Positions 1 to 64,000 of a DNA stretch of 64,000 nt are shown here, piece by piece (the stretch's first letter is position 1; each line of letters opens with the position of its first letter). The position numbers and the translations under genes are program-made. The notes beneath the pieces are model-generated. The model was not told the DNA's origin. It searched no databases and saw only the letters and a list, made by a program, of their open reading frames with translations. The stretch lies in assembly GCA_009697505.1 (NCBI GenBank), contig SHUD01000004.1:21395-85394 (forward strand), in the 5' to 3' direction. Origin of the DNA: Bryobacterales bacterium. GTDB taxonomy: Bacteria; Acidobacteriota; Terriglobia; Bryobacterales; Bryobacteraceae.

Positions 1-687
1 TCGGGAGTGCAGGGTGTCAGTGCGCAGATCCTGCAGGCGGTTAAGCAGCAGTGCGCCCTCGGGCCGTTTACGGTTTTGTCGGCCGAAGTGGTCGGCCCCA
101 AGATCGGAAAAGATCTGCAGGGTCAGGCGATCCGGGCTACGTTGCTGGCTTTGGCCGGAATGCTGGTCTACATCGCCTTCCGTTTCGAATGGATTTACGG
201 CGTAGCCGCCGTGGTGGCCGTGTTTCATGACACCATCATCACCATCGGGCTGTTCTCGCTGTTCGACCGGCAGATTTCCTTGACGGTGGTGGCGGCGCTG
301 CTGACGCTGGTGGGTTATTCGATGAACGATACCATCGTGGTGTTCGACCGCATCCGCGAAAATCTGCGGCTGATGCGGCGGGAGTCGATGACCAATGTCA
401 TCAACATGAGCGTCAATCAAACGTTGAGCCGGACCATCCTGACCAGCGGCTTGACATTATTGACGGCACTATCGTTATTCTTATTTGGCGGGCAGGTCTT
501 GAACAACTTTGCTTTTGCCTTGGTGGTTGGCATTCTGGTGGGCACGTACTCGTCGGTTTTCATTGCCAGCCCAATCCTGGTATTCTGGCAGAACTTTATG
601 GATTCCAAAAAGTCGAGTGCGCCGGCTCCTCCGGTGAAAGAAGTTTCGTCGCGGCCGGCCAGTACTCGCAAAGCGGTGCGCGGATAG
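1..687 (+). CDS. secF: Protein translocase subunit SecF, C-terminal part (5' end outside window)
   Basis: Membrane protein with SecD/SecF motifs (GYSMNDTIVVFDRIREN, TLSRTILTSGLTLL). Confidence 0.93.
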   Translation, partial: SGVQGVSAQILQAVKQQCALGPFTVLSAEVVGPKIGKDLQGQAIRATLLALAGMLVYIAFRFEWIYGVAAVVAVFHDTIITIGLFSLFDRQISLTVVAALLTLVGYSMNDTIVVFDRIRENLRLMRRESMTNVINMSVNQTLSRTILTSGLTLLTALSLFLFGGQVLNNFAFALVVGILVGTYSSVFIASPILVFWQNFMDSKKSSAPAPPVKEVSSRPASTRKAVRG

Positions 688-714
688 GATCGCAGCGCGG
701 AAAGGATACAGCAT

Positions 715-1461
715 ATGAGTATGTTCGATCAAACCTTCGTGGACGGTGTGGGCAAGACCCACAAGAGCTGGACGGTGGCGCTGTCATTCGGATTCCAGTT
801 CCTGCTGACCGGGATCATGATCCTGATCCCGTTGATCTACACGGATATTCTGCCGCAGGCGCAGTTAACCAGCATGCTGACGGCGCCTCCGCCTCCGCCT
901 CCGCCTCCGCCTCCGCCTCCTCCAGCCCCCGTGAAGATCATCAAGGTCGCGCCGCGCCAGTTTGACGCCGGCCGCCTGATGGCCCCTCGTGAAATTCCGA
1001 AGAACGTCGCGATCATTCAGGAAGATGCTCTTCCGCCGAGCGCCAGCCAGTTGCAACTGGCGAGCGGAATTCCGGGCGGTATCCCGGGCCTGGGCGGGCT
1101 GGGAGGGTTAGCCGGGGCTCCGCCGCCGCCGCCTCCTCCTCCTCCGGTGAAAGTGGTCGAGACGCGCCGGGAGCCGTTGCGCGTCGGCGGCAACGTGCAG
1201 GCCGCGAACTTGCTCAAGCGCATTACGCCGCTGTATCCGCCGCTGGCCAAATCCGCGCGCATTCAGGGAACCGTGCGCTTCACGGCGATTATCGCCAAGG
1301 AAGGCAGCATTCAGAATCTTCAGTTAGTAAGTGGTCACCCGATGCTGGTTGCAAGTGCGACCGATGCGGTAAAGCAGTGGGTTTACAAGCCGACTTTGCT
1401 CAACGGCGAGCCGGTGGAAGTCATCACTCAGATTGACGTCAACTTCACTCTGAGTCAGTAG
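715..1461 (+). CDS. tonB: Energy transducer TonB
   Basis: N-terminal TM, long poly-Pro stretch, C-terminal TonB domain (LYPPLAKSARIQGTVRFTAIIAKEG...VKQWVYKPTLLNGEPVEV). Confidence 0.9.
   Translation: MSMFDQTFVDGVGKTHKSWTVALSFGFQFLLTGIMILIPLIYTDILPQAQLTSMLTAPPPPPPPPPPPPPAPVKIIKVAPRQFDAGRLMAPREIPKNVAIIQEDALPPSASQLQLASGIPGGIPGLGGLGGLAGAPPPPPPPPPVKVVETRREPLRVGGNVQAANLLKRITPLYPPLAKSARIQGTVRFTAIIAKEGSIQNLQLVSGHPMLVASATDAVKQWVYKPTLLNGEPVEVITQIDVNFTLSQ
885..920. repeat. Perfect hexanucleotide tandem repeat GCCTCC x6 inside tonB
   Basis: Read directly: six contiguous GCCTCC units encoding part of the poly-Pro linker. Confidence 0.9.
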
Positions 1462-1518
1462 GTCCGAAGCGGGGCGTTTTAACTCTTCGCTTTTAAATTT
1501 CAACTCGCAGGAGAAAAT

Positions 1519-2256
1519 ATGGTTTTACAATTGCAAGTTTGGGCGTTGATGTTTCTTCAAGAGAGCGCTGGAGTCAGCTTCGATCCGCGCTCGATGTGGA
1601 ATCAGATGGGCTTTTTGGCCCGCTTTGTCGTGGTTCTGTTGTTTGTCATGTCGGCCTGGTCGATTGGGGTCATGATCGATCGCGCGCTCGCCTTTGGCGC
1701 GGCTCGCGGCCAGTCCCGGCAGTTCGCTCCGGCCGTGGCCGGCGCGTTGCGCGAAGGCAAGCTGGATGAAGCCATCAAGATCGCCGACCGTTTCCCCAAG
1801 AGCCACTTGGCCAAGGTCGTCGTGGCTGGGTTGCAGGAATTCCGCGCTCATCAGATGAGCTCGGATATCTCCGGTGAAGAGATCGCGGCATCCACCCGCG
1901 CCCTGGAACGCGCCGAAGCGATCGTCCACGCCGAACTGAAGCGTGGTGTCGCCGGTCTCGCCACGATTGGTTCCACCGGTCCGTTCGTGGGACTGTTCGG
2001 AACGGTCGTCGGCATCATCAACGCGTTCAAGGGAATTTCGAGCGAAAAGTCCACTGGTCTGGGCGCCGTCGCGGGCGGTATTTCCGAAGCGCTGGTGACC
2101 ACCGCCGTGGGTCTGTTCGTCGCGCTTCCCGCGGTGTGGGCCTACAACTACTTCGCGGGCCGCGTGGAAGCGTTCGACGTGGAGATGGGTAACTCCAGCT
2201 CCGAGCTGATCGACTACTTCATCAAGCGCACCCAGAAGGCTGGCGCGGGAAAGTAG
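1519..2256 (+). CDS. exbB: MotA/TolQ/ExbB proton channel family protein
   Basis: TolQ/ExbB motif GLATIGSTGPFVGLFGTVVGIINAF; sits between tonB and exbD genes. Confidence 0.9.
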   Translation: MVLQLQVWALMFLQESAGVSFDPRSMWNQMGFLARFVVVLLFVMSAWSIGVMIDRALAFGAARGQSRQFAPAVAGALREGKLDEAIKIADRFPKSHLAKVVVAGLQEFRAHQMSSDISGEEIAASTRALERAEAIVHAELKRGVAGLATIGSTGPFVGLFGTVVGIINAFKGISSEKSTGLGAVAGGISEALVTTAVGLFVALPAVWAYNYFAGRVEAFDVEMGNSSSELIDYFIKRTQKAGAGK

Positions 2257-2398
2257 TTCGCCCCGCAGGTACGTTTTCCGCGAGTTGAAATTCTTCCGGT
2301 ATGCGCCGCCTGTCCATTTCCTGGCGGGCGGCGTCAACCGGGAGGGAGCAGCCCACGGGAGCGATCCCGGAAAGGGCAGAAGTTTAGAGGAGTCGTCT

Positions 2399-2851
2399 AT
2401 GAAAAAACCAAAGGCACCGGAAGTTACCGCCGATATTAATGTCACTCCCATGGTGGACGTGATGCTCGTGCTGTTGATCATCTTCATGGTGATCACGCCG
2501 ATGTTGACCAAGGGCGCCGCAGTGGAGCTGGTGAAAACCGCCCATCCCATCGCGATGAAGGATGCCGACAAGGAAGACGCGATTTTGGTCGCGATCACGC
2601 GCAATGGCGAACTCTTTCTCAGCCCCGGCAATAAGCGTCTGACCGTGGAAGAGCTGTCGGGAAAAGTCCGCGATCTGCTCACCAACCGGTTGGATAAGAC
2701 CATATATATTAAGTCCGATATGCGTGCGAAGTACGAGCGGGTGACCGACGTTGTGGACAACCTGCGCGCCGCCGGCGTGGATCAGTTGGGTCTGCTGACA
2801 GAGCAGGTTGCTGGCGAGAGGAAGCCCACCACCCCGGCCGCCGCGCAGTAA
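2399..2851 (+). CDS. exbD: Biopolymer transporter ExbD/TolR
   Basis: ADINVTPMVDVMLVLLIIFMVITP motif; ATG at 2399 with GAGGAG upstream preferred over ORF-track start 2285. Confidence 0.88.
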   Translation: MKKPKAPEVTADINVTPMVDVMLVLLIIFMVITPMLTKGAAVELVKTAHPIAMKDADKEDAILVAITRNGELFLSPGNKRLTVEELSGKVRDLLTNRLDKTIYIKSDMRAKYERVTDVVDNLRAAGVDQLGLLTEQVAGERKPTTPAAAQ

Positions 2852-2891
2852 GGCAACCGGTATTATTTGTAGTAGTTAAGGAGATTTCTAT

Positions 2892-3323
2892 ATGTCAATG
2901 GCAGTGGGGGGGGCTAATCAAGGTCCCCGTGCAGATATTAATATGACGCCCCTGATTGATGTGCTGTTGGTGCTGCTGATCATCTTCATGGTGATTACGC
3001 CTCTGACACCGCACGGTTTGGAGGCTCTGGCGCCTCAGCCGCCGCCGCCCAATACGCCGCCGCCGCCGCCTGGGCAGGACCGTACGGTCGTGATCGTCAT
3101 TGATAAAGACAAGTCGATGCACCTCAACCAGGACCCTATCAACGTCGACCAGCTCGAAGCCCGTCTGACGGATGTCTTCAAGACCCGCGCCGAGCGCGTG
3201 GTCTTCGTCAAGGGCGATCCGGACTTGGATTTTCAGACGGTCGCTCACGCGATCGACATCGCCAAGGGTGCGGCTATCGACAAGGTCGGGCTGATGACTC
3301 CCAAGGCTGAACTCGGTCAGTAA
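2892..3323 (+). CDS. exbD: Biopolymer transporter ExbD/TolR (second copy)
   Basis: ADINMTPLIDVLLVLLIIFMVITPLTP motif, adjacent to first exbD. Confidence 0.9.
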   Translation: MSMAVGGANQGPRADINMTPLIDVLLVLLIIFMVITPLTPHGLEALAPQPPPPNTPPPPPGQDRTVVIVIDKDKSMHLNQDPINVDQLEARLTDVFKTRAERVVFVKGDPDLDFQTVAHAIDIAKGAAIDKVGLMTPKAELGQ

Positions 3324-3335
3324 CGCGGAGGGAGA

Positions 3336-4190
3336 ATGATGAACATGATGCGTAAAACGACGCTCCTCGGCGCCACGCTCGCGATTGGCGCCCTCACGCT
3401 GTTGGGCACCGGCTGTAACAAGCTGAAGTCCCGCGACGACCTCAACAAGGGCGTCACCGCGTATAAGAACGCGAAGTATTCCGTGGCCGTGGATCTGTTC
3501 CAGGCAGCCATTAATCTGGATCCGGAAAATCCCAACGCCCGCGTCTACCTGGCCACCGCCTATATGATGCAGTGGATTCCGGGCGCGGTGTCCCCTGAAA
3601 ATCTCCAGTTTTCCGCCAAGGCCAAAGACGAGTTCAACAAAGTTCTGGACAAGGATCCCAACAACGGCGTCGCGCTGGCTTCGCTGGCCTCGCTCGCGTT
3701 CAACGAGGCGGACCCGCTTCCGTTGGAACAAAAAATAGGCAAGCTCGATGAGGCGGCCAGCTGGTACACCAAGCTGGTCACCGCGGATCCCAAGAACCGC
3801 GATGGCTACTACAGCCTGGGCGCCATCGCCCAGAAGAAGTTCTATCCGGCTCTGATGACGGCTCGCGTCAATGGCAACATGAAACCGGATGAACCCGGAC
3901 CGCTCAAGGATAAAAAAACAAGAACGGAGCTCACCGCCAAGTATATGCCGACGATCGAGGACGGCATCAAGAACCTGGACAAGGCCCTGGAAATCGACAA
4001 GGAAAGTGACGACGCCATGGCTTACAAGAACCTCTTGATCCGCGAGCGTGCCGACCTCGCCGATGATAAGGACGCCTACAAGAAGCAGATCGAAGAGGCC
4101 GATTCCTGGCTCCAAAAGGCTCTGGACACCAAGAAACTCAAGCAGGAACGCGCCGAGAAGAAGACTTCGGGCGGCATCATCCAGGACTAG
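3336..4190 (+). CDS. TPR-containing lipoprotein
   Basis: Lipobox-like LTLLGTGCNK, TPR-like repeats (AVDLFQAAINLDPENPNARVYLATAY). Confidence 0.8.
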   Translation: MMNMMRKTTLLGATLAIGALTLLGTGCNKLKSRDDLNKGVTAYKNAKYSVAVDLFQAAINLDPENPNARVYLATAYMMQWIPGAVSPENLQFSAKAKDEFNKVLDKDPNNGVALASLASLAFNEADPLPLEQKIGKLDEAASWYTKLVTADPKNRDGYYSLGAIAQKKFYPALMTARVNGNMKPDEPGPLKDKKTRTELTAKYMPTIEDGIKNLDKALEIDKESDDAMAYKNLLIRERADLADDKDAYKKQIEEADSWLQKALDTKKLKQERAEKKTSGGIIQD

Positions 4191-4211
4191 GTCTCAGTAC
4201 TTAAGGGCTTC

Positions 4212-4249
4212 AGGACAGTAGGCCAGAAATGGCGTACTGTCCTTTTCTA
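4212..4249 (+). terminator. Rho-independent terminator after the tonB/exb/TPR operon
   Basis: Perfect 9-bp stem AGGACAGTA (4212-4220)/TACTGTCCT (4235-4243) followed by TTTCTATT. Confidence 0.8.
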
Positions 4250-4285
4250 TTTTCATCGTCCGTTAAACTGCCGCTAAACTAATAG

Positions 4286-6538
4286 ATGAGTATGCCGGAA
4301 CCCCCTCAGGCCGCTGTCCTCCCCGCGTCCGTGACGGTAACGCCGGTCCTGGCGCCCGCGCCTGGGGAAGTGGAACTCCTATACCAGGAGCTGGAGGCGC
4401 GTATCGTCAAGCTTCGTCCCAGCGAAGATCTGGCGCCCCTTCGTAAGGCCTTCCAGTTCGCGGCCGAACGTCATCGCAATCAGCAACGCGTTTCCGGCGA
4501 GGCGTTCATGGTGCATCCGGTTCTGGTCACGCGCCAACTGGCGGACATGAACATGGATATGGTCTGCCTGCAGACCGGGCTGCTGCACGATGTGGTGGAG
4601 GACACCAGCGCGACCATTGCGGAGGTCAAGCGCGAATTTGGCGAGGACGTGGCCCGCTGCGTCGATGGCGTCACCAAGCTGAGCAAACTCAATCTTGCCA
4701 ACCGCGAGGAGCGCCAGGCGGAGAGTGTCCGCAAGATGCTGCTGGCCATGGTGAACGACATCCGCGTGGTCCTGGTGAAGCTGGCGGACCGTCTGCACAA
4801 CATGCGCACGCTAGGCTCCCTGCCGCGCGAAAAGCAGGAGCGCATCGCCACCGAAACCATGGAGATCTACGCACCCATCGCGCACCGCCTGGGAATGGGC
4901 AAGATCCGCGGCGAGCTGGAAGATCTCGCGTTCCACTACCTGGAACCGGAGGCCGCCGCCGGTCTGCTCAGAGACTTTGAATCGCAGCACGCCGCCAACG
5001 AGACTTTCCTCAAGGAAATCAGACACACCGTCGAGCTGCTGCTGGCCCGCGAAGGCATCCCCGCGCGGGTGGACGGGCGGCTGAAGCGGGCGTACTCGGT
5101 GTTCCAGAAATTGAAGCGGCAGAAGATCACGCTGGATCAGGTCTACGACCTGCTGGCCGTGCGCATCATTACGGATTCCGTCAAGAACTGCTACGCGGCG
5201 CTGGGCGTGATTCATAACGAATGGCATCCCATCCCCGGCCGCATCAAGGATTTTATCGCCATTCCGCGCCCCAATTTGTATCAGTCGCTCCACACTTCGG
5301 TGATGGGCCCTGGCGGGCGGCATTTTGAAGTGCAGATCCGCACCGACGAGATGCACCGCGTGGCCGAAGAAGGCATCGCCGCGCACTGGAAATACAAGGA
5401 GGGCCGCCGCGGCGCCGCCGAAGACGACCAGAGGATGGCCTGGCTCCGCCAGTTGGTGGAGTGGCAGCGCGAAATGCACGACCCCACGGAATTCATGTCC
5501 ACCCTCAAGGTGGACCTCTACCCCGAGGAAGTCTACACCTTCACGCCCAAAGGCCGCGTCATTATTCTGCCGCGCGACGCCACGCCGATCGACTTCGCCT
5601 ACGCCATCCACTCCGACGTTGGGAACACGTGCACGGGCGCCAAGGTCAATGGGCGCATGGTGCAGTTGAAATACGGGCTGCGCAACGGCGATGTGGTCGA
5701 AATTCTTACGCAACCTGGACACCTGCCCAGCAAAGATTGGCTGGCGCTGGTCAAGACGCCGCGCGCGCGCAACAAAATCAGGCACGTCATCAATACCACC
5801 GAGCGCGCCAAGTCCATCGAGATCGGGGAGAAATACCTGGAGCGCGAAGCCCGCCGGCTCGGCGTAGCCATGAGCCGCGTCTCCAAGGCTCAAATCGAAT
5901 CGGTCGCCGCCGAATACGGGTGCAGCAAGATGGAAGACTTGCACGCGGCGCTCGGATACGGGAAGTATTCCCCTCGTCAGGTTCTGCAGAAGTTGGCACC
6001 GGACCAGGTTGGACCCGAGGCACCCGAAGCAGTCCAGGTTCCCGCGTATGCGCCGGACCGTTCCGCTGCCCCGGCCGACCCGGACCTGGTGATCCGCGTC
6101 AAAGGGATGGACGAACTGCTGGTGTATCGCGCCAAGTGTTGCAACCCGATCCGCGGGGAGGCCATCGTGGGCTACGTGACGCGCGGCAAAGGTGTCGCCG
6201 TTCACTCGCGGAACTGTTCCAACGTGCAGAATCTGATGTACGAAGTGGAGCGCAAGATCGACGTTGAGTGGGCCCGCGCGGCCCAGGAAACGTTCCAGGT
6301 GAAACTGCTCATTCACACCGAGGACCGGCCCGGCATGCTGAGCCAGTTGACCGCCGCGCTGTTCAGCGAGCAGACCGACATCCGCAGCCTGGAAGCGCGC
6401 AGCGACGACGAGCGCGCCGCCGACGGAGCCATTATGGATGTGACCATTGAAGTAAAGGACAAGAAACAATTGGAGCGCGTGGTTTCCGCCATCCGCCGCA
6501 TCTCCGGCGTTCGTGACATTGAGAGAGTGAATCAGTGA
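4286..6538 (+). CDS. relA/spoT: RelA/SpoT bifunctional (p)ppGpp synthetase/hydrolase
   Basis: HD domain (LLHDVVEDT), synthetase, TGS and ACT domains recognisable across 750 aa. Confidence 0.95.
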   Translation: MSMPEPPQAAVLPASVTVTPVLAPAPGEVELLYQELEARIVKLRPSEDLAPLRKAFQFAAERHRNQQRVSGEAFMVHPVLVTRQLADMNMDMVCLQTGLLHDVVEDTSATIAEVKREFGEDVARCVDGVTKLSKLNLANREERQAESVRKMLLAMVNDIRVVLVKLADRLHNMRTLGSLPREKQERIATETMEIYAPIAHRLGMGKIRGELEDLAFHYLEPEAAAGLLRDFESQHAANETFLKEIRHTVELLLAREGIPARVDGRLKRAYSVFQKLKRQKITLDQVYDLLAVRIITDSVKNCYAALGVIHNEWHPIPGRIKDFIAIPRPNLYQSLHTSVMGPGGRHFEVQIRTDEMHRVAEEGIAAHWKYKEGRRGAAEDDQRMAWLRQLVEWQREMHDPTEFMSTLKVDLYPEEVYTFTPKGRVIILPRDATPIDFAYAIHSDVGNTCTGAKVNGRMVQLKYGLRNGDVVEILTQPGHLPSKDWLALVKTPRARNKIRHVINTTERAKSIEIGEKYLEREARRLGVAMSRVSKAQIESVAAEYGCSKMEDLHAALGYGKYSPRQVLQKLAPDQVGPEAPEAVQVPAYAPDRSAAPADPDLVIRVKGMDELLVYRAKCCNPIRGEAIVGYVTRGKGVAVHSRNCSNVQNLMYEVERKIDVEWARAAQETFQVKLLIHTEDRPGMLSQLTAALFSEQTDIRSLEARSDDERAADGAIMDVTIEVKDKKQLERVVSAIRRISGVRDIERVNQ

Positions 6539-6909
6539 GTCTGCCGCCCCAGGAACCCGAACACATCGCCATTTCCAAGTCCAAGGGCATCAAGATCGAT
6601 TGGAAAGACCGTCACCACAGCGAGTACGGGCTCGCCTATTTGCGCGACGAATGCCCCTGCGCCACCTGCACGGGAGCGCACGGAACGGCGCCCCAGAAAT
6701 CCAGCTACGGAGCGAACGGGGGAGGGAGCGGCGGGAAGGAGCTGTTTCCCATGTACAAAGCCACGCTCAAAATGCTCAGCGTGGAGGCCGTGGGAGGCTA
6801 CGCGATCCGCATCGACTGGTCCGATGGCCACAACACCGGCATCTATTCGTTCGATCACCTGCGCCGCATCTGCCCGTGCGCGGAGTGCGGCGCCCAGCGG
6901 GAACCTTAG
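6535..6909 (+). CDS. DUF971 (gamma-butyrobetaine hydroxylase-like N-terminal) protein
   Basis: Motifs LAYLRDECPCATC and YAIRIDWSDGHNTGIYSFDHLRRICPC; GTG start overlaps relA stop. Confidence 0.8.
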   Translation: MSLPPQEPEHIAISKSKGIKIDWKDRHHSEYGLAYLRDECPCATCTGAHGTAPQKSSYGANGGGSGGKELFPMYKATLKMLSVEAVGGYAIRIDWSDGHNTGIYSFDHLRRICPCAECGAQREP

Positions 6910-6916
6910 CTCTCCT

Positions 6917-7294
6917 TCACCACGACAAGCGCCGCAGCCCTTTGACGCGGTCGAAATGAGCATCGCGGCTCAGCACTGGGAGGCCATGCTGGCGGCCAAG
7001 AGCCGCGATCCAGACATCATTGGCGGGGATGGGTCTGCCTAGGTGGCGCAACTCGGAACGAACACCGACGTACCACGGGATAGTTTCCTCGGTGATTTCC
7101 AGAATCTGGCAAGTTTCGAGAAACGGTCGAAGCCATTGCTCGTAATTACGTGCCCGCCTGGAGTGGGCGATGCCATACCGGTACTCGCCCAATACCACGA
7201 CCGGGATCGCCACCAACCCCGCTGTGGAAACAGCCTTAACGGCACTGGGAATGTTGTCGGCAAACGCCGACAATGCATTCGTGTCCAGAATCAA
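6917..7294 (-). CDS. vapC: PIN-domain VapC-like toxin
   Basis: MILDTNALSAFAD start, VPVVVLGEYRYGI, PANDVWIAALGRQHGLPVLSRDAHFDRV. Confidence 0.9.
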   Translation of the reverse strand: MILDTNALSAFADNIPSAVKAVSTAGLVAIPVVVLGEYRYGIAHSRRARNYEQWLRPFLETCQILEITEETIPWYVGVRSELRHLGRPIPANDVWIAALGRQHGLPVLSRDAHFDRVKGLRRLSW

Positions 7295-7542
7295 AGCCGG
7301 TCCTCAGGCTCGATCTGCTCGAATTCCTCTTCCATCAGCTTATTGATACGAATCGTCTCATTGTGCAGATGGCGCAATCCGCCGGCAAACTTCATCCACG
7401 GTTTTTCGCCGGATACCGGTGCCGCCGCAAGCTTCTCCTCGACGGCCTCGGTTACGAATTGCCGCAGCGGGATTCCCCGCTCGGCGGCCTTCACTTTGGC
7501 TTTCCGGAAAATTGGGTCGGGGATTTCCAGCGTGGTCTTCAC
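7291..7542 (-). CDS. vapB: VapB-like antitoxin
   Basis: Small RHH-like protein MKTTLEIPDPIFRKAKVKAAERGIPLRQFVTEAV; 4-bp overlap with vapC. Confidence 0.82.
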   Translation of the reverse strand: MKTTLEIPDPIFRKAKVKAAERGIPLRQFVTEAVEEKLAAAPVSGEKPWMKFAGGLRHLHNETIRINKLMEEEFEQIEPEDRL

Positions 7543-7552
7543 AACTTCATCT

Positions 7553-7568
7553 TCCCATATTTATGGGA
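7553..7568. promoter_or_regulatory. 7-2-7 perfect palindrome TCCCATA-TT-TATGGGA upstream of vapB (candidate operator)
   Basis: Read directly; 11 bp upstream of the vapB ATG, typical location of TA autoregulatory operators. Confidence 0.55.
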
Positions 7569-7578
7569 TTGTGACCTT

Positions 7579-8862
7579 CTAGTCCTCGGCCCTCCAGACA
7601 ATCCTCCCACTGACAATCGTGGCCACCGGGCCGCCGCGGAATGTGGTTCCGTCGAACGGGGAGTTGCGGCTCTTGGAAAACGATTTATTCACGTCGTAAG
7701 TCCACTGGCGATCGGTCGAGAAGACCGTCACGTCGCCAGGAGCGCCCGGCGCGAGCGTCCCCCGGTTGATACCGAGAATACGCGCGGGATTCGTTGTGAA
7801 TAGCGGGATCAGTTGCGCGACGCCGATTTTCTGGGGGTGTACCAGACGCTCCAGAGCCAGTCCCAGCGCAGTCTCAAAGCCCAGGATGCCGAACGGGCAC
7901 CTCTCAAACTCCTGCATCTTCTCGCTGCCCGGATGCGGAGCGTGATCCGTCGCGATAGCGTCGATTGCGCCATTCACGATACCCTCGACGACCGCGTTGA
8001 CGTCGCTCGACGAGCGCAGCGGCGGCTTCATCTTGAAGTTGCTGTCGTAGGGGATCATGTCGCTATCGGCGATCGCCAGGTGGTGCGGCGTCGCTTCCGC
8101 CGTGACCGCAAGTTTCTGGAGTTTCGCGAACGCCACCATCGCCACCGAGTGCCGCGAGGAAATGTGCGCCACGTGATACCGCGCTCCTGTGACTTCCGCG
8201 AGCAGGATATCGCGCGCCACCATCACATCTTCCGAGCACCCGGGAATGCCGCGCAAGCCGAGCCGCACGGATTCGGCGCCCTCGTGCATGTCGCCGCCCG
8301 CGCTCAGATGCAGATCCTCGCAGTGGTTGATCACCGGCATCCCGAAGCTGCGGGCGCATTCCATGGCTCTGCGCATCAATCGCGCGTTCATCACTGGCCG
8401 CCCGTCATCGGAGATCGCTACGGCGCCCGCCTGCCGCATGGAGCCGATTGCCGCGAGTTCCTCGCCTTGACTACCCTTCGTGATCGCGCCGATGGGGAAA
8501 ACGTTCACGATCGCATGCCGCCGGGCTTTTTCGATGATGTAGGTGGTGACGGTCGGGCTGTCATTCACCGGCGCTGTGTTCGGCATCGGGCAGATGGAAG
8601 TAAAGCCTCCCGCGGCCGCGGCGCGCGCGCCCGTCTCAATGGTTTCGGCGTGCTCGAATCCGGGCTCGCGCAGGTGAACGTGCATGTCGATGAAGCCGGG
8701 GGCAACGACCAGGCCGGTCGCGTCGAATACTTCCGCGCCCGCGGCGGTGAGCCCCGCGCCGACACCCTTGATAAAGCCGTCTTCGATCCACACATCGGCC
8801 ACGCCATCGTGCCCCGAGGCCGGGTCAATCACTCTTCCGTTCTTAATAAGCAGCGCTGCCAT
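7579..8862 (-). CDS. pyrC: Dihydroorotase
   Basis: VAPGFIDMHVHLREPGFEHAETI; ATDHAPH motif. Confidence 0.95.
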   Translation of the reverse strand: MAALLIKNGRVIDPASGHDGVADVWIEDGFIKGVGAGLTAAGAEVFDATGLVVAPGFIDMHVHLREPGFEHAETIETGARAAAAGGFTSICPMPNTAPVNDSPTVTTYIIEKARRHAIVNVFPIGAITKGSQGEELAAIGSMRQAGAVAISDDGRPVMNARLMRRAMECARSFGMPVINHCEDLHLSAGGDMHEGAESVRLGLRGIPGCSEDVMVARDILLAEVTGARYHVAHISSRHSVAMVAFAKLQKLAVTAEATPHHLAIADSDMIPYDSNFKMKPPLRSSSDVNAVVEGIVNGAIDAIATDHAPHPGSEKMQEFERCPFGILGFETALGLALERLVHPQKIGVAQLIPLFTTNPARILGINRGTLAPGAPGDVTVFSTDRQWTYDVNKSFSKSRNSPFDGTTFRGGPVATIVSGRIVWRAED

Positions 8863-8865
8863 GAG

Positions 8866-9777
8866 CTATCCGTTCAAGACGCGTTCCAAGACCGCCATTC
8901 GTACCGAGATCCCGTTCTCCACCTGATTCAGAATGGCCGAGCGTTGCGAATCCGCCACTTCCGAGGAAATCTCGCGTCCGCGATTGATCGGGCCCGGGTG
9001 CATCACGATGGCATCCGGCTTGGCGAGCTTCATGTGCTCCGGCCGCAGACCGTAGAACGAGAAGTATTCACCGGCCGGGAACGCCGCCTCGTGCTGGCGT
9101 TCCAGTTGCACGCGCAACATCATCACTACGTCGGCGTCGCGAATCGCCTGGTTCATGTCCGTGGTCAGCGTGACGCCAGGCCCTAGCAGGCGCAACTCCG
9201 GAGGAAGCAGGGAAGCCGGTCCGCACAGCACGATATCGGCGCCGTACTTGGACAGCAGATATACGTTGGACCGCGCCACGCGGCTGTGCGCGATGTCGCC
9301 GATAATCGCAACGCGCAACTTCTCCAGGCTCTTGCCGCGATCCAAAATCGTACGCGCGTCGAGCAACGCCTGCGTCGGGTGTTCGTGCGTGCCGTCGCCC
9401 GCGTTGATGATCGGTATTCCCAGGTGCCGCTGCAGAAAATGCGGTGCGCCCGATGCCGCGTGCCGCATGATGATGGCGTCCGGCCGCATGGCGCCCAGTG
9501 TGTTCAGCGTGTCCACCAGGGATTCACCCTTGGATACGCTCGAAGCCTGCGCCGTAATCGACACCGCGTCCGCGCTCAGACGCTTCGCGGCGAGTTCAAA
9601 GCTGGTGCGCGTGCGCGTGGAGGCCTCAAAGAACAGGTTCACCACCATGCGCCCTTTCAAGAGTTCAAAGCGGCGGGGGCGCTCGCCCGTGGGTGTTTGA
9701 AAATCGCGCGCGCGGTCCAGAATCGCCTGCGCTTCCTCCCGCGTCAGGTCCTCAATGCCCAGCAGCCCTTTCATCAA
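8866..9777 (-). CDS. pyrB: Aspartate carbamoyltransferase catalytic subunit
   Basis: FFEASTRTRTSFELAAKRL; HPTQALLDARTI; HPGPINRGREI. Confidence 0.95.
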   Translation of the reverse strand: MMKGLLGIEDLTREEAQAILDRARDFQTPTGERPRRFELLKGRMVVNLFFEASTRTRTSFELAAKRLSADAVSITAQASSVSKGESLVDTLNTLGAMRPDAIIMRHAASGAPHFLQRHLGIPIINAGDGTHEHPTQALLDARTILDRGKSLEKLRVAIIGDIAHSRVARSNVYLLSKYGADIVLCGPASLLPPELRLLGPGVTLTTDMNQAIRDADVVMMLRVQLERQHEAAFPAGEYFSFYGLRPEHMKLAKPDAIVMHPGPINRGREISSEVADSQRSAILNQVENGISVRMAVLERVLNG

Positions 9778-9786
9778 TGCGCTTCC

Positions 9787-10338
9787 CTATGCCACCTTCT
9801 CCACCAGCAGCACCTTTTCCATCCCGTCGATCTCCTGGAATTTCACTTCGATGATTTCGTTGGCATCGGTCTGCACCATGCGCCCCACGAAGCGGGCTTC
9901 AATCGGCAGTTCGCGCCACCCGCGGTCAATCAACACCAGCAGGTGCACGTTATCGGGACGGCCCTGATCGAACATCGCATCCATGGCGGCGCGCACCGTG
10001 CGGCCGGTATAGAGCACATCGTCCACCAGGATGATGTCTTTGCCGGTCACTGAAAACGGGATGTCTGTCGCATTGAGAACCGGCTGCTGCGCAACCGTCG
10101 ATAGATCGTCGCGATACAGGTTGATGTCCAGGATTCCAACCGGAATCTTGCGATGCTCCAAAGCGTCGAGTTTTTGCGCCAGGCGTTCGGCCAAAGGAAC
10201 GCCTCGGCGGCGGATACCGATCAAAGCCAGCTTGCCCAAGTCCTTGGTCTGTTCGAGGACTTCATGCGCCAAACGGACCAGGGTCCGGTCAATCTCGGAA
10301 GCGCTCATCAGTTGGGATTTTTCGCGGGTCACAGTCAT
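9787..10338 (-). CDS. pyrR: Bifunctional pyr operon regulator / uracil phosphoribosyltransferase
   Basis: IGIRRRGVPLAERLA; VILVDDVLYTGRTVRAAMDA PRPP-binding motif. Confidence 0.93.
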   Translation of the reverse strand: MTVTREKSQLMSASEIDRTLVRLAHEVLEQTKDLGKLALIGIRRRGVPLAERLAQKLDALEHRKIPVGILDINLYRDDLSTVAQQPVLNATDIPFSVTGKDIILVDDVLYTGRTVRAAMDAMFDQGRPDNVHLLVLIDRGWRELPIEARFVGRMVQTDANEIIEVKFQEIDGMEKVLLVEKVA

Positions 10339-10435
10339 AGTGGGGGCAAACGGTTTCAGCGTAACACGGCGCCTGTCCGCAGCGCTCGTGTGGTACCCAT
10401 CAGAAGTGTTTCAATAGAAGGAACCACCCTTCTTT

Positions 10436-11740
10436 ATGCAGCCAGTCAATATAGGAGTCATCGGGCTCGGCAATGTCGGCTCTGGCACGCTCGATATTCT
10501 CGCCGAAAACGCGGATCAGATCGCGCTCAAGTTGGGCTTCCCGTTGCGCGTCGCCGCCGTGTGCAGCCGCGGCGTGGTCCACAAGCAGATTCCCGCGGCG
10601 CTGGGCGCTCCTCTGCGCACCGCGGATTGGCGCGAAGTGGTCGATCACCCCGATATTCAAATTGTGGCCGAGCTGATCGGAGGCACCACGGTCGCGCGCG
10701 AGATCATCGAAGCCGCGGCGGCCAAGGGGAAGTCGGTGGTCACCGCCAACAAGGAGCTCATGGCGGCTTCGGGTGCGGACTTGTGGGATCAGGCCATCGC
10801 CTCGGGCATCAACCTGGCCATGGAAGCGAGCGTCGCGGGAGGCATTCCCATCCACACGGTGCTGCGCGAAGGAATTTCCGGCGACCGCGTCACGAACTTC
10901 TACGGCATCCTGAACGGCACCTGCAACTACATCCTTACGGAGATCGAGCGGCGCGGCGCCGGCTTCGAAGAAGTGCTGCAAGAGGCGCAGGCCGCCGGTT
11001 ACGCCGAAGCGGACCCCACCGCCGACGTGGACGGCTTCGACGCGCGCTCGAAACTGGTGATTCTTTCCGCGCTGGCTTTCGGCGAACGGATTTTCCCGGC
11101 CGATGTTTACACCGAGGGCATCCGCCGCATTTCGCCCATCGACTTTGGCTACGCCCACATTCTCAACCACACCATCCGGCTGGTGTGCATGGCGCGGCAA
11201 ACGCCGGAAGGGTTGCTGCTATCCGTGCGTCCGTCGCTGATTCCGCAGTCGACGATTTTGGCCGGCGTGCGCGGCGCTTACAATGCCATCTGGGTGCGTG
11301 GACGTTACGGCGCCGACACGTTCTACTACGGCCGCGGGGCCGGCGCGCATCCCACCGGTGTCGCGGTGGTGAGCGACTTGATGCGCGTGGCGCGCGAGAT
11401 CCGGTCGGGAAGCCCTGAACGAGTGTCGCCCTTTGCGCACGCCCGCCTCGGCGAATACTGCCCGATTCCGATTACGCTCAACCGCGCGGCGTATTATCTG
11501 CGCTTCCGCGTGAAGGATCGACCCGGCATCATTGCGCAATTGGCCGCTGCGCTAGCGGCGGAAAACATTTCCATCGAAGCCGTGCTGCAATTGCCCGAAG
11601 AGAACGCCAGTAACCTGCCGTTCGTGATCACGGTCGAGCCTACGACGGAAGCCTCCATCCGCGCGGCTTTGGCCCGCATGGAGAAGCTCGACTTCTTGAC
11701 GGAACCGCCACTCGCGATGCCCATGGAGGCATCGCTGTAA
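10436..11740 (+). CDS. hom: Homoserine dehydrogenase
   Basis: NIGVIGLGNVGSGTLDIL; GILNGTCNYILTEIE; C-terminal ACT domain. Confidence 0.95.
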   Translation: MQPVNIGVIGLGNVGSGTLDILAENADQIALKLGFPLRVAAVCSRGVVHKQIPAALGAPLRTADWREVVDHPDIQIVAELIGGTTVAREIIEAAAAKGKSVVTANKELMAASGADLWDQAIASGINLAMEASVAGGIPIHTVLREGISGDRVTNFYGILNGTCNYILTEIERRGAGFEEVLQEAQAAGYAEADPTADVDGFDARSKLVILSALAFGERIFPADVYTEGIRRISPIDFGYAHILNHTIRLVCMARQTPEGLLLSVRPSLIPQSTILAGVRGAYNAIWVRGRYGADTFYYGRGAGAHPTGVAVVSDLMRVAREIRSGSPERVSPFAHARLGEYCPIPITLNRAAYYLRFRVKDRPGIIAQLAAALAAENISIEAVLQLPEENASNLPFVITVEPTTEASIRAALARMEKLDFLTEPPLAMPMEASL

Positions 11741-11797
11741 GAAAATGGGCATGGTACCGTAGGGTCCTGATCGGTCGGGCATCGCAAGGAGGCTTCC

Positions 11798-13729
11798 GTG
11801 CCTTATCGCGTTTCACTCGTATTTGGGCTGACCTTTGCCTGGATTGCAGGCGGCGCTCTTGCTCAGCAGAACGCCCATGAGCCGCCGGCGGCGGATTCGT
11901 TGTTCCAGGCAATTCACAAAGCCGATGCTCGCGCCCTCAAGCTGGCACTGGATCGCGGAGTAAGTCCCAACGCCAAGGATGCTGAGGGCACGCCGGCCCT
12001 GATGGCGGCCGCGCTTTTCGCCGGGCTGGATTGCATGCGACTTCTGCTCGATCGCGGCGCGGACGCCAACGCCACTAATCCCGCCGGGGCCACGGTGCTG
12101 ATGTGGGCCATCCCCGATCTGGCGAAGGTCAAATTGCTGGTGGCGCGTGGGGCGAACGTGAACGCACGCTCGCGGAACTTGCAGCGGACGCCGTTGCTGA
12201 TTGCGGCGAGTTATCCGGGGACAGTGGAGTTGCTGAAGTTGCTGCTGGACAGAGGCGCCGATCTTCACGCCAAGGATGGGAGCGGCGCACACGCGCTGAG
12301 CCGGGCGGTGTTCTCCTCCGATGTCACGGTGGTGCGCTTTCTGGTGGAACACGGGTGCGATCCCGCGGAAGACTATCCGGGCAGGACGCGCATGGTGGCG
12401 CGCCATGATCCGCCGATCATCGAATATCTGCTTTCGATCGGCGCCAAAGTCCCGCCCGACGCGCTGACCATGGCGGTCAACTGGCACGATCCAAAACTGA
12501 TCGAGCGATGGATCGGGATGGGCGCCGATGTGAATGCCACCACCGGTGTGTACCGCAGGGCGCCGCTGATGACGGCGGCTGCCTCCGAGCAAGCGGGTGC
12601 GGCCACGTTGCAGGTGTTACTCGAGAAGGGCGCCAACCCGAACGCGCAGGATACGGATGGCGAACGGCCGCTCGACTGGGCCGTGTATCGCGCCGATCAG
12701 GCGAAGATCGATGTGCTGCGCGCGTTTGGCGCCAAACCGGGAAGCGGACCGCGTCACGAATCGTACCCGGCGCCGGAGCCGGGCGGGATCGCGGATGCCA
12801 AGACGTCGTTGAGCCGCAGTCTGGCGCTGCTGCTGCCCACGGGCCCGGTGATCTATGAGAAGCGGAAGTGTATCACTTGCCACAGCCACACGTTGCCGGT
12901 GGAAGCAGCGGCGGTTGCCCGCCGGAAGGGCATCGTAGTGAAGGAGGAGTTTGCGCAAAAGAATCTGGAACTGATTCTGGAGTCGTACCAAATCCAATCG
13001 GAAGCGGCATTGCAAGGGGACCAGCCGCCGGGCAATTTCGTCACGGTAGGGTACGTGATGGCGGCACTGAAGGCGGCGGGACACCCTCTGGACCGGATCA
13101 CGGCGGGAATTGTGCACATGACGGCAGGGCAGCAGATGCCGGACGGGCGCTGGGTGGGCAACGGCATTTCGCGGCCACCCTTGGAAGATAGCGTGGTCAG
13201 CCAGACGGCGTTGGCAGTCCGGGCGTTGACGCTGTATCCCATCGAAGGCGCACAAGCTGAATTGGGGGAAAAATTACGCCGCACGCGGCAGTGGCTGTTG
13301 GCGGTGAAGCCGGGTTCCGCGGAAGAGCGCAACATGCGGCTGATGGGACTGGTGTGGACCAAAGCCGCACGGACGGCGGTGGATGATGCAGTTCGCGAGG
13401 TGATGGCACGGCAGAAGGCGGACGGCGGATGGGCGCAGAGGCCACGGGATGCACCGGATGCGTACGCCACGGGGACGTCTCTGTATGCGTTGCACGAGGC
13501 AGGGGTTCCAGTGACCGCGGAAGCCTACCGCAAGGGCGTGGCGTTTCTGCTGGCGAATCAATATCAGAACGGCGCGTGGCTAGTGAAGACGCGGTCCTAT
13601 CCCACGCAGCCGTACTTCGAGAGTGGGTATCCGTTCGGGCACAATCAATGGATCTCGGCGGGAGGAGCCGGTTGGGCGTCGCTTGCGATCGCGTTGACGT
13701 TGCCGGAGCAGAAGCGGGCGGCGAAGTAA
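11798..13729 (+). CDS. Secreted ankyrin-repeat protein with CXXCH motif and terpenoid-cyclase-like alpha-toroid C-terminus
   Basis: Signal peptide; repeated ankyrin units (LLLDRGADANATNPAGATVLMWA); CITCHSH; repeats such as VVSQTALAVRALTLYP and ADGGWAQRPRDAPDAYATGTSLYALHEAGV. Confidence 0.75.
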   Translation: MPYRVSLVFGLTFAWIAGGALAQQNAHEPPAADSLFQAIHKADARALKLALDRGVSPNAKDAEGTPALMAAALFAGLDCMRLLLDRGADANATNPAGATVLMWAIPDLAKVKLLVARGANVNARSRNLQRTPLLIAASYPGTVELLKLLLDRGADLHAKDGSGAHALSRAVFSSDVTVVRFLVEHGCDPAEDYPGRTRMVARHDPPIIEYLLSIGAKVPPDALTMAVNWHDPKLIERWIGMGADVNATTGVYRRAPLMTAAASEQAGAATLQVLLEKGANPNAQDTDGERPLDWAVYRADQAKIDVLRAFGAKPGSGPRHESYPAPEPGGIADAKTSLSRSLALLLPTGPVIYEKRKCITCHSHTLPVEAAAVARRKGIVVKEEFAQKNLELILESYQIQSEAALQGDQPPGNFVTVGYVMAALKAAGHPLDRITAGIVHMTAGQQMPDGRWVGNGISRPPLEDSVVSQTALAVRALTLYPIEGAQAELGEKLRRTRQWLLAVKPGSAEERNMRLMGLVWTKAARTAVDDAVREVMARQKADGGWAQRPRDAPDAYATGTSLYALHEAGVPVTAEAYRKGVAFLLANQYQNGAWLVKTRSYPTQPYFESGYPFGHNQWISAGGAGWASLAIALTLPEQKRAAK

Positions 13730-13769
13730 GCGGATTAGCCGGCGTGACGGAGGCCAGCGGCCGCCCGCG

Positions 13770-14174
13770 TTAGTACTTAAAAAATTCCACCGGCTCGAAC
13801 GCGGTGATCTTCCACTGTTTCCCGCGACGCTCGATGCGGCATTTGACGATCCGCCGCCGCGTGATGCCGTTGCTGTGATTCGCGGCCTTTTCGGTGGTGA
13901 CCAGGACCCAATCGAGTTCGAGGGTCCGCCTCTGATTGTCGCCTTCGTGGTTGACGATCTCGATGGATGAGCCCACGTCGTGACCCGCGAGCAATCCCTG
14001 AACGTGGCCGCGCAGCGTGTCATATCCCGGCAGGCTGCGGTCAAACTTCGCCAGGAAGGCCGACGCATCGTCGTTCACCAACGCTTCGGCTGCCGTGCGG
14101 AAGAAGTCCCTCACATCCGCCGGCGGCTCGGCGAAAGCAAGGCTCGTGAACAGGAGTAACGCCGCTAGACGCAT
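13770..14174 (-). CDS. Exported small protein of unknown function (possibly NTF2/SnoaL-like)
   Basis: Signal peptide MRLAALLLFTSLAFAEPP; start at 14174 preferred over 14270. Confidence 0.55.
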   Translation of the reverse strand: MRLAALLLFTSLAFAEPPADVRDFFRTAAEALVNDDASAFLAKFDRSLPGYDTLRGHVQGLLAGHDVGSSIEIVNHEGDNQRRTLELDWVLVTTEKAANHSNGITRRRIVKCRIERRGKQWKITAFEPVEFFKY

Positions 14175-14175
14175 G

Positions 14176-15345
14176 TTAAGTCCGGTAACTGGCGTTGATC
14201 CGGATGTAGTCGTAGGTGAAATCGCAGGTCCAGAAGCGCGCGCGGCCGCGCCCACTGCCGCGCAGTGCAAAGCGGATGTGGCAGTCTTTTTCGTCGAGCT
14301 TGGCTTTCAATACGTCTTCGAAAAAGTCAGCGGCCAGGCCGCCCCGGCATACCGGGATGCCTTGCATGTCGATATCAACCTTCCGCGAATCGAAGGCCGC
14401 GCCCGAATAGCCGGCAGCGCAGATGATGCGGCCCCAGTTGGGATCGGAACCGGCAATCGCGGTCTTGACCAACGGCGAGTTCGCGATCGAACGCGCAATC
14501 TTCTCGGCGGCACGCTCGTTGGCCGCGCCTTCTACATCGATCGTCACCAGTTTGCTCGCGCCCTCGCCGTCGCGCGCGATCTGCCGCGCCAGAGATTCCA
14601 GGACGCTGGTGAGCGCCGCCTCGAACGCCTTCGCCGGCGGCTTCACGCCGGACGCTCCATTGGCCAGCACCGCCACCATGTCGTTGGTGGAAGTGTCGCC
14701 GTCCACGGAAACGCGGTTATAACTGTGGCCGATGGCCCGCTTCAGAGCCGAGCGCAACACGGCCGGAGACACTGCCGCGTCGGTGACCACGAATCCCAGC
14801 GTGGTCGCCATGTTGGGCTGGATCATGCCCGAACCCTTCGTCATTCCCGCCACGAACGCCACTTTGCGGCCGCTCTTGATTTCCGCGAAGGCCGTCTTCG
14901 GCACTGTGTCGGTGGTCATGATGGCCGCCGCGGCTGCATCGAAGCACGCCGCGTCGAGCCTGGCGACCAATTTCGGAAGAGTCTCCACGATCTTGCTCGC
15001 GTCCATCTCGACGCCGATCACGCCGGTGGATGCCGGCAGGACCTGCTCGGGCTTCACGCCGAGTGCTTTCGCCGCCGCGCGCACCGTTTCGAGAGCGACT
15101 TTATCTCCCGTGCGTGTCGCGCAGTTGGCGTTGCCCGCGTTGACCAGGATCGCGCAGGCCGTGCCGCGCGAAGCTTTCAAATTCTTCCGGGCCAGCGTCA
15201 CCGGCGCCGCTACCACGCGATTCCGTGTGAACACAGCGGCGGCTGCGGCGGGCGTGTCCGACACAATCAAGGCCAGGTCCGATTTGACGACCTTGCGAAT
15301 CCCCGCGTAAGTCGCCGCGTAGCGAAAGCCCCGCGGCAAGTTCAT
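14176..15345 (-). CDS. argJ: Bifunctional glutamate N-acetyltransferase/amino-acid acetyltransferase
   Basis: ATSTGVIG-like autocleavage region (PASTGVIGVEMD), MATTLGFVVTDAAV. Confidence 0.93.
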   Translation of the reverse strand: MNLPRGFRYAATYAGIRKVVKSDLALIVSDTPAAAAAVFTRNRVVAAPVTLARKNLKASRGTACAILVNAGNANCATRTGDKVALETVRAAAKALGVKPEQVLPASTGVIGVEMDASKIVETLPKLVARLDAACFDAAAAAIMTTDTVPKTAFAEIKSGRKVAFVAGMTKGSGMIQPNMATTLGFVVTDAAVSPAVLRSALKRAIGHSYNRVSVDGDTSTNDMVAVLANGASGVKPPAKAFEAALTSVLESLARQIARDGEGASKLVTIDVEGAANERAAEKIARSIANSPLVKTAIAGSDPNWGRIICAAGYSGAAFDSRKVDIDMQGIPVCRGGLAADFFEDVLKAKLDEKDCHIRFALRGSGRGRARFWTCDFTYDYIRINASYRT

Positions 15346-16259
15346 GGCAGAACCTCGCCACCCGTCACCGAAAACCCGTTTAGAAACGCCGCCGCCGGCA
15401 TTCGCTTCTTACCCTCCAACTGAACCTCCCGTAGTTCGATCGATTCCCCGTCTCCGCAACCAGCGTACAGCTTTCGATTCACCACTCGCAGCGCCCCCGG
15501 CGGAAGTGCCGGATCGCCCAGCGCCGCCTTGCAGATCTGCAAGCGCTGCCCGCGCAGGAATCCGTAACCGCCCGGCCATGGCTCGAAACCACGAATGCGA
15601 TTCAAGATCTGGCGAGCTGGAAGCTGCCAGTCAATCTTGCCGTCTTCCTTTTTGAGAATAGGCGCGTACGTCGCCCGCGAGTCGTCTTGTGGCAGCGGCT
15701 GGATCGCAGCCAGTTCCGCGAGCGTTTGCACCAGGAGATCCGCGCCGGCCTGGGCCAGACGCGCGCCCAATTGGACGGCGTCTTCTTCCGGACCGATCTC
15801 CGTTTCCCACGCGCGCAGAATGCCGCCGGTGTCCAGGCCTTCATCGATGCGCATGATAGTCACGCCCGTGCGGGGCTCACCATTCGCGATGGCCCATTGA
15901 ATCGGCGCCGCGCCGCGATATTTCGGGAGCAGGGAAGCGTGCACGTTGAAGATCCCCAGCGGTGGAATGTCGAGGATCGCCTTGGGAATGATCTGCCCGT
16001 AGCCGACGACGATGATCGCCTCCGGAGCCATCGCGCGCAGTTGCTCGACGACCTCCGGCCTCCGCATCCGCTCGGGTTGATAGACAGGAAGCCCCAGCCG
16101 CAGTGCGGTTTCCTTCACCGGATGCAGGGCGTCTTTCTGTCCGCGCCCCTTGGGTCGGTCGGGTTGGGTGTAGACCGCGATGACCTGATGGCCCGCTTTC
16201 ACGATCCGCTCCAGGCTCCCAACCGCGAAGCCGGGCGTGCCCATGAACACGAGCTTCAT
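15342..16259 (-). CDS. fmt: Methionyl-tRNA formyltransferase
   Basis: MKLVFMGTPGFAVGSLERIV start at 16259; NVHASLLPKYRGAAPIQWAI. Confidence 0.95.
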   Translation of the reverse strand: MKLVFMGTPGFAVGSLERIVKAGHQVIAVYTQPDRPKGRGQKDALHPVKETALRLGLPVYQPERMRRPEVVEQLRAMAPEAIIVVGYGQIIPKAILDIPPLGIFNVHASLLPKYRGAAPIQWAIANGEPRTGVTIMRIDEGLDTGGILRAWETEIGPEEDAVQLGARLAQAGADLLVQTLAELAAIQPLPQDDSRATYAPILKKEDGKIDWQLPARQILNRIRGFEPWPGGYGFLRGQRLQICKAALGDPALPPGALRVVNRKLYAGCGDGESIELREVQLEGKKRMPAAAFLNGFSVTGGEVLP

Positions 16260-16294
16260 CTTGGTTCTGGCTCCTGGCCTTTGGCCCTCGGTAT

Positions 16295-16810
16295 CTAATC
16301 CCACTCGCCGAGCTTTTGCAGCTTGCGAATTTTGCGCCGGATCAAGTCGCGCTTCAGCGCGCTCACGTGGCTGATGTAGAGCTTGCCATGCAGGTGATCC
16401 GTTTCGTGAAGAAAAGCCCGCGCCAGCAGATCCTCGCCGGTCATCTCGAATGGCTTGCCGGTGGCGTCCTGCGCCCGCACGGTGACTTTTTTCGGACGGT
16501 TCACCTGTTCGCGGAACGTCGGAATACTCAGGCACCCTTCCTCGCTTTTCTGCGAGCCTTCCATGTGAAGGATCTCGGGGTTGATCAGCAAGATCTTCGC
16601 TGCCGGGTCCTCGCCGATGGACGTGTCGATAACCGCCAGGCGTTGCCCGACGCCGATCTGCGGCGCCGCCAGTCCCACGCCCTTGGCCGCGTACATCGAC
16701 TCAAACATATCCTCGATGAGCTTGTGCAACTCCGGCGTATCGAATTCGGTGACGTCAGCGCCGCGCTGCTCCAGGACCGGATGTCCGTACTTCACGATCG
16801 GATAAATCAT
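16295..16810 (-). CDS. def: Peptide deformylase
   Basis: GVGLAAPQIGV; EEGCLSIP; HETDHLHGKLY motifs. Confidence 0.95.
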   Translation of the reverse strand: MIYPIVKYGHPVLEQRGADVTEFDTPELHKLIEDMFESMYAAKGVGLAAPQIGVGQRLAVIDTSIGEDPAAKILLINPEILHMEGSQKSEEGCLSIPTFREQVNRPKKVTVRAQDATGKPFEMTGEDLLARAFLHETDHLHGKLYISHVSALKRDLIRRKIRKLQKLGEWD

Positions 16811-17982
16811 CAGAAGTTCTTCACCTGTTCGAGATAACCTGCGTAGTTCCGCTTGGCTTCCAGCATGGAGTCGCCGCCAAATTTCTCGATCATGGCCCCG
16901 GCCAGCACCAGCGCCACCATGGCCTCGCCGATCACGCCCGCCGCGGGCACCACCGCGACGTCGCTGCGCTCATAAGCGGCGGGGGAAGCTTCGTGGGTCA
17001 CCAGATCCGCGCTTTCCAGCGGCCTGCGCAATGTCGAGATCGGCTTCAGCATGCCGCGCACCAGGATGTCCTGGCCGTTGGTCATGCCACCTTCCACTCC
17101 TCCTGCGCGATTGGCGCCCCGCGTGAAGGCCTGCTGTTCGCGGCTGTAGTGGATCGTGTCCTGGACTTTCGAACCGAACGCCGCCGCACCCTCCGCGGCG
17201 AATCCCACTTCGACGCCCTTCACGGCCTGCATGGAGACGATGGCCTGTGCCAGTCTTCCATCCAGCCGCGTATCCCAGGCAATATGCGACCCCAGCCCCG
17301 GCGGAACCCCGCGCGCGATCACTTCGAAGACGCCGCCCACGGTGTCGCCGGTCTTGTAGGCCTCGTCGACCACGAGCTTCATCCGCTGCTCAGCCTCGGC
17401 ATCCACGCAACCGAGCAGGACCTCGTCGCGTTCACTGAGCGCCACCAGTTCTTCCCAGGTTGCGGACCGTTCCAGCCGCTCGCTGCCCACCGCGATGACG
17501 TGGCTGAGCACGCCGATCCCAAATTCCGCCAGATAGGCCTTGGCCAGAGCGCCCACGGCCACCCGCGAAGTCGTTTCGCGGGCGCTGGCGCGTTCCAGAA
17601 TGTAGCGGGCGTCATGGAAGTTGTACTTGAGCGCTCCCGCCAGGTCGGCATGGCCGGGACGAGGCCGGGTCAGCGGCTTGGTCTTGCCTTCGGCGCCCTC
17701 GAACGTCTCCACCGGCAGGGCTTCGGTCCAGTTCTTCCAGTCTTTGTTTTCCAGCAGAATCGCGATCGGCGAACCGATGCTCTGCGAGTGCCGTACCCCG
17801 CTGACGATATGGGCCTTATCGGTTTCGATCTTCATGCGCCCGCCGCGCCCGAAGCCTTGCTGGCGGCGCCACAACTCGCGATCGATCTTGGCCAAAGATA
17901 CGGGGACGCCGGCGGGCAGCCCCGTCAGCGTGGCGACAAGGCACTCCCCGTGCGATTCCCCTGCGGTTTCAAAGCGGAGCAT
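16810..17982 (-). CDS. aroC: Chorismate synthase
   Basis: MLRFETAGESHGECLVATLTGLPAG; RPGHADLAGALKY; SARETTSRVAVGALAK. Confidence 0.96.
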   Translation of the reverse strand: MLRFETAGESHGECLVATLTGLPAGVPVSLAKIDRELWRRQQGFGRGGRMKIETDKAHIVSGVRHSQSIGSPIAILLENKDWKNWTEALPVETFEGAEGKTKPLTRPRPGHADLAGALKYNFHDARYILERASARETTSRVAVGALAKAYLAEFGIGVLSHVIAVGSERLERSATWEELVALSERDEVLLGCVDAEAEQRMKLVVDEAYKTGDTVGGVFEVIARGVPPGLGSHIAWDTRLDGRLAQAIVSMQAVKGVEVGFAAEGAAAFGSKVQDTIHYSREQQAFTRGANRAGGVEGGMTNGQDILVRGMLKPISTLRRPLESADLVTHEASPAAYERSDVAVVPAAGVIGEAMVALVLAGAMIEKFGGDSMLEAKRNYAGYLEQVKNF

Positions 17983-18021
17983 TGGAATATTTTATGGTAG
18001 CAACACTCGGAATGCGCGAGC

Positions 18022-18051
18022 GTGCCGAATTGTCACGTGCCGAATTGTCAC
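18022..18051. repeat. 15-bp perfect tandem duplication GTGCCGAATTGTCAC x2
   Basis: Read directly, between aroC and a small ORF. Confidence 0.85.
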
Positions 18052-18075
18052 GGAGATGCGTCGGATTGGGACGGC

Positions 18076-18183
18076 TTACTTCTCGACGGGGTGGGCGGTA
18101 TCGTCAGACTTAGGAGGCGACGAAATGGCTTCCAGTAACAGCGAAACGATCAACAACCCGGCGATGGCGGCTCCGATAATCAT
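18076..18183 (-). CDS. Candidate 35-aa single-TM small protein MIIGAAIAGLLIVSLLLEAISSPPKSDDTAHPVEK
   Basis: ATG preceded by AAGGGAG at SD spacing; hydrophobic N-terminal helix; polar tail; TAA stop; absent from the ORF track because it is short. Confidence 0.5.
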   Translation of the reverse strand: MIIGAAIAGLLIVSLLLEAISSPPKSDDTAHPVEK

Positions 18184-18300
18184 GCGACTCCCTTGTCTGC
18201 AAACTTTATTCCTGCACGTCGACTTCCATCCGGAAAGAGGCGCTCTCTATTCCATTTGTTAGATGTATCGGCTGCCCGGACGATTCATGAGAGGGAAAAT

Positions 18301-19239
18301 TTACCGTTGGAGCTGCGCGCAAACTTCGCGAAGCTGGGACATTTTTTCCGCGACCAGAGTCTCAGCTCGCTCCACCAGCCGCTTCAGGTTGCCGGGATCG
18401 GCATTATCCATATCGTCCTCGCCGTCGGCCAAATCTGTCTGCAACCGGTAGTACCGTCGGACGCCCCGTACTGAAGGGAGCAACTGCTCCATCTGGTATT
18501 CCGTGGTCCGGCTGACGCCGTCGAACACCACGTCGAGAATCGGCTTGGCCCAACCCAGAAACCCCGGCCGGTAACGGATCGCCTCGGCATGGCGGCCGGT
18601 TCCAAGGGAAACCAGCAGGATCTCCGCATCCGGACGGCTCTGCCGCGCCTCGGCATAGGCGCACAGCGCCGGGTTGTTGGCGTAAGTTCCGCCGTCGATC
18701 AGCGTCCACTCCCCGTTGCCAAGCCGGGCCGGAGGGAAGTAGGTCGGCGCGGCAGAGGTCGCGCGCGCCACTTCCCACAGGGGAAAATCATAGCTTGCAT
18801 CCTTCGCCGCACGGTCTGAACGGAAAAACCAGGGCTGGCGCAGCCGGATCTCGTAGCTGGTAGCCAATACGCCGCACAGGGAGTCTTGGAGGCGGCTAGC
18901 GCCGAAGAACTTCTTGAGCACGTTTTCGATGCCGCTGGAGGAATACTTTTCCGCCAGCGGACGCCTCACTTTGCTCCAAAGCGATTGCGGGAAGATGGTT
19001 GACGCCTGCCGAAGATACAGTTCGCGCAAGTCCCCAGCGGCGTAGGCGGGCCGCCCGTTGTGGCCGGGCATCGCCAGCCCCGCCGCCAGAATGCCGCCCG
19101 TCGAAGTTCCGGCCACCAGGTCAAACAGATCCGCAACCCGCTTGCCAGTTTGCCGTTCGATTTCCATCAGCACAGTGGCCGGAATGATCCCGCGAATTCC
19201 CCCGCCGTCGATCGCCAGAATCTTGAACACGTGCGCCAT
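18301..19239 (-). CDS. Patatin-like phospholipase
   Basis: DGGGIRG oxyanion loop, GTSTGG nucleophile elbow, DGGTYANNP. Confidence 0.9.
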   Translation of the reverse strand: MAHVFKILAIDGGGIRGIIPATVLMEIERQTGKRVADLFDLVAGTSTGGILAAGLAMPGHNGRPAYAAGDLRELYLRQASTIFPQSLWSKVRRPLAEKYSSSGIENVLKKFFGASRLQDSLCGVLATSYEIRLRQPWFFRSDRAAKDASYDFPLWEVARATSAAPTYFPPARLGNGEWTLIDGGTYANNPALCAYAEARQSRPDAEILLVSLGTGRHAEAIRYRPGFLGWAKPILDVVFDGVSRTTEYQMEQLLPSVRGVRRYYRLQTDLADGEDDMDNADPGNLKRLVERAETLVAEKMSQLREVCAQLQR

Positions 19240-19373
19240 CCGCTCCTGGCCTGTTTTTCGCAGATGGCCGGCGCGGATGGGATTCGTCCAGCTTCATGTC
19301 GCGGAGCCCAAAGGGACTTGATCCCCCGGGGGAGGAGTGACTTGCCGGCCCGCTATCGGGTCCGTCCGGAATC

Positions 19374-20186
19374 TCAGAGTTGCACCGTCACCCGCATGAA
19401 CGTCGCGGCGATCGACGTGCCGCCATCGGCGCTCTGATTCTGCGCCTTCGCGAGTTCCACCAGTTGGCTGTTCAACTCGTCCTCTTTTCCGTTCTTCTGA
19501 GCGGCTTCGAAAGCGTTCATCGTGGGACCGTAGAATTGCCTGAACAATGCGATGACCTCCGCGGGACCCTTGCTCGGCGAGATGAAGCGGAATGTGTCCC
19601 GGACCGTGGATATCTTCTCGGCGGGCACGCCGGCCTGGCCAAAGCGCTCGACGATGTTCGCTTCCACGCCCCAGGTCATGGGACTGATGAAGCCTTCCGG
19701 GGGCGGCGGAGTAAACGCCGCACTGACCTTCAGTACCTGCGACACGAACGTCGGGTCATTGGGAATCCAGTTGCCCATGATAATCCGCCCGCCCGGCTTG
19801 GTTACCCGGACCATCTCCTTGGCGACGTCAAAAGGCTTCGGCGCGAACATGGCTCCGAATACACTGAGCGTCATGTCAAAGCTATCGTCCGCGACTCCTT
19901 GCAAGCTGCACGCGTCTCCTTCTTGAAACGTCAGATTGCGCAGCCCCGCTTCCGCCGCGCGCTGGTTCCCGGCGGCCACCAGGTTCTGGGCGATGTCGAT
20001 GCCCGTCACGTCCGCCCCCAAGCGGGCCAGCGGCAGCGCAGTCGTCCCGTCTCCGCAGCCCAGGTCCAGGACCCGCAACGGCGGCGCAATGCCCAGGGAT
20101 TGTACCAGCGCCTCTCCCGATTCGCGCATAAACGCGGCGATCGCGGTGAAATCGCCTTTCTCCCACAACGCTTTATTTGGATTCAT
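19374..20186 (-). CDS. Class I SAM-dependent methyltransferase
   Basis: LRVLDLGCGDGTTALPLARLGADVTGIDIA; VTKPGGRIIMGNW. Confidence 0.88.
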   Translation of the reverse strand: MNPNKALWEKGDFTAIAAFMRESGEALVQSLGIAPPLRVLDLGCGDGTTALPLARLGADVTGIDIAQNLVAAGNQRAAEAGLRNLTFQEGDACSLQGVADDSFDMTLSVFGAMFAPKPFDVAKEMVRVTKPGGRIIMGNWIPNDPTFVSQVLKVSAAFTPPPPEGFISPMTWGVEANIVERFGQAGVPAEKISTVRDTFRFISPSKGPAEVIALFRQFYGPTMNAFEAAQKNGKEDELNSQLVELAKAQNQSADGGTSIAATFMRVTVQL

Positions 20187-20197
20187 AATGTCTCCTT

Positions 20198-20223
20198 GTG
20201 TGTTGTCTATGTGTGTTGTCTAT
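20198..20223. repeat. 13-bp tandem direct repeat GTGTGTTGTCTAT x2 upstream of the methyltransferase SD
   Basis: Read directly; on the minus strand ATAGACAACACAC x2 then AAGGAGACATTATG. Confidence 0.8.
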
Positions 20224-20255
20224 TTTATGCGCATTCGGTACGCCGAGCGCGCGCA

Positions 20256-20951
20256 CTAGGTTTGGTGGCGCGGGCGCAGGAACGCGCGCGCTACCGCGAA
20301 GAGTCCCTTTTGAGGAATCAGAAAGTCGTTCAAACGAGCCTGCTGGGCGAGCGCGCCCACTGGTCCCAGATCCTGGCCCTTTACGGTGGCTTGACTTGAT
20401 TCTATTAGCCACAGACGACGCGGATTGGCGATGAACTCCTGGCCGTTGGGTGTTTCTCCGGCAAGATTCAGCTTCCCGGTTCCCAGCGCGAACCGCGCCG
20501 CGGCGCCCATCGCCTTCAATATGAAAGGCTCTTGCCACCAGGAGTCCGGCGCCAGCCTCGCCGCCGCATTCAGTAGCCGTGTTGACCAGGACGCCCGGAG
20601 CCTCACGTTCCAGCGCAGCGCGCTCTCAATATTTACCGTGAACTGCGCCGGCGCCGTCCATTCGATTTCGATCGGGCCGACGACGTTGCGCGTGACCTCT
20701 CCGCCGAAGTAACGCGAACATCCGAGGTCCGGATTCACCGTCGAGTAGAACGTCCAGGCGCCGCGCGGGTCGCGATGCCACACGGAAGTGTAGCCGGGTC
20801 CCACCGAGGAGGCCGGAAACCGGCGCAAGGCCAGCACGTGCCCGGAACGGAAGGGAAGCCCCAGGACCGCATATCCCGCGAACCGGTCGCCATGGCCGGT
20901 GGGCAAGGCGGGGTTCGTTTCTATTTGCTCCACGATCTCTCTGGGTTTCAT
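20256..20951 (-). CDS. Hypothetical protein
   Basis: Long ORF with codon-like composition between two methyltransferase-type genes on the same strand. Confidence 0.6.
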   Translation of the reverse strand: MKPREIVEQIETNPALPTGHGDRFAGYAVLGLPFRSGHVLALRRFPASSVGPGYTSVWHRDPRGAWTFYSTVNPDLGCSRYFGGEVTRNVVGPIEIEWTAPAQFTVNIESALRWNVRLRASWSTRLLNAAARLAPDSWWQEPFILKAMGAAARFALGTGKLNLAGETPNGQEFIANPRRLWLIESSQATVKGQDLGPVGALAQQARLNDFLIPQKGLFAVARAFLRPRHQT

Positions 20952-20970
20952 GTCTGGCTCCGTTTGCAGG

Positions 20971-21756
20971 CTAGCGGGCGGCTTTTACACGCATCTCCGC
21001 CGCTGCCACCACCGGCTGCGGGATTTCGATTTGCCGGGGCAGTCCGGGGACGATCATCGGAACTTGCTTGCGGTACTCGGCGTACTCCGGATGCACCGCC
21101 ATCAGGTCACGCTCTTCGAGTTGAATCGCCAACAGAATGTAAGCCGTGGTTACCAGCGCGAAGAGCAGGTGGGTGGCGGTCATGACCGGCGTGGACCAAA
21201 AAACGCACAGCCAGCCTACATACAGGGGGTGGCGTACGATGCGATACAGAAATGGCGTGCGAAACTCCACGTTGGCCTGCGGTTGCTTTAACAGATGGCG
21301 CCAGACCTGGCGTAGTCCGAACAGATCGAAGTGGTTAATGATGAACGTGGCGAACAGGACCAGCGTCCAGCCAAACGCGTAGCCGCCGAAAAGCAGCACC
21401 CTTCCCAGGTCATCTTGAACCTCCCAGACGGTACCGCCCAGGGGCTGCCACTGCCAGAACAGAAACAGAAGCGCGAGGCTGCTCGCCAATACGTAGGTAC
21501 TGCGCTCGATGGCCACTGGTACCACTTTCGTCAGGACGCGCTTGAAGGCCGGGCGGGCCATGACGCTGTGTTGCACCGCGAACAGCGACAATAGCCCCAA
21601 GTCGATCCACAATGCGGTCTGCCAGGGGCCGGAGGCGGGAGTATCCATGGACTTGGGCACGCCGAAGTTGCCGATAAACCCGATGGCGTACAGGAACGTC
21701 GCGAGGAACACGATATAGCTCGCGGCTCCGTAGAGAAAAGTGAAAATCCGATTCAT
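20971..21756 (-). CDS. mddA: NnrU/isoprenylcysteine methyltransferase-like membrane protein, probable methanethiol S-methyltransferase
   Basis: VQHSVMARPAFKRVLTKVVPVAIERSTYVLASSLALLFLFWQWQPLGG; RHPLYVGWL. Confidence 0.72.
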   Translation of the reverse strand: MNRIFTFLYGAASYIVFLATFLYAIGFIGNFGVPKSMDTPASGPWQTALWIDLGLLSLFAVQHSVMARPAFKRVLTKVVPVAIERSTYVLASSLALLFLFWQWQPLGGTVWEVQDDLGRVLLFGGYAFGWTLVLFATFIINHFDLFGLRQVWRHLLKQPQANVEFRTPFLYRIVRHPLYVGWLCVFWSTPVMTATHLLFALVTTAYILLAIQLEERDLMAVHPEYAEYRKQVPMIVPGLPRQIEIPQPVVAAAEMRVKAAR

Positions 21757-21850
21757 GTTCTTGCTCCTTTATGTGATCCCAGCTACTCACCGACTTTGCG
21801 AGCGGACTGCTTCAGGTCTACAATTGTGCAGTGCGTCTGCTGGATAGGCC

Positions 21851-23020
21851 ATGCCCGAGCGTCGCCATGACTTGCTCGAACGGCTGGAGGAAATAGATAC
21901 CTTTGCGCGGGGACCGGGCAACTTCGCAGAGAGTCCACGGAACGATATGGATGCCTTTTCCGAAATCTTGAGCGGCGTCAAGCTGAACGGGGCGGTGTTT
22001 TTCAGCGCCGAGTTTTCCGCTCCCTGGGGGTTTTCCGCATCCGCATCCGATAAGATGGCGACCGAGCTTGCCCCGGGAGCCGAACACCTGGTCCTCTACC
22101 ATTTCCTTGTCGACGGCAGTGCTCTTGTGCAAATGCCGGATGGGCGATCGCTGGAGCTTCATTCCGGGGATATCGTGATCTTTCCTCACGGAGATCCACA
22201 CCACCTGATGAGCGATCGGGCGACCAAGCCACCCTTTCCTTCCTACGGGATTAGCGCCAAGATCAAGGCGCGCGATTTGCGTCCTTTACAGGCGGGCGGC
22301 GGTGGCGATACCGCCCGTTTTGTGTGCGGCTACATGACCTGCGACCCCTACCTGAGCCGGCCGATCCTGAGCGGACTGCCCCCGGTCTTCAAGGTCAACA
22401 TCCGTACGGATCGCTCCGGGCACTGGCTGAGAATTCCATTCTGCACCCGGTGGAAGAAGCTGCTTCGGGAAGCGTCGGCAGCGAAGCCATGCTGGCCAAC
22501 TTTCGGAAGCCTTGTTCGTCGACACCCTGAGGCGCTACGTGGCCGCTTTGCCGGAACAGCAAATGGGCTGGCTGGCGGGCACCGCGACCCCATCGTGGGG
22601 AAAAGCCTGGGATTGCTGCATGGCCGTGTTGCCTATCCGTGGACCATCGCGGATCTTGCCGACGAGGTGGGGATTTCGCGGTCGGCTCTGGTAGAGCGCT
22701 TCACCAAGTATCTCTCCGAGCCCCCCATGACGTATTTGACCCGCTGGAGACTGCAATTAGCCGCCCGGTCGCTCGAAAAGACGTCACGGGGCTTCGCGGA
22801 AATTGCCGCCGGCGTCGGCTACGAATCGGAAGCGGCCTTCAATCGCGCATTTAAGCGCGAGTATGGACAGCCTCCGGGCCGCTACCGCAGCGAGCATAAG
22901 AGTGCATCGGCCAGAGCCCTCGGTGAGCCGAATGCGGAAGCGGCCGGATCACTGGCGCCGCGTCAAAAACTCAAGCGGAGAGAGAACTGCAATTCTCTCG
23001 GTCCCGGACCGGTGAGCTGA
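21851..23020 (+). CDS. AraC-family regulator with cupin_6-type N-terminus; middle apparently frameshifted by three 1-nt deletions
   Basis: N-terminal cupin (HLVLYHFLVDGSALVQM...FPHGDPHHLMS) and C-terminal AraC HTH (IADLADEVGISRSALVERF...RAFKREYGQPPGRYR) in frame 2; expected intervening sequence read in the other two frames. Confidence 0.75.
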   Translation: MPERRHDLLERLEEIDTFARGPGNFAESPRNDMDAFSEILSGVKLNGAVFFSAEFSAPWGFSASASDKMATELAPGAEHLVLYHFLVDGSALVQMPDGRSLELHSGDIVIFPHGDPHHLMSDRATKPPFPSYGISAKIKARDLRPLQAGGGGDTARFVCGYMTCDPYLSRPILSGLPPVFKVNIRTDRSGHWLRIPFCTRWKKLLREASAAKPCWPTFGSLVRRHPEALRGRFAGTANGLAGGHRDPIVGKSLGLLHGRVAYPWTIADLADEVGISRSALVERFTKYLSEPPMTYLTRWRLQLAARSLEKTSRGFAEIAAGVGYESEAAFNRAFKREYGQPPGRYRSEHKSASARALGEPNAEAAGSLAPRQKLKRRENCNSLGPGPVS

Positions 23021-26000
23021 GAGGATACGACGCCGAAGCTCGCCGTATTCACGTCGCGTCCGGGAACGTCAAAGAGCGGAGTATTGAACAAATTAAACGC
23101 TTCGCCACGGAACTGCAGTTTAAAGCGCTCGCGAATTGAGAAATCCTTAAAAATGGAGCAGTCAATATTTTGAATACCAGGCCCGCTCACGTTCGGGATG
23201 GTGCGGGAAGCATTCCCATACGTAAAGGGTGCTACCACGGAGTATGCCGCGGTGTTGAACCAACGGGTTAACGTTTGTTCTCCAGACGCCGGGTTCTGTC
23301 CCGATACTACATTAGGACGGTTGGTGTTTCCCGACTGAATCGCGATCGGAAGGCCGCCTTGCAAGGTGCTGATCGCGTTCAGGTGCCAGCCGTAGGCGAT
23401 CAACCTCTGCACTCCCTTCAAATTTTTTCCGAAAGGCACTTCCCACATTCCTGTCAGGACTATGCGCTGCGGAACGTCTTCAATACTGCGGGACCGCTCG
23501 GCCCGCAAGTTATACCAATTCAAGATAGGCGTGTTGGGATCAGTCGCGGAGATGGCGCCGGCCGCTCCGCGCGTCGAGCCGGCAGCGCCCACCGCGCCGT
23601 CAATCAGCTTGCTCTTGGTATAGGCAAGCAGGAGGGAAAACCCGTGATCAAACCGCTTTTCGACTTTGAGCGTACCCGCGTGATAGATCGAGTCTCCTAG
23701 ATACGCAAAGGTTCCATTGATGCTGTTGAAGTGGGGGTACGGCCGCAACAGTTGCTGGCGGGCAACTGTGGGATTGCTCAGGGGGCCGGTCTTGATGATC
23801 CCGTAAAACGGATTGGAAACCGATTGATTGAGCTGATTTCCCAGCGCCAGGTACTGGGGGTCGATCTGATTGTAGTTTATGGGTTGCGAAGTCAGCAAGT
23901 GCTCGCCGCGATTTCCAAGGTATGCTACCTCAATCAACCAATTTCTCCAGGGCTGGTACTGCACAGTTAAATTCCACTGCTGCGAAAAGCCCGGGGAGAT
24001 ACCGCGATTCCATCCCTGGAGGTCACTGCCCACGGCGGTCATCGCTCCCAACCCTTCATTGGCCGGCTTTTCCAATCCACTCGGGAAGGGATTCGCCATC
24101 GTGTTAAACGGAGTAAGCCCGTTGTCGAGCGAAGTGACCATCGGATTATTGGTGCGGAAACCAGAGAACGAGGGAAGCGCGTATCCTTTTGTGGGAATGA
24201 AGGTGATTCCGTACCCTCCACGCGCCACCAGTTTGTCGGTCACCTGGTAAGCGAAGCCACCGCGGGGTTGAAAATGCCGGTAGCTGGCGTTCCAGCCTCC
24301 CTGCGTATTCGGGAATGTGGCTCCTCCCTTCAAGCTCATGCCCGGAACCTGCAAGGGTGAGGGAATGTTGAGATCGATATTCGTAACCACGCCCGACCGG
24401 TCGGTGATGGGCTGTTCGCTTTCCCAGCGCATGCCTAGGTTCAGAGTCAGCTTGCGGGCCACTTTCCAGTCATCCTGCACGAAGAGTGCGTGAAATCGAG
24501 ATGCGTTGGTATTGTAGTGCTGAAGCGGAGAATTGGATTGTTGCGTGCCCGAGGGCGTGCCCAAAAGGAAGGAAGCCATGCCGAAGCCGGCAGTGGCGCT
24601 GGCCCTGTTCGGATCCGGCCCCTGGGTAAAGCCCCGGTCGAAGGCAAAGAGCCCCCGCGAAGGCCCGTTGCCGGTGTTAAAGCCGTAGAGAACGTAGAGG
24701 TAGCCCACCTTCACGTTGTGCGAACCCTTGACCTTGGTGATCGAAATACTTGCGGCGGGATCATATCCGACACGGTAGTTTTCCGACGATCCCATGAGGA
24801 CGTTGACGAAACCGTTCGCGGTCACAAGATCCGAGATATTCAGGTTAGGAATGTTCCCTTTCGGCGTGAATCTTCCGGTCGGTAGTTCCGCCGCGTAGTT
24901 GGCCGGGTAACCCAGATCCGTGAGCTTATAGCCATCGCCGTATTTTTGTGACAAAACACCGACTCCCGTTTCCCAATCACGGTTGTATCCCAGCTTCGCA
25001 TCCAACAGCAGCGTGGGGCTCAGCGTATTGGTATAAACCATCGAAAAGCTGTTGCGCGGAATGTGGGTATATCTTCCTTCGCTCTCCAGCAGCCCGGACA
25101 TGGGAACATTCGGGTTGTACCAGAAATTGGCGTAATTCCAGCTCACAACATCTCTGGTATAGCGAACCGCAATCCGCTGCCGGTCGGAAATGTTGTAATC
25201 TACCTTCAACCCCGTGTCGTAACGGTTTGACGGCTGCGACCCTCTCTGGAAGAGATTGTTGATGCCCGTGACCGGCGCACCCTGAGTATTGGGCCGGGGA
25301 TAGATCGAAAAAATCTTTTGCGCGAGCGCGCCCTGACGGTTGAGTGGAATCTTGTTTCCCGGAAATGGAGTGCGGACGTATCCGCCCGGAACGGCTGGAT
25401 TCGGCCGCGTGGTGGATGGATCGTAAATTAAGATCAACCCGCCGTTGGCGGCGAAGGTCTGGGAAAAGTCGCCGCTCCTTTGCAGGTCCGTGGGCGCCGT
25501 ATTCACACGGCCGAAGCCGCGACGTTCCTTGTAGCCCTCATAGTTGTAAAAGAAAAAGATCTTGTCTTTCTTGAGGGGTCCTCCGAAGGTGCCGCCATAC
25601 TGATTGACATTCAACTGCGTCCGCGGAAAGCCCGACCGGTTGGAAAAAAAGTCGTTGGCCTTCATCTCCGTGTTGCGCAAGTATTCAAAAAGCAGGCCAT
25701 GGTACTCATTCGTCCCGCCTTTGCTGATGATGCTGATGATCCCGCCGCCGGTGCGCCCGTATTCGGCGGATGGCGTATTCGTGATTACCTTGAACTCCTG
25801 GGTCGCGTCCACCGTGAGAAACGTGATCCCGCCGGCGGCGTCGCCGATCTTATCGTCCGGCAGTCCATCAATCAGCCAACCCTGCGAAATGGGAGTCCCG
25901 CCGCCAATGTTGACCGCCCCGGAGCGGAAGGTTTCCAGAACCGGCCCGCCGAAGGCGCTGAGTCCTCTCACGGTGGGGATCAGATTGGCGAGACCCATCG

Positions 26001-26463
26001 GATTGCGTCCGCTGAGGGGCAGGTTGTCGATTTTGGCCCGGTCCATCACCGTGCCGACTTCCGATGTATTGGCCTCCAGTAGCACGGCCCCAGACTGCAC
26101 TTCAACGGTTTCCGTGACCTGACCAATGGTGAGAGCGATGGGAACTGCTTGGGAACGGTCCGCTTCCACGACGATTCCTTCACGGCGGAACGACTTAAAA
26201 CCTTGCGCCCCTGCCGTCAGCGCATAGTTGCCGGGCGGAACTAACAGGAACTGGAAATTACCCTGCCCGTCAGAGGTCGCGGTCAGGTTAAGGCCCGTGG
26301 CGGCGCTGGTCAGCTTGACCTCGGCCCCCACGACAGGGGCACTAGAGGGGTCTACAATCGCGCCTGTGACCGCGCCGGTCGTCTGGCCAAACAAGGCCAA
26401 ACTGGAGAAGAAGAAGATCAGAACTCCCATGTACCGCGTGACCGAATATCTACTCGACGGCAT
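22963..26463 (-). CDS. TonB-dependent receptor with N-terminal carboxypeptidase regulatory-like domain
   Basis: GAVTGAIVDPSSAPVVGAEVKLT; plug motifs (PTVRGLSAFGGP); C-terminal aromatic LRLSF. Confidence 0.9.
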   Translation of the reverse strand: MPSSRYSVTRYMGVLIFFFSSLALFGQTTGAVTGAIVDPSSAPVVGAEVKLTSAATGLNLTATSDGQGNFQFLLVPPGNYALTAGAQGFKSFRREGIVVEADRSQAVPIALTIGQVTETVEVQSGAVLLEANTSEVGTVMDRAKIDNLPLSGRNPMGLANLIPTVRGLSAFGGPVLETFRSGAVNIGGGTPISQGWLIDGLPDDKIGDAAGGITFLTVDATQEFKVITNTPSAEYGRTGGGIISIISKGGTNEYHGLLFEYLRNTEMKANDFFSNRSGFPRTQLNVNQYGGTFGGPLKKDKIFFFYNYEGYKERRGFGRVNTAPTDLQRSGDFSQTFAANGGLILIYDPSTTRPNPAVPGGYVRTPFPGNKIPLNRQGALAQKIFSIYPRPNTQGAPVTGINNLFQRGSQPSNRYDTGLKVDYNISDRQRIAVRYTRDVVSWNYANFWYNPNVPMSGLLESEGRYTHIPRNSFSMVYTNTLSPTLLLDAKLGYNRDWETGVGVLSQKYGDGYKLTDLGYPANYAAELPTGRFTPKGNIPNLNISDLVTANGFVNVLMGSSENYRVGYDPAASISITKVKGSHNVKVGYLYVLYGFNTGNGPSRGLFAFDRGFTQGPDPNRASATAGFGMASFLLGTPSGTQQSNSPLQHYNTNASRFHALFVQDDWKVARKLTLNLGMRWESEQPITDRSGVVTNIDLNIPSPLQVPGMSLKGGATFPNTQGGWNASYRHFQPRGGFAYQVTDKLVARGGYGITFIPTKGYALPSFSGFRTNNPMVTSLDNGLTPFNTMANPFPSGLEKPANEGLGAMTAVGSDLQGWNRGISPGFSQQWNLTVQYQPWRNWLIEVAYLGNRGEHLLTSQPINYNQIDPQYLALGNQLNQSVSNPFYGIIKTGPLSNPTVARQQLLRPYPHFNSINGTFAYLGDSIYHAGTLKVEKRFDHGFSLLLAYTKSKLIDGAVGAAGSTRGAAGAISATDPNTPILNWYNLRAERSRSIEDVPQRIVLTGMWEVPFGKNLKGVQRLIAYGWHLNAISTLQGGLPIAIQSGNTNRPNVVSGQNPASGEQTLTRWFNTAAYSVVAPFTYGNASRTIPNVSGPGIQNIDCSIFKDFSIRERFKLQFRGEAFNLFNTPLFDVPGRDVNTASFGVVSSQLTGPGPRELQFSLRLSF

Positions 26464-26653
26464 CTAACCAACCCCCTTGAGCAACCGCTGATGTGTGGAA
26501 CGGCTGCGGTGCACGAGTATATACCCGGCCATGAATCGAGCACCATCGCCAAAAGGCATACCCAGAAGGGTACAGTGACGCGAGCCGCCCACCACACGGA
26601 CCCAATGCCGAAGCGGCCGTCTCCTGCCTCGCTTGCTACACTAAAAGAAATCC

Positions 26654-28048
26654 ATGACATATGATGTGATCGTGGTCGGGAGCGGTCCCGGCGGATACTC
26701 GGCGGCCGTTCGGGCGGGGCAGTACGGCCTGAAAACAGCCATTATTGAGAAAGACAGCAAGCTGGGCGGCTGCTGCCTTCATGTGGGTTGCATCCCGACC
26801 AAAGCCTTCCTGCATACCGCCGATGTGTGGGAGCGTTTCCAGCATTCCGTTGACGAAGGGATTCACTGCGAAAACCCGCGCTTGGACTTTCCGCTGGTGC
26901 TGAACCGTAAGAACAACATCGTCTCCAAGCACGCCAAAGGCGTCGAGTTCCTGATGAAGAAGCACAAGGTGGATGTCATCCAGGGCTACGGGCGTTTGGC
27001 TGGTCCGGGGAAAGTCGAAGTTACCTCGGAGAACGCCAAACAGACGGTGGAGGCCAAGAGCATCGTGCTGGCGACGGGTTCGGAAGCCCGCGTGCTGCCC
27101 GGCTTGCAGCCTGATGCCAGGCGCATCCTGACCAATATTGAAATCCTGAACCTGACTCACGTACCCAGCTCGCTGGCGATCCTGGGCGCGGGCGCCGTGG
27201 GCGTTGAGTTTGCTTCGTGCTTCCATCGCTTCGGCGCCAAAGTCTCGCTTTTCGAGATGCTGCCGCGCATTGTTCCGGTGGAAGACGAAGAAGTTTCCAA
27301 AGAGCTGGAGCGTGTGTTCAAAAAGAGCGGCATTCGCGTGGAAACCGGAGCCCGTACCGGCAACATTCAGGTCACTGATAGCGGGGTGCGCTTGACTGCC
27401 ACACTCGCCAACGGCAAGGAAGAGACGGTGGAAGCCGAGTGCCTCTTGGTAGCCATCGGCCGCAAGCCGAACACGGAGAACCTTGGTCTGGAGGGCACGC
27501 GCGTGGAACTCGACCGCGGTTTCATCAAGGTCGACCCTTACCAGCGCACGGGCGAGCCCGGTGTCTACGCCATCGGCGACATTGTTGCGGGCACGCCGCA
27601 GTTGGCGCACGTGGCGACGGCAGAGGGTATGGTGGCGATGGCGCACATCGCGGGCCAGCCGGTGACGCCGGTCAACAAGGGCCGCATCCCGGGAGCCACT
27701 TATACCGAGCCCGGCATTGGCAGCGTGGGACTCACCGAGGCCCAGGCGCGCGTGCAGGGCTACGACGTCAAGACCGGCAAGTTCCCCTTCGTGGCCAACA
27801 GCAAGGCCAGCATTCTGGGGCGCCACGACGGCTTCGTCAAGATTGTCAGCGACCAGAAATACGGCGAGATTCTCGGCGTACACATTATCGGACCGGAAGC
27901 GTTTGAGCTGATCGGCGAAGGCGTGCTGGCCATGGAAGCGGAAGCGACGGTGGAAACTTTGCGCCACACCATTCACGCCCACCCCACCATTTACGAAGCC
28001 GTCGGCGAGGCCTTCCACGCCGTTTACGGGCAAGCCATCAATGCCTAG
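26654..28048 (+). CDS. lpdA: Dihydrolipoyl dehydrogenase
   Basis: GGCCLHVGCIPTKAFLH redox-active Cys motif; FAD/NAD Rossmann motifs. Confidence 0.95.
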   Translation: MTYDVIVVGSGPGGYSAAVRAGQYGLKTAIIEKDSKLGGCCLHVGCIPTKAFLHTADVWERFQHSVDEGIHCENPRLDFPLVLNRKNNIVSKHAKGVEFLMKKHKVDVIQGYGRLAGPGKVEVTSENAKQTVEAKSIVLATGSEARVLPGLQPDARRILTNIEILNLTHVPSSLAILGAGAVGVEFASCFHRFGAKVSLFEMLPRIVPVEDEEVSKELERVFKKSGIRVETGARTGNIQVTDSGVRLTATLANGKEETVEAECLLVAIGRKPNTENLGLEGTRVELDRGFIKVDPYQRTGEPGVYAIGDIVAGTPQLAHVATAEGMVAMAHIAGQPVTPVNKGRIPGATYTEPGIGSVGLTEAQARVQGYDVKTGKFPFVANSKASILGRHDGFVKIVSDQKYGEILGVHIIGPEAFELIGEGVLAMEAEATVETLRHTIHAHPTIYEAVGEAFHAVYGQAINA

Positions 28049-28706
28049 CAGCACACTCGCACCCGCCGTCTGCGAACTGCGCGACCTCGGCCGCATGGGC
28101 TACGCCGAGGCCTTCGCGCTGCAACAGCAGTTGGTCGAGCGGCGCAAGCGCGGCGAGATTCCGGATCAACTCTTGATCGTGGAGCATCCGCATGTGGTGA
28201 CCATGGGGCGGAACGGGCATGAGGAAAATCTTCTGGCGCGGCCCGAATTGCTGGCGCGAGCCGGCATCGCGTTCCATCACACCGATCGCGGCGGGGATGT
28301 CACTTACCACGGACCGGGGCAGATCGTGGGTTACCCGATCCTCGACTTGAAGGAATGGAAACGCGACGTGACGGCGTACGTCCGCGCGTTGGAGCAGATT
28401 CTCATCGATGTTCTGGCTGAGTTTGGAATCGCCGCCGGACGGGAGCCGGGCGCCACCGGCGTGTGGACTTCGCGGGGCAAGATCGCCGCGATTGGAGTGC
28501 ATATCAGCCGCTGGGTCACCTCGCACGGTTTCGCGCTGAACCTGGATACCGATCTGAGTTATTTTCAGTACATCGTCCCCTGTGGTTTGACCAAGCCCGT
28601 GACTTCGCTGCGGGCCCTGGGATGCCAGGCGAGTCGCGGCCAGGTCGTCGCGGCCCTGGGACGCAGGGTTGCCCAAGCATTTGCCTTACAAATGGAGAGT
28701 ATATGA
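28041..28706 (+). CDS. lipB: Lipoyl(octanoyl) transferase
   Basis: RGGDVTYHGPGQIVGYPILDL; GVWTSRGKIAAIGVHISRWVTSHGFALN. Confidence 0.95.
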   Translation: MPSSTLAPAVCELRDLGRMGYAEAFALQQQLVERRKRGEIPDQLLIVEHPHVVTMGRNGHEENLLARPELLARAGIAFHHTDRGGDVTYHGPGQIVGYPILDLKEWKRDVTAYVRALEQILIDVLAEFGIAAGREPGATGVWTSRGKIAAIGVHISRWVTSHGFALNLDTDLSYFQYIVPCGLTKPVTSLRALGCQASRGQVVAALGRRVAQAFALQMESI

Positions 28707-30025
28707 TCGACGTCGTTATGCCCCAAATGGGCGAGAGCATTGTGGAAGGTACTCTGACCAAGTGGCTGAAGCAGCCTGGCGATCGCGTGGAACGCGACGA
28801 GCCGCTGTTTGAGATCTCCACCGACAAAGTGGACACCGAGATTCCTTCGCCCGTGGCCGGCGTCATGGGTGAAATTCTGATTCAGGAAGGCACCACGGTT
28901 GGCGTGAATACCGTGGTTGGACGAATCGACGCTGGCGGCGGAGCGGTTGGCGCTGCTCCCAGTGTTATCGCCGCCGCGGTGGCGTCTCCGGTGGCCCCCG
29001 CACCCGCTCCTGCTTCCGTGGTGGTTTCCTCAGCCGCCGCCCCGGTCCTCGAAGAGGCGGGGCCTCTGTCGCCCCTGGTGCGCAAGATGGCGCGCGAAAA
29101 CCATGTTGACCTCAATCAGGTGCGCGGCACGGGCGCCGGTGGGCGCATTACCAAACACGATGTGGAAGCCTTTCTGGGGGCGCGGGGCACTGCAACCGCG
29201 CCCGCGCAGCCGGTGTACGCACCCGCTCCGCCACCTCCTCCGGCACAGGTAATCCAGCAGGCTTCGCCGGCTCCGGGCACGCAGACCATGGCTCCCGTTG
29301 TGCAGGAGCAGGCCCACTTCCGCGGCGAGGCTCCCGGAGCCCGCGTGGAACCCATGAGCGTGATGCGGCAGAAGATCGCCGAGCACATGGTGTTCAGCAA
29401 ACATACTTCGGTGCATGTGACCACGGTGCATAAGGTGGATATGACGCGCATTGCCAAGATGCGCGACCGCGTGAAGGGCGAATTCCAGGCCCGTCACGGC
29501 TTCAGCCTCACCTTCCTGCCGTTCGTGTTGCGCGCCACTACCACCGCGCTGCAGGCTTTTCCGCTGCTGAATTCCTCGATTGACGGCAGCAACATCATTT
29601 TCCATCGCGATATCAACATCGGCATCGCCGTTGCGCTGGAGAATGGCCTGATCGTGCCGGTGATCCGCAACGCCGATGAAAAGAACGTGGTCGGCCTGCA
29701 GCGGTCCGTCGCCGACCTGGCCACGCGCGCGCGTTCCCGCCAACTGCGTCCCGAGGAAGTCCAAGCCGGCACGTTTTCCGTTACCAATTTCGGCAGCTTC
29801 GGCAGCGTCTTTGCAACGCCGGTAATCAATCAACCGCAAGTGGCGATCCTGGGCGTGGGGGCCGTGGAGAAGGTTCCGGTGGTGGTGGACGATGCGATTG
29901 CGATCCGCTCGGTGGCGTACTTGGCCCTGACCTTCGATCACCGCCTGATCGATGGCGCGCTGGCCGACCAGTTCACGCAAAAGGTGAAGTCGGTGCTCGA
30001 AAATTGGAGCGAGGAAATTCTCTAG
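28703..30025 (+). CDS. 2-oxo acid dehydrogenase E2 (dihydrolipoamide acyltransferase)
   Basis: Lipoyl domain (EISTDKVDTEIPSP), peripheral subunit-binding domain, catalytic C-terminus (LTFDHRLIDGALADQF); ATGA overlap with lipB; ORF-track start 28463 is too long. Confidence 0.92.
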   Translation: MIDVVMPQMGESIVEGTLTKWLKQPGDRVERDEPLFEISTDKVDTEIPSPVAGVMGEILIQEGTTVGVNTVVGRIDAGGGAVGAAPSVIAAAVASPVAPAPAPASVVVSSAAAPVLEEAGPLSPLVRKMARENHVDLNQVRGTGAGGRITKHDVEAFLGARGTATAPAQPVYAPAPPPPPAQVIQQASPAPGTQTMAPVVQEQAHFRGEAPGARVEPMSVMRQKIAEHMVFSKHTSVHVTTVHKVDMTRIAKMRDRVKGEFQARHGFSLTFLPFVLRATTTALQAFPLLNSSIDGSNIIFHRDINIGIAVALENGLIVPVIRNADEKNVVGLQRSVADLATRARSRQLRPEEVQAGTFSVTNFGSFGSVFATPVINQPQVAILGVGAVEKVPVVVDDAIAIRSVAYLALTFDHRLIDGALADQFTQKVKSVLENWSEEIL

Positions 30026-30221
30026 CCTGCATTTCTCACAAGGTCCCAAGGTAGATCAGAAAGAGTCATACCGGGGCCCAGCGTGGAGCGGGCTTTAGCC
30101 TCCGCAGCGGTATAACCACACTTCGAACCGGGGACTCAAGTCCCCGTCGCAGGCTAAAGCCCGCTCCACGTTGGGATCTGCTCCTCCGTAAGCAATCTCG
30201 TGTGAGAAATGCAGGCTAGAG
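30020..30221. repeat. Nested palindromic element (~200 bp)
   Basis: Outer perfect 21-bp inverted repeat CTCTAGCCTGCATTTCTCACA (30020-30040)/TGTGAGAAATGCAGGCTAGAG (30201-30221); inner perfect 20-bp inverted repeat CGTGGAGCGGGCTTTAGCCT (30082-30101)/AGGCTAAAGCCCGCTCCACG (30151-30170); central GGGGACT-CA-AGTCCCC (30130-30145). Confidence 0.9.
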
Positions 30222-30281
30222 CGGAAATGAAAATCGCGCCGGGGCCCACACCCTGGCGCGATTTGCCGAATCAGGAAGCCG

Positions 30282-30992
30282 CTATTGCTTCTTCACCGGC
30301 GCGCTCAGCGGAGCCACGATGGGCTTGGGCGCCGCGGCCGGAGCAGGGGCCGCCGGACGCGCTGCCGCCGGTCTGGCCGTCGTGGTGGCGGGCGCTGCCG
30401 CCGGGGCCGGCGTGAACACCGTCTTATCGTACAAATCGATCACTTCCTTGGTGATATCCACCGAGTTGGAAGCGTACAGCACCGGCGTGTTCTGGCTGCT
30501 CACGTCGATGACCAGCGCGTAGCCGTTCTGCTGCGCGTACTTGTCGATGACCGCCATCATCTTCTGACCCAGCCCGCCGATCACCTTCTGTTGTTCCTGT
30601 TCGAGTTCCGCCTGCGCGTCTTCCACCTGGCGGTTGAAGCTCTTGGTCTTGGTGTCAATGCCGCGAGTCAAGTCTTCTTTGGCGCTATCGGAAAGGGTAT
30701 TGCCGCCGCGCTGTAGACGCTCCTGCAAGTCCTTGATTTCCGCCTGCCGGCCATCCAATTCCTTCTTGCGCGGACCCATCCTGGCCTCTAATTCCGCGGC
30801 GGCCTTCTGGCCTTCCTTGGTGGCCGTGAGAGCGGCCTGGACCTGAATCACGGCAATCTTGGTCGGCGCGGCGGAGGCTGCGGCCGCGGCCGCAGCAGGC
30901 GCTTGCGCCAGGGCCTGGCCGGCCATGACGCCGCCCAACAACGTGAACGTTAATAAATTCTTGGTCACGACAAAACTCCTCATTTCCTTCAT
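30282..30992 (-). CDS. OmpH/Skp-family periplasmic chaperone
   Basis: Signal peptide, coiled coil, VIDKYAQQNGYALVIDVSSQNTPVLYASNSVDITKEVIDLYD; start trimmed from ORF track. Confidence 0.85.
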   Translation of the reverse strand: MKEMRSFVVTKNLLTFTLLGGVMAGQALAQAPAAAAAAASAAPTKIAVIQVQAALTATKEGQKAAAELEARMGPRKKELDGRQAEIKDLQERLQRGGNTLSDSAKEDLTRGIDTKTKSFNRQVEDAQAELEQEQQKVIGGLGQKMMAVIDKYAQQNGYALVIDVSSQNTPVLYASNSVDITKEVIDLYDKTVFTPAPAAAPATTTARPAAARPAAPAPAAAPKPIVAPLSAPVKKQ

Positions 30993-31033
30993 GTTAGCAC
31001 GTACCACTGGGGTGCCGGAACGTCCGCCCGGCT

Positions 31034-33964
31034 CTAGAACGTCCGGCCCACCGAGAACCGGAACATGGAGCGCTGCTCGCGGAAGGGGAAGATGGCTCCC
31101 ACTTGCGACAACGCGTTCAGGAACGACGCTTGATTCGGGAAAAAGCTGCGGTCGGTCACAATGGGCGCCTGAATAAACTGTTGCACGATCCACGGATTGT
31201 AGGCCCAGTAGACGCGGAACGGGGCGTTCACCACGGGCATCAGCACCTGCAGCTCAATTCCGGTGGAGGCGCGAATCTTCTGCGTGCCTCCGGCGATCAC
31301 GGCTTTATCGGAGAAATTCGCTTCCGGGAATTGCTGGTTCAACTCTTTGATACGGCCCGGATTGATCTTCAACTGGCTGGTATTGACCAGCCGGTTCATG
31401 CCCGCGTCGAAGAAGGCGGCCAGCGTCAGCGGTCCGAAGATCGGAATGCGATATTCAAAATTGGCGACCAAAGACGTGTCGCCGCCCGGTGTGACCACCT
31501 GGTAGGACGGAATCTTTGTGGCGACAGTGGTGAAAATCGAGTTGCCGTTGGCGTCGGTGGTACGCTGTTGCTTGGGCGAACCGTCCGCGTTGAGCACCAG
31601 CGCGCTGCCCTCGATGGGCACGAACACGATCGGGCTGATTCCCCAGATCTGGAAGCCGCGCACATCGTATTCTCCGCCCATGAAGAACCGGTTGAAGGGG
31701 GGCGCGGTCTTGCCGCCGAACCCGGTCAGGTAGCGGCCCAGGAAGTGGGCGCCCACCACATGCGTGCGTCCGAATCCACGATGGAAGTACTTGGCGTCGA
31801 TAACCGGCTGGATCTGGTTCACATTGCCGCCCAGGAAGGATCCGGCGAACTGCAAGGACATCGAAAGGCTCTTGCCGGCGGTAGGTGTAATGGGATGGTT
31901 CACCGTGTTGTAGGTGAAGCTGGGAATCAGCGTCGAGGACTGGATACCCTCCAATTGGTTCGGCCCGTTGATATTGAGGAAATTGAGATACGTGTAATAC
32001 GACTTCGCGGCCTCCGTAACCGTGCGCACATTCTGCACGGTGTATCCGTAGCTCAGGCCCAGGCGCGCAAAGCTGCGCCGCATCGGGTAACTGGTGAAGA
32101 TCGTGAACCCCTTCGAATTGTTTACGTAATTCAGCAGGTTCTGTTGCCCCAGCGAGTTATAGAGGTTGCTCAAATCACGGCCCGCCAGCACCGACGCCTG
32201 CCGCGCCTGGTCGTAGTCGTAGCGCGACATGAAAATCGAGAAACCCATTTGCAGAGGACGGTCCAGGAAATAGGGCTCGGTGAAACTAAGATTGATGTCG
32301 CGCATCACCGTGCCCATGGTCGTCGAAAGGCTCAACGTTTCGCCCAACCCGATCAGGTTATTGGTCGAATAAGAGAATCCCAGAAAGCTGCCCGAGATGC
32401 CGGAGACGCCCCCATTCAGGTTGACCGCATTCTTGCCGCGCTCCTTGACCTTCAGCGTGAGATCCACGGTGCTGGTTCTGCTGTCGCGCTTGACGTCGGC
32501 GGCGTTTTCCGCCTTCAGGGCTTCGAAATAGCCCAACTGGTTCAAGCGCAGAATGCTCATTTCCCACAACTGGGTGTTGTAGACGTCGCCTTCATCGATC
32601 AGCAATTCGCGGCGGATGACTTTGTCGCGCGTGGTGGTGTTGCCGGAAAAATCGATGCGCCTCACGAAGAACTGCTTACCTTCGTCGAAATTGAGAGTCA
32701 GGTTGATCTTGTCGCTGCCCGGCTGCGGCTCGATGTTGGGTTCGGAAACGAAGTCGATATAACCGAAACGGCCGTACAGTTTGCGCAGGTCCTCAAATCC
32801 CTTGCGCAGCTTGGCGGTGGAGAAAACGTCGCCTTCCTGCATCTGGAAGATGGGGCGCATCAGCGTGTCGGGCGTGCGGAATAATTTCACGCCGGAGAAG
32901 TTGATGGCGTTGAGCCGGAACAGGCGGCCCTCTTCCAGAGTGATGCCCAGGTTGGCCTTTTTTCCCGGGCGGTTGGGATGCAGCAGCGGCACTTTGAATT
33001 TCCCGCCGCCCACATCGATAATGTCGACGGTGTGCTCGGTGGTGCGCGCCTGGAAATAACCGTTGTCGCGGTAGAACATCTCCACGCGTTCCTGGTCTTC
33101 CTCGAGCTTGGTGGAGTCGTAGGTCTTGGCGAACAGGTCTTCCAGCAAAACCGACCGGGGCACCCCGACGGGCCGCAGGTTTTTCATCGCGCGGCGGATT
33201 ATGAGCGGTTTAAAGATGCTATTCCCTTCAAACCCGATGGAGCCCACTTTGACTTTGGGGCCCTCGTTCACTTTGAATACGACTTCGAGCGAGGAAGGAG
33301 GAACCTGGCGCAACTGGGGTTCCACGGTGGCAAACTGGCGGCCGCGTTCGGACAGATACTCCTGCAAGACGTTCTTGGCGCGCTGGACTCGATTGGGATC
33401 GTACTGCGACTCGACGCTGAGTCCGACCTTGCGCTCCTTGAAGCGGTCCAGAATCTCGGAGTTGGTCACCGACTTGTTGCCGTCGTACTTGATGGAGCGG
33501 ATCACCCGGCGCTCCGCCATGTTGTAGCGGATGATCCATCCCGCCCGCCCGGCTTCCTTCTCCACGCGAATGTCGTCGAACCGTCCCGTGTTCCACAAGG
33601 CCATGAAGTCGCGGTGAATGGAATCCTCGTCGTACTTATCGCCGCGCTTGGTAAATATCATGGCGCGCAGAGTGTCCTGCGGGACGCGGCGCACGCCGCG
33701 AAACTCGATGGAGTCGATCACTTCCTCGAAAGTGGTCGCGGCGTTGGGCGACGGGGCCGCCGCGGGGTTCGTTCCGGGCGTTGGCGCAGCCGGACCTCCC
33801 GGCGGCGCGGGCTTCGGGGCCTCGGTTTGCGGACCTACGGGTATCGCCTCAAAGGGATTGTTCTTGGGCGGTGGGGGCTTGGGCGGCTGGGCCGCGGGTT
33901 GCTGGGCGAATGCCGGAAGCGCGAACAGCAATATGCGCGGGCATACCAGCCTGAACCAAGTCAT
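31034..33964 (-). CDS. bamA: Outer membrane protein assembly factor BamA
   Basis: POTRA repeats, C-terminal barrel (GGEYDVRGFQIWGISP), terminal FRFSVGRTF. Confidence 0.92.
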   Translation of the reverse strand: MTWFRLVCPRILLFALPAFAQQPAAQPPKPPPPKNNPFEAIPVGPQTEAPKPAPPGGPAAPTPGTNPAAAPSPNAATTFEEVIDSIEFRGVRRVPQDTLRAMIFTKRGDKYDEDSIHRDFMALWNTGRFDDIRVEKEAGRAGWIIRYNMAERRVIRSIKYDGNKSVTNSEILDRFKERKVGLSVESQYDPNRVQRAKNVLQEYLSERGRQFATVEPQLRQVPPSSLEVVFKVNEGPKVKVGSIGFEGNSIFKPLIIRRAMKNLRPVGVPRSVLLEDLFAKTYDSTKLEEDQERVEMFYRDNGYFQARTTEHTVDIIDVGGGKFKVPLLHPNRPGKKANLGITLEEGRLFRLNAINFSGVKLFRTPDTLMRPIFQMQEGDVFSTAKLRKGFEDLRKLYGRFGYIDFVSEPNIEPQPGSDKINLTLNFDEGKQFFVRRIDFSGNTTTRDKVIRRELLIDEGDVYNTQLWEMSILRLNQLGYFEALKAENAADVKRDSRTSTVDLTLKVKERGKNAVNLNGGVSGISGSFLGFSYSTNNLIGLGETLSLSTTMGTVMRDINLSFTEPYFLDRPLQMGFSIFMSRYDYDQARQASVLAGRDLSNLYNSLGQQNLLNYVNNSKGFTIFTSYPMRRSFARLGLSYGYTVQNVRTVTEAAKSYYTYLNFLNINGPNQLEGIQSSTLIPSFTYNTVNHPITPTAGKSLSMSLQFAGSFLGGNVNQIQPVIDAKYFHRGFGRTHVVGAHFLGRYLTGFGGKTAPPFNRFFMGGEYDVRGFQIWGISPIVFVPIEGSALVLNADGSPKQQRTTDANGNSIFTTVATKIPSYQVVTPGGDTSLVANFEYRIPIFGPLTLAAFFDAGMNRLVNTSQLKINPGRIKELNQQFPEANFSDKAVIAGGTQKIRASTGIELQVLMPVVNAPFRVYWAYNPWIVQQFIQAPIVTDRSFFPNQASFLNALSQVGAIFPFREQRSMFRFSVGRTF

Positions 33965-34198
33965 CGAATTCGGATTCCTTTCGCCACTGCGCTTATCTTG
34001 TGCGTTTACCCTTACGACTGCGTTTACCCTTCGACGCTGCCTGGGTCACTGGGGTTTCATCGAGCTGGTGTCGCTTGCAGGTGCACAAGGTCTACCCCAT
34101 GGGCCAGTGCATTTGCAGATTCCCCATTCTAGCAAAACGCGGCGCGTCCCACCGGGCTGGGCCGCGCGGTCCGGTGAAAATTGAGTAACCAGATTGAC

Positions 34199-35125
34199 TT
34201 ACGAACGGTCCGGCTCGCCCGCGGGTTCGCCGGTGTCGTCTTCGACGTCCACTCTGGCGTGCCGCTGCCCGTCTTCCTTGGGCGTGTAATAGGAGTGATA
34301 GTAAGTGTACTTGCTATACAGTTCACCCCGGCGCGCGCCGTTGACCACGATTCCCATGACGTTGTTGTTGCACAGCGATTGCATCGCGCGCGTGACCGAA
34401 TCGATGGTGGTATGGCCGATGCGCACCACCAGCAGAGTGCCGTGACACAGCGTTCCCAACAGCGCGGCGTCGGCGGCGAACAGCAGCGGCGGACTATCCA
34501 GCACAATCCAGGGGAACAGGGAGGGCAGCCGGTCCAGCATTTGCTTGACTTCCCGCAGGTTCAACAGCTCCAGGGGATTAATCACGGCTTCGCCGGCGGG
34601 CATGATGTACAGATTGGTACCGCTAATCTTGCGCAGCGCCTGGTGCAAGGGGATCTTGCCCAGCAGGTAGTCCGTGATGCCTGGGCTGCGGTCCACGCCA
34701 AACAAAGTGTGCACGATGGGACGGCGGAAATCGAAGTCGGCGAGCAGGGTCATGTTGCCCGCCAGATGCGCCTGCGCCAACGCCAGGTTCGCGGCGGAGA
34801 GGGACTTGCCTTCCGCCGGCGAGGCGCTGGTCACCACGATCGTGTGGATGGGCTGCAGCGTCTTCATGTGATTGAGACGCGTCCGCAGTGTCCGGAACTC
34901 TTCCATCGGCGCTTCGTGCGGGCGGGAAACGTCGATCAGCAGCGAATCCGTGGCCGCGCGAAAGGGGACTTCCTGGACCTGGCCGAGAAGGTCCGTCAGA
35001 TTCAGTTCCATTTCCGCGACTGGGGCAGCGGTTCCGCCTCCCGCTGGCGCCGCCGGCCGGCTTCCCGGTGGGGGCACCGCGCCGGTCTGTTCGGCCCGGC
35101 GCAGCGCATCGTGGACTCGGCTCAT
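34199..35125 (-). CDS. CpsD/CapB-type BY-kinase (polysaccharide biosynthesis)
   Basis: Walker-like TSASPAEGKSLSAANLALAQA, DFDFRRPIVH, C-terminal Tyr cluster YSKYTYYHSYYTP. Confidence 0.88.
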   Translation of the reverse strand: MSRVHDALRRAEQTGAVPPPGSRPAAPAGGGTAAPVAEMELNLTDLLGQVQEVPFRAATDSLLIDVSRPHEAPMEEFRTLRTRLNHMKTLQPIHTIVVTSASPAEGKSLSAANLALAQAHLAGNMTLLADFDFRRPIVHTLFGVDRSPGITDYLLGKIPLHQALRKISGTNLYIMPAGEAVINPLELLNLREVKQMLDRLPSLFPWIVLDSPPLLFAADAALLGTLCHGTLLVVRIGHTTIDSVTRAMQSLCNNNVMGIVVNGARRGELYSKYTYYHSYYTPKEDGQRHARVDVEDDTGEPAGEPDRS

Positions 35126-35162
35126 TTGCGATTCTCCGGAGCGGTCTGGATTTTGGATCTCA

Positions 35163-36836
35163 TCAGACTTTCGTGACGTAGTAATACACGATGGATCCCG
35201 ACATGACCACCGCCGCGGCCAGGCATGCCGTGGTCCATCCCAACCACGCCAGACGGCGCCGGCGGCGCACCACGAAATCGTTTTCCAGCAGCGGGATGCT
35301 GCCCAGGATCGCCATCTGCGTGTAGGCCCGGACGTCTTTCAAATTCTTGAGCGAGGTATCCTTCATCTCGCGGGCGCCGGCGATCACAACCCCCAGCAAT
35401 AAGCCCAGGACGGCGCCGGCCGCGATCACCAGCGGGCGCTTGGGCTCGGTGGGAGTGGTGGGCAGAGAGGCGGGGTCCAGCAGTTCCAAGGTCTCGCCTT
35501 GCTTGCGCCCTTCCATTTCCTGAGCGATTTCCGCTTTCCCCAGTTTCCCGCTCAGGTCGATATATTTGTCCTTGGCGAGGTCGCGATCCCGCATTAGATC
35601 CATATACTGCTTTTCGCCCAGCGGAACGGTTTCCAGACGCCCCTGATAGGCTTTGATGCTCTCGCTGGAACGCTTCATTTGCTTGCTGTACTCCTCGACT
35701 TCCAGTTCGCGCCCCTCCACGGCGGTCTGCAGCCTGCGAATGTTGCCGTCCAGTTCGCGGGCCTCGCGGGTGGCCGCGCGGTCTTCGGCCTTGGCGGCCG
35801 GTGTTTCGGATTTTTTCGCGGCATCCTCAGCCACCACTTCGTCGCGCTTCTGGCGTGCCAGTTTCAACCGGCCCACCGCGGCCTGCACATCCGGATAGTT
35901 TTCCTTATAGTGCTGCCGCAGCGCGCTGAGCTGGTTGTCGGCGGATTGCACTTCGCGCTCGGTCTCCACCAGCCGTTCGCTCTTGCGTTCCGCGCCGGTG
36001 GCGGCGGCCGGATCGCGCGTCAGCGCGTTCAACTGGTCTTTCATGATGCGGATGTTGGATTCGAGTTGCAGCTTTTCCTGGTTGGCGCGACTGATCTGGC
36101 TGTTCAGGAAAGTGGCTTCCGATTGCAGTCCCGACAACGACCGCATGTTTGAGTCCACCTGATCCGGCAACCGGCCGTTGTTCTGCATGCGGAAGTTCGC
36201 GACCTTATTTTCCGTATCGTCCAGAAGCTTCTTGGCGTCATCCATCTGATCCCGGATGAACTGCGTGGTCTGGAACGTCGCGTTGGAGCGGTTGCGGATA
36301 TTTTCGTCGATAAACCGGCTGACCAGATCCTGCACCACCCGCTGCGCCAGCAGGCGGTTCCCATAGGAAAACGTAACCGCGAAGGCGGGAAGGCGGTCGC
36401 TGCTGGCCGTGACGGACGATACCGGCAGAATCTGGACATTCTTCTTCATCCGCTCGATTACGTCTTCAATCGGCATCCGGCTCCGCTCCTGGGTATACAG
36501 GCCGAAGGTATTGATGATGGTGGTCAGCACGGTACGGCTCAGGATGGTCTGGGCCATGGAGTTGATGCGGTCGCTCATCTGCTGATTGATGGCGGACTGC
36601 ACCATGTTCTGCGGAACCTGCTGGGGAACGATCTTCACCACGGCTTGCGAAGTGTAGCTATCCGGATAGAGATAGGCTCCCACCACGCTGGCCACCACGG
36701 TGAATAGGAAAGGGCCGAAAATCCACCCCCTGTGACGGCGGACAACGTCAATATAATCCTCTACATCCAGTGCCCTGCGGGGTACGCTGTAGTTGTCGCT
36801 AGGCTGCATCAGTTCCGGTTGATTGCCGTAGTTCAC
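35163..36836 (-). CDS. Wzz/GumC-type chain length determinant
   Basis: N- and C-terminal TM with long coiled coil; Wzz motif. Confidence 0.88.
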   Translation of the reverse strand: MNYGNQPELMQPSDNYSVPRRALDVEDYIDVVRRHRGWIFGPFLFTVVASVVGAYLYPDSYTSQAVVKIVPQQVPQNMVQSAINQQMSDRINSMAQTILSRTVLTTIINTFGLYTQERSRMPIEDVIERMKKNVQILPVSSVTASSDRLPAFAVTFSYGNRLLAQRVVQDLVSRFIDENIRNRSNATFQTTQFIRDQMDDAKKLLDDTENKVANFRMQNNGRLPDQVDSNMRSLSGLQSEATFLNSQISRANQEKLQLESNIRIMKDQLNALTRDPAAATGAERKSERLVETEREVQSADNQLSALRQHYKENYPDVQAAVGRLKLARQKRDEVVAEDAAKKSETPAAKAEDRAATREARELDGNIRRLQTAVEGRELEVEEYSKQMKRSSESIKAYQGRLETVPLGEKQYMDLMRDRDLAKDKYIDLSGKLGKAEIAQEMEGRKQGETLELLDPASLPTTPTEPKRPLVIAAGAVLGLLLGVVIAGAREMKDTSLKNLKDVRAYTQMAILGSIPLLENDFVVRRRRRLAWLGWTTACLAAAVVMSGSIVYYYVTKV

Positions 36837-37483
36837 TACGGAACTATTATGGTTTCGCCATTTTCGAGGAAAATGTTTTGCTCCAGGTTTTTGCCTTTGA
36901 GGACATCCAGGTAGTTGAACCGGATGCGCTCGGCTCCGCGGACGATGACGATCTTCTTCTTGCTGGCGAAATCGCGGAATCCGGAGGCGTTGGACAACGC
37001 GTCAAACACGCGCGTCGGCTGTAGCAGAACATATTCTCCCGGCCGCGCCACTTCACCCGTGATAAAGAACTTCTTGCTGTTGACCTGCTGCAAGCTCACG
37101 GTCACATCGGGGCTGTTGATAAATTCGGAAAGCGCCTGTTTGAGCTGTTCGCTGAGACGGTCCGGAGTTAATCCCGCGGCCTGGACATCGCCCACCAAAG
37201 GCATCGTGATCTTGCCATCCGGGCGCACCGGGTAGGGGCCGGTGAAGTCGTTTTCCCGCCACACGCGAATGTTCAGTATGTCGCCGACGCCGATCGAGTA
37301 GGTCTTGGGATCGACGACAGGCGGGGCGGTATCCAGCTTGGCCGGACCTTCCGGCGCTGGCGCCTGCGCTCCTCGGGCCGCTGCCGTGGGCGGATTCTGG
37401 GCCCACACCGGATTCAATGCGCACAGTATGCTCAGTACGATCAAAATTCCGTTTCGCACCACGTCTGCTGCTCCTTTTACCAC
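36836..37483 (-). CDS. Polysaccharide biosynthesis/export protein (Wza-like)
   Basis: YSIGVGDILNIRVWRENDFTGPYPVRPDGKITMPLVGDVQAAGLT; SLBB-like region. Confidence 0.9.
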   Translation of the reverse strand: MVKGAADVVRNGILIVLSILCALNPVWAQNPPTAAARGAQAPAPEGPAKLDTAPPVVDPKTYSIGVGDILNIRVWRENDFTGPYPVRPDGKITMPLVGDVQAAGLTPDRLSEQLKQALSEFINSPDVTVSLQQVNSKKFFITGEVARPGEYVLLQPTRVFDALSNASGFRDFASKKKIVIVRGAERIRFNYLDVLKGKNLEQNIFLENGETIIVP

Positions 37484-37566
37484 AACTGCTTCGTCAGTAT
37501 AACTTGATATAACAGCAAGTTGAGCGTGTCAATCCAGTTACTTCAGTACCGAAACTCTGGTCCTAT

Positions 37567-38010
37567 GTGTACTGCCTGCACGCCGTGAAGGAGACTGCAG
37601 TGGCGTACTTTTTGGCTAAGACCGACCCGGACACCTATTCTATCGGCCGCTTCGAACAGGAAAAACAGACCCTCTGGGACGGAGTCACCAACCCCCAGGC
37701 CGTGAAAGCCATTCTGGAAATGCGCCCCGGGGACCGCGTGTTCGTTTACCACAGCGGGGGAAACTCGGGCGTGGTGGGCATGGCCGACGTGGTCGGGGTG
37801 GGGCGTCCGGATCCCAAAAATCCCAAGTCGGCTGTAGCGGATCTGCGCTTTGCCGGGACGCTGGAGCCTCCCGCGACGCTGGCCGAGATCAAGGAAACGG
37901 GACAATTCGCGGATTGGGCGCTGGTCCGCCAGGGGCGGCTCTCCACCATGCGCGCCCCGGAATCGTTCGTGGCGTGGATGCGGAAACGGTATCCCAAAGC
38001 CAAGATTTAG
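37567..38010 (+). CDS. EVE domain-containing protein
   Basis: AYFLAKTDPDTYSIGRFEQEKQTLWDGVTNPQAVKAILEMRPGDRVFVYHSG. Confidence 0.85.
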   Translation: MYCLHAVKETAVAYFLAKTDPDTYSIGRFEQEKQTLWDGVTNPQAVKAILEMRPGDRVFVYHSGGNSGVVGMADVVGVGRPDPKNPKSAVADLRFAGTLEPPATLAEIKETGQFADWALVRQGRLSTMRAPESFVAWMRKRYPKAKI

Positions 38011-38198
38011 GCGCGGCTTGCGAATAAAACTTGTGCCCGCGGATAAACGCTGATGAACGCGGATAGGAGCGCGCCAACTCGCGGATTGTTGTATCGGCGT
38101 CCATTTGCGTCCATCCGCGGGCCTATTTTTGGATGCGGTTTCCCGTCCCCCAGTCGTTGGCACACGATTCCAAGTGCGAGCAAGCAGTGGGCACGTTC

Positions 38199-38207
38199 TG
38201 CTATACT
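38199..38207 (+). promoter_or_regulatory. Candidate extended -10 (TGCTATACT) upstream of the his leader
   Basis: TGnTATACT pattern; no convincing -35. Confidence 0.35.
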
Positions 38208-38215
38208 CGAACTTC

Positions 38216-38293
38216 ATGTTCGTCGTCAGGCATCGTCATCACGGACCCCATCACCACCACGGGCATCCCATGCCGCGACGGGCTCATTACTAA
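38216..38293 (+). CDS. hisL: His-rich leader peptide MFVVRHRHHGPHHHHGHPMPRRAHY (his operon attenuator)
   Basis: 9 His in 25 codons, immediately upstream of a terminator and hisI. Confidence 0.85.
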   Translation: MFVVRHRHHGPHHHHGHPMPRRAHY

Positions 38294-38318
38294 CACAAAC
38301 CGATTTTCGTTTTTAGAG

Positions 38319-38352
38319 AGCCCGCCGATTTCCCCTGGCGGGCTTTCTTTTT
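38319..38352 (+). terminator. Intrinsic terminator of the his attenuator
   Basis: Perfect 8-bp stem AGCCCGCC (38319-38326)/GGCGGGCT (38337-38344) followed by TTCTTTTT, 12 bp before hisI ATG. Confidence 0.88.
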
Positions 38353-38364
38353 GGGTAGACAAAT

Positions 38365-38745
38365 ATGCAACTCGATTTCACAAAACTCGATGGACTGCTG
38401 CCGGCGGTGATCCAGGATCACCAGACCGGCCGCGTCCTGATGGTCGGCTTCATGAACGAAGAGGCCTTCCGCAAGACAGTGGAGACCGGCTTCGCCACCT
38501 TCTATAGCCGCTCGCGCAACAAGCTGTGGCTCAAGGGCGAGAGCTCCGGCCATCGCCTGGTCGTCAAGGAAATCTCGACCGACTGCGATGTGGATACGGT
38601 TCTGGTCAAGGTCGAAGCCCTGGGGCCGGGCGTGTGCCACGAAGGCTATCAGAGTTGCTTTTTCCGGCGCCTGGAAGACGGCGAGTGGAAAATCGGCGAA
38701 GAGCGCACCTACGATCCGAATGCGGTCTATGGGAACCAGGGGTGA
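38365..38745 (+). CDS. hisI: Phosphoribosyl-AMP cyclohydrolase
   Basis: FYSRSRNKLWLKGESSGHRLVVKEISTDCDVDTVL. Confidence 0.95.
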   Translation: MQLDFTKLDGLLPAVIQDHQTGRVLMVGFMNEEAFRKTVETGFATFYSRSRNKLWLKGESSGHRLVVKEISTDCDVDTVLVKVEALGPGVCHEGYQSCFFRRLEDGEWKIGEERTYDPNAVYGNQG

Positions 38746-38757
38746 TCGAGAAAAGCC

Positions 38758-39627
38758 ATGAAACTAAAACTGGGAATTCCGAAAGGGAGCCTCGAAAACG
38801 CCACGGTGGACCTGTTCCGCCGCGCCGGGTTCCAGATCTCCACCAGCAGCCGCTCCTACTTTCCGGCGATCGACGATCCGGAAATCGAGTGCATGCTGAT
38901 CCGCGCGCAGGAGATGGCGCGCTACGTGGAAGACGGCGTGCTCGACGCGGGCCTCACCGGCCGCGATTGGGTGGAAGAGAACGAGGCCAAGGTTGAGAAC
39001 GTCGCCGATCTCATCTACGCCAAGCAGAGCTTCGGCAAAGTGCGCTGGGTGTTGGCCGTCCCGGAAGGTTCACCGTTCCAATCGGTGAAGGATCTGGAAG
39101 GCAAGATCATTGCCACCGAACTGGTGGCCGCGACCAAGCGTTATCTGCAGCGCAACGGTGTCAACGCCAAAGTCGAATTCAGTTGGGGCGCGACCGAGGT
39201 CAAGCCACCGGAACTGGCCGACGCCATCGTCGAAGTGACGGAGACGGGCTCTTCGCTACGTGCTAACAAACTGCGCATCATCGAAACGGTGCTCGAATCG
39301 AACACGCAGTTGATCGCCAATACGAAATCCTGGCAGGATCCGGACAAGCGCAAGAAACTCGAAGACATTAAGATGCTGCTGGATGGCGCGATCGCCGCGC
39401 TCGGCAAAGTCGGGCTGATGCTCAACGTGGAGAAGTGCAATCTCGACGCCGTGCTGAGCGTGCTGCCCGCGCTCAAGCGCCCGACCATTTCGACGCTCAG
39501 CGAAGACGGGTGGCTGGCGGTCAACACAATCCTCGAAGAATTCACGGTGCGCACAATCATTCCGCGTTTGAAAAGCGCCGGCGCGCAGGGGATCGTCGAA
39601 TATCCGCTCAACAAAATCATAATGTGA
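38758..39627 (+). CDS. hisG: ATP phosphoribosyltransferase (long form)
   Basis: [39 protein letters not shown]-terminal regulatory domain present. Confidence 0.95.
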
Positions 39628-39637
39628 TGTGCATAAA

Positions 39638-39678
39638 GAGAAGTGCATAAAGCAAAGCAAGAGAAGTGCATAAAGCAA
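39638..39678. repeat. 18-bp direct repeat GAGAAGTGCATAAAGCAA x2 at the hisG-hisD junction
   Basis: Copies at 39638-39655 and 39661-39678; third partial GTGCATAAAG at 39629-39638. Confidence 0.85.
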
Positions 39679-40901
39679 TGATCCGCATTCTCACAGATAA
39701 AGATGCGCCCACGCTTATCCGGCGTAAAGCCGTGCGCCTGGAAGAGGCCGAGCGCATCGTGGCTCCGATTCTGGCCGCTGTCCGCGAGCGCGGCGACGCG
39801 GCTCTGCTCGAATACGCGCGCAAGTTCGACGGCTTCGATGGGGCGAGCGTCCGCATGGAGGTCAGTGGATCGCTGGAGCCGGCCTTTGAGCGTGCCGTCG
39901 CGGTCGCGGCAAACAACATTCGCCAGTACGCCGAGACCCAATTGCCGCCGGAATGGTTCACTGACTATCCCGATGGCCGCAGGCTGGGCCAGATCGTGCG
40001 GCCTCTCGATGCCATGGGCGCGTACGTTCCGGCGGGGCGTTATCCGTTGCCTTCGACGCTGCTGATGACGGTGATCCCGGCGCAAGTGGCCGGCGTCCGA
40101 ACGATCTGCGTGGCATGTCCGAATCCGAGTCGGGAAATCTTGGGTATCGCGCAGTGGCTTGGACTGCCGCATCTCTACCGCATGGGTGGGGCGCAAGCGA
40201 TTGCGGCTTTGGCGTATGGAACCGAGACCGTGCCCAAGGTGGATCGCATCGTGGGGCCGGGGAACATCTACGTCGCCGCGGCCAAGAAGTTGATTGCCGG
40301 AGAAACGGGGATCGACTTCGTTGCGGGACCCACGGAGATCGTGATCATTGCCGCCGATGGCGACCCGCGCTGGATCGCGGCGGATCTGCTGGCGCAGGCC
40401 GAGCATGACGTGGACGCATCGGCGATCTTGCTGACTACGTCGAAGTCGCTGGCCGAAGCTGTCGCCAAAGAGGTGGAAGTGCAACTCGCAACGCTGCTGA
40501 CCGCTGCTGTCGCGCGGCCGTCGATTGAGAACAACGGCGCGATCGTCGTTCTCGAGACGCTGGAACAGGCCATGGAGATCTCGAACGCTCTAGCGCCGGA
40601 GCACTTGGCGCTGCATGACGAAACCCTGCTCGAGAAAGTGCGGCATGCGGGAGCGGTGTTCGTCGGCGCGTCGAGTCCCGAATCAGCAGGCGATTATGCC
40701 TCCGGCCCTAATCACGTTCTGCCCACCTCGGGAGCCGCCCGGTTGCGCGGAGGCCTGTCCGCCGCGGATTTCGTCAAGGTCATCGCCGTGCAGCAATTGA
40801 GCCCGGAGGGGCTCGCGAAACTCACGCCGGCAATTACGGCGCTGGCGCGCGCCGAAGGCTTAGAGGCACACGCCCGCTCGGCGGAGGTACGCGGTGAATA
40901 G
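39678..40901 (+). CDS. hisD: Histidinol dehydrogenase
   Basis: GPGNIYVAAAKKLIAGETGIDFVAGPTEIVIIAADGDPRWIAADLLAQAEHD; start MIRIL preferred. Confidence 0.95.
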   Translation: MIRILTDKDAPTLIRRKAVRLEEAERIVAPILAAVRERGDAALLEYARKFDGFDGASVRMEVSGSLEPAFERAVAVAANNIRQYAETQLPPEWFTDYPDGRRLGQIVRPLDAMGAYVPAGRYPLPSTLLMTVIPAQVAGVRTICVACPNPSREILGIAQWLGLPHLYRMGGAQAIAALAYGTETVPKVDRIVGPGNIYVAAAKKLIAGETGIDFVAGPTEIVIIAADGDPRWIAADLLAQAEHDVDASAILLTTSKSLAEAVAKEVEVQLATLLTAAVARPSIENNGAIVVLETLEQAMEISNALAPEHLALHDETLLEKVRHAGAVFVGASSPESAGDYASGPNHVLPTSGAARLRGGLSAADFVKVIAVQQLSPEGLAKLTPAITALARAEGLEAHARSAEVRGE

Positions 40902-41955
40902 TCCACTGAAGCCGCGCGCGGCGGTGGAACGCATGGCCCCGTATCATCCGCCCACCGGTGGACGTGCGGGCAAGCTGCGTCTGGACTTCAACGAGAACAC
41001 AGTCGGCTGCTCGCCCAAAGTGATCGCGTATTTGAAAGAAAAACTGACGGCCGACGCGCTCACGGTGTATCCCGAGTACGTCGACGCCATGCGCGAGCTA
41101 GCGGCGTTCTTCGCGGTGGCTCCGGGCGAGTTGCTGCTGTCCAATGGCACCGACGAAGCGATTCAGGTGTTGATCAACACGTTTATTGAAGACGGCGCGG
41201 ATGTCTTGCTGCTCAAACCGTCGTATGCGATGTATCGCTTCTATGCGGAACTCGCCGGAGCCAGCGTTCGCGAGATCGGCTATCTGCCCGAGGATCTGGC
41301 GTTCCCGCTCGAAGAATTTCTCGCTGTGATCCGGCCCGAGACGCGCGCGATCTTGATTGCCAATCCCAACAATCCGACGGGGACTGGCATTCCGGTGGAC
41401 GGCGTCCGCCGGATTTTGGATGCTGCACCGCATGCCGCCGTCCTCATCGATGAAGCGTACTTCGAATTTTACGGCGTGACCGCGCTGCCTCTGCTGCGCC
41501 TGTATCCGAATCTCTTCGTCAGCCGGACATTTTCCAAGGTTTACGGCATGGCCGCGATGCGCTGCGGTTGCCTGTTTTCAAACGTGGCGAACGTACGCTG
41601 GATGCACAAGGCCCAGTCGCCCTACAGCGTGAACATGCTGGCCGCAATGGCCGCGCGCGCCGCCGTGCAGGACACGGAATACGTTGCGAATTACGTGAAA
41701 GAGGTCCTGGCCGCGCGGGAGTTGGTATATCAGGGACTCGAAAAACTGGGCATCCAGTTCTATCGCAGCCAGGCAAACTTCGTGTTGTTTCGCGCCGGGG
41801 AGCGTGCGATTCCCATTCGCGACGCTCTGCGCGAACGCGGCGTTCTGATTCGCGACCGCAGCTACGAAATCCCCGGCTGTGTCCGTGTGACCATCGGCAA
41901 CCGGACGCAGATCGAGCGCTTCCTCGCTGAACTGGAGGCGCTGTGGACACGGTAA
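40894..41955 (+). CDS. hisC: Histidinol-phosphate aminotransferase
   Basis: PLP-dependent class I aminotransferase, NPNNPTGTGIP, SRTFSKVYGMAAMRCG. Confidence 0.93.
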   Translation: MNSPLKPRAAVERMAPYHPPTGGRAGKLRLDFNENTVGCSPKVIAYLKEKLTADALTVYPEYVDAMRELAAFFAVAPGELLLSNGTDEAIQVLINTFIEDGADVLLLKPSYAMYRFYAELAGASVREIGYLPEDLAFPLEEFLAVIRPETRAILIANPNNPTGTGIPVDGVRRILDAAPHAAVLIDEAYFEFYGVTALPLLRLYPNLFVSRTFSKVYGMAAMRCGCLFSNVANVRWMHKAQSPYSVNMLAAMAARAAVQDTEYVANYVKEVLAARELVYQGLEKLGIQFYRSQANFVLFRAGERAIPIRDALRERGVLIRDRSYEIPGCVRVTIGNRTQIERFLAELEALWTR

Positions 41956-42614
41956 TCGTTTTCGACATGGATGGCGTTCTGGTGGAGGTAACCGAGTCCT
42001 ACCGCGAAGCCATTGTGCAGACCGTGAAGTTTTTCACCGGCACGACGATCGGGCGCGACACCATTCAGGACTACAAGAATCAGGGCGGCTGGAACAATGA
42101 CTGGACCTTGTCGCAGAAGATCGCGGCGGATCTGGGCACGCAGATTGACTACGACACCATCGTCGAGAAATTCAACGAGTCCTTTCTCGGCGAAGACGGC
42201 AACGGCTTGATCCAGCGCGAGAGCTGGTTTCCGCAAAATGGTTTACTGGAAAGGCTCGGCCAGTGCTATGAGCTGTCGATTTTCACGGGCCGCCTGCGCT
42301 ATGAAGCCGACATCACGCTGCGGCGTTTTGCCTCTGGCGTTGAGTTTGACCCGATGGTCTGTGCCGATGACGTGACCGCGGCCAAGCCCGCGCCCGAAGG
42401 ACTGCTCGCGATTCAACAGAAGAGGCCGGGCAAGAAGCTGTGGTACGTCGGCGATACCGTGGACGACGCGCGCTGCGCCCGCGCCGCAGGAGTGCCTTTC
42501 ATTGGCATCGCGGCCCACACGCACACAAAACGCGGCGAACTGATTGGATTGTTTCAACGCGAGAACGCCGTCGCGATTCTGGAAAACATCAACGAGATTG
42601 AGAGTGCCCTATGA
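41943..42614 (+). CDS. HAD-superfamily phosphatase embedded in his operon
   Basis: [41 protein letters not shown]; overlaps hisC and hisB ends. Confidence 0.88.
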
Positions 42615-43204
42615 AAATCCGCAAGGCTTCGGTCCACCGTAATACCAAAGAGACCCAGATCCGCGGCAGCCTGGTCATCGATGGCAAGGGCACCTATCAG
42701 ATCTCGACCGGCATCCGGTTCTTCGATCACATGCTGGAGTTGTTCGCCAAGCACGGCGGCTTCGACCTGAAGCTCGCAGTGAAGGGCGATCTGGATGTCG
42801 ATCAACACCACACCGTGGAAGATGCCGGCATCGCGCTGGGGCAGTTGTTCGCGCAGGCGCTCGGCGACCGCAAGGGCATCAATCGCGCCGGCTACTTTGT
42901 CCTGCCCATGGATGAGACGCTCGCCGTCGTGGCCGTGGATCTCGGCGGCCGGCCGGCGCTGGTATACAAGGACGGCGTCCGCGTGCGGCTGGTGGGCGAC
43001 CTGCAAACGGAATTAGTCGAGGACTTCTTCGGCGGGTTCGTCAATCATGCGGGGGCCAATCTGCACGCGAAGATTCTCTACGGCCGGTCGAGCCATCACA
43101 AGATCGAAGCCATCTTCAAGTGCTTTGCGCGGGCCATGCGCTACGCCTGCTCCACCGACGAGCGGCTGAAAGACCAGTTGCCGTCGACCAAAGGGTTGTT
43201 GTGA
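42611..43204 (+). CDS. hisB: Imidazoleglycerol-phosphate dehydratase (monofunctional)
   Basis: [48 protein letters not shown]. Confidence 0.96.
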
Positions 43205-43794
43205 TATCCATTTTCGATTACGGCGCCGGCAATCTTCGCTCGGTCGAAAACACGCTGGGCGCGATCGGCGCGGAATACAAACTGATCCGCGACGCCGCGA
43301 GCATCCGCGGCGCGACGAAGCTCATCCTGCCCGGTGTCGGGCATTTTGGCCAGATGATGCGGGCTCTCGATGAGATGAAGGTACGCGAGGCTCTGATCGA
43401 GACGATTCAATCCGGCGTCCCGTTCCTGGGCATCTGCCTCGGCATGCAAGCTCTGTTCACCAGCAGCGAAGAAGCTCCGGAGGAACGCGGCTTCGGGATT
43501 TACGAAGGACAGGTCAAGCGCTTTCAGGGCGACATGCGCATCCCGCACATGGGTTGGAACAATTTAGCGCCGCTGCGGGAATCGAAACTGCTGCGCGGGA
43601 CCGGCGATAAACCGTACGTTTACTTCGCGCACAGTTATTATGCGCCGGTGGTTGCCGCGACGGCGGCGGTGTGCGAGTACTCGCTTCCGTATACGGCGGT
43701 GCTGGAGCAAGGCAATGTCAGCGGCGTTCAGTTCCATCCCGAGAAATCCGGCGATCTCGGATTGATGATCGTGCGCAATTTTGTGGAGTCCTGA
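43201..43794 (+). CDS. hisH: Imidazole glycerol phosphate synthase subunit HisH
   Basis: [29 protein letters not shown] start at 43201 overlapping hisB stop. Confidence 0.93.
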
Positions 43795-43797
43795 GAC

Positions 43798-44556
43798 GTG
43801 TTAGCAAAGCGCATTATCCCTTGTCTTGATGTCACCGGCGGCCGCGTGGTCAAGGGCGTCAACTTCGTGAACCTGCGTGACGCCGGCGATCCCGTGGAGC
43901 TCGCCGCGCGCTACAACGAGCAGGGCGCCGACGAACTGGTGTTCCTCGACATCACGGCGTCGAGCGACGACCGCGACACCATGGTGGACGTAGTCGCGGG
44001 CACGGCTCGCGAGGTTTTCATCCCACTCACTGTCGGCGGCGGCATTCGTTCGGTCGACGATGCCCGCCGCATCCTGCATGCCGGAGCCGATAAGGTCAGC
44101 GTCAATACCGCCGCCGTCCGCAATCCGGATCTGATCACGGCGTTGAGCGAAGAATTCGGGGCACAGGCAGTGGTGCTCGCCATCGACGCGAGGCGCAGGC
44201 CAGACGGGGGTTGGAACGTTTACACCAAGGGCGGCCGCCACGACGAGGGCATCGACGCGGTCCAGTGGGCCGCGCGCGGAGAGCAACTCGGGGCGGGGGA
44301 AATTCTGCTCACGTCCATGGATACCGACGGCGTCCAGACCGGTTTCGATTGCCCGCTCACGACTGCCGTTCGCAATGCCACGCACATTCCGGTGATTGCG
44401 TCCGGCGGCGCGGGGAAGCCGGAAGATTTTTTCGAAGTGCTGGAGAACGCCGGGGCCGACGCGGCTCTCGCGGCATCCATCTTTCATTACGGGACATATA
44501 CAGTGGGCGATCTGAAGAAGTTTTTGAGTGCGCGTGGGGTTGAAGTAAGACCATGA
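43798..44556 (+). CDS. hisF: Imidazole glycerol phosphate synthase subunit HisF
   Basis: [33 protein letters not shown]. Confidence 0.96.
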
Positions 44557-45242
44557 TTCTTCCGTGCATCGATTTGATGGACGGCAAGGTTGTCCAGTTA
44601 GTCCAGGGCCGCGATAAGGCGCTGGAAGGCGACGCGCCGCTCGAGATGCTGCGCAAGTTTTCCGCGTTCCCGGAAATCCAGGTGATCGATCTCGACGCGG
44701 CGCTGGGGAAGGGTGAAAATTCCGCGCTGGTCGAACTGCTCGCCTCGCGCGCGAAATGCCGCGTGGGTGGAGGGGTCCGCACGCCGGAACGCGCCCGTCG
44801 TCTGATCGAGCAAGGGGCCCATCGTGTTGTGGTTGGAACCGCTGCGTTCACGCCGGTTATCGAGGACATCGCGGCGGCTGTGGGTCCCGAGCGCATCATT
44901 ATCGCGCTCGATTCCAAGCACGGCAAGATCGTCGTCAAGGGCTGGCAAGAGGCGACCGATTTCACCGCCGAAGAAGTCATCCAGCGCCTGGAACCGTTTT
45001 GCGGCGGATTCCTGTGTACTTACGTGGATAAAGAGGGAATGCTGCAGGGGACGGATCTCGACTGGTTCCGCCGGCTACGCGGGGCGACCGGGCACGAGAT
45101 CACGGCGGCGGGTGGGATTACGACGCTGGACGACGTCCGCGCGCTACTGGAGATGAACGTGCACGCGGCACTGGGGATGGCGATCTACACGGGCCGCTTG
45201 GACCTCGCCGAACTCGCGGCGATGTCCGAAGCAGCCCGTTGA
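44553..45242 (+). CDS. hisA: HisA-family 1-(5-phosphoribosyl)-5-[(5-phosphoribosylamino)methylideneamino]imidazole-4-carboxamide isomerase
   Basis: [53 protein letters not shown]. Confidence 0.93.
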
Positions 45243-45265
45243 ACGGTAGGCGTTCGAATTTCGGC

Positions 45266-45697
45266 CTACTTAATCACTTTCACCACGTAATAGCTCACCG
45301 ACTTGGGAACTTCCTTGAACCAGTGCGGAGTTCCCGCCGGAACCACAACCACGTCGCCCTTGACCAGGCGCCGTTCCTGACCGCCGGTCACGCCGGTGCC
45401 GCGAATCTGGCCGGCCTTGGTGGTCTTGCCGCCGACCACGGTTCCGCCGGTCACCAGCGTCGCCTCGCCGTCGATGATGTGCATGACGTCGGTTTCCCTC
45501 TCATGCACTTCCACTTCACCGGGCTTTTCGCGATGGCTGCACGAGACCGTAAGGTCGGAGGCCGTCACCAGAGAGCCACCCTTATCGAGAGCCATTTGCA
45601 CTTTGGCGTGATCGACAAATGTAACGTCAGACGCCCCGCCCGCCGCGCACAACACGACGGCAGTGGCTAGCACCGTCAGCGCCAAGAAAAACTTCAT
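45266..45697 (-). CDS. Exported cupin-domain protein
   Basis: Signal peptide MKFFLALTVLATAVVLCAAGG; GEVEVHERETDVMHIIDGEATLVTGG; start trimmed. Confidence 0.75.
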   Translation of the reverse strand: MKFFLALTVLATAVVLCAAGGASDVTFVDHAKVQMALDKGGSLVTASDLTVSCSHREKPGEVEVHERETDVMHIIDGEATLVTGGTVVGGKTTKAGQIRGTGVTGGQERRLVKGDVVVVPAGTPHWFKEVPKSVSYYVVKVIK

Positions 45698-47035
45698 TTG
45701 AATCTCCTCATTCTTTCCGATTTGAAATGGGCGCTCGCCCGGGAACTCCATCATGATACGACAGGTCGGCGATTTTCCGTGCGCCGCCAGGGGACCCCTG
45801 CGGTAGACTGTAGCTTGTCCCCTGTCGCCCAATCGATCTCCGAACTGCTCCACGCCCCGGCGGTTGCCGGGTGTCTGGACTGGTTTCGCCGCGAGCGCAA
45901 TTGGATCAATCTTCAGCACTTAGCTCTATGCCGGATTCCCGCACCCACGTTCTTTGAGGAACAGCGGGCGGTGTGGATGGCGGACCGCTTCCACGACCTC
46001 GGGTGGGAAGTCACAACGGATCGGGCGGGCAATGTCGTGGCCACGCTTCCCGATTCCGGCGGCGCTCCGGTAGTGGCGGTCACGGCTCACCTGGATACTG
46101 TGCTCGCGCCGCGTACGCCCGAGGACATCAAGATTTTGGAAGACGGCCGCATGGCCGGACCCGGAGTCGCCGATAACGGAGCTGGCTTGGCCGGGCTGCT
46201 GGCGATCGCCGCGGCTTGGAGCGCGGGCCCTCCGCTGGAGGACCCTCCGGCCGCGCCCATGCTGGTTGCCAATGTCGGCGAAGAGGGTGAAGGCAATCTC
46301 AGCGGCATGCGCTACTTGTGCCGCCACGCCGGGGACAAATTGCGCGCCGTTCTGGTGCTGGATGGCCCTGGAACCGAGCACATCACTTCGCGGGCGCTGG
46401 CCAGCCGGCGGTTCGAGCTTACCGTGACGGGGCCGGGCGGCCACAGTTGGCGCGATGCGGGTACCGGCCATCCGATTCACGCCCTGAGCCGGGCCGTCAC
46501 GTGGTTCGACGCGCAGGTGCCGCTGCTGGATCAGGCCGGCGCCGCGAATCCGCGCAGTAGTTTCAGCTTCGGCATTTTCGAAGGCGGGTCGAGTATCAAT
46601 TCCATCCCCACCGGCGCGCTCGCCAAGATCGACCTGAGGTCGGAGAGCCCGGAGCGCATCGACAAGATGGCGGCATTGCTGACACAAGCGCTCGAAAGAG
46701 CGGTGGAGACGGAGAACGCCCGCGCCACCGCTGGCCGGGTCGCTGGGCGCATTAAGGAAATCGGCTCGCGGCCCAGCGGGGAGTTGGCCGACGACGCGCC
46801 GCTACTCGAAACGTTGCGGGCCGTCGACGCGCACCTGGGGATTCGTAGCCGCCTGGATTGTTCCTCGACCGACGCCAATATTCCGTTGTCGCTCGGTTTG
46901 CAAGCGGTAGCGATCGGCGCGGGAGGGCAGGGCGGTGGAGCGCATACGGCCGCGGAATGGTATCTGCCGGAGGGGCGCGATCTGGGATTGCGCCGCGTGC
47001 TGCTGGCGCTGTGCCTGTTGCTAACACAAGAGTAA
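45698..47035 (+). CDS. M20/M28-type zinc peptidase (true start probably downstream, near 45815)
   Basis: VVAVTAHLDTVLAPRTPEDI, GPGVADNGAGLAGLLAIAAAW, NVGEEGEGNLSGMRYL, M20 dimerisation domain. Confidence 0.85.
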   Translation: MNLLILSDLKWALARELHHDTTGRRFSVRRQGTPAVDCSLSPVAQSISELLHAPAVAGCLDWFRRERNWINLQHLALCRIPAPTFFEEQRAVWMADRFHDLGWEVTTDRAGNVVATLPDSGGAPVVAVTAHLDTVLAPRTPEDIKILEDGRMAGPGVADNGAGLAGLLAIAAAWSAGPPLEDPPAAPMLVANVGEEGEGNLSGMRYLCRHAGDKLRAVLVLDGPGTEHITSRALASRRFELTVTGPGGHSWRDAGTGHPIHALSRAVTWFDAQVPLLDQAGAANPRSSFSFGIFEGGSSINSIPTGALAKIDLRSESPERIDKMAALLTQALERAVETENARATAGRVAGRIKEIGSRPSGELADDAPLLETLRAVDAHLGIRSRLDCSSTDANIPLSLGLQAVAIGAGGQGGGAHTAAEWYLPEGRDLGLRRVLLALCLLLTQE

Positions 47036-47138
47036 CCGCCAGCGCGCGTGCCCGTCTAAGAAAGTAGTGCGTATAATGATAATGAACCGGAGGCTGCCTG
47101 CCGAAGAAGAGATTATCCCCTCCCGGTGAGGTTTGAAC

Positions 47139-48746
47139 ATGAAGCTGCCTAACTCAAGACTGCTTGTCAAAATGCGGGAGCAAAAACTGCTTTCCACCAC
47201 TTTGCTGCTGCTTACGCTTTCCATTGGTATCGTGATCGGAACGCTCATCAACACCGGCGTCAATGCGCAAAGGGCGGGCACGGCGGCGCCTGACGCGACT
47301 CCGTTGAGCATCCCCAAAGCCGTCCAGATCGGCAACGAGTTCAGCAAGCTGGCCAAACAACTCGACCCCAGCGTGGTGAACATCACCGCCGACTACGTGC
47401 CTAAACTCCAGGAAGGCAAGAACAAGCAGAAGGGTGGAGACGACGGCGACGACGATTCCAACGACCTATTCCGCCGCTTTTTCGGCGGTCCGGGCGGGGG
47501 TGGCGACGGTTCTCCCCAGGCCCAGCGGCGCGAGCAGTCCGGAACCGGCTTCATTGTGGATAAGAACGGCTACATCGTGACCAACCATCACGTGGTGGAT
47601 GGCGTGGATCGCATCAAAGTGAAGCTGCACGGCGATGAAACCGAATACCGCGCGCGTCTGATCGGCATGGACCGCGAAACGGACCTGGCCGTCATCAAGA
47701 TCGACGCGAAGCGGGCCTTGGCCCCGGTCACGATCGCCAACTCCGAGGGCGTGCAGGTGGGCGATTGGGTAGTGGCGATCGGATCGCCGTTCGGTTTGGA
47801 AGCATCGGTGACCGCGGGCATCGTCAGCGCCATTGACCGTCCGGGTATCGGGCAGCAGTTCCAGCGCTTTATTCAGACCGACGCGGCCATCAATCCGGGC
47901 AATAGTGGCGGACCGCTGCTGAACATCAAGGGCGAAGTGGTTGGAGTCAACACCATGATCGCCACGCAGAGTGGCGGCTCGCAGGGCATTGGCTTCGCGC
48001 TGCCGGTCAACACCGTGGTGCGCGTCTACAACGACATCATCAAAGACGGCCGCGTGACCCGCGGTTCGATTGGAATTTCCTGGGCCCCGGGAACCAAGCC
48101 GGAAACCTTGAAGGCACTGGGCGTGGATCACGGCGTGATTGTCAGTGAGGTCACCAAGGGCGGCCCAGCGGAAAAGGCCGGCATGAAAGGGGAAGACATC
48201 GTGCTGGGGATCAACGGCCAGTCCATTCGCAACGGCGACGACCTGGTGGGCCGCGTTGCCGATCTGCCCGTGGGATCGACGGCGACCCTCAACGTGGATC
48301 GCGACGGCAAGAAGATGGACTTCACGCTGACCATCATGGATCGCACCAAGGTGTTCGCGAGCGATCCGCGCGTAGTGGGCGAGAAAGCCGTCCCGGATAC
48401 CAACAACGGGAAGGAAGAAGCCACCCAGGTCAAATTCGGAATCAGCATCCGGCAGGCCAGCGAAGAAGAGAAAGAGCTCACGCCGGACAAGCACGGGATT
48501 ACGGTGAGCAAGGTTGAGTCCGGGTCCTTCGCCGATGACATTGGATTGCTGGAGAAGGACATCATCGTCGGCATCAACCGCACGCCGATCGCGTCGGTGG
48601 AAGACATCCGCGGCGTCCAGTCTAAGCTGAAGCCCGGTGACGCCGTGGCGTTCCGTGTGGTGCGCCGCCTGCCCGGCGGGCCTCGTGGCAAGGGCGCGCC
48701 GCGCACAACCACCATGTTCCTGAGCGGAACCCTGCCCCAGAACTAA
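47139..48746 (+). CDS. degP/htrA: Do/DegP/HtrA-family serine endopeptidase with two PDZ domains
   Basis: TNHHVVDGVD, Asp, AAINPGNSGGPLLNIKGEVVGVNT, two PDZ domains. Confidence 0.95.
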   Translation: MKLPNSRLLVKMREQKLLSTTLLLLTLSIGIVIGTLINTGVNAQRAGTAAPDATPLSIPKAVQIGNEFSKLAKQLDPSVVNITADYVPKLQEGKNKQKGGDDGDDDSNDLFRRFFGGPGGGGDGSPQAQRREQSGTGFIVDKNGYIVTNHHVVDGVDRIKVKLHGDETEYRARLIGMDRETDLAVIKIDAKRALAPVTIANSEGVQVGDWVVAIGSPFGLEASVTAGIVSAIDRPGIGQQFQRFIQTDAAINPGNSGGPLLNIKGEVVGVNTMIATQSGGSQGIGFALPVNTVVRVYNDIIKDGRVTRGSIGISWAPGTKPETLKALGVDHGVIVSEVTKGGPAEKAGMKGEDIVLGINGQSIRNGDDLVGRVADLPVGSTATLNVDRDGKKMDFTLTIMDRTKVFASDPRVVGEKAVPDTNNGKEEATQVKFGISIRQASEEEKELTPDKHGITVSKVESGSFADDIGLLEKDIIVGINRTPIASVEDIRGVQSKLKPGDAVAFRVVRRLPGGPRGKGAPRTTTMFLSGTLPQN

Positions 48747-48755
48747 AAGGGCTGC

Positions 48756-49214
48756 GTGCGATTCTTAGCCGTCTTCGCGGCGATGGTGTGCATTGCCCTG
48801 GGGCAAACGACGCCTCGTAAGGCAGCTCCGAAAGCTGCAGCAGGCAAATCCACTACGAAAGGTAAACGCCCCGTCGTTGTGCGGAGGCCCGTCCAGCAAC
48901 AGCCGGCCGTGGATCGCTACAAGGAAATCCAGCAGGCGCTGGCCGACAAGGGCTATTTCCCGGGAACCGTGGACGGCACCTGGGGGCCGGAGTCCGTCGA
49001 TGCGCTGAAGCGATTCCAGAAGGACCAGAATCTGGACAGCGACGGCAAGATCGGCGCGCTCTCCTTGATGGCTCTCGGCCTGGGGCCGAAGCGAGGGGCG
49101 GCCTCGGCCGAAAACCTGGCCGCGCCGGGAGCGAAGCCCGAGCCCGTCGACCCGCCGCCGGTGGCGCAGCCGAAAACTCCGGAACTGCCTCCGGGCGTGC
49201 AGCCAGCGAAGTAG
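48756..49214 (+). CDS. Peptidoglycan-binding domain protein
   Basis: IQQALADKGYFPGTVDGTWGPESVDALKRFQKDQNLDSDGKIGALSLMALGLG. Confidence 0.88.
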   Translation: MRFLAVFAAMVCIALGQTTPRKAAPKAAAGKSTTKGKRPVVVRRPVQQQPAVDRYKEIQQALADKGYFPGTVDGTWGPESVDALKRFQKDQNLDSDGKIGALSLMALGLGPKRGAASAENLAAPGAKPEPVDPPPVAQPKTPELPPGVQPAK

Positions 49215-49282
49215 CTGCCGTACTTTTTCAAACCCGCTTGCCAGTTCTGGACCACCGTAACGGCTGGGGTCGAAGTCTGTGA

Positions 49283-49466
49283 TTGAGCCCGCCGATGGCT
49301 CGGGCTTCGCGGGCAAAGCGCTCGCTGAACTGGGCGCCCGAGACTTTGATCGCAACATCGCGTTCACCCTGGAGTCATGCGCGCGATACACTTCGCCCAT
49401 ACCGCCTTTGCCGATTAACGCAAGGAGGCGATAGGGTCCGAGTTGGTCGCCTGGAGAGAGCGGCAT
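49283..49466 (-). pseudogene. Degenerate N-terminal fragment of a Ser/Thr protein kinase
   Basis: MPLSPGDQLGPYRLLALIGKGGMGEVYRAHDSRVN then, after a 1-nt shift, DVAIKVSGAQFSERFAREARAIGGLNH; no catalytic loop follows. Confidence 0.75.
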
Positions 49467-49741
49467 GGCTCTTCCGTTTAGCTGATTCCCCAGCGGTACG
49501 GTGCCGCTCCGTGACCGTCGCGGTTCATTTCGGGGCCCCTTGCCGCCACTAACGGAAGGCGGCGTCCGGCTGCTGTTTCGCCAGCAGCGGTCGACTGAAA
49601 TCGCCCAATTCCTCCTTGCGGGAGGCCTTACGATGCCCTGGCCTTGCCTAGGATGCCCGAGCCCTGGTGACATGGAATGAGAGGGCCGGTACTCCGTCAG
49701 AGAGCACCCGGTCTGCTTGGCTTGAGGATAGAGAGGAGGGG

Positions 49742-51060
49742 CTAGCCCTTGGCGAAGTACAACGCCGTCGCGCGTTCCAGCTCCGATTTGGTCATCATCG
49801 GCGGACGGCCCTCATAACGCCCGATCGAATTCAGAATCGTGCAGATATCGGAAGGGTAGCAGGCGCGAAGTTCAGTGCGGCCCTCGCGCAGGCACAACTT
49901 GCGGAGATATTCCGCGCTATCCGGTTCGGCTTCCATGTTGCGCCCTTTCACCACGCGCTCAAAGATCTGATCGAAGGAGTGGCTATCCACCGCCTCCACC
50001 AGAATCTTGTTGTGAATACGGCGCAGGAAGGCTTCGTCGGCGAGATCCGACGGTTCCAGGTTGGTGGAAAACACGACCATGGTCTCAAAGGGAATCTGGA
50101 ATTTGACGCCGTAGCGCAGGGTCAGGTAATCCACGCGGCGGTCCAGGGGCACGATCCAGCGGTTCAGTAAGTCGCGGGGAGACATGAGCTGGCGGCCAAA
50201 GTCGTCGATCAGCAGGATGCCGTTGTTGGCCTTCATCTGCAGGGGCGCGGCGTAGATACTGGAGCTTTCGTCCAGGCGCATGTCGAGCATGCTGGGGATG
50301 AGTTCGCCGCCCACCACGATGCAGGGCCGCTTGCAGACCACCCAGCGCGGGTCGAGGTCTTCTTCGTCGTGATCGATGGCGTGGTGCACCACGGGTCATA
50401 GAGACTGATGATCTGGTTGTCGACTTCGACGGCGTAGGGGATCAGGATCGAGTCCTTGTAAACGCGCAGCATGCGCTCGGCAAGGCTGGTTTTTCCGTTG
50501 CCGGTCGGGCCGTAGATAAAGATGGAATTCTGTGAAATGATGGCGGGGCCAAGCTGATCCAGCATGCGATCGGGAACGATCAGGTCGGAAAACGCGTTGC
50601 GCAGGATTTCGCGATCCACGTTGACCTTGGCGGCCTGCGCTTTGACCGCCGCGTAGTATTCGTTGAGCGACACCGGGCAGGCGCCCGCATATTGGGAAAC
50701 TTGAAAACGTTCCGTGGCGTACTGCTTTCCTGCGGCCGACAGCACAAAGTTGTAGTCGTTGCCGCTCATGCCTTTGACTTCGACGAGATGGAGCTGGCGC
50801 ATGTGCTTGAAGGCCTGGTCCACGATGGGAACCGATATCCGCAGGGCGCGGCTCAGGCTGTTCAGATTGCAATAGCCCTCGATCATCATGCGGCGGACGA
50901 CCAGATCCAATATCAGGTTTTCGGAAATGCCTAGCTCGGCGAAATTCTGCGGGATGGCCGGCGCAAAGGCGGTCCTGACGGGGGCATAAGTGATCATGGT
51001 AAGCGGTCCTCTACGGATGTATCGGCGGGAACCGCCAGGGAGTTTACGGGTGCATTGCAC
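49742..51060 (-). pseudogene. AAA-family ATPase split by a single frameshift near 50392
   Basis: N-terminal part (FIYGPTGNGKTSLAERML) in ORF 50233..51060; continuation (NNGILLIDDFGRQLMSPRDLLNRWIVPL...FSTNLEPSDLADEAFLRRI) in ORF 49742..50392. Confidence 0.82.
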
Positions 51061-51103
51061 GCCCGGGCCGCGGGGAACGTCTATCGTATGATTGGTCTAA
51101 CCA

Positions 51104-52666
51104 GTGTTGAAGTGCGTCCAAATTCTGGCCCTTGCGGTACTGGGGGCGGCAACGTGCCTGGCCGCGGAGGCCGCGCAGCGCCTGTTTGAGGCCGGCGAGA
51201 GAGCCGCGCGGGCCGGTGACAGCCTGCGGGCCCTGCTGCTGATTTCGCAGGCGGCGCAACTTGAGCCTGCCAATGCGGTGTACGCGCAGAGGTGCGCCAC
51301 GCTACAGAAGTCGCCGCTGGCGAGGCCGGTTCAACTGGCCTCCGACCCTGCCCAGGAGACCGTGGAATCCCAATTGCGGGCCGAAGGCATTCTCAACACG
51401 CCCGATTTGCCCAGTGCGCCGCCACCGCGCCTGGAGCCGGATCCAGGCACGAAGGCTTTTGATCTGCGGACCGCTCCGCAGGCTCTGTTTGAGCAAGTCG
51501 CGGGAGCGTACGGCATCAAAGTCGTGTTTGATGGCGCTTACCAGGCTGCCGCGCCGTCGATTCGCTTCCGCATTGCCGGCGCGACCGGCGCGGAGGCTTT
51601 ACGGGCTCTGTCGGCGGCCACGGACTCCTTTCTGGTGCCGGTAACCGGACACGTTGCGCTGGTGGCGCGTGACAGCACGCAGAAGCGTGCTGAACTGACG
51701 CCGACCATGGCGGTGGCCGTGCCCATTCCCGAGCGGCTTTCGGTGCAGGAGGCACAGGAGATCGTCACCGCGGTGCAACAGATGCTGGAGTTGCGCCGCA
51801 TCAGTTTGGACGCGGCCAAGCGCGTGGTCTACTTCCGCGACTCGGCGCCGAAAGCCATCGCCGCGCGGCAGATCTTCACGAACCTTTCGCGAGGGCGCGC
51901 ACAAGTGGAAATCGACGTCGAGTTCATCTCGGTGGCCCGGAACTCGAGCCTCCGCTACGGGCTGAGCCTTCCGACGTCTTCGTCCATTGTTAATTTTGGC
52001 AAAGCGTTGGGGAATGCCGTCCAGAATACAGGACGTGCGTATTACGCCTTTGGCGGCGGCGCGAGCCTGTTGGGGTTGGGAATCGCCGATGCGGCGGCGT
52101 TTGCCACGCTGACAAAAAGCTCCTCGGATACCGTGCTGCGTTCGGAAATTGTGGCCGTGGACGGGCAATTGGCTTCGCTCCACGTGGGAAACCGCCACCC
52201 GGTGCTCTCGTCGAGCTTCAGCGGCGTCAGTGGAGCGCCCGCGCAGAATGCGGGCCAGTTCTCCTCGGTTCAATTCGTGGATCTAGGTCTGCTGTTGAAG
52301 GTGACTCCGGTGGTGCATGAGAACAACGAGGTGACGCTGGATGTAGACGCGGAGTTTAAGACCATCGGCAGCCGCAGCTCGAATGGCATTCCGGAAATTG
52401 CCAGCCGGCAGTATCAAGGAAAAGTGCGGCTCACCAACGGCCAGTGGGCCGTGATCGCCGGGTTGCTCACGGCGTCCGAGGCCCAAAATACCAGCGGGCT
52501 GCCGGGTTTGACCAGCGTTCCCGGGCTGAGCAATCGCTCGCGCGATCGGGATGCTAGCGAGACCTGGATTGTCCTGAAGCCGCGGGTGGTTTCGCTGCCG
52601 CCTTGGGAGCGGCCCACGCCACCGCTGTGGACCGGCACGGAGACCCGCCCTCTCACGGGATTCTAG
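51104..52666 (+). CDS. Secretin-domain (type II/III secretion, GspD/PilQ-like) protein
   Basis: Signal peptide, STN-like region, secretin core (VDLGLLLKVTPVVHENNEVTLDVDAEFKTIG, WAVIAGLL, VPGLSNRSRDRDASETWIVLKPRVV). Confidence 0.87.
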   Translation: MLKCVQILALAVLGAATCLAAEAAQRLFEAGERAARAGDSLRALLLISQAAQLEPANAVYAQRCATLQKSPLARPVQLASDPAQETVESQLRAEGILNTPDLPSAPPPRLEPDPGTKAFDLRTAPQALFEQVAGAYGIKVVFDGAYQAAAPSIRFRIAGATGAEALRALSAATDSFLVPVTGHVALVARDSTQKRAELTPTMAVAVPIPERLSVQEAQEIVTAVQQMLELRRISLDAAKRVVYFRDSAPKAIAARQIFTNLSRGRAQVEIDVEFISVARNSSLRYGLSLPTSSSIVNFGKALGNAVQNTGRAYYAFGGGASLLGLGIADAAAFATLTKSSSDTVLRSEIVAVDGQLASLHVGNRHPVLSSSFSGVSGAPAQNAGQFSSVQFVDLGLLLKVTPVVHENNEVTLDVDAEFKTIGSRSSNGIPEIASRQYQGKVRLTNGQWAVIAGLLTASEAQNTSGLPGLTSVPGLSNRSRDRDASETWIVLKPRVVSLPPWERPTPPLWTGTETRPLTGF

Positions 52667-52677
52667 GCAGGATCTCT

Positions 52678-53349
52678 CTAGACAGGACCCTGGGGCCGGA
52701 CCCCGAACAGCGCCGTGCCGACGCGGATGTGCGTGGCGCCTTCTTCAATCGCCGCCTCGAGGTCATGCGACATGCCCATGGAGAGTTTTTCCATGCCGTG
52801 CGTGCGGCCCAGCGCGGCCAGCCGGCGGAAGTAGGGGCGGGATTTTTCCGCGTCATCGCTCCACGGCGGCATGGTCATCAGGCCCGTCAGGAGCAGGTTG
52901 GGGCACGCGCGAATGGCGTCAATCAATGCCGGGAGTTCTTCCGGCGCGGCTCCCGCCTTGGACTCTTCTTCGGATAACTTCACCTCGATCATCACTTCCA
53001 GGGGCGTGCCGATGTCGTTCAAGCGCCGCGCGAGTTTCGCGGAGTCCACGGTTTCGATGACGTGGAAGATCTGGGCGGCGGCGCGGGCTTTGTTGCCCTG
53101 GAGGTGGCCGATGAAGTGGAACGTGGCATCAGTCAAATCCTTTACAGCCGCGTGCTTCGTCTCAAATTCCTGGACGTAATTCTCACCGAAGTGGCGCAAG
53201 CCGAGGCCATGGGCTTCGCGAATAACGCCGGCGGAAAACTTCTTGGTGACGGCGGCCAGGGTGACATCGCAGCGCTTTCGTCCCGCGCGGGCCACGGCCG
53301 CTTGGATACGTTGTTCTACTTGATTTAGGCGTTCGGAAAGAGATGGCAC
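52678..53349 (-). CDS. YggS-family PLP homeostasis protein
   Basis: LAAVTKKFSAGVIREAHGLGLRHFGENYVQEFETK; FIGHLQGNKA; LSMGMSHDLEAAIEEGATHIRVGTALFG. Confidence 0.95.
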   Translation of the reverse strand: MPSLSERLNQVEQRIQAAVARAGRKRCDVTLAAVTKKFSAGVIREAHGLGLRHFGENYVQEFETKHAAVKDLTDATFHFIGHLQGNKARAAAQIFHVIETVDSAKLARRLNDIGTPLEVMIEVKLSEEESKAGAAPEELPALIDAIRACPNLLLTGLMTMPPWSDDAEKSRPYFRRLAALGRTHGMEKLSMGMSHDLEAAIEEGATHIRVGTALFGVRPQGPV

Positions 53350-53930
53350 GCTGTCTCTCGCAGTATAGCCGGGGCCGCCGCGGGGCTCAATTGGTGACCC
53401 ATTTTCTCCAGAAGAAACAGATGATGGCGCGCGGGGATGGCCGCGAGAGCCACCTGCATTTCTTCGCCGCTTCCGAACGGATCGCGAGTGCCGTGGACAA
53501 ACAGCGCCGGCGTGCGCAGCTCCGGAAAATGCCGCGTGCGGAGCTGTTCCGGTTTGCGCGGGGGGTGCAATGGATAAGAAAGCAGGAGCAGGCCGTTCAC
53601 CAGATCCGGGAACTCCGCCGCGAGCAGCGTCGATTGCCGCCCGCCGTAGGAGTGGCCCCCCAGCAGGATAAATTCGGGCGTGATTTCGCGCATCGCGTCA
53701 ACGGCGCGGCGAAGCCCGTCGCGGTCGCGCTCGGTGGAGCCTGCGCGAGGTGGTCCCGCAGAATGCTCCTGGCGATACGGCAGATCGCAGCGCAGCACGG
53801 GAAAGCCCGCGCCAGTGAAAACCTCCGCTAGGGCCACGAGCAATGGCGACTGGCAGTTGGACCCCGCGCCGTGCGTGATCACCAGTCCCGCGCCGAGCGC
53901 TTTTACCGGTTCGTAAAGCCACCCCCGCAC
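53325..53930 (-). CDS. Alpha/beta hydrolase
   Basis: LVITHGAGSN, LLGGHSYGGRQSTLLA, LFVHGTRDPFG. Confidence 0.88.
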   Translation of the reverse strand: MRGWLYEPVKALGAGLVITHGAGSNCQSPLLVALAEVFTGAGFPVLRCDLPYRQEHSAGPPRAGSTERDRDGLRRAVDAMREITPEFILLGGHSYGGRQSTLLAAEFPDLVNGLLLLSYPLHPPRKPEQLRTRHFPELRTPALFVHGTRDPFGSGEEMQVALAAIPARHHLFLLEKMGHQLSPAAAPAILRETACHLFPNA

Positions 53931-53940
53931 CAGTTCCCGC

Positions 53941-54702
53941 TCAAAGCGTTTCGTAGGCGATCTCTCCTTTGCCCCACACGGTCTGGCGGCCCACTCCGGT
54001 CCAGCGGGCGATTTCCAGATAGGGAACGAACTCGGCCAGGTCGCCCTCGTATTCAGCGATGCCAGTGAATCCTCCCAGAGAGTGACGCTGGCCCGTGGCG
54101 CGGCTGGTGCGCCCGGTTGCGACGTGTGTAAGCACGCAGCGGGTCATGGTTACACGCGCGGCGCGCTCGCCGAACGCAGTGAAGTCGAGGTTCAGAGCGC
54201 CGGGTCCGTAGAGTTGGCGCAGGGTGCTGATGCGGTCGCGGATGCGCGCCAGCAAGGTTCCAAATTCCGGTTGATCGGCGCCCTTCAACTCCGTCGGAGT
54301 CAAAAAGTGAACGCGCAGCCGGTTCACGGGGTTCGAGTTCGCCGTGAGAGGCAGCCGCAGAAGCTCAATCCCCTCGACGGCTTCGATAGCGAAGGCAGCG
54401 ATGTGCCCCATGGCGCGAATGAAGAGCGCGGTGGTGGGCGCAAACACGTTCATGCCGATATTCCGCGCTCCGATCCCGTGGGCTTCGCGCAGACGAAATA
54501 CGAAGGGGCGCGGAGGGTCGGCCAGTCCGCTGGGTCCACCGCCCGGCGGCACCGACGGCGCGAAGAAACGTTGGTAGTCGTCCTCACTTAGCTGCTTCAG
54601 CGCACTGCCAAAAGCCCCGCGCAGGAGATTGGGCGTGAAGGAAGCCGCGCCTCGAGGCGTGACGCGAAAACGCAGCGGGTAAAGGTCGAAAGTGGGGTTC
54701 AT
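53941..54702 (-). CDS. cas6: Cas6-like RAMP endoribonuclease (isolated)
   Basis: N-terminal RAMP-like region; C-terminal glycine-rich loop GGFTGIAEYEGDLAEFVPYLEIARWTGVGRQTVWGKGEI; start trimmed to 54702 (MNPTFDLYPLRFRV). Confidence 0.8.
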   Translation of the reverse strand: MNPTFDLYPLRFRVTPRGAASFTPNLLRGAFGSALKQLSEDDYQRFFAPSVPPGGGPSGLADPPRPFVFRLREAHGIGARNIGMNVFAPTTALFIRAMGHIAAFAIEAVEGIELLRLPLTANSNPVNRLRVHFLTPTELKGADQPEFGTLLARIRDRISTLRQLYGPGALNLDFTAFGERAARVTMTRCVLTHVATGRTSRATGQRHSLGGFTGIAEYEGDLAEFVPYLEIARWTGVGRQTVWGKGEIAYETL

Positions 54703-54726
54703 TCCTCGGGACAGCCCAGCAAGAGC

Positions 54727-54732
54727 ATTATA
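54727..54732 (-). promoter_or_regulatory. Candidate -10 TATAAT for the cas6-like gene
   Basis: Minus strand TTTATAATGCTCTTGC, about 25 nt upstream of ATG at 54702. Confidence 0.45.
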
Positions 54733-54746
54733 AAGGAGCCCCACCT

Positions 54747-54762
54747 CGCACAGAACTGTGCG
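54747..54762. promoter_or_regulatory. 7-2-7 perfect palindrome CGCACAG-AA-CTGTGCG (candidate HicB operator)
   Basis: Read directly, in the 65-bp divergent region between cas6-like and hicA. Confidence 0.55.
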
Positions 54763-54767
54763 ATACT

Positions 54768-54986
54768 GTGGCCGTGAAGGGCAGTGAATTCCTGCGCAGG
54801 ATTCACGATCTGGCCCGGCGGAAAAACATGCCGTACGCTTTCGTTCCAGCAAGAGGAAAAGGGAGCCACGGGACACTCTATTTCGGTTCCGCCTCGACGA
54901 TCGTGAAGGACCGCAAGAAGGAACTGGGCGCAGGGTTGCTGCGCGCCATGTGTAAGGATCTGGGCATCGATCCGCGGGAGATTTGA
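54768..54986 (+). CDS. hicA: HicA-type mRNA interferase toxin
   Basis: FVPARGKGSHGTLYFGSASTIVKDRKKELGAGLLRAMCKDLGID; the KGSH(G)T motif is typical of HicA. Confidence 0.85.
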   Translation: MAVKGSEFLRRIHDLARRKNMPYAFVPARGKGSHGTLYFGSASTIVKDRKKELGAGLLRAMCKDLGIDPREI

Positions 54987-54994
54987 GGAACGTC

Positions 54995-55429
54995 ATGTTC
55001 GCATTTGCTTATCCGGCCACGTTCCGGCGTGATGAAAACGGACGGCCTGTAGTTTCGTTTCCGGACTTTCCCGCCTGTCACACCGACGGCAAGGACATCC
55101 GCGAGGCGACAGGAGAGGCAATCGATTGCTTGGGCAGTGTGCTGGCATCGAGGATCGCCGCTCGGGATACGATCCCAATTCCCTCGCCGCTGAAGCGCGG
55201 GCAGCGACTGGTTCCCGCGCCGTTGTGGATCGCCGGGAAGCTCGCTTTGTATCTGGCGATGAAAGAGCGCGGGATCAGTAATTCCGCGTTGGCCCGCCAG
55301 TTGGGAGTCCGCGAGACGGTGGTGCGCCGCATGCTTGATCCCGGCCACGAAACGAAAGCCGAGAAATTGCAGGCGGCGCTCGAAATTTTAGGGAAGAGAA
55401 TCGTGATGGCCGTGGACGACGCCGCCTAG
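54995..55429 (+). CDS. hicB: HicB-type antitoxin with C-terminal HTH
   Basis: [31 protein letters not shown] and [26 protein letters not shown] at 54995 with GAGGA upstream preferred over TTG at 54983. Confidence 0.87.
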
Positions 55430-55466
55430 ACCGCTCCTGCTTGCGGCGCAGTGCATACTAAAAGTA

Positions 55467-57473
55467 ATGGCCTTTCGGCTTGGAATTGACTATCAGCCGC
55501 GGGGCGATCAAGCCACTGCTATCGACGCGCTGCTGCGCGGGCTCAAAGACGGCGAGCAGCACCAGGTGCTGTTGGGCGTGACCGGCTCCGGCAAGACCTT
55601 CACCATGGCCAAGGTGATCGAGGCCAGTGGGCGTCCGGCGCTGGTAATGGCGCACAACAAGACGCTCGCCGCGCAGTTGTACCAGGAGTTCAAGAGTTAT
55701 TTCCCCAGCAACGCCGTCGAGTACTTTGTCAGCTACTACGACTACTATCAGCCGGAGGCCTACATTCCCGCCGGCGACGTTTATATCGAGAAAGAAGCCA
55801 CCATCAACGACGAGCTGGACAAGCTACGGCTCTCCGCCACGCGCTCTCTGTTTGAGCGCCGCGACTGCGTAATCATCGCCAGCGTGAGCTGCATCTACGG
55901 CATCGGGTCGCCCGAGGCGTATTACGGGATGCTGCTGATGCTCGAAAAAGGGCAGAAGATCACGCGCGAGGAGATCACCGCGCGGTTGGTCGAGATTCTG
56001 TATGAACGTAACGAGGGCGATTTCCGGCGTGGAACTTTTCGTGTGCGTGGAGACGTCGTCGAGCTCTATCCCACCTATGACGATTACGCGTACCGCATTT
56101 CCATGTGGGGTGATGAAATCGAATCCCTGGAGCAGGTCGACCCGCTGACCGGCCAGGTGCAGCAGACCTATCTGCGTTTGCCGATCTATCCCAAGACCCA
56201 CTACGTCATGCAGCCGGCGGCGAAGGAAGCGGCCATGCGCGGCATTGAGAATGAACTGCAGTGGTGGAAGGGCGAGCTCGAAAAAGAAGGCAAGCGAATC
56301 GAGGCGCAGCGGCTCTGGCAGCGCACCAGGTTCGATCTGGAAATGATTAAGCAAATCGGCTACTGCCACGGGATCGAAAATTATTCGCGGCATTTTTCCG
56401 GGCGTTTGCCGGGGCAGGCTCCGCCGACGCTGCTGGATTATCTTCCGCACGACGCGCTGCTGTTCATTGACGAGAGCCACCAGACCGTCCCGCAGATCGG
56501 CGGCATGTTTCACGGCGACCGCTCGCGCAAGGAGCAACTGGTCAAGTACGGTTTCCGGCTGCCCAGCGCGCTCGACAACCGGCCTTTGACGTTTGAGGAA
56601 TTTGAGAATCGCGTGAATCAGGCGATTTACGTTTCCGCCACTCCCGGTCCCTACGAACTGACGAAAACAGGAGGCGCTGTCATTGAGCAGATCATCCGCC
56701 CCACCGGGCTGGTGGACCCGGAAGTGGACATCCGGCCGATTCGCGGGCAGGTGGACGATCTGCTGCATGAGATCCGGCTGCGCGCCGAGCAGGACCAGCG
56801 CGTGCTGGTGACCACGCTCACCAAACGCATGGCGGAGGATCTGGCCGAGCACTACGCGGAAGCGGGCGTGAAGTGCGCCTACCTGCATTCGGAAGTGTCG
56901 ACGCTCGATCGCGTCAAGATCCTGCGCGATTTGCGGCGCGGCACCTACGATGTTCTGATCGGCGTCAATCTTTTGCGCGAAGGCCTGGATTTGCCGGAAG
57001 TGTCTCTGGTGGCGATCCTCGATGCCGATAAAGAGGGCTTCCTGCGCTCGGCGGGGTCATTGATTCAGACCATGGGCCGGGCGGCGCGCCATCTCAACGG
57101 CCGCGCGATCCTTTATGCGGATGTGATGACGGATTCGATGCGGCGGGCCATCCTCGAAACCAATCGCCGCAGAACAGTACAAACGGCACATAATAAATTA
57201 CATGGAATTGTGCCACAATCCATCATTAAACCGATTGATTCGAATCTGGTGGCCATCGCCGAAGGCGATTACGTGACCGTGCCGTTGGAATTGGAACTGG
57301 AAGACGATGCCGGAGTGGCGGTGGCCCCGGAGCAGAGGGAGCAATATCTGATGGAACTGGAAGGAAAAATGCGCGAGGCGGCCCGGAAATTCGATTTTAA
57401 ACATGCTGCCGCGTTTCGCGACCGGATCAAGGAACTGAAGAACCGTGCGGTAACCGATATATCGTTGACATGA
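55467..57473 (+). CDS. uvrB: Excinuclease ABC subunit B
   Basis: [25 protein letters not shown]-terminal UVR motif. Confidence 0.96.
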
Positions 57474-58315
57474 AAGTTTGTAAGACGGTGGGACTGGTCG
57501 GCGCGGGTGGTGTCAACCAGTCATTCGTGGCCCGGATGCCCGCGTTGCTCGGGCGGCTGGGTCCCGTAAAGGGTTCCTCTCTTCGCGTCGCGCGGCGGAT
57601 TTCCAATGAATTCCGCGCGGGTGAGGCTATTGCGGGTTATGCGGATCTGAAATCTTGCGAATGCATCTGGATTTCAGTTCCTGAAGAGATTCTGGATCGC
57701 GTAACCGGCGAAATCGCCAGGGAAGTCTGCTTGCGGGGCAAGATGGTGGTGGTGTGCGGCGTCTTAAGGGACAGTCCGCGAATTGGCCCGCTGCGATCCG
57801 CCGGTGCTGCCGTCGCGACGCTCAACTGCGTGCCCGAGTCGGGCGAACGGGTATTCGTGTCGGAAGGGCAGCGGGCGGTGCTCACGGAGTTGCGCAAACA
57901 ACTCGCGCTCGATGGCCGGAAGCTGATTGAATTGGGGCCGGCGAGAAAGGCTCTCTACCTTTCCGGCATTCACATCGGAGCGCATCTGTTGATCCCGTGG
58001 ATCGCGGGCGCCGCGGAGAGTTTTCGCGCGGCCGGCCTATCCCGTGCCGAGGCGACCCGTTTGGTGCAGGCCCTGGGAACGAAGGCTCTCCGCAGTTACG
58101 GAACCGCCGGAGAAAGAGCTTGGAAGCAGGCCGAGTCCGAAGCCATCGCCCGGGCCATCGATGCGGCGATGGAAGTGATTCGTTCGGTGGACCCCTGGCT
58201 GGCGGCGCTGCACTTGGAAGGCGCTGGAGTACTGCAAGGTCTGGCGCGCAAACGGCGGTCGCCCGCCAGAGCCGCTAGATTGCCGGCGAAACTGGTGGCG
58301 CGCAAGGCTTCCTGA
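57470..58315 (+). CDS. Rossmann-like/DUF2520 domain oxidoreductase-like protein
   Basis: [32 protein letters not shown]2520-like C-terminal helical region. Confidence 0.75.
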
Positions 58316-58328
58316 AAGCTGCCCCGCG

Positions 58329-59207
58329 CTAATTCTTTTTGACGTCGCGGTGGGTTTCCTTGGCGCGGAAACCGGCGGCGGCCAGACGTTTGCGGATTTC
58401 CGCGGCGATCAGCACGCTGCGGTGGTGCCCGCCCGTGCAGCCGAACGAAATCGTCAGATAGCTCTTGCCTTCGGCAATGTAGTGCGGGAGCAGGTAAATC
58501 AGCAGGTCCGAAATTCTTTGGATAAACTCCACGGTTTGTGGGAACGAACGGATGTAGCGGGCTACGCTCGGATGCTTACCGCTCAGGTGTTTGAAGGCTG
58601 GGACGTAATTCGGATTGGGCAGGAAGCGTACGTCAAAAACCAGATCGCTGTCCGCGGGAACGCCATGCCGGTAGCCAAAACTGGTGACCTGCACCAGGAT
58701 TTCCGGCGACCCTTGTTTCTCTCCAAACGTACGGTGAATGGTCTCCCGCAATTCGTGCACGTTGAACTTGGTGGTGTCGATGACGGGATCGGCGAGGGCG
58801 CGAATGGGAGCCAGCCTGTCCCGTTCCCGGCGTATGCTGGCCGTTACGCTCTGTCCGGTGCCGAGCGGATGGGGTCTGCGCGTTTCGCTGAAGCGGCGAA
58901 TGAGCGAAGATTCGTCGGCTTCGAGGAAAATCAGGCGCACCGGAACCTCGCGCCGGATGCGTTTGAACAGGGCGGGGAAGCGCTCCAGCGCGGCGCCTTC
59001 GCGAATATCCACCACCAGCGCGGCGCGCCGGATGCTGGGGGCATTCTTGGCCAGCTCCGCGAATTTGGGAATGAGATCGAGGGGCAGGTTGTCGACGGAA
59101 TAGTAGCCCAGATCCTCCAGCGCCTTGAGGACCGTACCTTTGCCCGAACCGCTCAACCCGGTGATGACCACCAGTTCGGTATTGGCCGGGCCCGATGCCT
59201 TTGCCAT
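58329..59207 (-). CDS. rapZ: RNase adapter RapZ
   Basis: VVITGLSGSGKGTVLKALEDLGYYSVDNLP; FGCTGGHHRSVLIAAEI. Confidence 0.96.
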   Translation of the reverse strand: MAKASGPANTELVVITGLSGSGKGTVLKALEDLGYYSVDNLPLDLIPKFAELAKNAPSIRRAALVVDIREGAALERFPALFKRIRREVPVRLIFLEADESSLIRRFSETRRPHPLGTGQSVTASIRRERDRLAPIRALADPVIDTTKFNVHELRETIHRTFGEKQGSPEILVQVTSFGYRHGVPADSDLVFDVRFLPNPNYVPAFKHLSGKHPSVARYIRSFPQTVEFIQRISDLLIYLLPHYIAEGKSYLTISFGCTGGHHRSVLIAAEIRKRLAAAGFRAKETHRDVKKN

Positions 59208-59211
59208 GATC

Positions 59212-59643
59212 TCAGGATTCTATCAAGTCGAAGTGGCCGTCGCGCCGGCGAACCAGCACATGGACCGATTCTTTATCGGTATCGCGATAGACCAGATAGT
59301 CGCGGCCATCTTCCATTTGCAGCACAGCTTCTTCAAGGGTGATGGGCTTGCGGCGCTGATGCTGGTTGGCCTGGAAAATGCGCGGCGCGGCGGCGGAGTC
59401 CTTGCCGGCCGCGGTTTTGCGGGAGGTCTTGCCGTTGGGCGGAGCCGCGCCTTCGGCTCTGGCCGCCGCCGTTTTCATGGATTCGGACCGGCGCGTGGTG
59501 GCCCGCCATTTCTCCGTTTGATGGAGGACCTGTTTCTCGCCCCGTCCGTCCACCCGCTTGGAAAGTGTTGCGAACCTCGCATCCAACTTTGTTTGTAAAT
59601 TGGCGGGCAGCTGCTTTTGGATTCCCCGGTAGCTGACTTTCAT
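59212..59643 (-). CDS. hpf: HPF/RaiA ribosome hibernation factor homologue lacking most of the S30AE core
   Basis: N-terminus MKVSYRGIQKQLPANLQTKLDARFATLSKRV and C-terminal dimerisation domain RRKPITLEEAVLQMEDGRDYLVYRDTDKESVHVLVRRRDGHFDLIES; in rapZ-hpf-rpoN context. Confidence 0.85.
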   Translation of the reverse strand: MKVSYRGIQKQLPANLQTKLDARFATLSKRVDGRGEKQVLHQTEKWRATTRRSESMKTAAARAEGAAPPNGKTSRKTAAGKDSAAAPRIFQANQHQRRKPITLEEAVLQMEDGRDYLVYRDTDKESVHVLVRRRDGHFDLIES

Positions 59644-59663
59644 TGTGCTTTCTGTTTCTCCGT

Positions 59664-61268
59664 TTACCTGCGAGTCCGGCGCTGATGCGTGGACGGGATG
59701 CGCATGTCTTCGCGATATTTGGCGACGGTGCGGCGCGTCACCTGAATGCCTTCCGATTGCAGCCGCTCGGTGATGTGCTCGTCGGTGAGAGGGTGCGCAG
59801 CGTCCTCCTCTTCGATCATCTTTTTCACCCGGCGTTTCAAAATCAGGAGCGGAGTCGCGCCACCGGAGGGTCCCTGTACCGCCTCCGAGAAAAAGTAGCG
59901 CAGCTCGAAGACGCCCTGCGGCGTGTGCGCGTATTTGCCCGAAACAGCCCGGCTGACCGTCGAAGGATGCACGCCGATTTCCTCGGCGATCTCCTTGATC
60001 ATCATGGGCTTCAAACAGTCAATGCCGTCTTCGAGAAATTCCATCTGCCGGCGGACAATCGACTGGCACACCTTCAGGATGGTCTGCCGGCGCTGCTCGA
60101 TGTTTTTCATGAGCTGGATGGCGCTGGCATAGCGTTCCTTCACGTAATTGCGGACATCCTTGTCGGGTTCCTGAGTGCGGTCCAGCATGTGCCGGTACTG
60201 CGAGTTGAGGCGCAACTGCGGCACATCGTCATCGTTGAGCTGGATCAGGTAGTCGTCGCCATCCTTGGAGATGTAGACGTCCGGTTCCACCGCCCGCGCG
60301 CCGGGGCCCGAATAGCGCAGGCCAGGCCGGGGGTCCAGATGCCGGATCACGTCCACGGCGATCTCGATGTGCTCCAGCGGGCGGCGCAAGACTTTGGCCA
60401 ATTCGCGATATTGCCGGTTCTCCAGGAGCTTGAGGTGGTTGGCCACGATGTTCCACGCCACTCCGCCCCTGCCGTTCCGGCTTTCGATTTGCAGCAACAG
60501 GCACTCGCGCAGGTCGGCGCAGCCTACGCCCGCCGGATCCAACGTGTGGACCACGCGCAGGGCCTCGGCGACGTCCGCCGCGCTGTGCTCCTCCGCGGCC
60601 GCGATCTCCGCCGGCGTGGAAGTCAGGTAACCGTTCTCATCCAGGTTGCCCAGGATTGCTTCGGCGGCGTCGCGCACGGTTTCGCTGAGGACCACCAGCG
60701 CCAATTGGGAATGCAAGTGATCGCTGAGCGTTACCGGCGAGGAGAGAAACGTTTCAAACGAAGGTTTTTCGCTGACCTCCGAGGCCGGGCTCTTAAAACC
60801 AGGGTCCAGATAATCGTCGAAATAAGACCCGAAATCGATCTCGTCGAACGGATCGGTGGCCGCCTTTACTTCGGGATTTTCAACCCCGTCGGCGGCGGCA
60901 ATTCCAGCCCCGGCATCGCCGGTGGAATCTCCCAAAGCCAGTCCGCCGGCCATCGCAACAGGCTCGAACTCGGCTTCCGTGCCCTCGATTTCCACAGGGC
61001 CGGCGGTTACCTCCAGGATGGACAGGTCTGCTGGATTAACGTTGCGTTCTTCTTCCGCTTCGAGCAGCGGGCTCAGCTCCTCCGGGCTCAGCTCCTCACT
61101 GCCGTCAGCGCCTTCTTCGAGCACGGGATTCTGGGCGACTTCGGCGGAAATCATCTCCTTGAGTTCCAGCCGGTTCAGTTGCAGCAGGCTGACCATCTGA
61201 ACCAGCCCCGGCGTGAGGATCTGCTTCTGCGTGATCCTAACCTGAAGCCGCTGCGACAACGAGCCCAT
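59664..61268 (-). CDS. rpoN: RNA polymerase sigma-54 factor
   Basis: LVQMVSLLQLNRLELKEMI; HPSTVSRAVSGKYAHTPQGVFELRYFFS; RRTVAKYREDMRIPSTHQRR. Confidence 0.96.
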   Translation of the reverse strand: MGSLSQRLQVRITQKQILTPGLVQMVSLLQLNRLELKEMISAEVAQNPVLEEGADGSEELSPEELSPLLEAEEERNVNPADLSILEVTAGPVEIEGTEAEFEPVAMAGGLALGDSTGDAGAGIAAADGVENPEVKAATDPFDEIDFGSYFDDYLDPGFKSPASEVSEKPSFETFLSSPVTLSDHLHSQLALVVLSETVRDAAEAILGNLDENGYLTSTPAEIAAAEEHSAADVAEALRVVHTLDPAGVGCADLRECLLLQIESRNGRGGVAWNIVANHLKLLENRQYRELAKVLRRPLEHIEIAVDVIRHLDPRPGLRYSGPGARAVEPDVYISKDGDDYLIQLNDDDVPQLRLNSQYRHMLDRTQEPDKDVRNYVKERYASAIQLMKNIEQRRQTILKVCQSIVRRQMEFLEDGIDCLKPMMIKEIAEEIGVHPSTVSRAVSGKYAHTPQGVFELRYFFSEAVQGPSGGATPLLILKRRVKKMIEEEDAAHPLTDEHITERLQSEGIQVTRRTVAKYREDMRIPSTHQRRTRR

Positions 61269-61370
61269 AACTAGTCCCATCCTAACACCGGCAAGGTTTG
61301 CAGCGGCCAAAAGATATACCCTATACGGGCGCAATTCCGCCGGCGGGACGCGTTATAATAACCGTTTCCG

Positions 61371-62284
61371 ATGCGTTATCTTCCTGCCCATGCGCAACAC
61401 ATCGGATCGCGCCGCTACCAACAGGATTCGTATGGTTTTGCGGACTCCGGCGACCACGTTTTTCTGGCCCACGGGGGCTTCCTCGCCGTACTCTGCGACG
61501 GCATGGGGGGATGGAGCACGGCGACGTGGCCAGCGAGACCGCGGTGCGGGCCATGCTCGACGCCTACGCTCGCAAGACGCCCGCGGAAAGCATTCCGGCG
61601 GCGCTCGAAAGAAGCGCTCGCGAGGCTAATCAGAGTGTCATCCAAGCCGCTCTAAAGCTCGGGTTGCGGGAGGGCGTCGGTACGACCTTGGTGGCGGCGG
61701 TGACCCACGAACAATCCCTCTATTTTATTTCCGTCGGGGATAGTGCCGTGTTCCAGGTCCACGAGGGCGCGGCGCGGATGGTGAACCGGCCGCACGTCTT
61801 TGCCAACCTTCTGGATCAGGCGCTGGCGAGCGGCAAGATCTCCCAGGAGGAGGCCGAGCGGCACCCGGAGCGCGAGGCACTCACCAGCTATATTGGGCTT
61901 CGCAATTTGGAGGAAATTGACCGCAATACCGAGCCATGGCCGCTGGCGGAAGGGGACTCGATCCTGCTCGCCAGCGACGGCATGTTCAAGACACTGGATG
62001 CCGGTGAAATCTCGTCGTGTCTCACCGGGCATCCCCACTCCTGGCCGCAGGCCCTGGTGGAGCGGACGTTGGCGCGGCGGAGTCCCGGCCAGGACAACGT
62101 TACCGTCGTGGCGATCACCCCGGATTCCGGGACGCTCGGAAAGTGGGAGCCCGCGTTGCGCGAAAGCTCCTTGCCTGAGCCCGCGCCGGAGGCTCCCGGG
62201 AGTCAGGGCTGGTGGATTGCCGCGATTTTCTTGCTATTGGTCGTAATCGGGGTGGGCGGATTCTGGTATTTTTCCAGCCACTGA
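61371..62284 (+). pseudogene. PP2C-family Ser/Thr phosphatase with C-terminal TM; single frameshift at the G-run 61505-61510
   Basis: MRYLPAHAQHIGSRRYQQDSYGF...FLAVLCDGMGG in frame 0, then MEHGDVASETAVRAML...GQDNVTVVAI in frame 2. Confidence 0.85.
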
Positions 62285-62287
62285 GGT

Positions 62288-62704
62288 TTACTCGCCGCGT
62301 GGTTCGCCGCGCTTCACCTGCACGCGCCGGCGGCCTTGTTCCAGGTTTCCCGCGGCAGCCTGCTTGGCGTCGTCGCTGACCTTGATGTTGTTGACCACAC
62401 GCTTGGCGCCCGCGGTCTTGGCCATGCGGGTTGCCGAGCCCTTGTGCTGCACGACTCCGGTGGCGCCTTCCCAATAAGCCACGCCACCCTGCACGCGGAC
62501 GGTAAAACCGTCCTTGCCGATCTTCGATTTGAGCAGCTTGGCGCGAATCGCGTTCTCGATCTCCTTGTCCTGTGAGGCGGTACTTTGGACGTTGACGGCG
62601 GGCGCCGGCGCGGGCTTGGGAGGCGGGGCTTTGGTTTGCGCGGCGGGCGTCTGCGCGCTCGCGGCTGCCATGAAAAAGAAAAAGGCCAAGATCAGCGGAC
62701 TCAT
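62288..62704 (-). CDS. Exported BON-domain protein
   Basis: Signal peptide; DKEIENAIRAKLLKSKIGKDGFTVRVQGGVAYWEGATGVVQHKGSATRMAKTAGAKRVVNNI. Confidence 0.82.
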   Translation of the reverse strand: MSPLILAFFFFMAAASAQTPAAQTKAPPPKPAPAPAVNVQSTASQDKEIENAIRAKLLKSKIGKDGFTVRVQGGVAYWEGATGVVQHKGSATRMAKTAGAKRVVNNIKVSDDAKQAAAGNLEQGRRRVQVKRGEPRGE

Positions 62705-62823
62705 GCAGCATTAGTCCGCGATCCTGGCCGAAATTCTCAGTCTTAAAAGCGCAAAGGGTGCGGCGCGCACCACCAAGGGAGTCAGGAACATGCTCGCGCC
62801 GCACTCCGTTTTGCGCGTGTTCC

Positions 62824-63785
62824 TCAAAAGTTGTAGCGCAGCGAGAACTGGATCTGGCGCTGGGCGCCCAGGCCTACATCCTTGCTTACCGTGGAGTTGG
62901 CGATCCCAAACGCGCTCCCCGCAGCCGCGGAGCTAAACGAGCCGCCGAACTGATTCAGCCGGAGCGGCGATCTCGAGGCCCCGTCAAAGAAGTTGCGGGC
63001 ATCGAGTGCATTGTTGCGAATATACTCGAAAATGCCGCCATGGAACGCATTGCCGCCGGACTTGGTCACAATGCTGATCTGTCCGCCGGTGCCGGTGCCG
63101 TATTCGGCCGGGTAATTGCTGGACTCCACGCGGAATTCGGCCACCGTTTCCAGCCTCGACTGGAGACGAAAGCCGGTTGAGATTTCGCCGTTCAAGTTGC
63201 CGGGGGAAGAGTCAATCACGGAGTTGCCCTCGATTCCGTCGAAACGAATGGCATTTTGCTGGTTGGCACGGCCGCTGAAGCGAATGTTGTCGAACGATCC
63301 GCCGCCGGCGGTCTGCGCGCCGGGCGTCAAGAGATAGAGTTGCGAAAGTTGGCGGCCGTTGAGCGGCAAAGTGCCGACTTCCCGGGCGTTGACATTGGCG
63401 CCCATCGACGCCGATGAGGTTTCCACCTCGGTCAGTTCGCCGGCCACCACGTTGATTTCCGTGGCGACCGTGCCCGGCCCAAGGACATGTTCAGGGTCCT
63501 TTCCTGGCCCGCGCTCAAGGTGTATTCGCGCACTTCCGACGGCGCGAAGTTGGTCGTAGTGGCGGTCAGCGTGTAGGTGGACGGGGAGAGACTCAACAGG
63601 ATGTAGTATCCTTTTTCGTCGACCGATACTTCGCGCTTCGCCCCGGTTTTGGCGTCCGTGGCCGCGATCAACGCTTTGGGAAGCAGGGCGCCGGAAGAGT
63701 CCGTGACCGTGCCGGAAATGCGTCCCTGGCCGGATTGCGCCCACGCAGAGAGCGAAAGCATGACAAAGAGGAAGAATGTTTTCAT
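62824..63785 (-). pseudogene. TonB-dependent receptor remnant: regulatory-like domain and plug kept, beta-barrel apparently deleted, one frameshift
   Basis: MKTFFLFVMLSLSAWAQSGQGRISGTVTDSSGALLPKA...TLNMSLG then LGPGTVATEINVVAGE in the next frame; plug ends LRLNQFGGSFSS then directly STVSKDVGLGAQRQIQFSLRYNF. Confidence 0.82.
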
Positions 63786-63870
63786 CGCACCTCACGATAA
63801 CCAGCGAGCGGTTACGGTAACGATGACGTTTCCGTGAATCTTGCGCGAAAGGTTGTCGGTAGTAAGTCAA

Positions 63871-63907
63871 TCTGTCCGGTTTTGTTCACACGTGATCTGT
63901 CCGGTTT
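63871..63907. repeat. Direct repeat TCTGTCCGGTTT x2 at the window edge (possible insertion-sequence end)
   Basis: Copies at 63871-63882 and 63896-63907, 25-bp spacing. Confidence 0.5.
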
Positions 63908-64000
63908 CGTCTATTCACCCCGTTGCACCTCTACGGCTGGCCGAAGGAGGTTTTCTGGTTTTGGTTCGCAAGAAAGGAACAGTCGTCGGAGCGGTGGGAA

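Follow-up and report, generated by a model that had tools for sequence, protein, structure and literature searches.

A solo Cas6 in Bryobacteraceae and a family-wide, array-less Csm operon that it may serve in trans

What does a Cas6 do when neither a CRISPR array nor any other cas gene lies beside it? The question is raised by a gene at 53941..54702 (minus strand) of the window, the whole 64,000-nucleotide stretch analysed here. Its open reading frame runs from an ATG at 54702, with AGGA upstream, to a stop at 53941 and encodes 253 aa. An earlier note on this DNA had read the product as a Cas6-type protein with a glycine-rich C-terminus. Searches against Cas6 families bore this out, with 47.5 bits (E=3e-12; cut-off 25) for the Pfam family CRISPR_Cas6 (PF10040) and 133 bits (E=3e-39) for the PADLOC Cas6 profile. 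The AlphaFold model (pLDDT 92.9) predicted a tandem RRM (ferredoxin-like) fold followed by a C-terminal G-rich loop (residues 236-246), and its top PDB matches in Foldseek were Thermus Cas6 (E 9e-11). The double-RRM fold and the glycine-rich loop are common to this protein and Thermus thermophilus Cas6 (TTHB231/TTHA0078, PDB 4c9d, 4c98). A sequence search of the PDB gave nothing meaningful, the matches there being by fold only, and no close homolog was found in the viral contigs searched. By fold and profile, the product is a genuine Cas6.

The catalytic histidine of Thermus Cas6 lies in helix 1 (His37-type; the title of PDB entry 4c97 names an H37A mutant), but it is not universal, and some known Cas6 proteins lack it. 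Structure prediction recovered the Cas6 fold for the window protein, and helix 1 (residues 24-38) contained no histidine. The same was true of its CRISPR-linked relatives, so solo copies show no loss of an active site relative to the linked ones. Conservation was scored over 75 Cas6 proteins, solo and CRISPR-linked together, and the invariant residues were R28, G29, G32, S58, G59, F87, F133, F147, R153, R157, L161, R198, S200, H207, G211, G214, Y218, G220, G236, G238, W243, G244 and G246. This set was identical in solo and CRISPR-linked copies. Instead of the helix-1 histidine of Thermus Cas6, these proteins have a strictly conserved His207 in a TGQxHxLGGF motif. H207 is a candidate catalytic residue, and the window Cas6 may be an active enzyme.

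Unlike its Thermus counterpart, the window Cas6 has no array or cas operon alongside. Two scans of the 64 kb, the second more sensitive, gave no spaced direct repeats, and no Cas protein besides Cas6 was recognised there, in agreement with the earlier note. Searches of the host MAG (65% complete, 87 contigs) gave no second Cas6, no Cas1, no RAMP protein and no cas10 or csm gene. A genome-wide search for arrays gave zero matches to two CRISPR-array patterns, and neither an array nor a two-repeat mini-array was seen in the 740 kb (29%) of the MAG that was read directly. Because the MAG is only 65% complete, these absences are weak evidence. In the data at hand, the window Cas6 was not found to belong to a standard CRISPR-Cas system. 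Rfam gave nothing at the gathering threshold in the window, in loci L002 and L003 or in five Csm loci.

The gene lies 10 bp upstream of an alpha/beta hydrolase gene (Abhydrolase_11; 53325..53930, minus strand), which overlaps a gene for a yggS-like PLP-binding protein (Ala_racemase_N; 52678..53349, minus strand), just as had been noted. The order cas6-hydrolase-yggS was kept in six genomes (the window, L002, L003, L004, L043 and L072). The cas6-hydrolase gap was a constant 10 bp in all six, which supports the suggested cotranscription of cas6 with these housekeeping genes. Within this clade cas6 is under purifying selection, with dN/dS of about 0.15-0.22 (0.08-0.21 for the hydrolase). Its GC and third-position GC matched those of the neighbouring genes, which gives it little resemblance to DNA recently acquired from outside. 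In the window, uvrB and cas6 are separated by a HicA-like/HicB-like toxin-antitoxin pair (54768-55429, plus strand; sub-threshold Pfam matches); L002 and L003 have no such pair at that spot, and their uvrB-cas6 distance is about 70-80 bp.

By its nearest named relatives, Candidatus Sulfopaludibacter sp. SbA3 and MAGs of Bryobacterales/Terriglobia, the host is a Bryobacterales-type member of the Acidobacteriota, and the name Bryobacteraceae for the surveyed family follows from this placement. The survey was extended to 150 genomes of the host's family, 108 of them high-quality. A Cas6 homolog was present in 127 of the 150, and in 93 of the 108 high-quality genomes (86%). Among 84 homolog loci compared, type I cas genes adjoined Cas6 in five (L065, L069, L081, L088, L090), and in one (L107) Cas6 had an array nearby, together with RAMP genes of another type III locus. 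In 47 loci, the window included, at least 5 kb on both sides held no cas gene recognisable by homology with the cas queries of this survey; the flanks of the other 31 were shorter than 5 kb, too short to judge cas linkage. The sampled neighbours of solo copies were ordinary genes (electron-transfer flavoprotein, response regulators, menaquinone synthesis, type II secretion, UvrB). No recurrent functional neighbour emerged besides common gene families and the hydrolase-yggS pair of the window's clade. PADLOC, run on 138 neighbours of solo Cas6, showed no Cas1, 2, 3, 5, 7, 8 or 10 among the best 25 of 52 families. CRISPR-linked copies nest inside the same tree as solo copies. The repeats at L065, L069, L081, L090 and L107 have a common 3' half, CCCC-NNNNN-GAAGGGGAYTGARAY, and variable 5' halves. 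At L065 (7511-9607), two tandem cas6 genes immediately precede the type I operon cas3-cas8-cas7-cas5-cas1-cas2-cas4, and the locus has an array.

In other genomes of the family, a candidate partner lies elsewhere on the chromosome. A RAMP profile matched 138 of the 150 family genomes, and the main match was Csm3, present in 137 of them and in 103 of the 108 high-quality ones. Its gene is part of an operon cas10-csm2-csm3-csm4-csm5, seen at 31 loci (for example L124:6885-12196), none of which had an adjacent cas6, cas1 or convincing array. Short repeat runs were flagged at L127, L139, L150 and L153, and were not array-like on brief inspection. The operon stood near hemC/cobA-hemD in two genomes of the window's genus and, in a larger set, close to a gene for an ExeA-like ATPase. 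Most family Csm3 proteins were 69-86% identical to that of genome G089. In a sample of 247 genomes from the phylum, core Csm3 at E<=1e-60 was found only in G024, of the window's own genus. Cas6 at E<=1e-10 was found there in nine genomes; the only family members among them were the window genome and G024, and the other seven matched more weakly. Outside the family, this Cas6 and core Csm3 are thus almost lacking in the phylum. Csm operon genes are carried by all three public genomes most closely related to that of the window, and the window's own organism probably possesses the operon as well.

The family operon shares with type III-A (Csm) systems the core gene order, the RNase aspartate of the Csm3 GGxDNPV motif (24 of 24 aligned sequences) and a mostly intact GGDD palm. 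It differs from them in having no cas6, cas1, cas2 or array beside it, and no HD domain was recognised in its Cas10, which is short (usually about 480 aa) and matched Csm1_B and palm2 only. It is also near-universal in one family, and its Csm3 is about as conserved as UvrB, on one pair each (Csm3 of G089 versus G032, 78%; UvrB of the window versus G032, 80%). Among the loci compared, identity was 78-96% for the core Csm2 domain, 63-85% for Csm3 and 37-73% for Cas10. GGDD or GGDE was present in 19 of 23 aligned Cas10 sequences and altered in L141, L148, L152 and L156; the Cas10 of L151 also lacks GGDD, so the motif is lost or altered in several family lineages. A strict Csm3 aspartate, where aligned, beside the loss or change of GGDD at these five loci hints that the complex can more easily do without cyclic-oligoadenylate signalling than without binding or cleaving RNA. 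At L124 (8381-8740), Csm2 has a long proline/RG-rich N-terminal tail, probably disordered, which also occurs in some other family members; type III-A systems differ here too. A dN/dS value for csm4 between L124 and L125 was rejected as an artefact, since the aligned piece has a stop or a between-gene frame jump.

Cas6 was present in 120 of the 137 genomes with Csm and in 7 of the 13 without it (Fisher p=0.006; 150 genomes, kinship and completeness ignored). In the high-quality subset the association was not significant (p=0.14, kinship ignored), and no association was seen between Cas6 and Cas1 (p=0.5). Csm occurs without this Cas6 in 17 genomes, and Cas6 without a detected Csm3 in seven. Three genomes of genus g70 (G070, G110 and G133) have core Csm3 and no Cas6 of this family, and the one Cas10 examined there (L151) lacks GGDD as well. 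Mirror-tree correlations of Cas6 with Csm subunits were 0.34-0.63, mostly below the within-operon values of 0.49-0.78. Two Cas6 lineages occur in the window's genus, one in G089 and G139 and the other, at different positions, in G024 and G119, while Csm3 stays 84-85% identical. A Cas6 is thus kept even when its gene has been replaced or moved, which fits a trans-acting maturation enzyme for a fixed Csm complex.

With moderate confidence, we propose that the solo Cas6 acts in trans and produces the guides of a type III-A complex that is dispersed and has no array. It would process, or bind and trim, guide-RNA precursors, and the effector would be the near-universal HD-less Csm operon, with which Cas6 may work together at a distance. 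The guides would come from arrays elsewhere in genomes that have them, and possibly from some other RNA where no array was found. We count in favour the family-wide occurrence of Cas6 and Csm, their co-restriction, their association (with none between Cas6 and Cas1), the lack of an adjacent cas6, cas1 or convincing array at the 31 Csm loci, the residues and the tree that solo and CRISPR-linked Cas6 share, the Cas6 swap, the dN/dS and the operon of the nearest relatives. Against it we count the host MAG (65% complete) with no Csm gene, the 17 and 7 discordant genomes, the p value in the high-quality subset, the low mirror-tree correlations and the missing helix-1 histidine; no substrate RNA for the solo Cas6 was found. 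The earlier note had left a choice between service to a CRISPR locus elsewhere and repurposing. Our results suggested that the protein probably does serve something elsewhere, and that this partner would differ from a standard CRISPR locus: the family Csm operon has no cas6 of its own and no adjacent array.

The same observations could arise if nothing has been repurposed, with an ordinary Cas6 acting in trans for a scattered CRISPR system and Csm borrowing the crRNAs of resident arrays that the patterns missed or the MAGs lost. Array-less type III modules that use crRNAs of other loci are documented in Marinomonas and Sulfolobus islandicus REY15A (PMC5576922), where the effector has no array of its own, as in the family Csm. 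One repeat type (CCCC-loop-GAAGGGGAYTGARAY) is common in the family and was found in 41 of 150 genomes by pattern scan. Arrays are also under-called here, because the two patterns recovered them in only 28 of 60 high-quality Cas1-positive genomes. However, the documented modules take their crRNAs from a type I locus of the same genome (PMC5576922), whereas 40 high-quality family genomes have Cas6 and Csm without Cas1. Twenty-nine of these 40 matched neither array pattern, including G024 (99% complete) and G145 (100% complete, 2 contigs), and the 740 kb read from the host MAG point the same way. We consider this account unlikely as it stands, but for the source of the guides borrowed crRNAs and non-CRISPR RNAs are the two leading readings, and the present data fit both. 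The pattern scan of genus g1 gave no solo copies of the family repeat. In G089, one match to the 3-tag pattern, which could not be placed in the genome, was compatible with chance, and the Cas3 profile PF22590 was set aside as uninformative, matching all control bacteria.

A repurposed Cas6 acting by itself, as an RNA-binding or mRNA/sRNA-processing protein unconnected with Csm and perhaps tied to hydrolase-yggS, would account for the gene order and 10-bp gap kept in six genomes, and for the persistence of Cas6 in the seven genomes with no detected Csm3. But the hydrolase-yggS context is limited to the window's clade, other solo copies adjoin unrelated genes, and Cas6 and core Csm share their restriction to one family, which makes this account quite improbable. 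The absence of an array and cas genes nearby might also mark a decaying remnant of a lost CRISPR locus, which the dN/dS of 0.15-0.22, the intact reading frames and the retention of a homolog by 86% of the family's high-quality genomes effectively rule out.

Returning to the trans-acting Cas6 and its Csm partner, we tentatively put forward a further possibility, which we hold with less than even confidence. The HD-less Cas10 and Csm2-5 could form a domesticated type III-A ribonucleoprotein of the core genome, whose guides are endogenous RNAs matured by the solo Cas6 rather than CRISPR spacers, and which works as an RNA-guided RNase or regulator and not in adaptive immunity. No description of such a Cas6/Csm system was found in the open-licence literature searched.

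CRISPR effectors are typically gained and lost through horizontal transfer. In contrast to this usual turnover, nearly all genomes of this large family of soil bacteria have a Csm complex, and it is strongly conserved; it stands apart from arrays and adaptation genes, and a solo Cas6 goes with it. In conclusion, our results suggest that a scattered or repurposed RNA-guided system has been retained in the core genome of Bryobacteraceae. If its guides are not spacers, it would represent a type III system that is fixed in the chromosome and does not serve immunity; in either case, the origin of the Csm guides becomes a directly testable question in cultured Bryobacteraceae.
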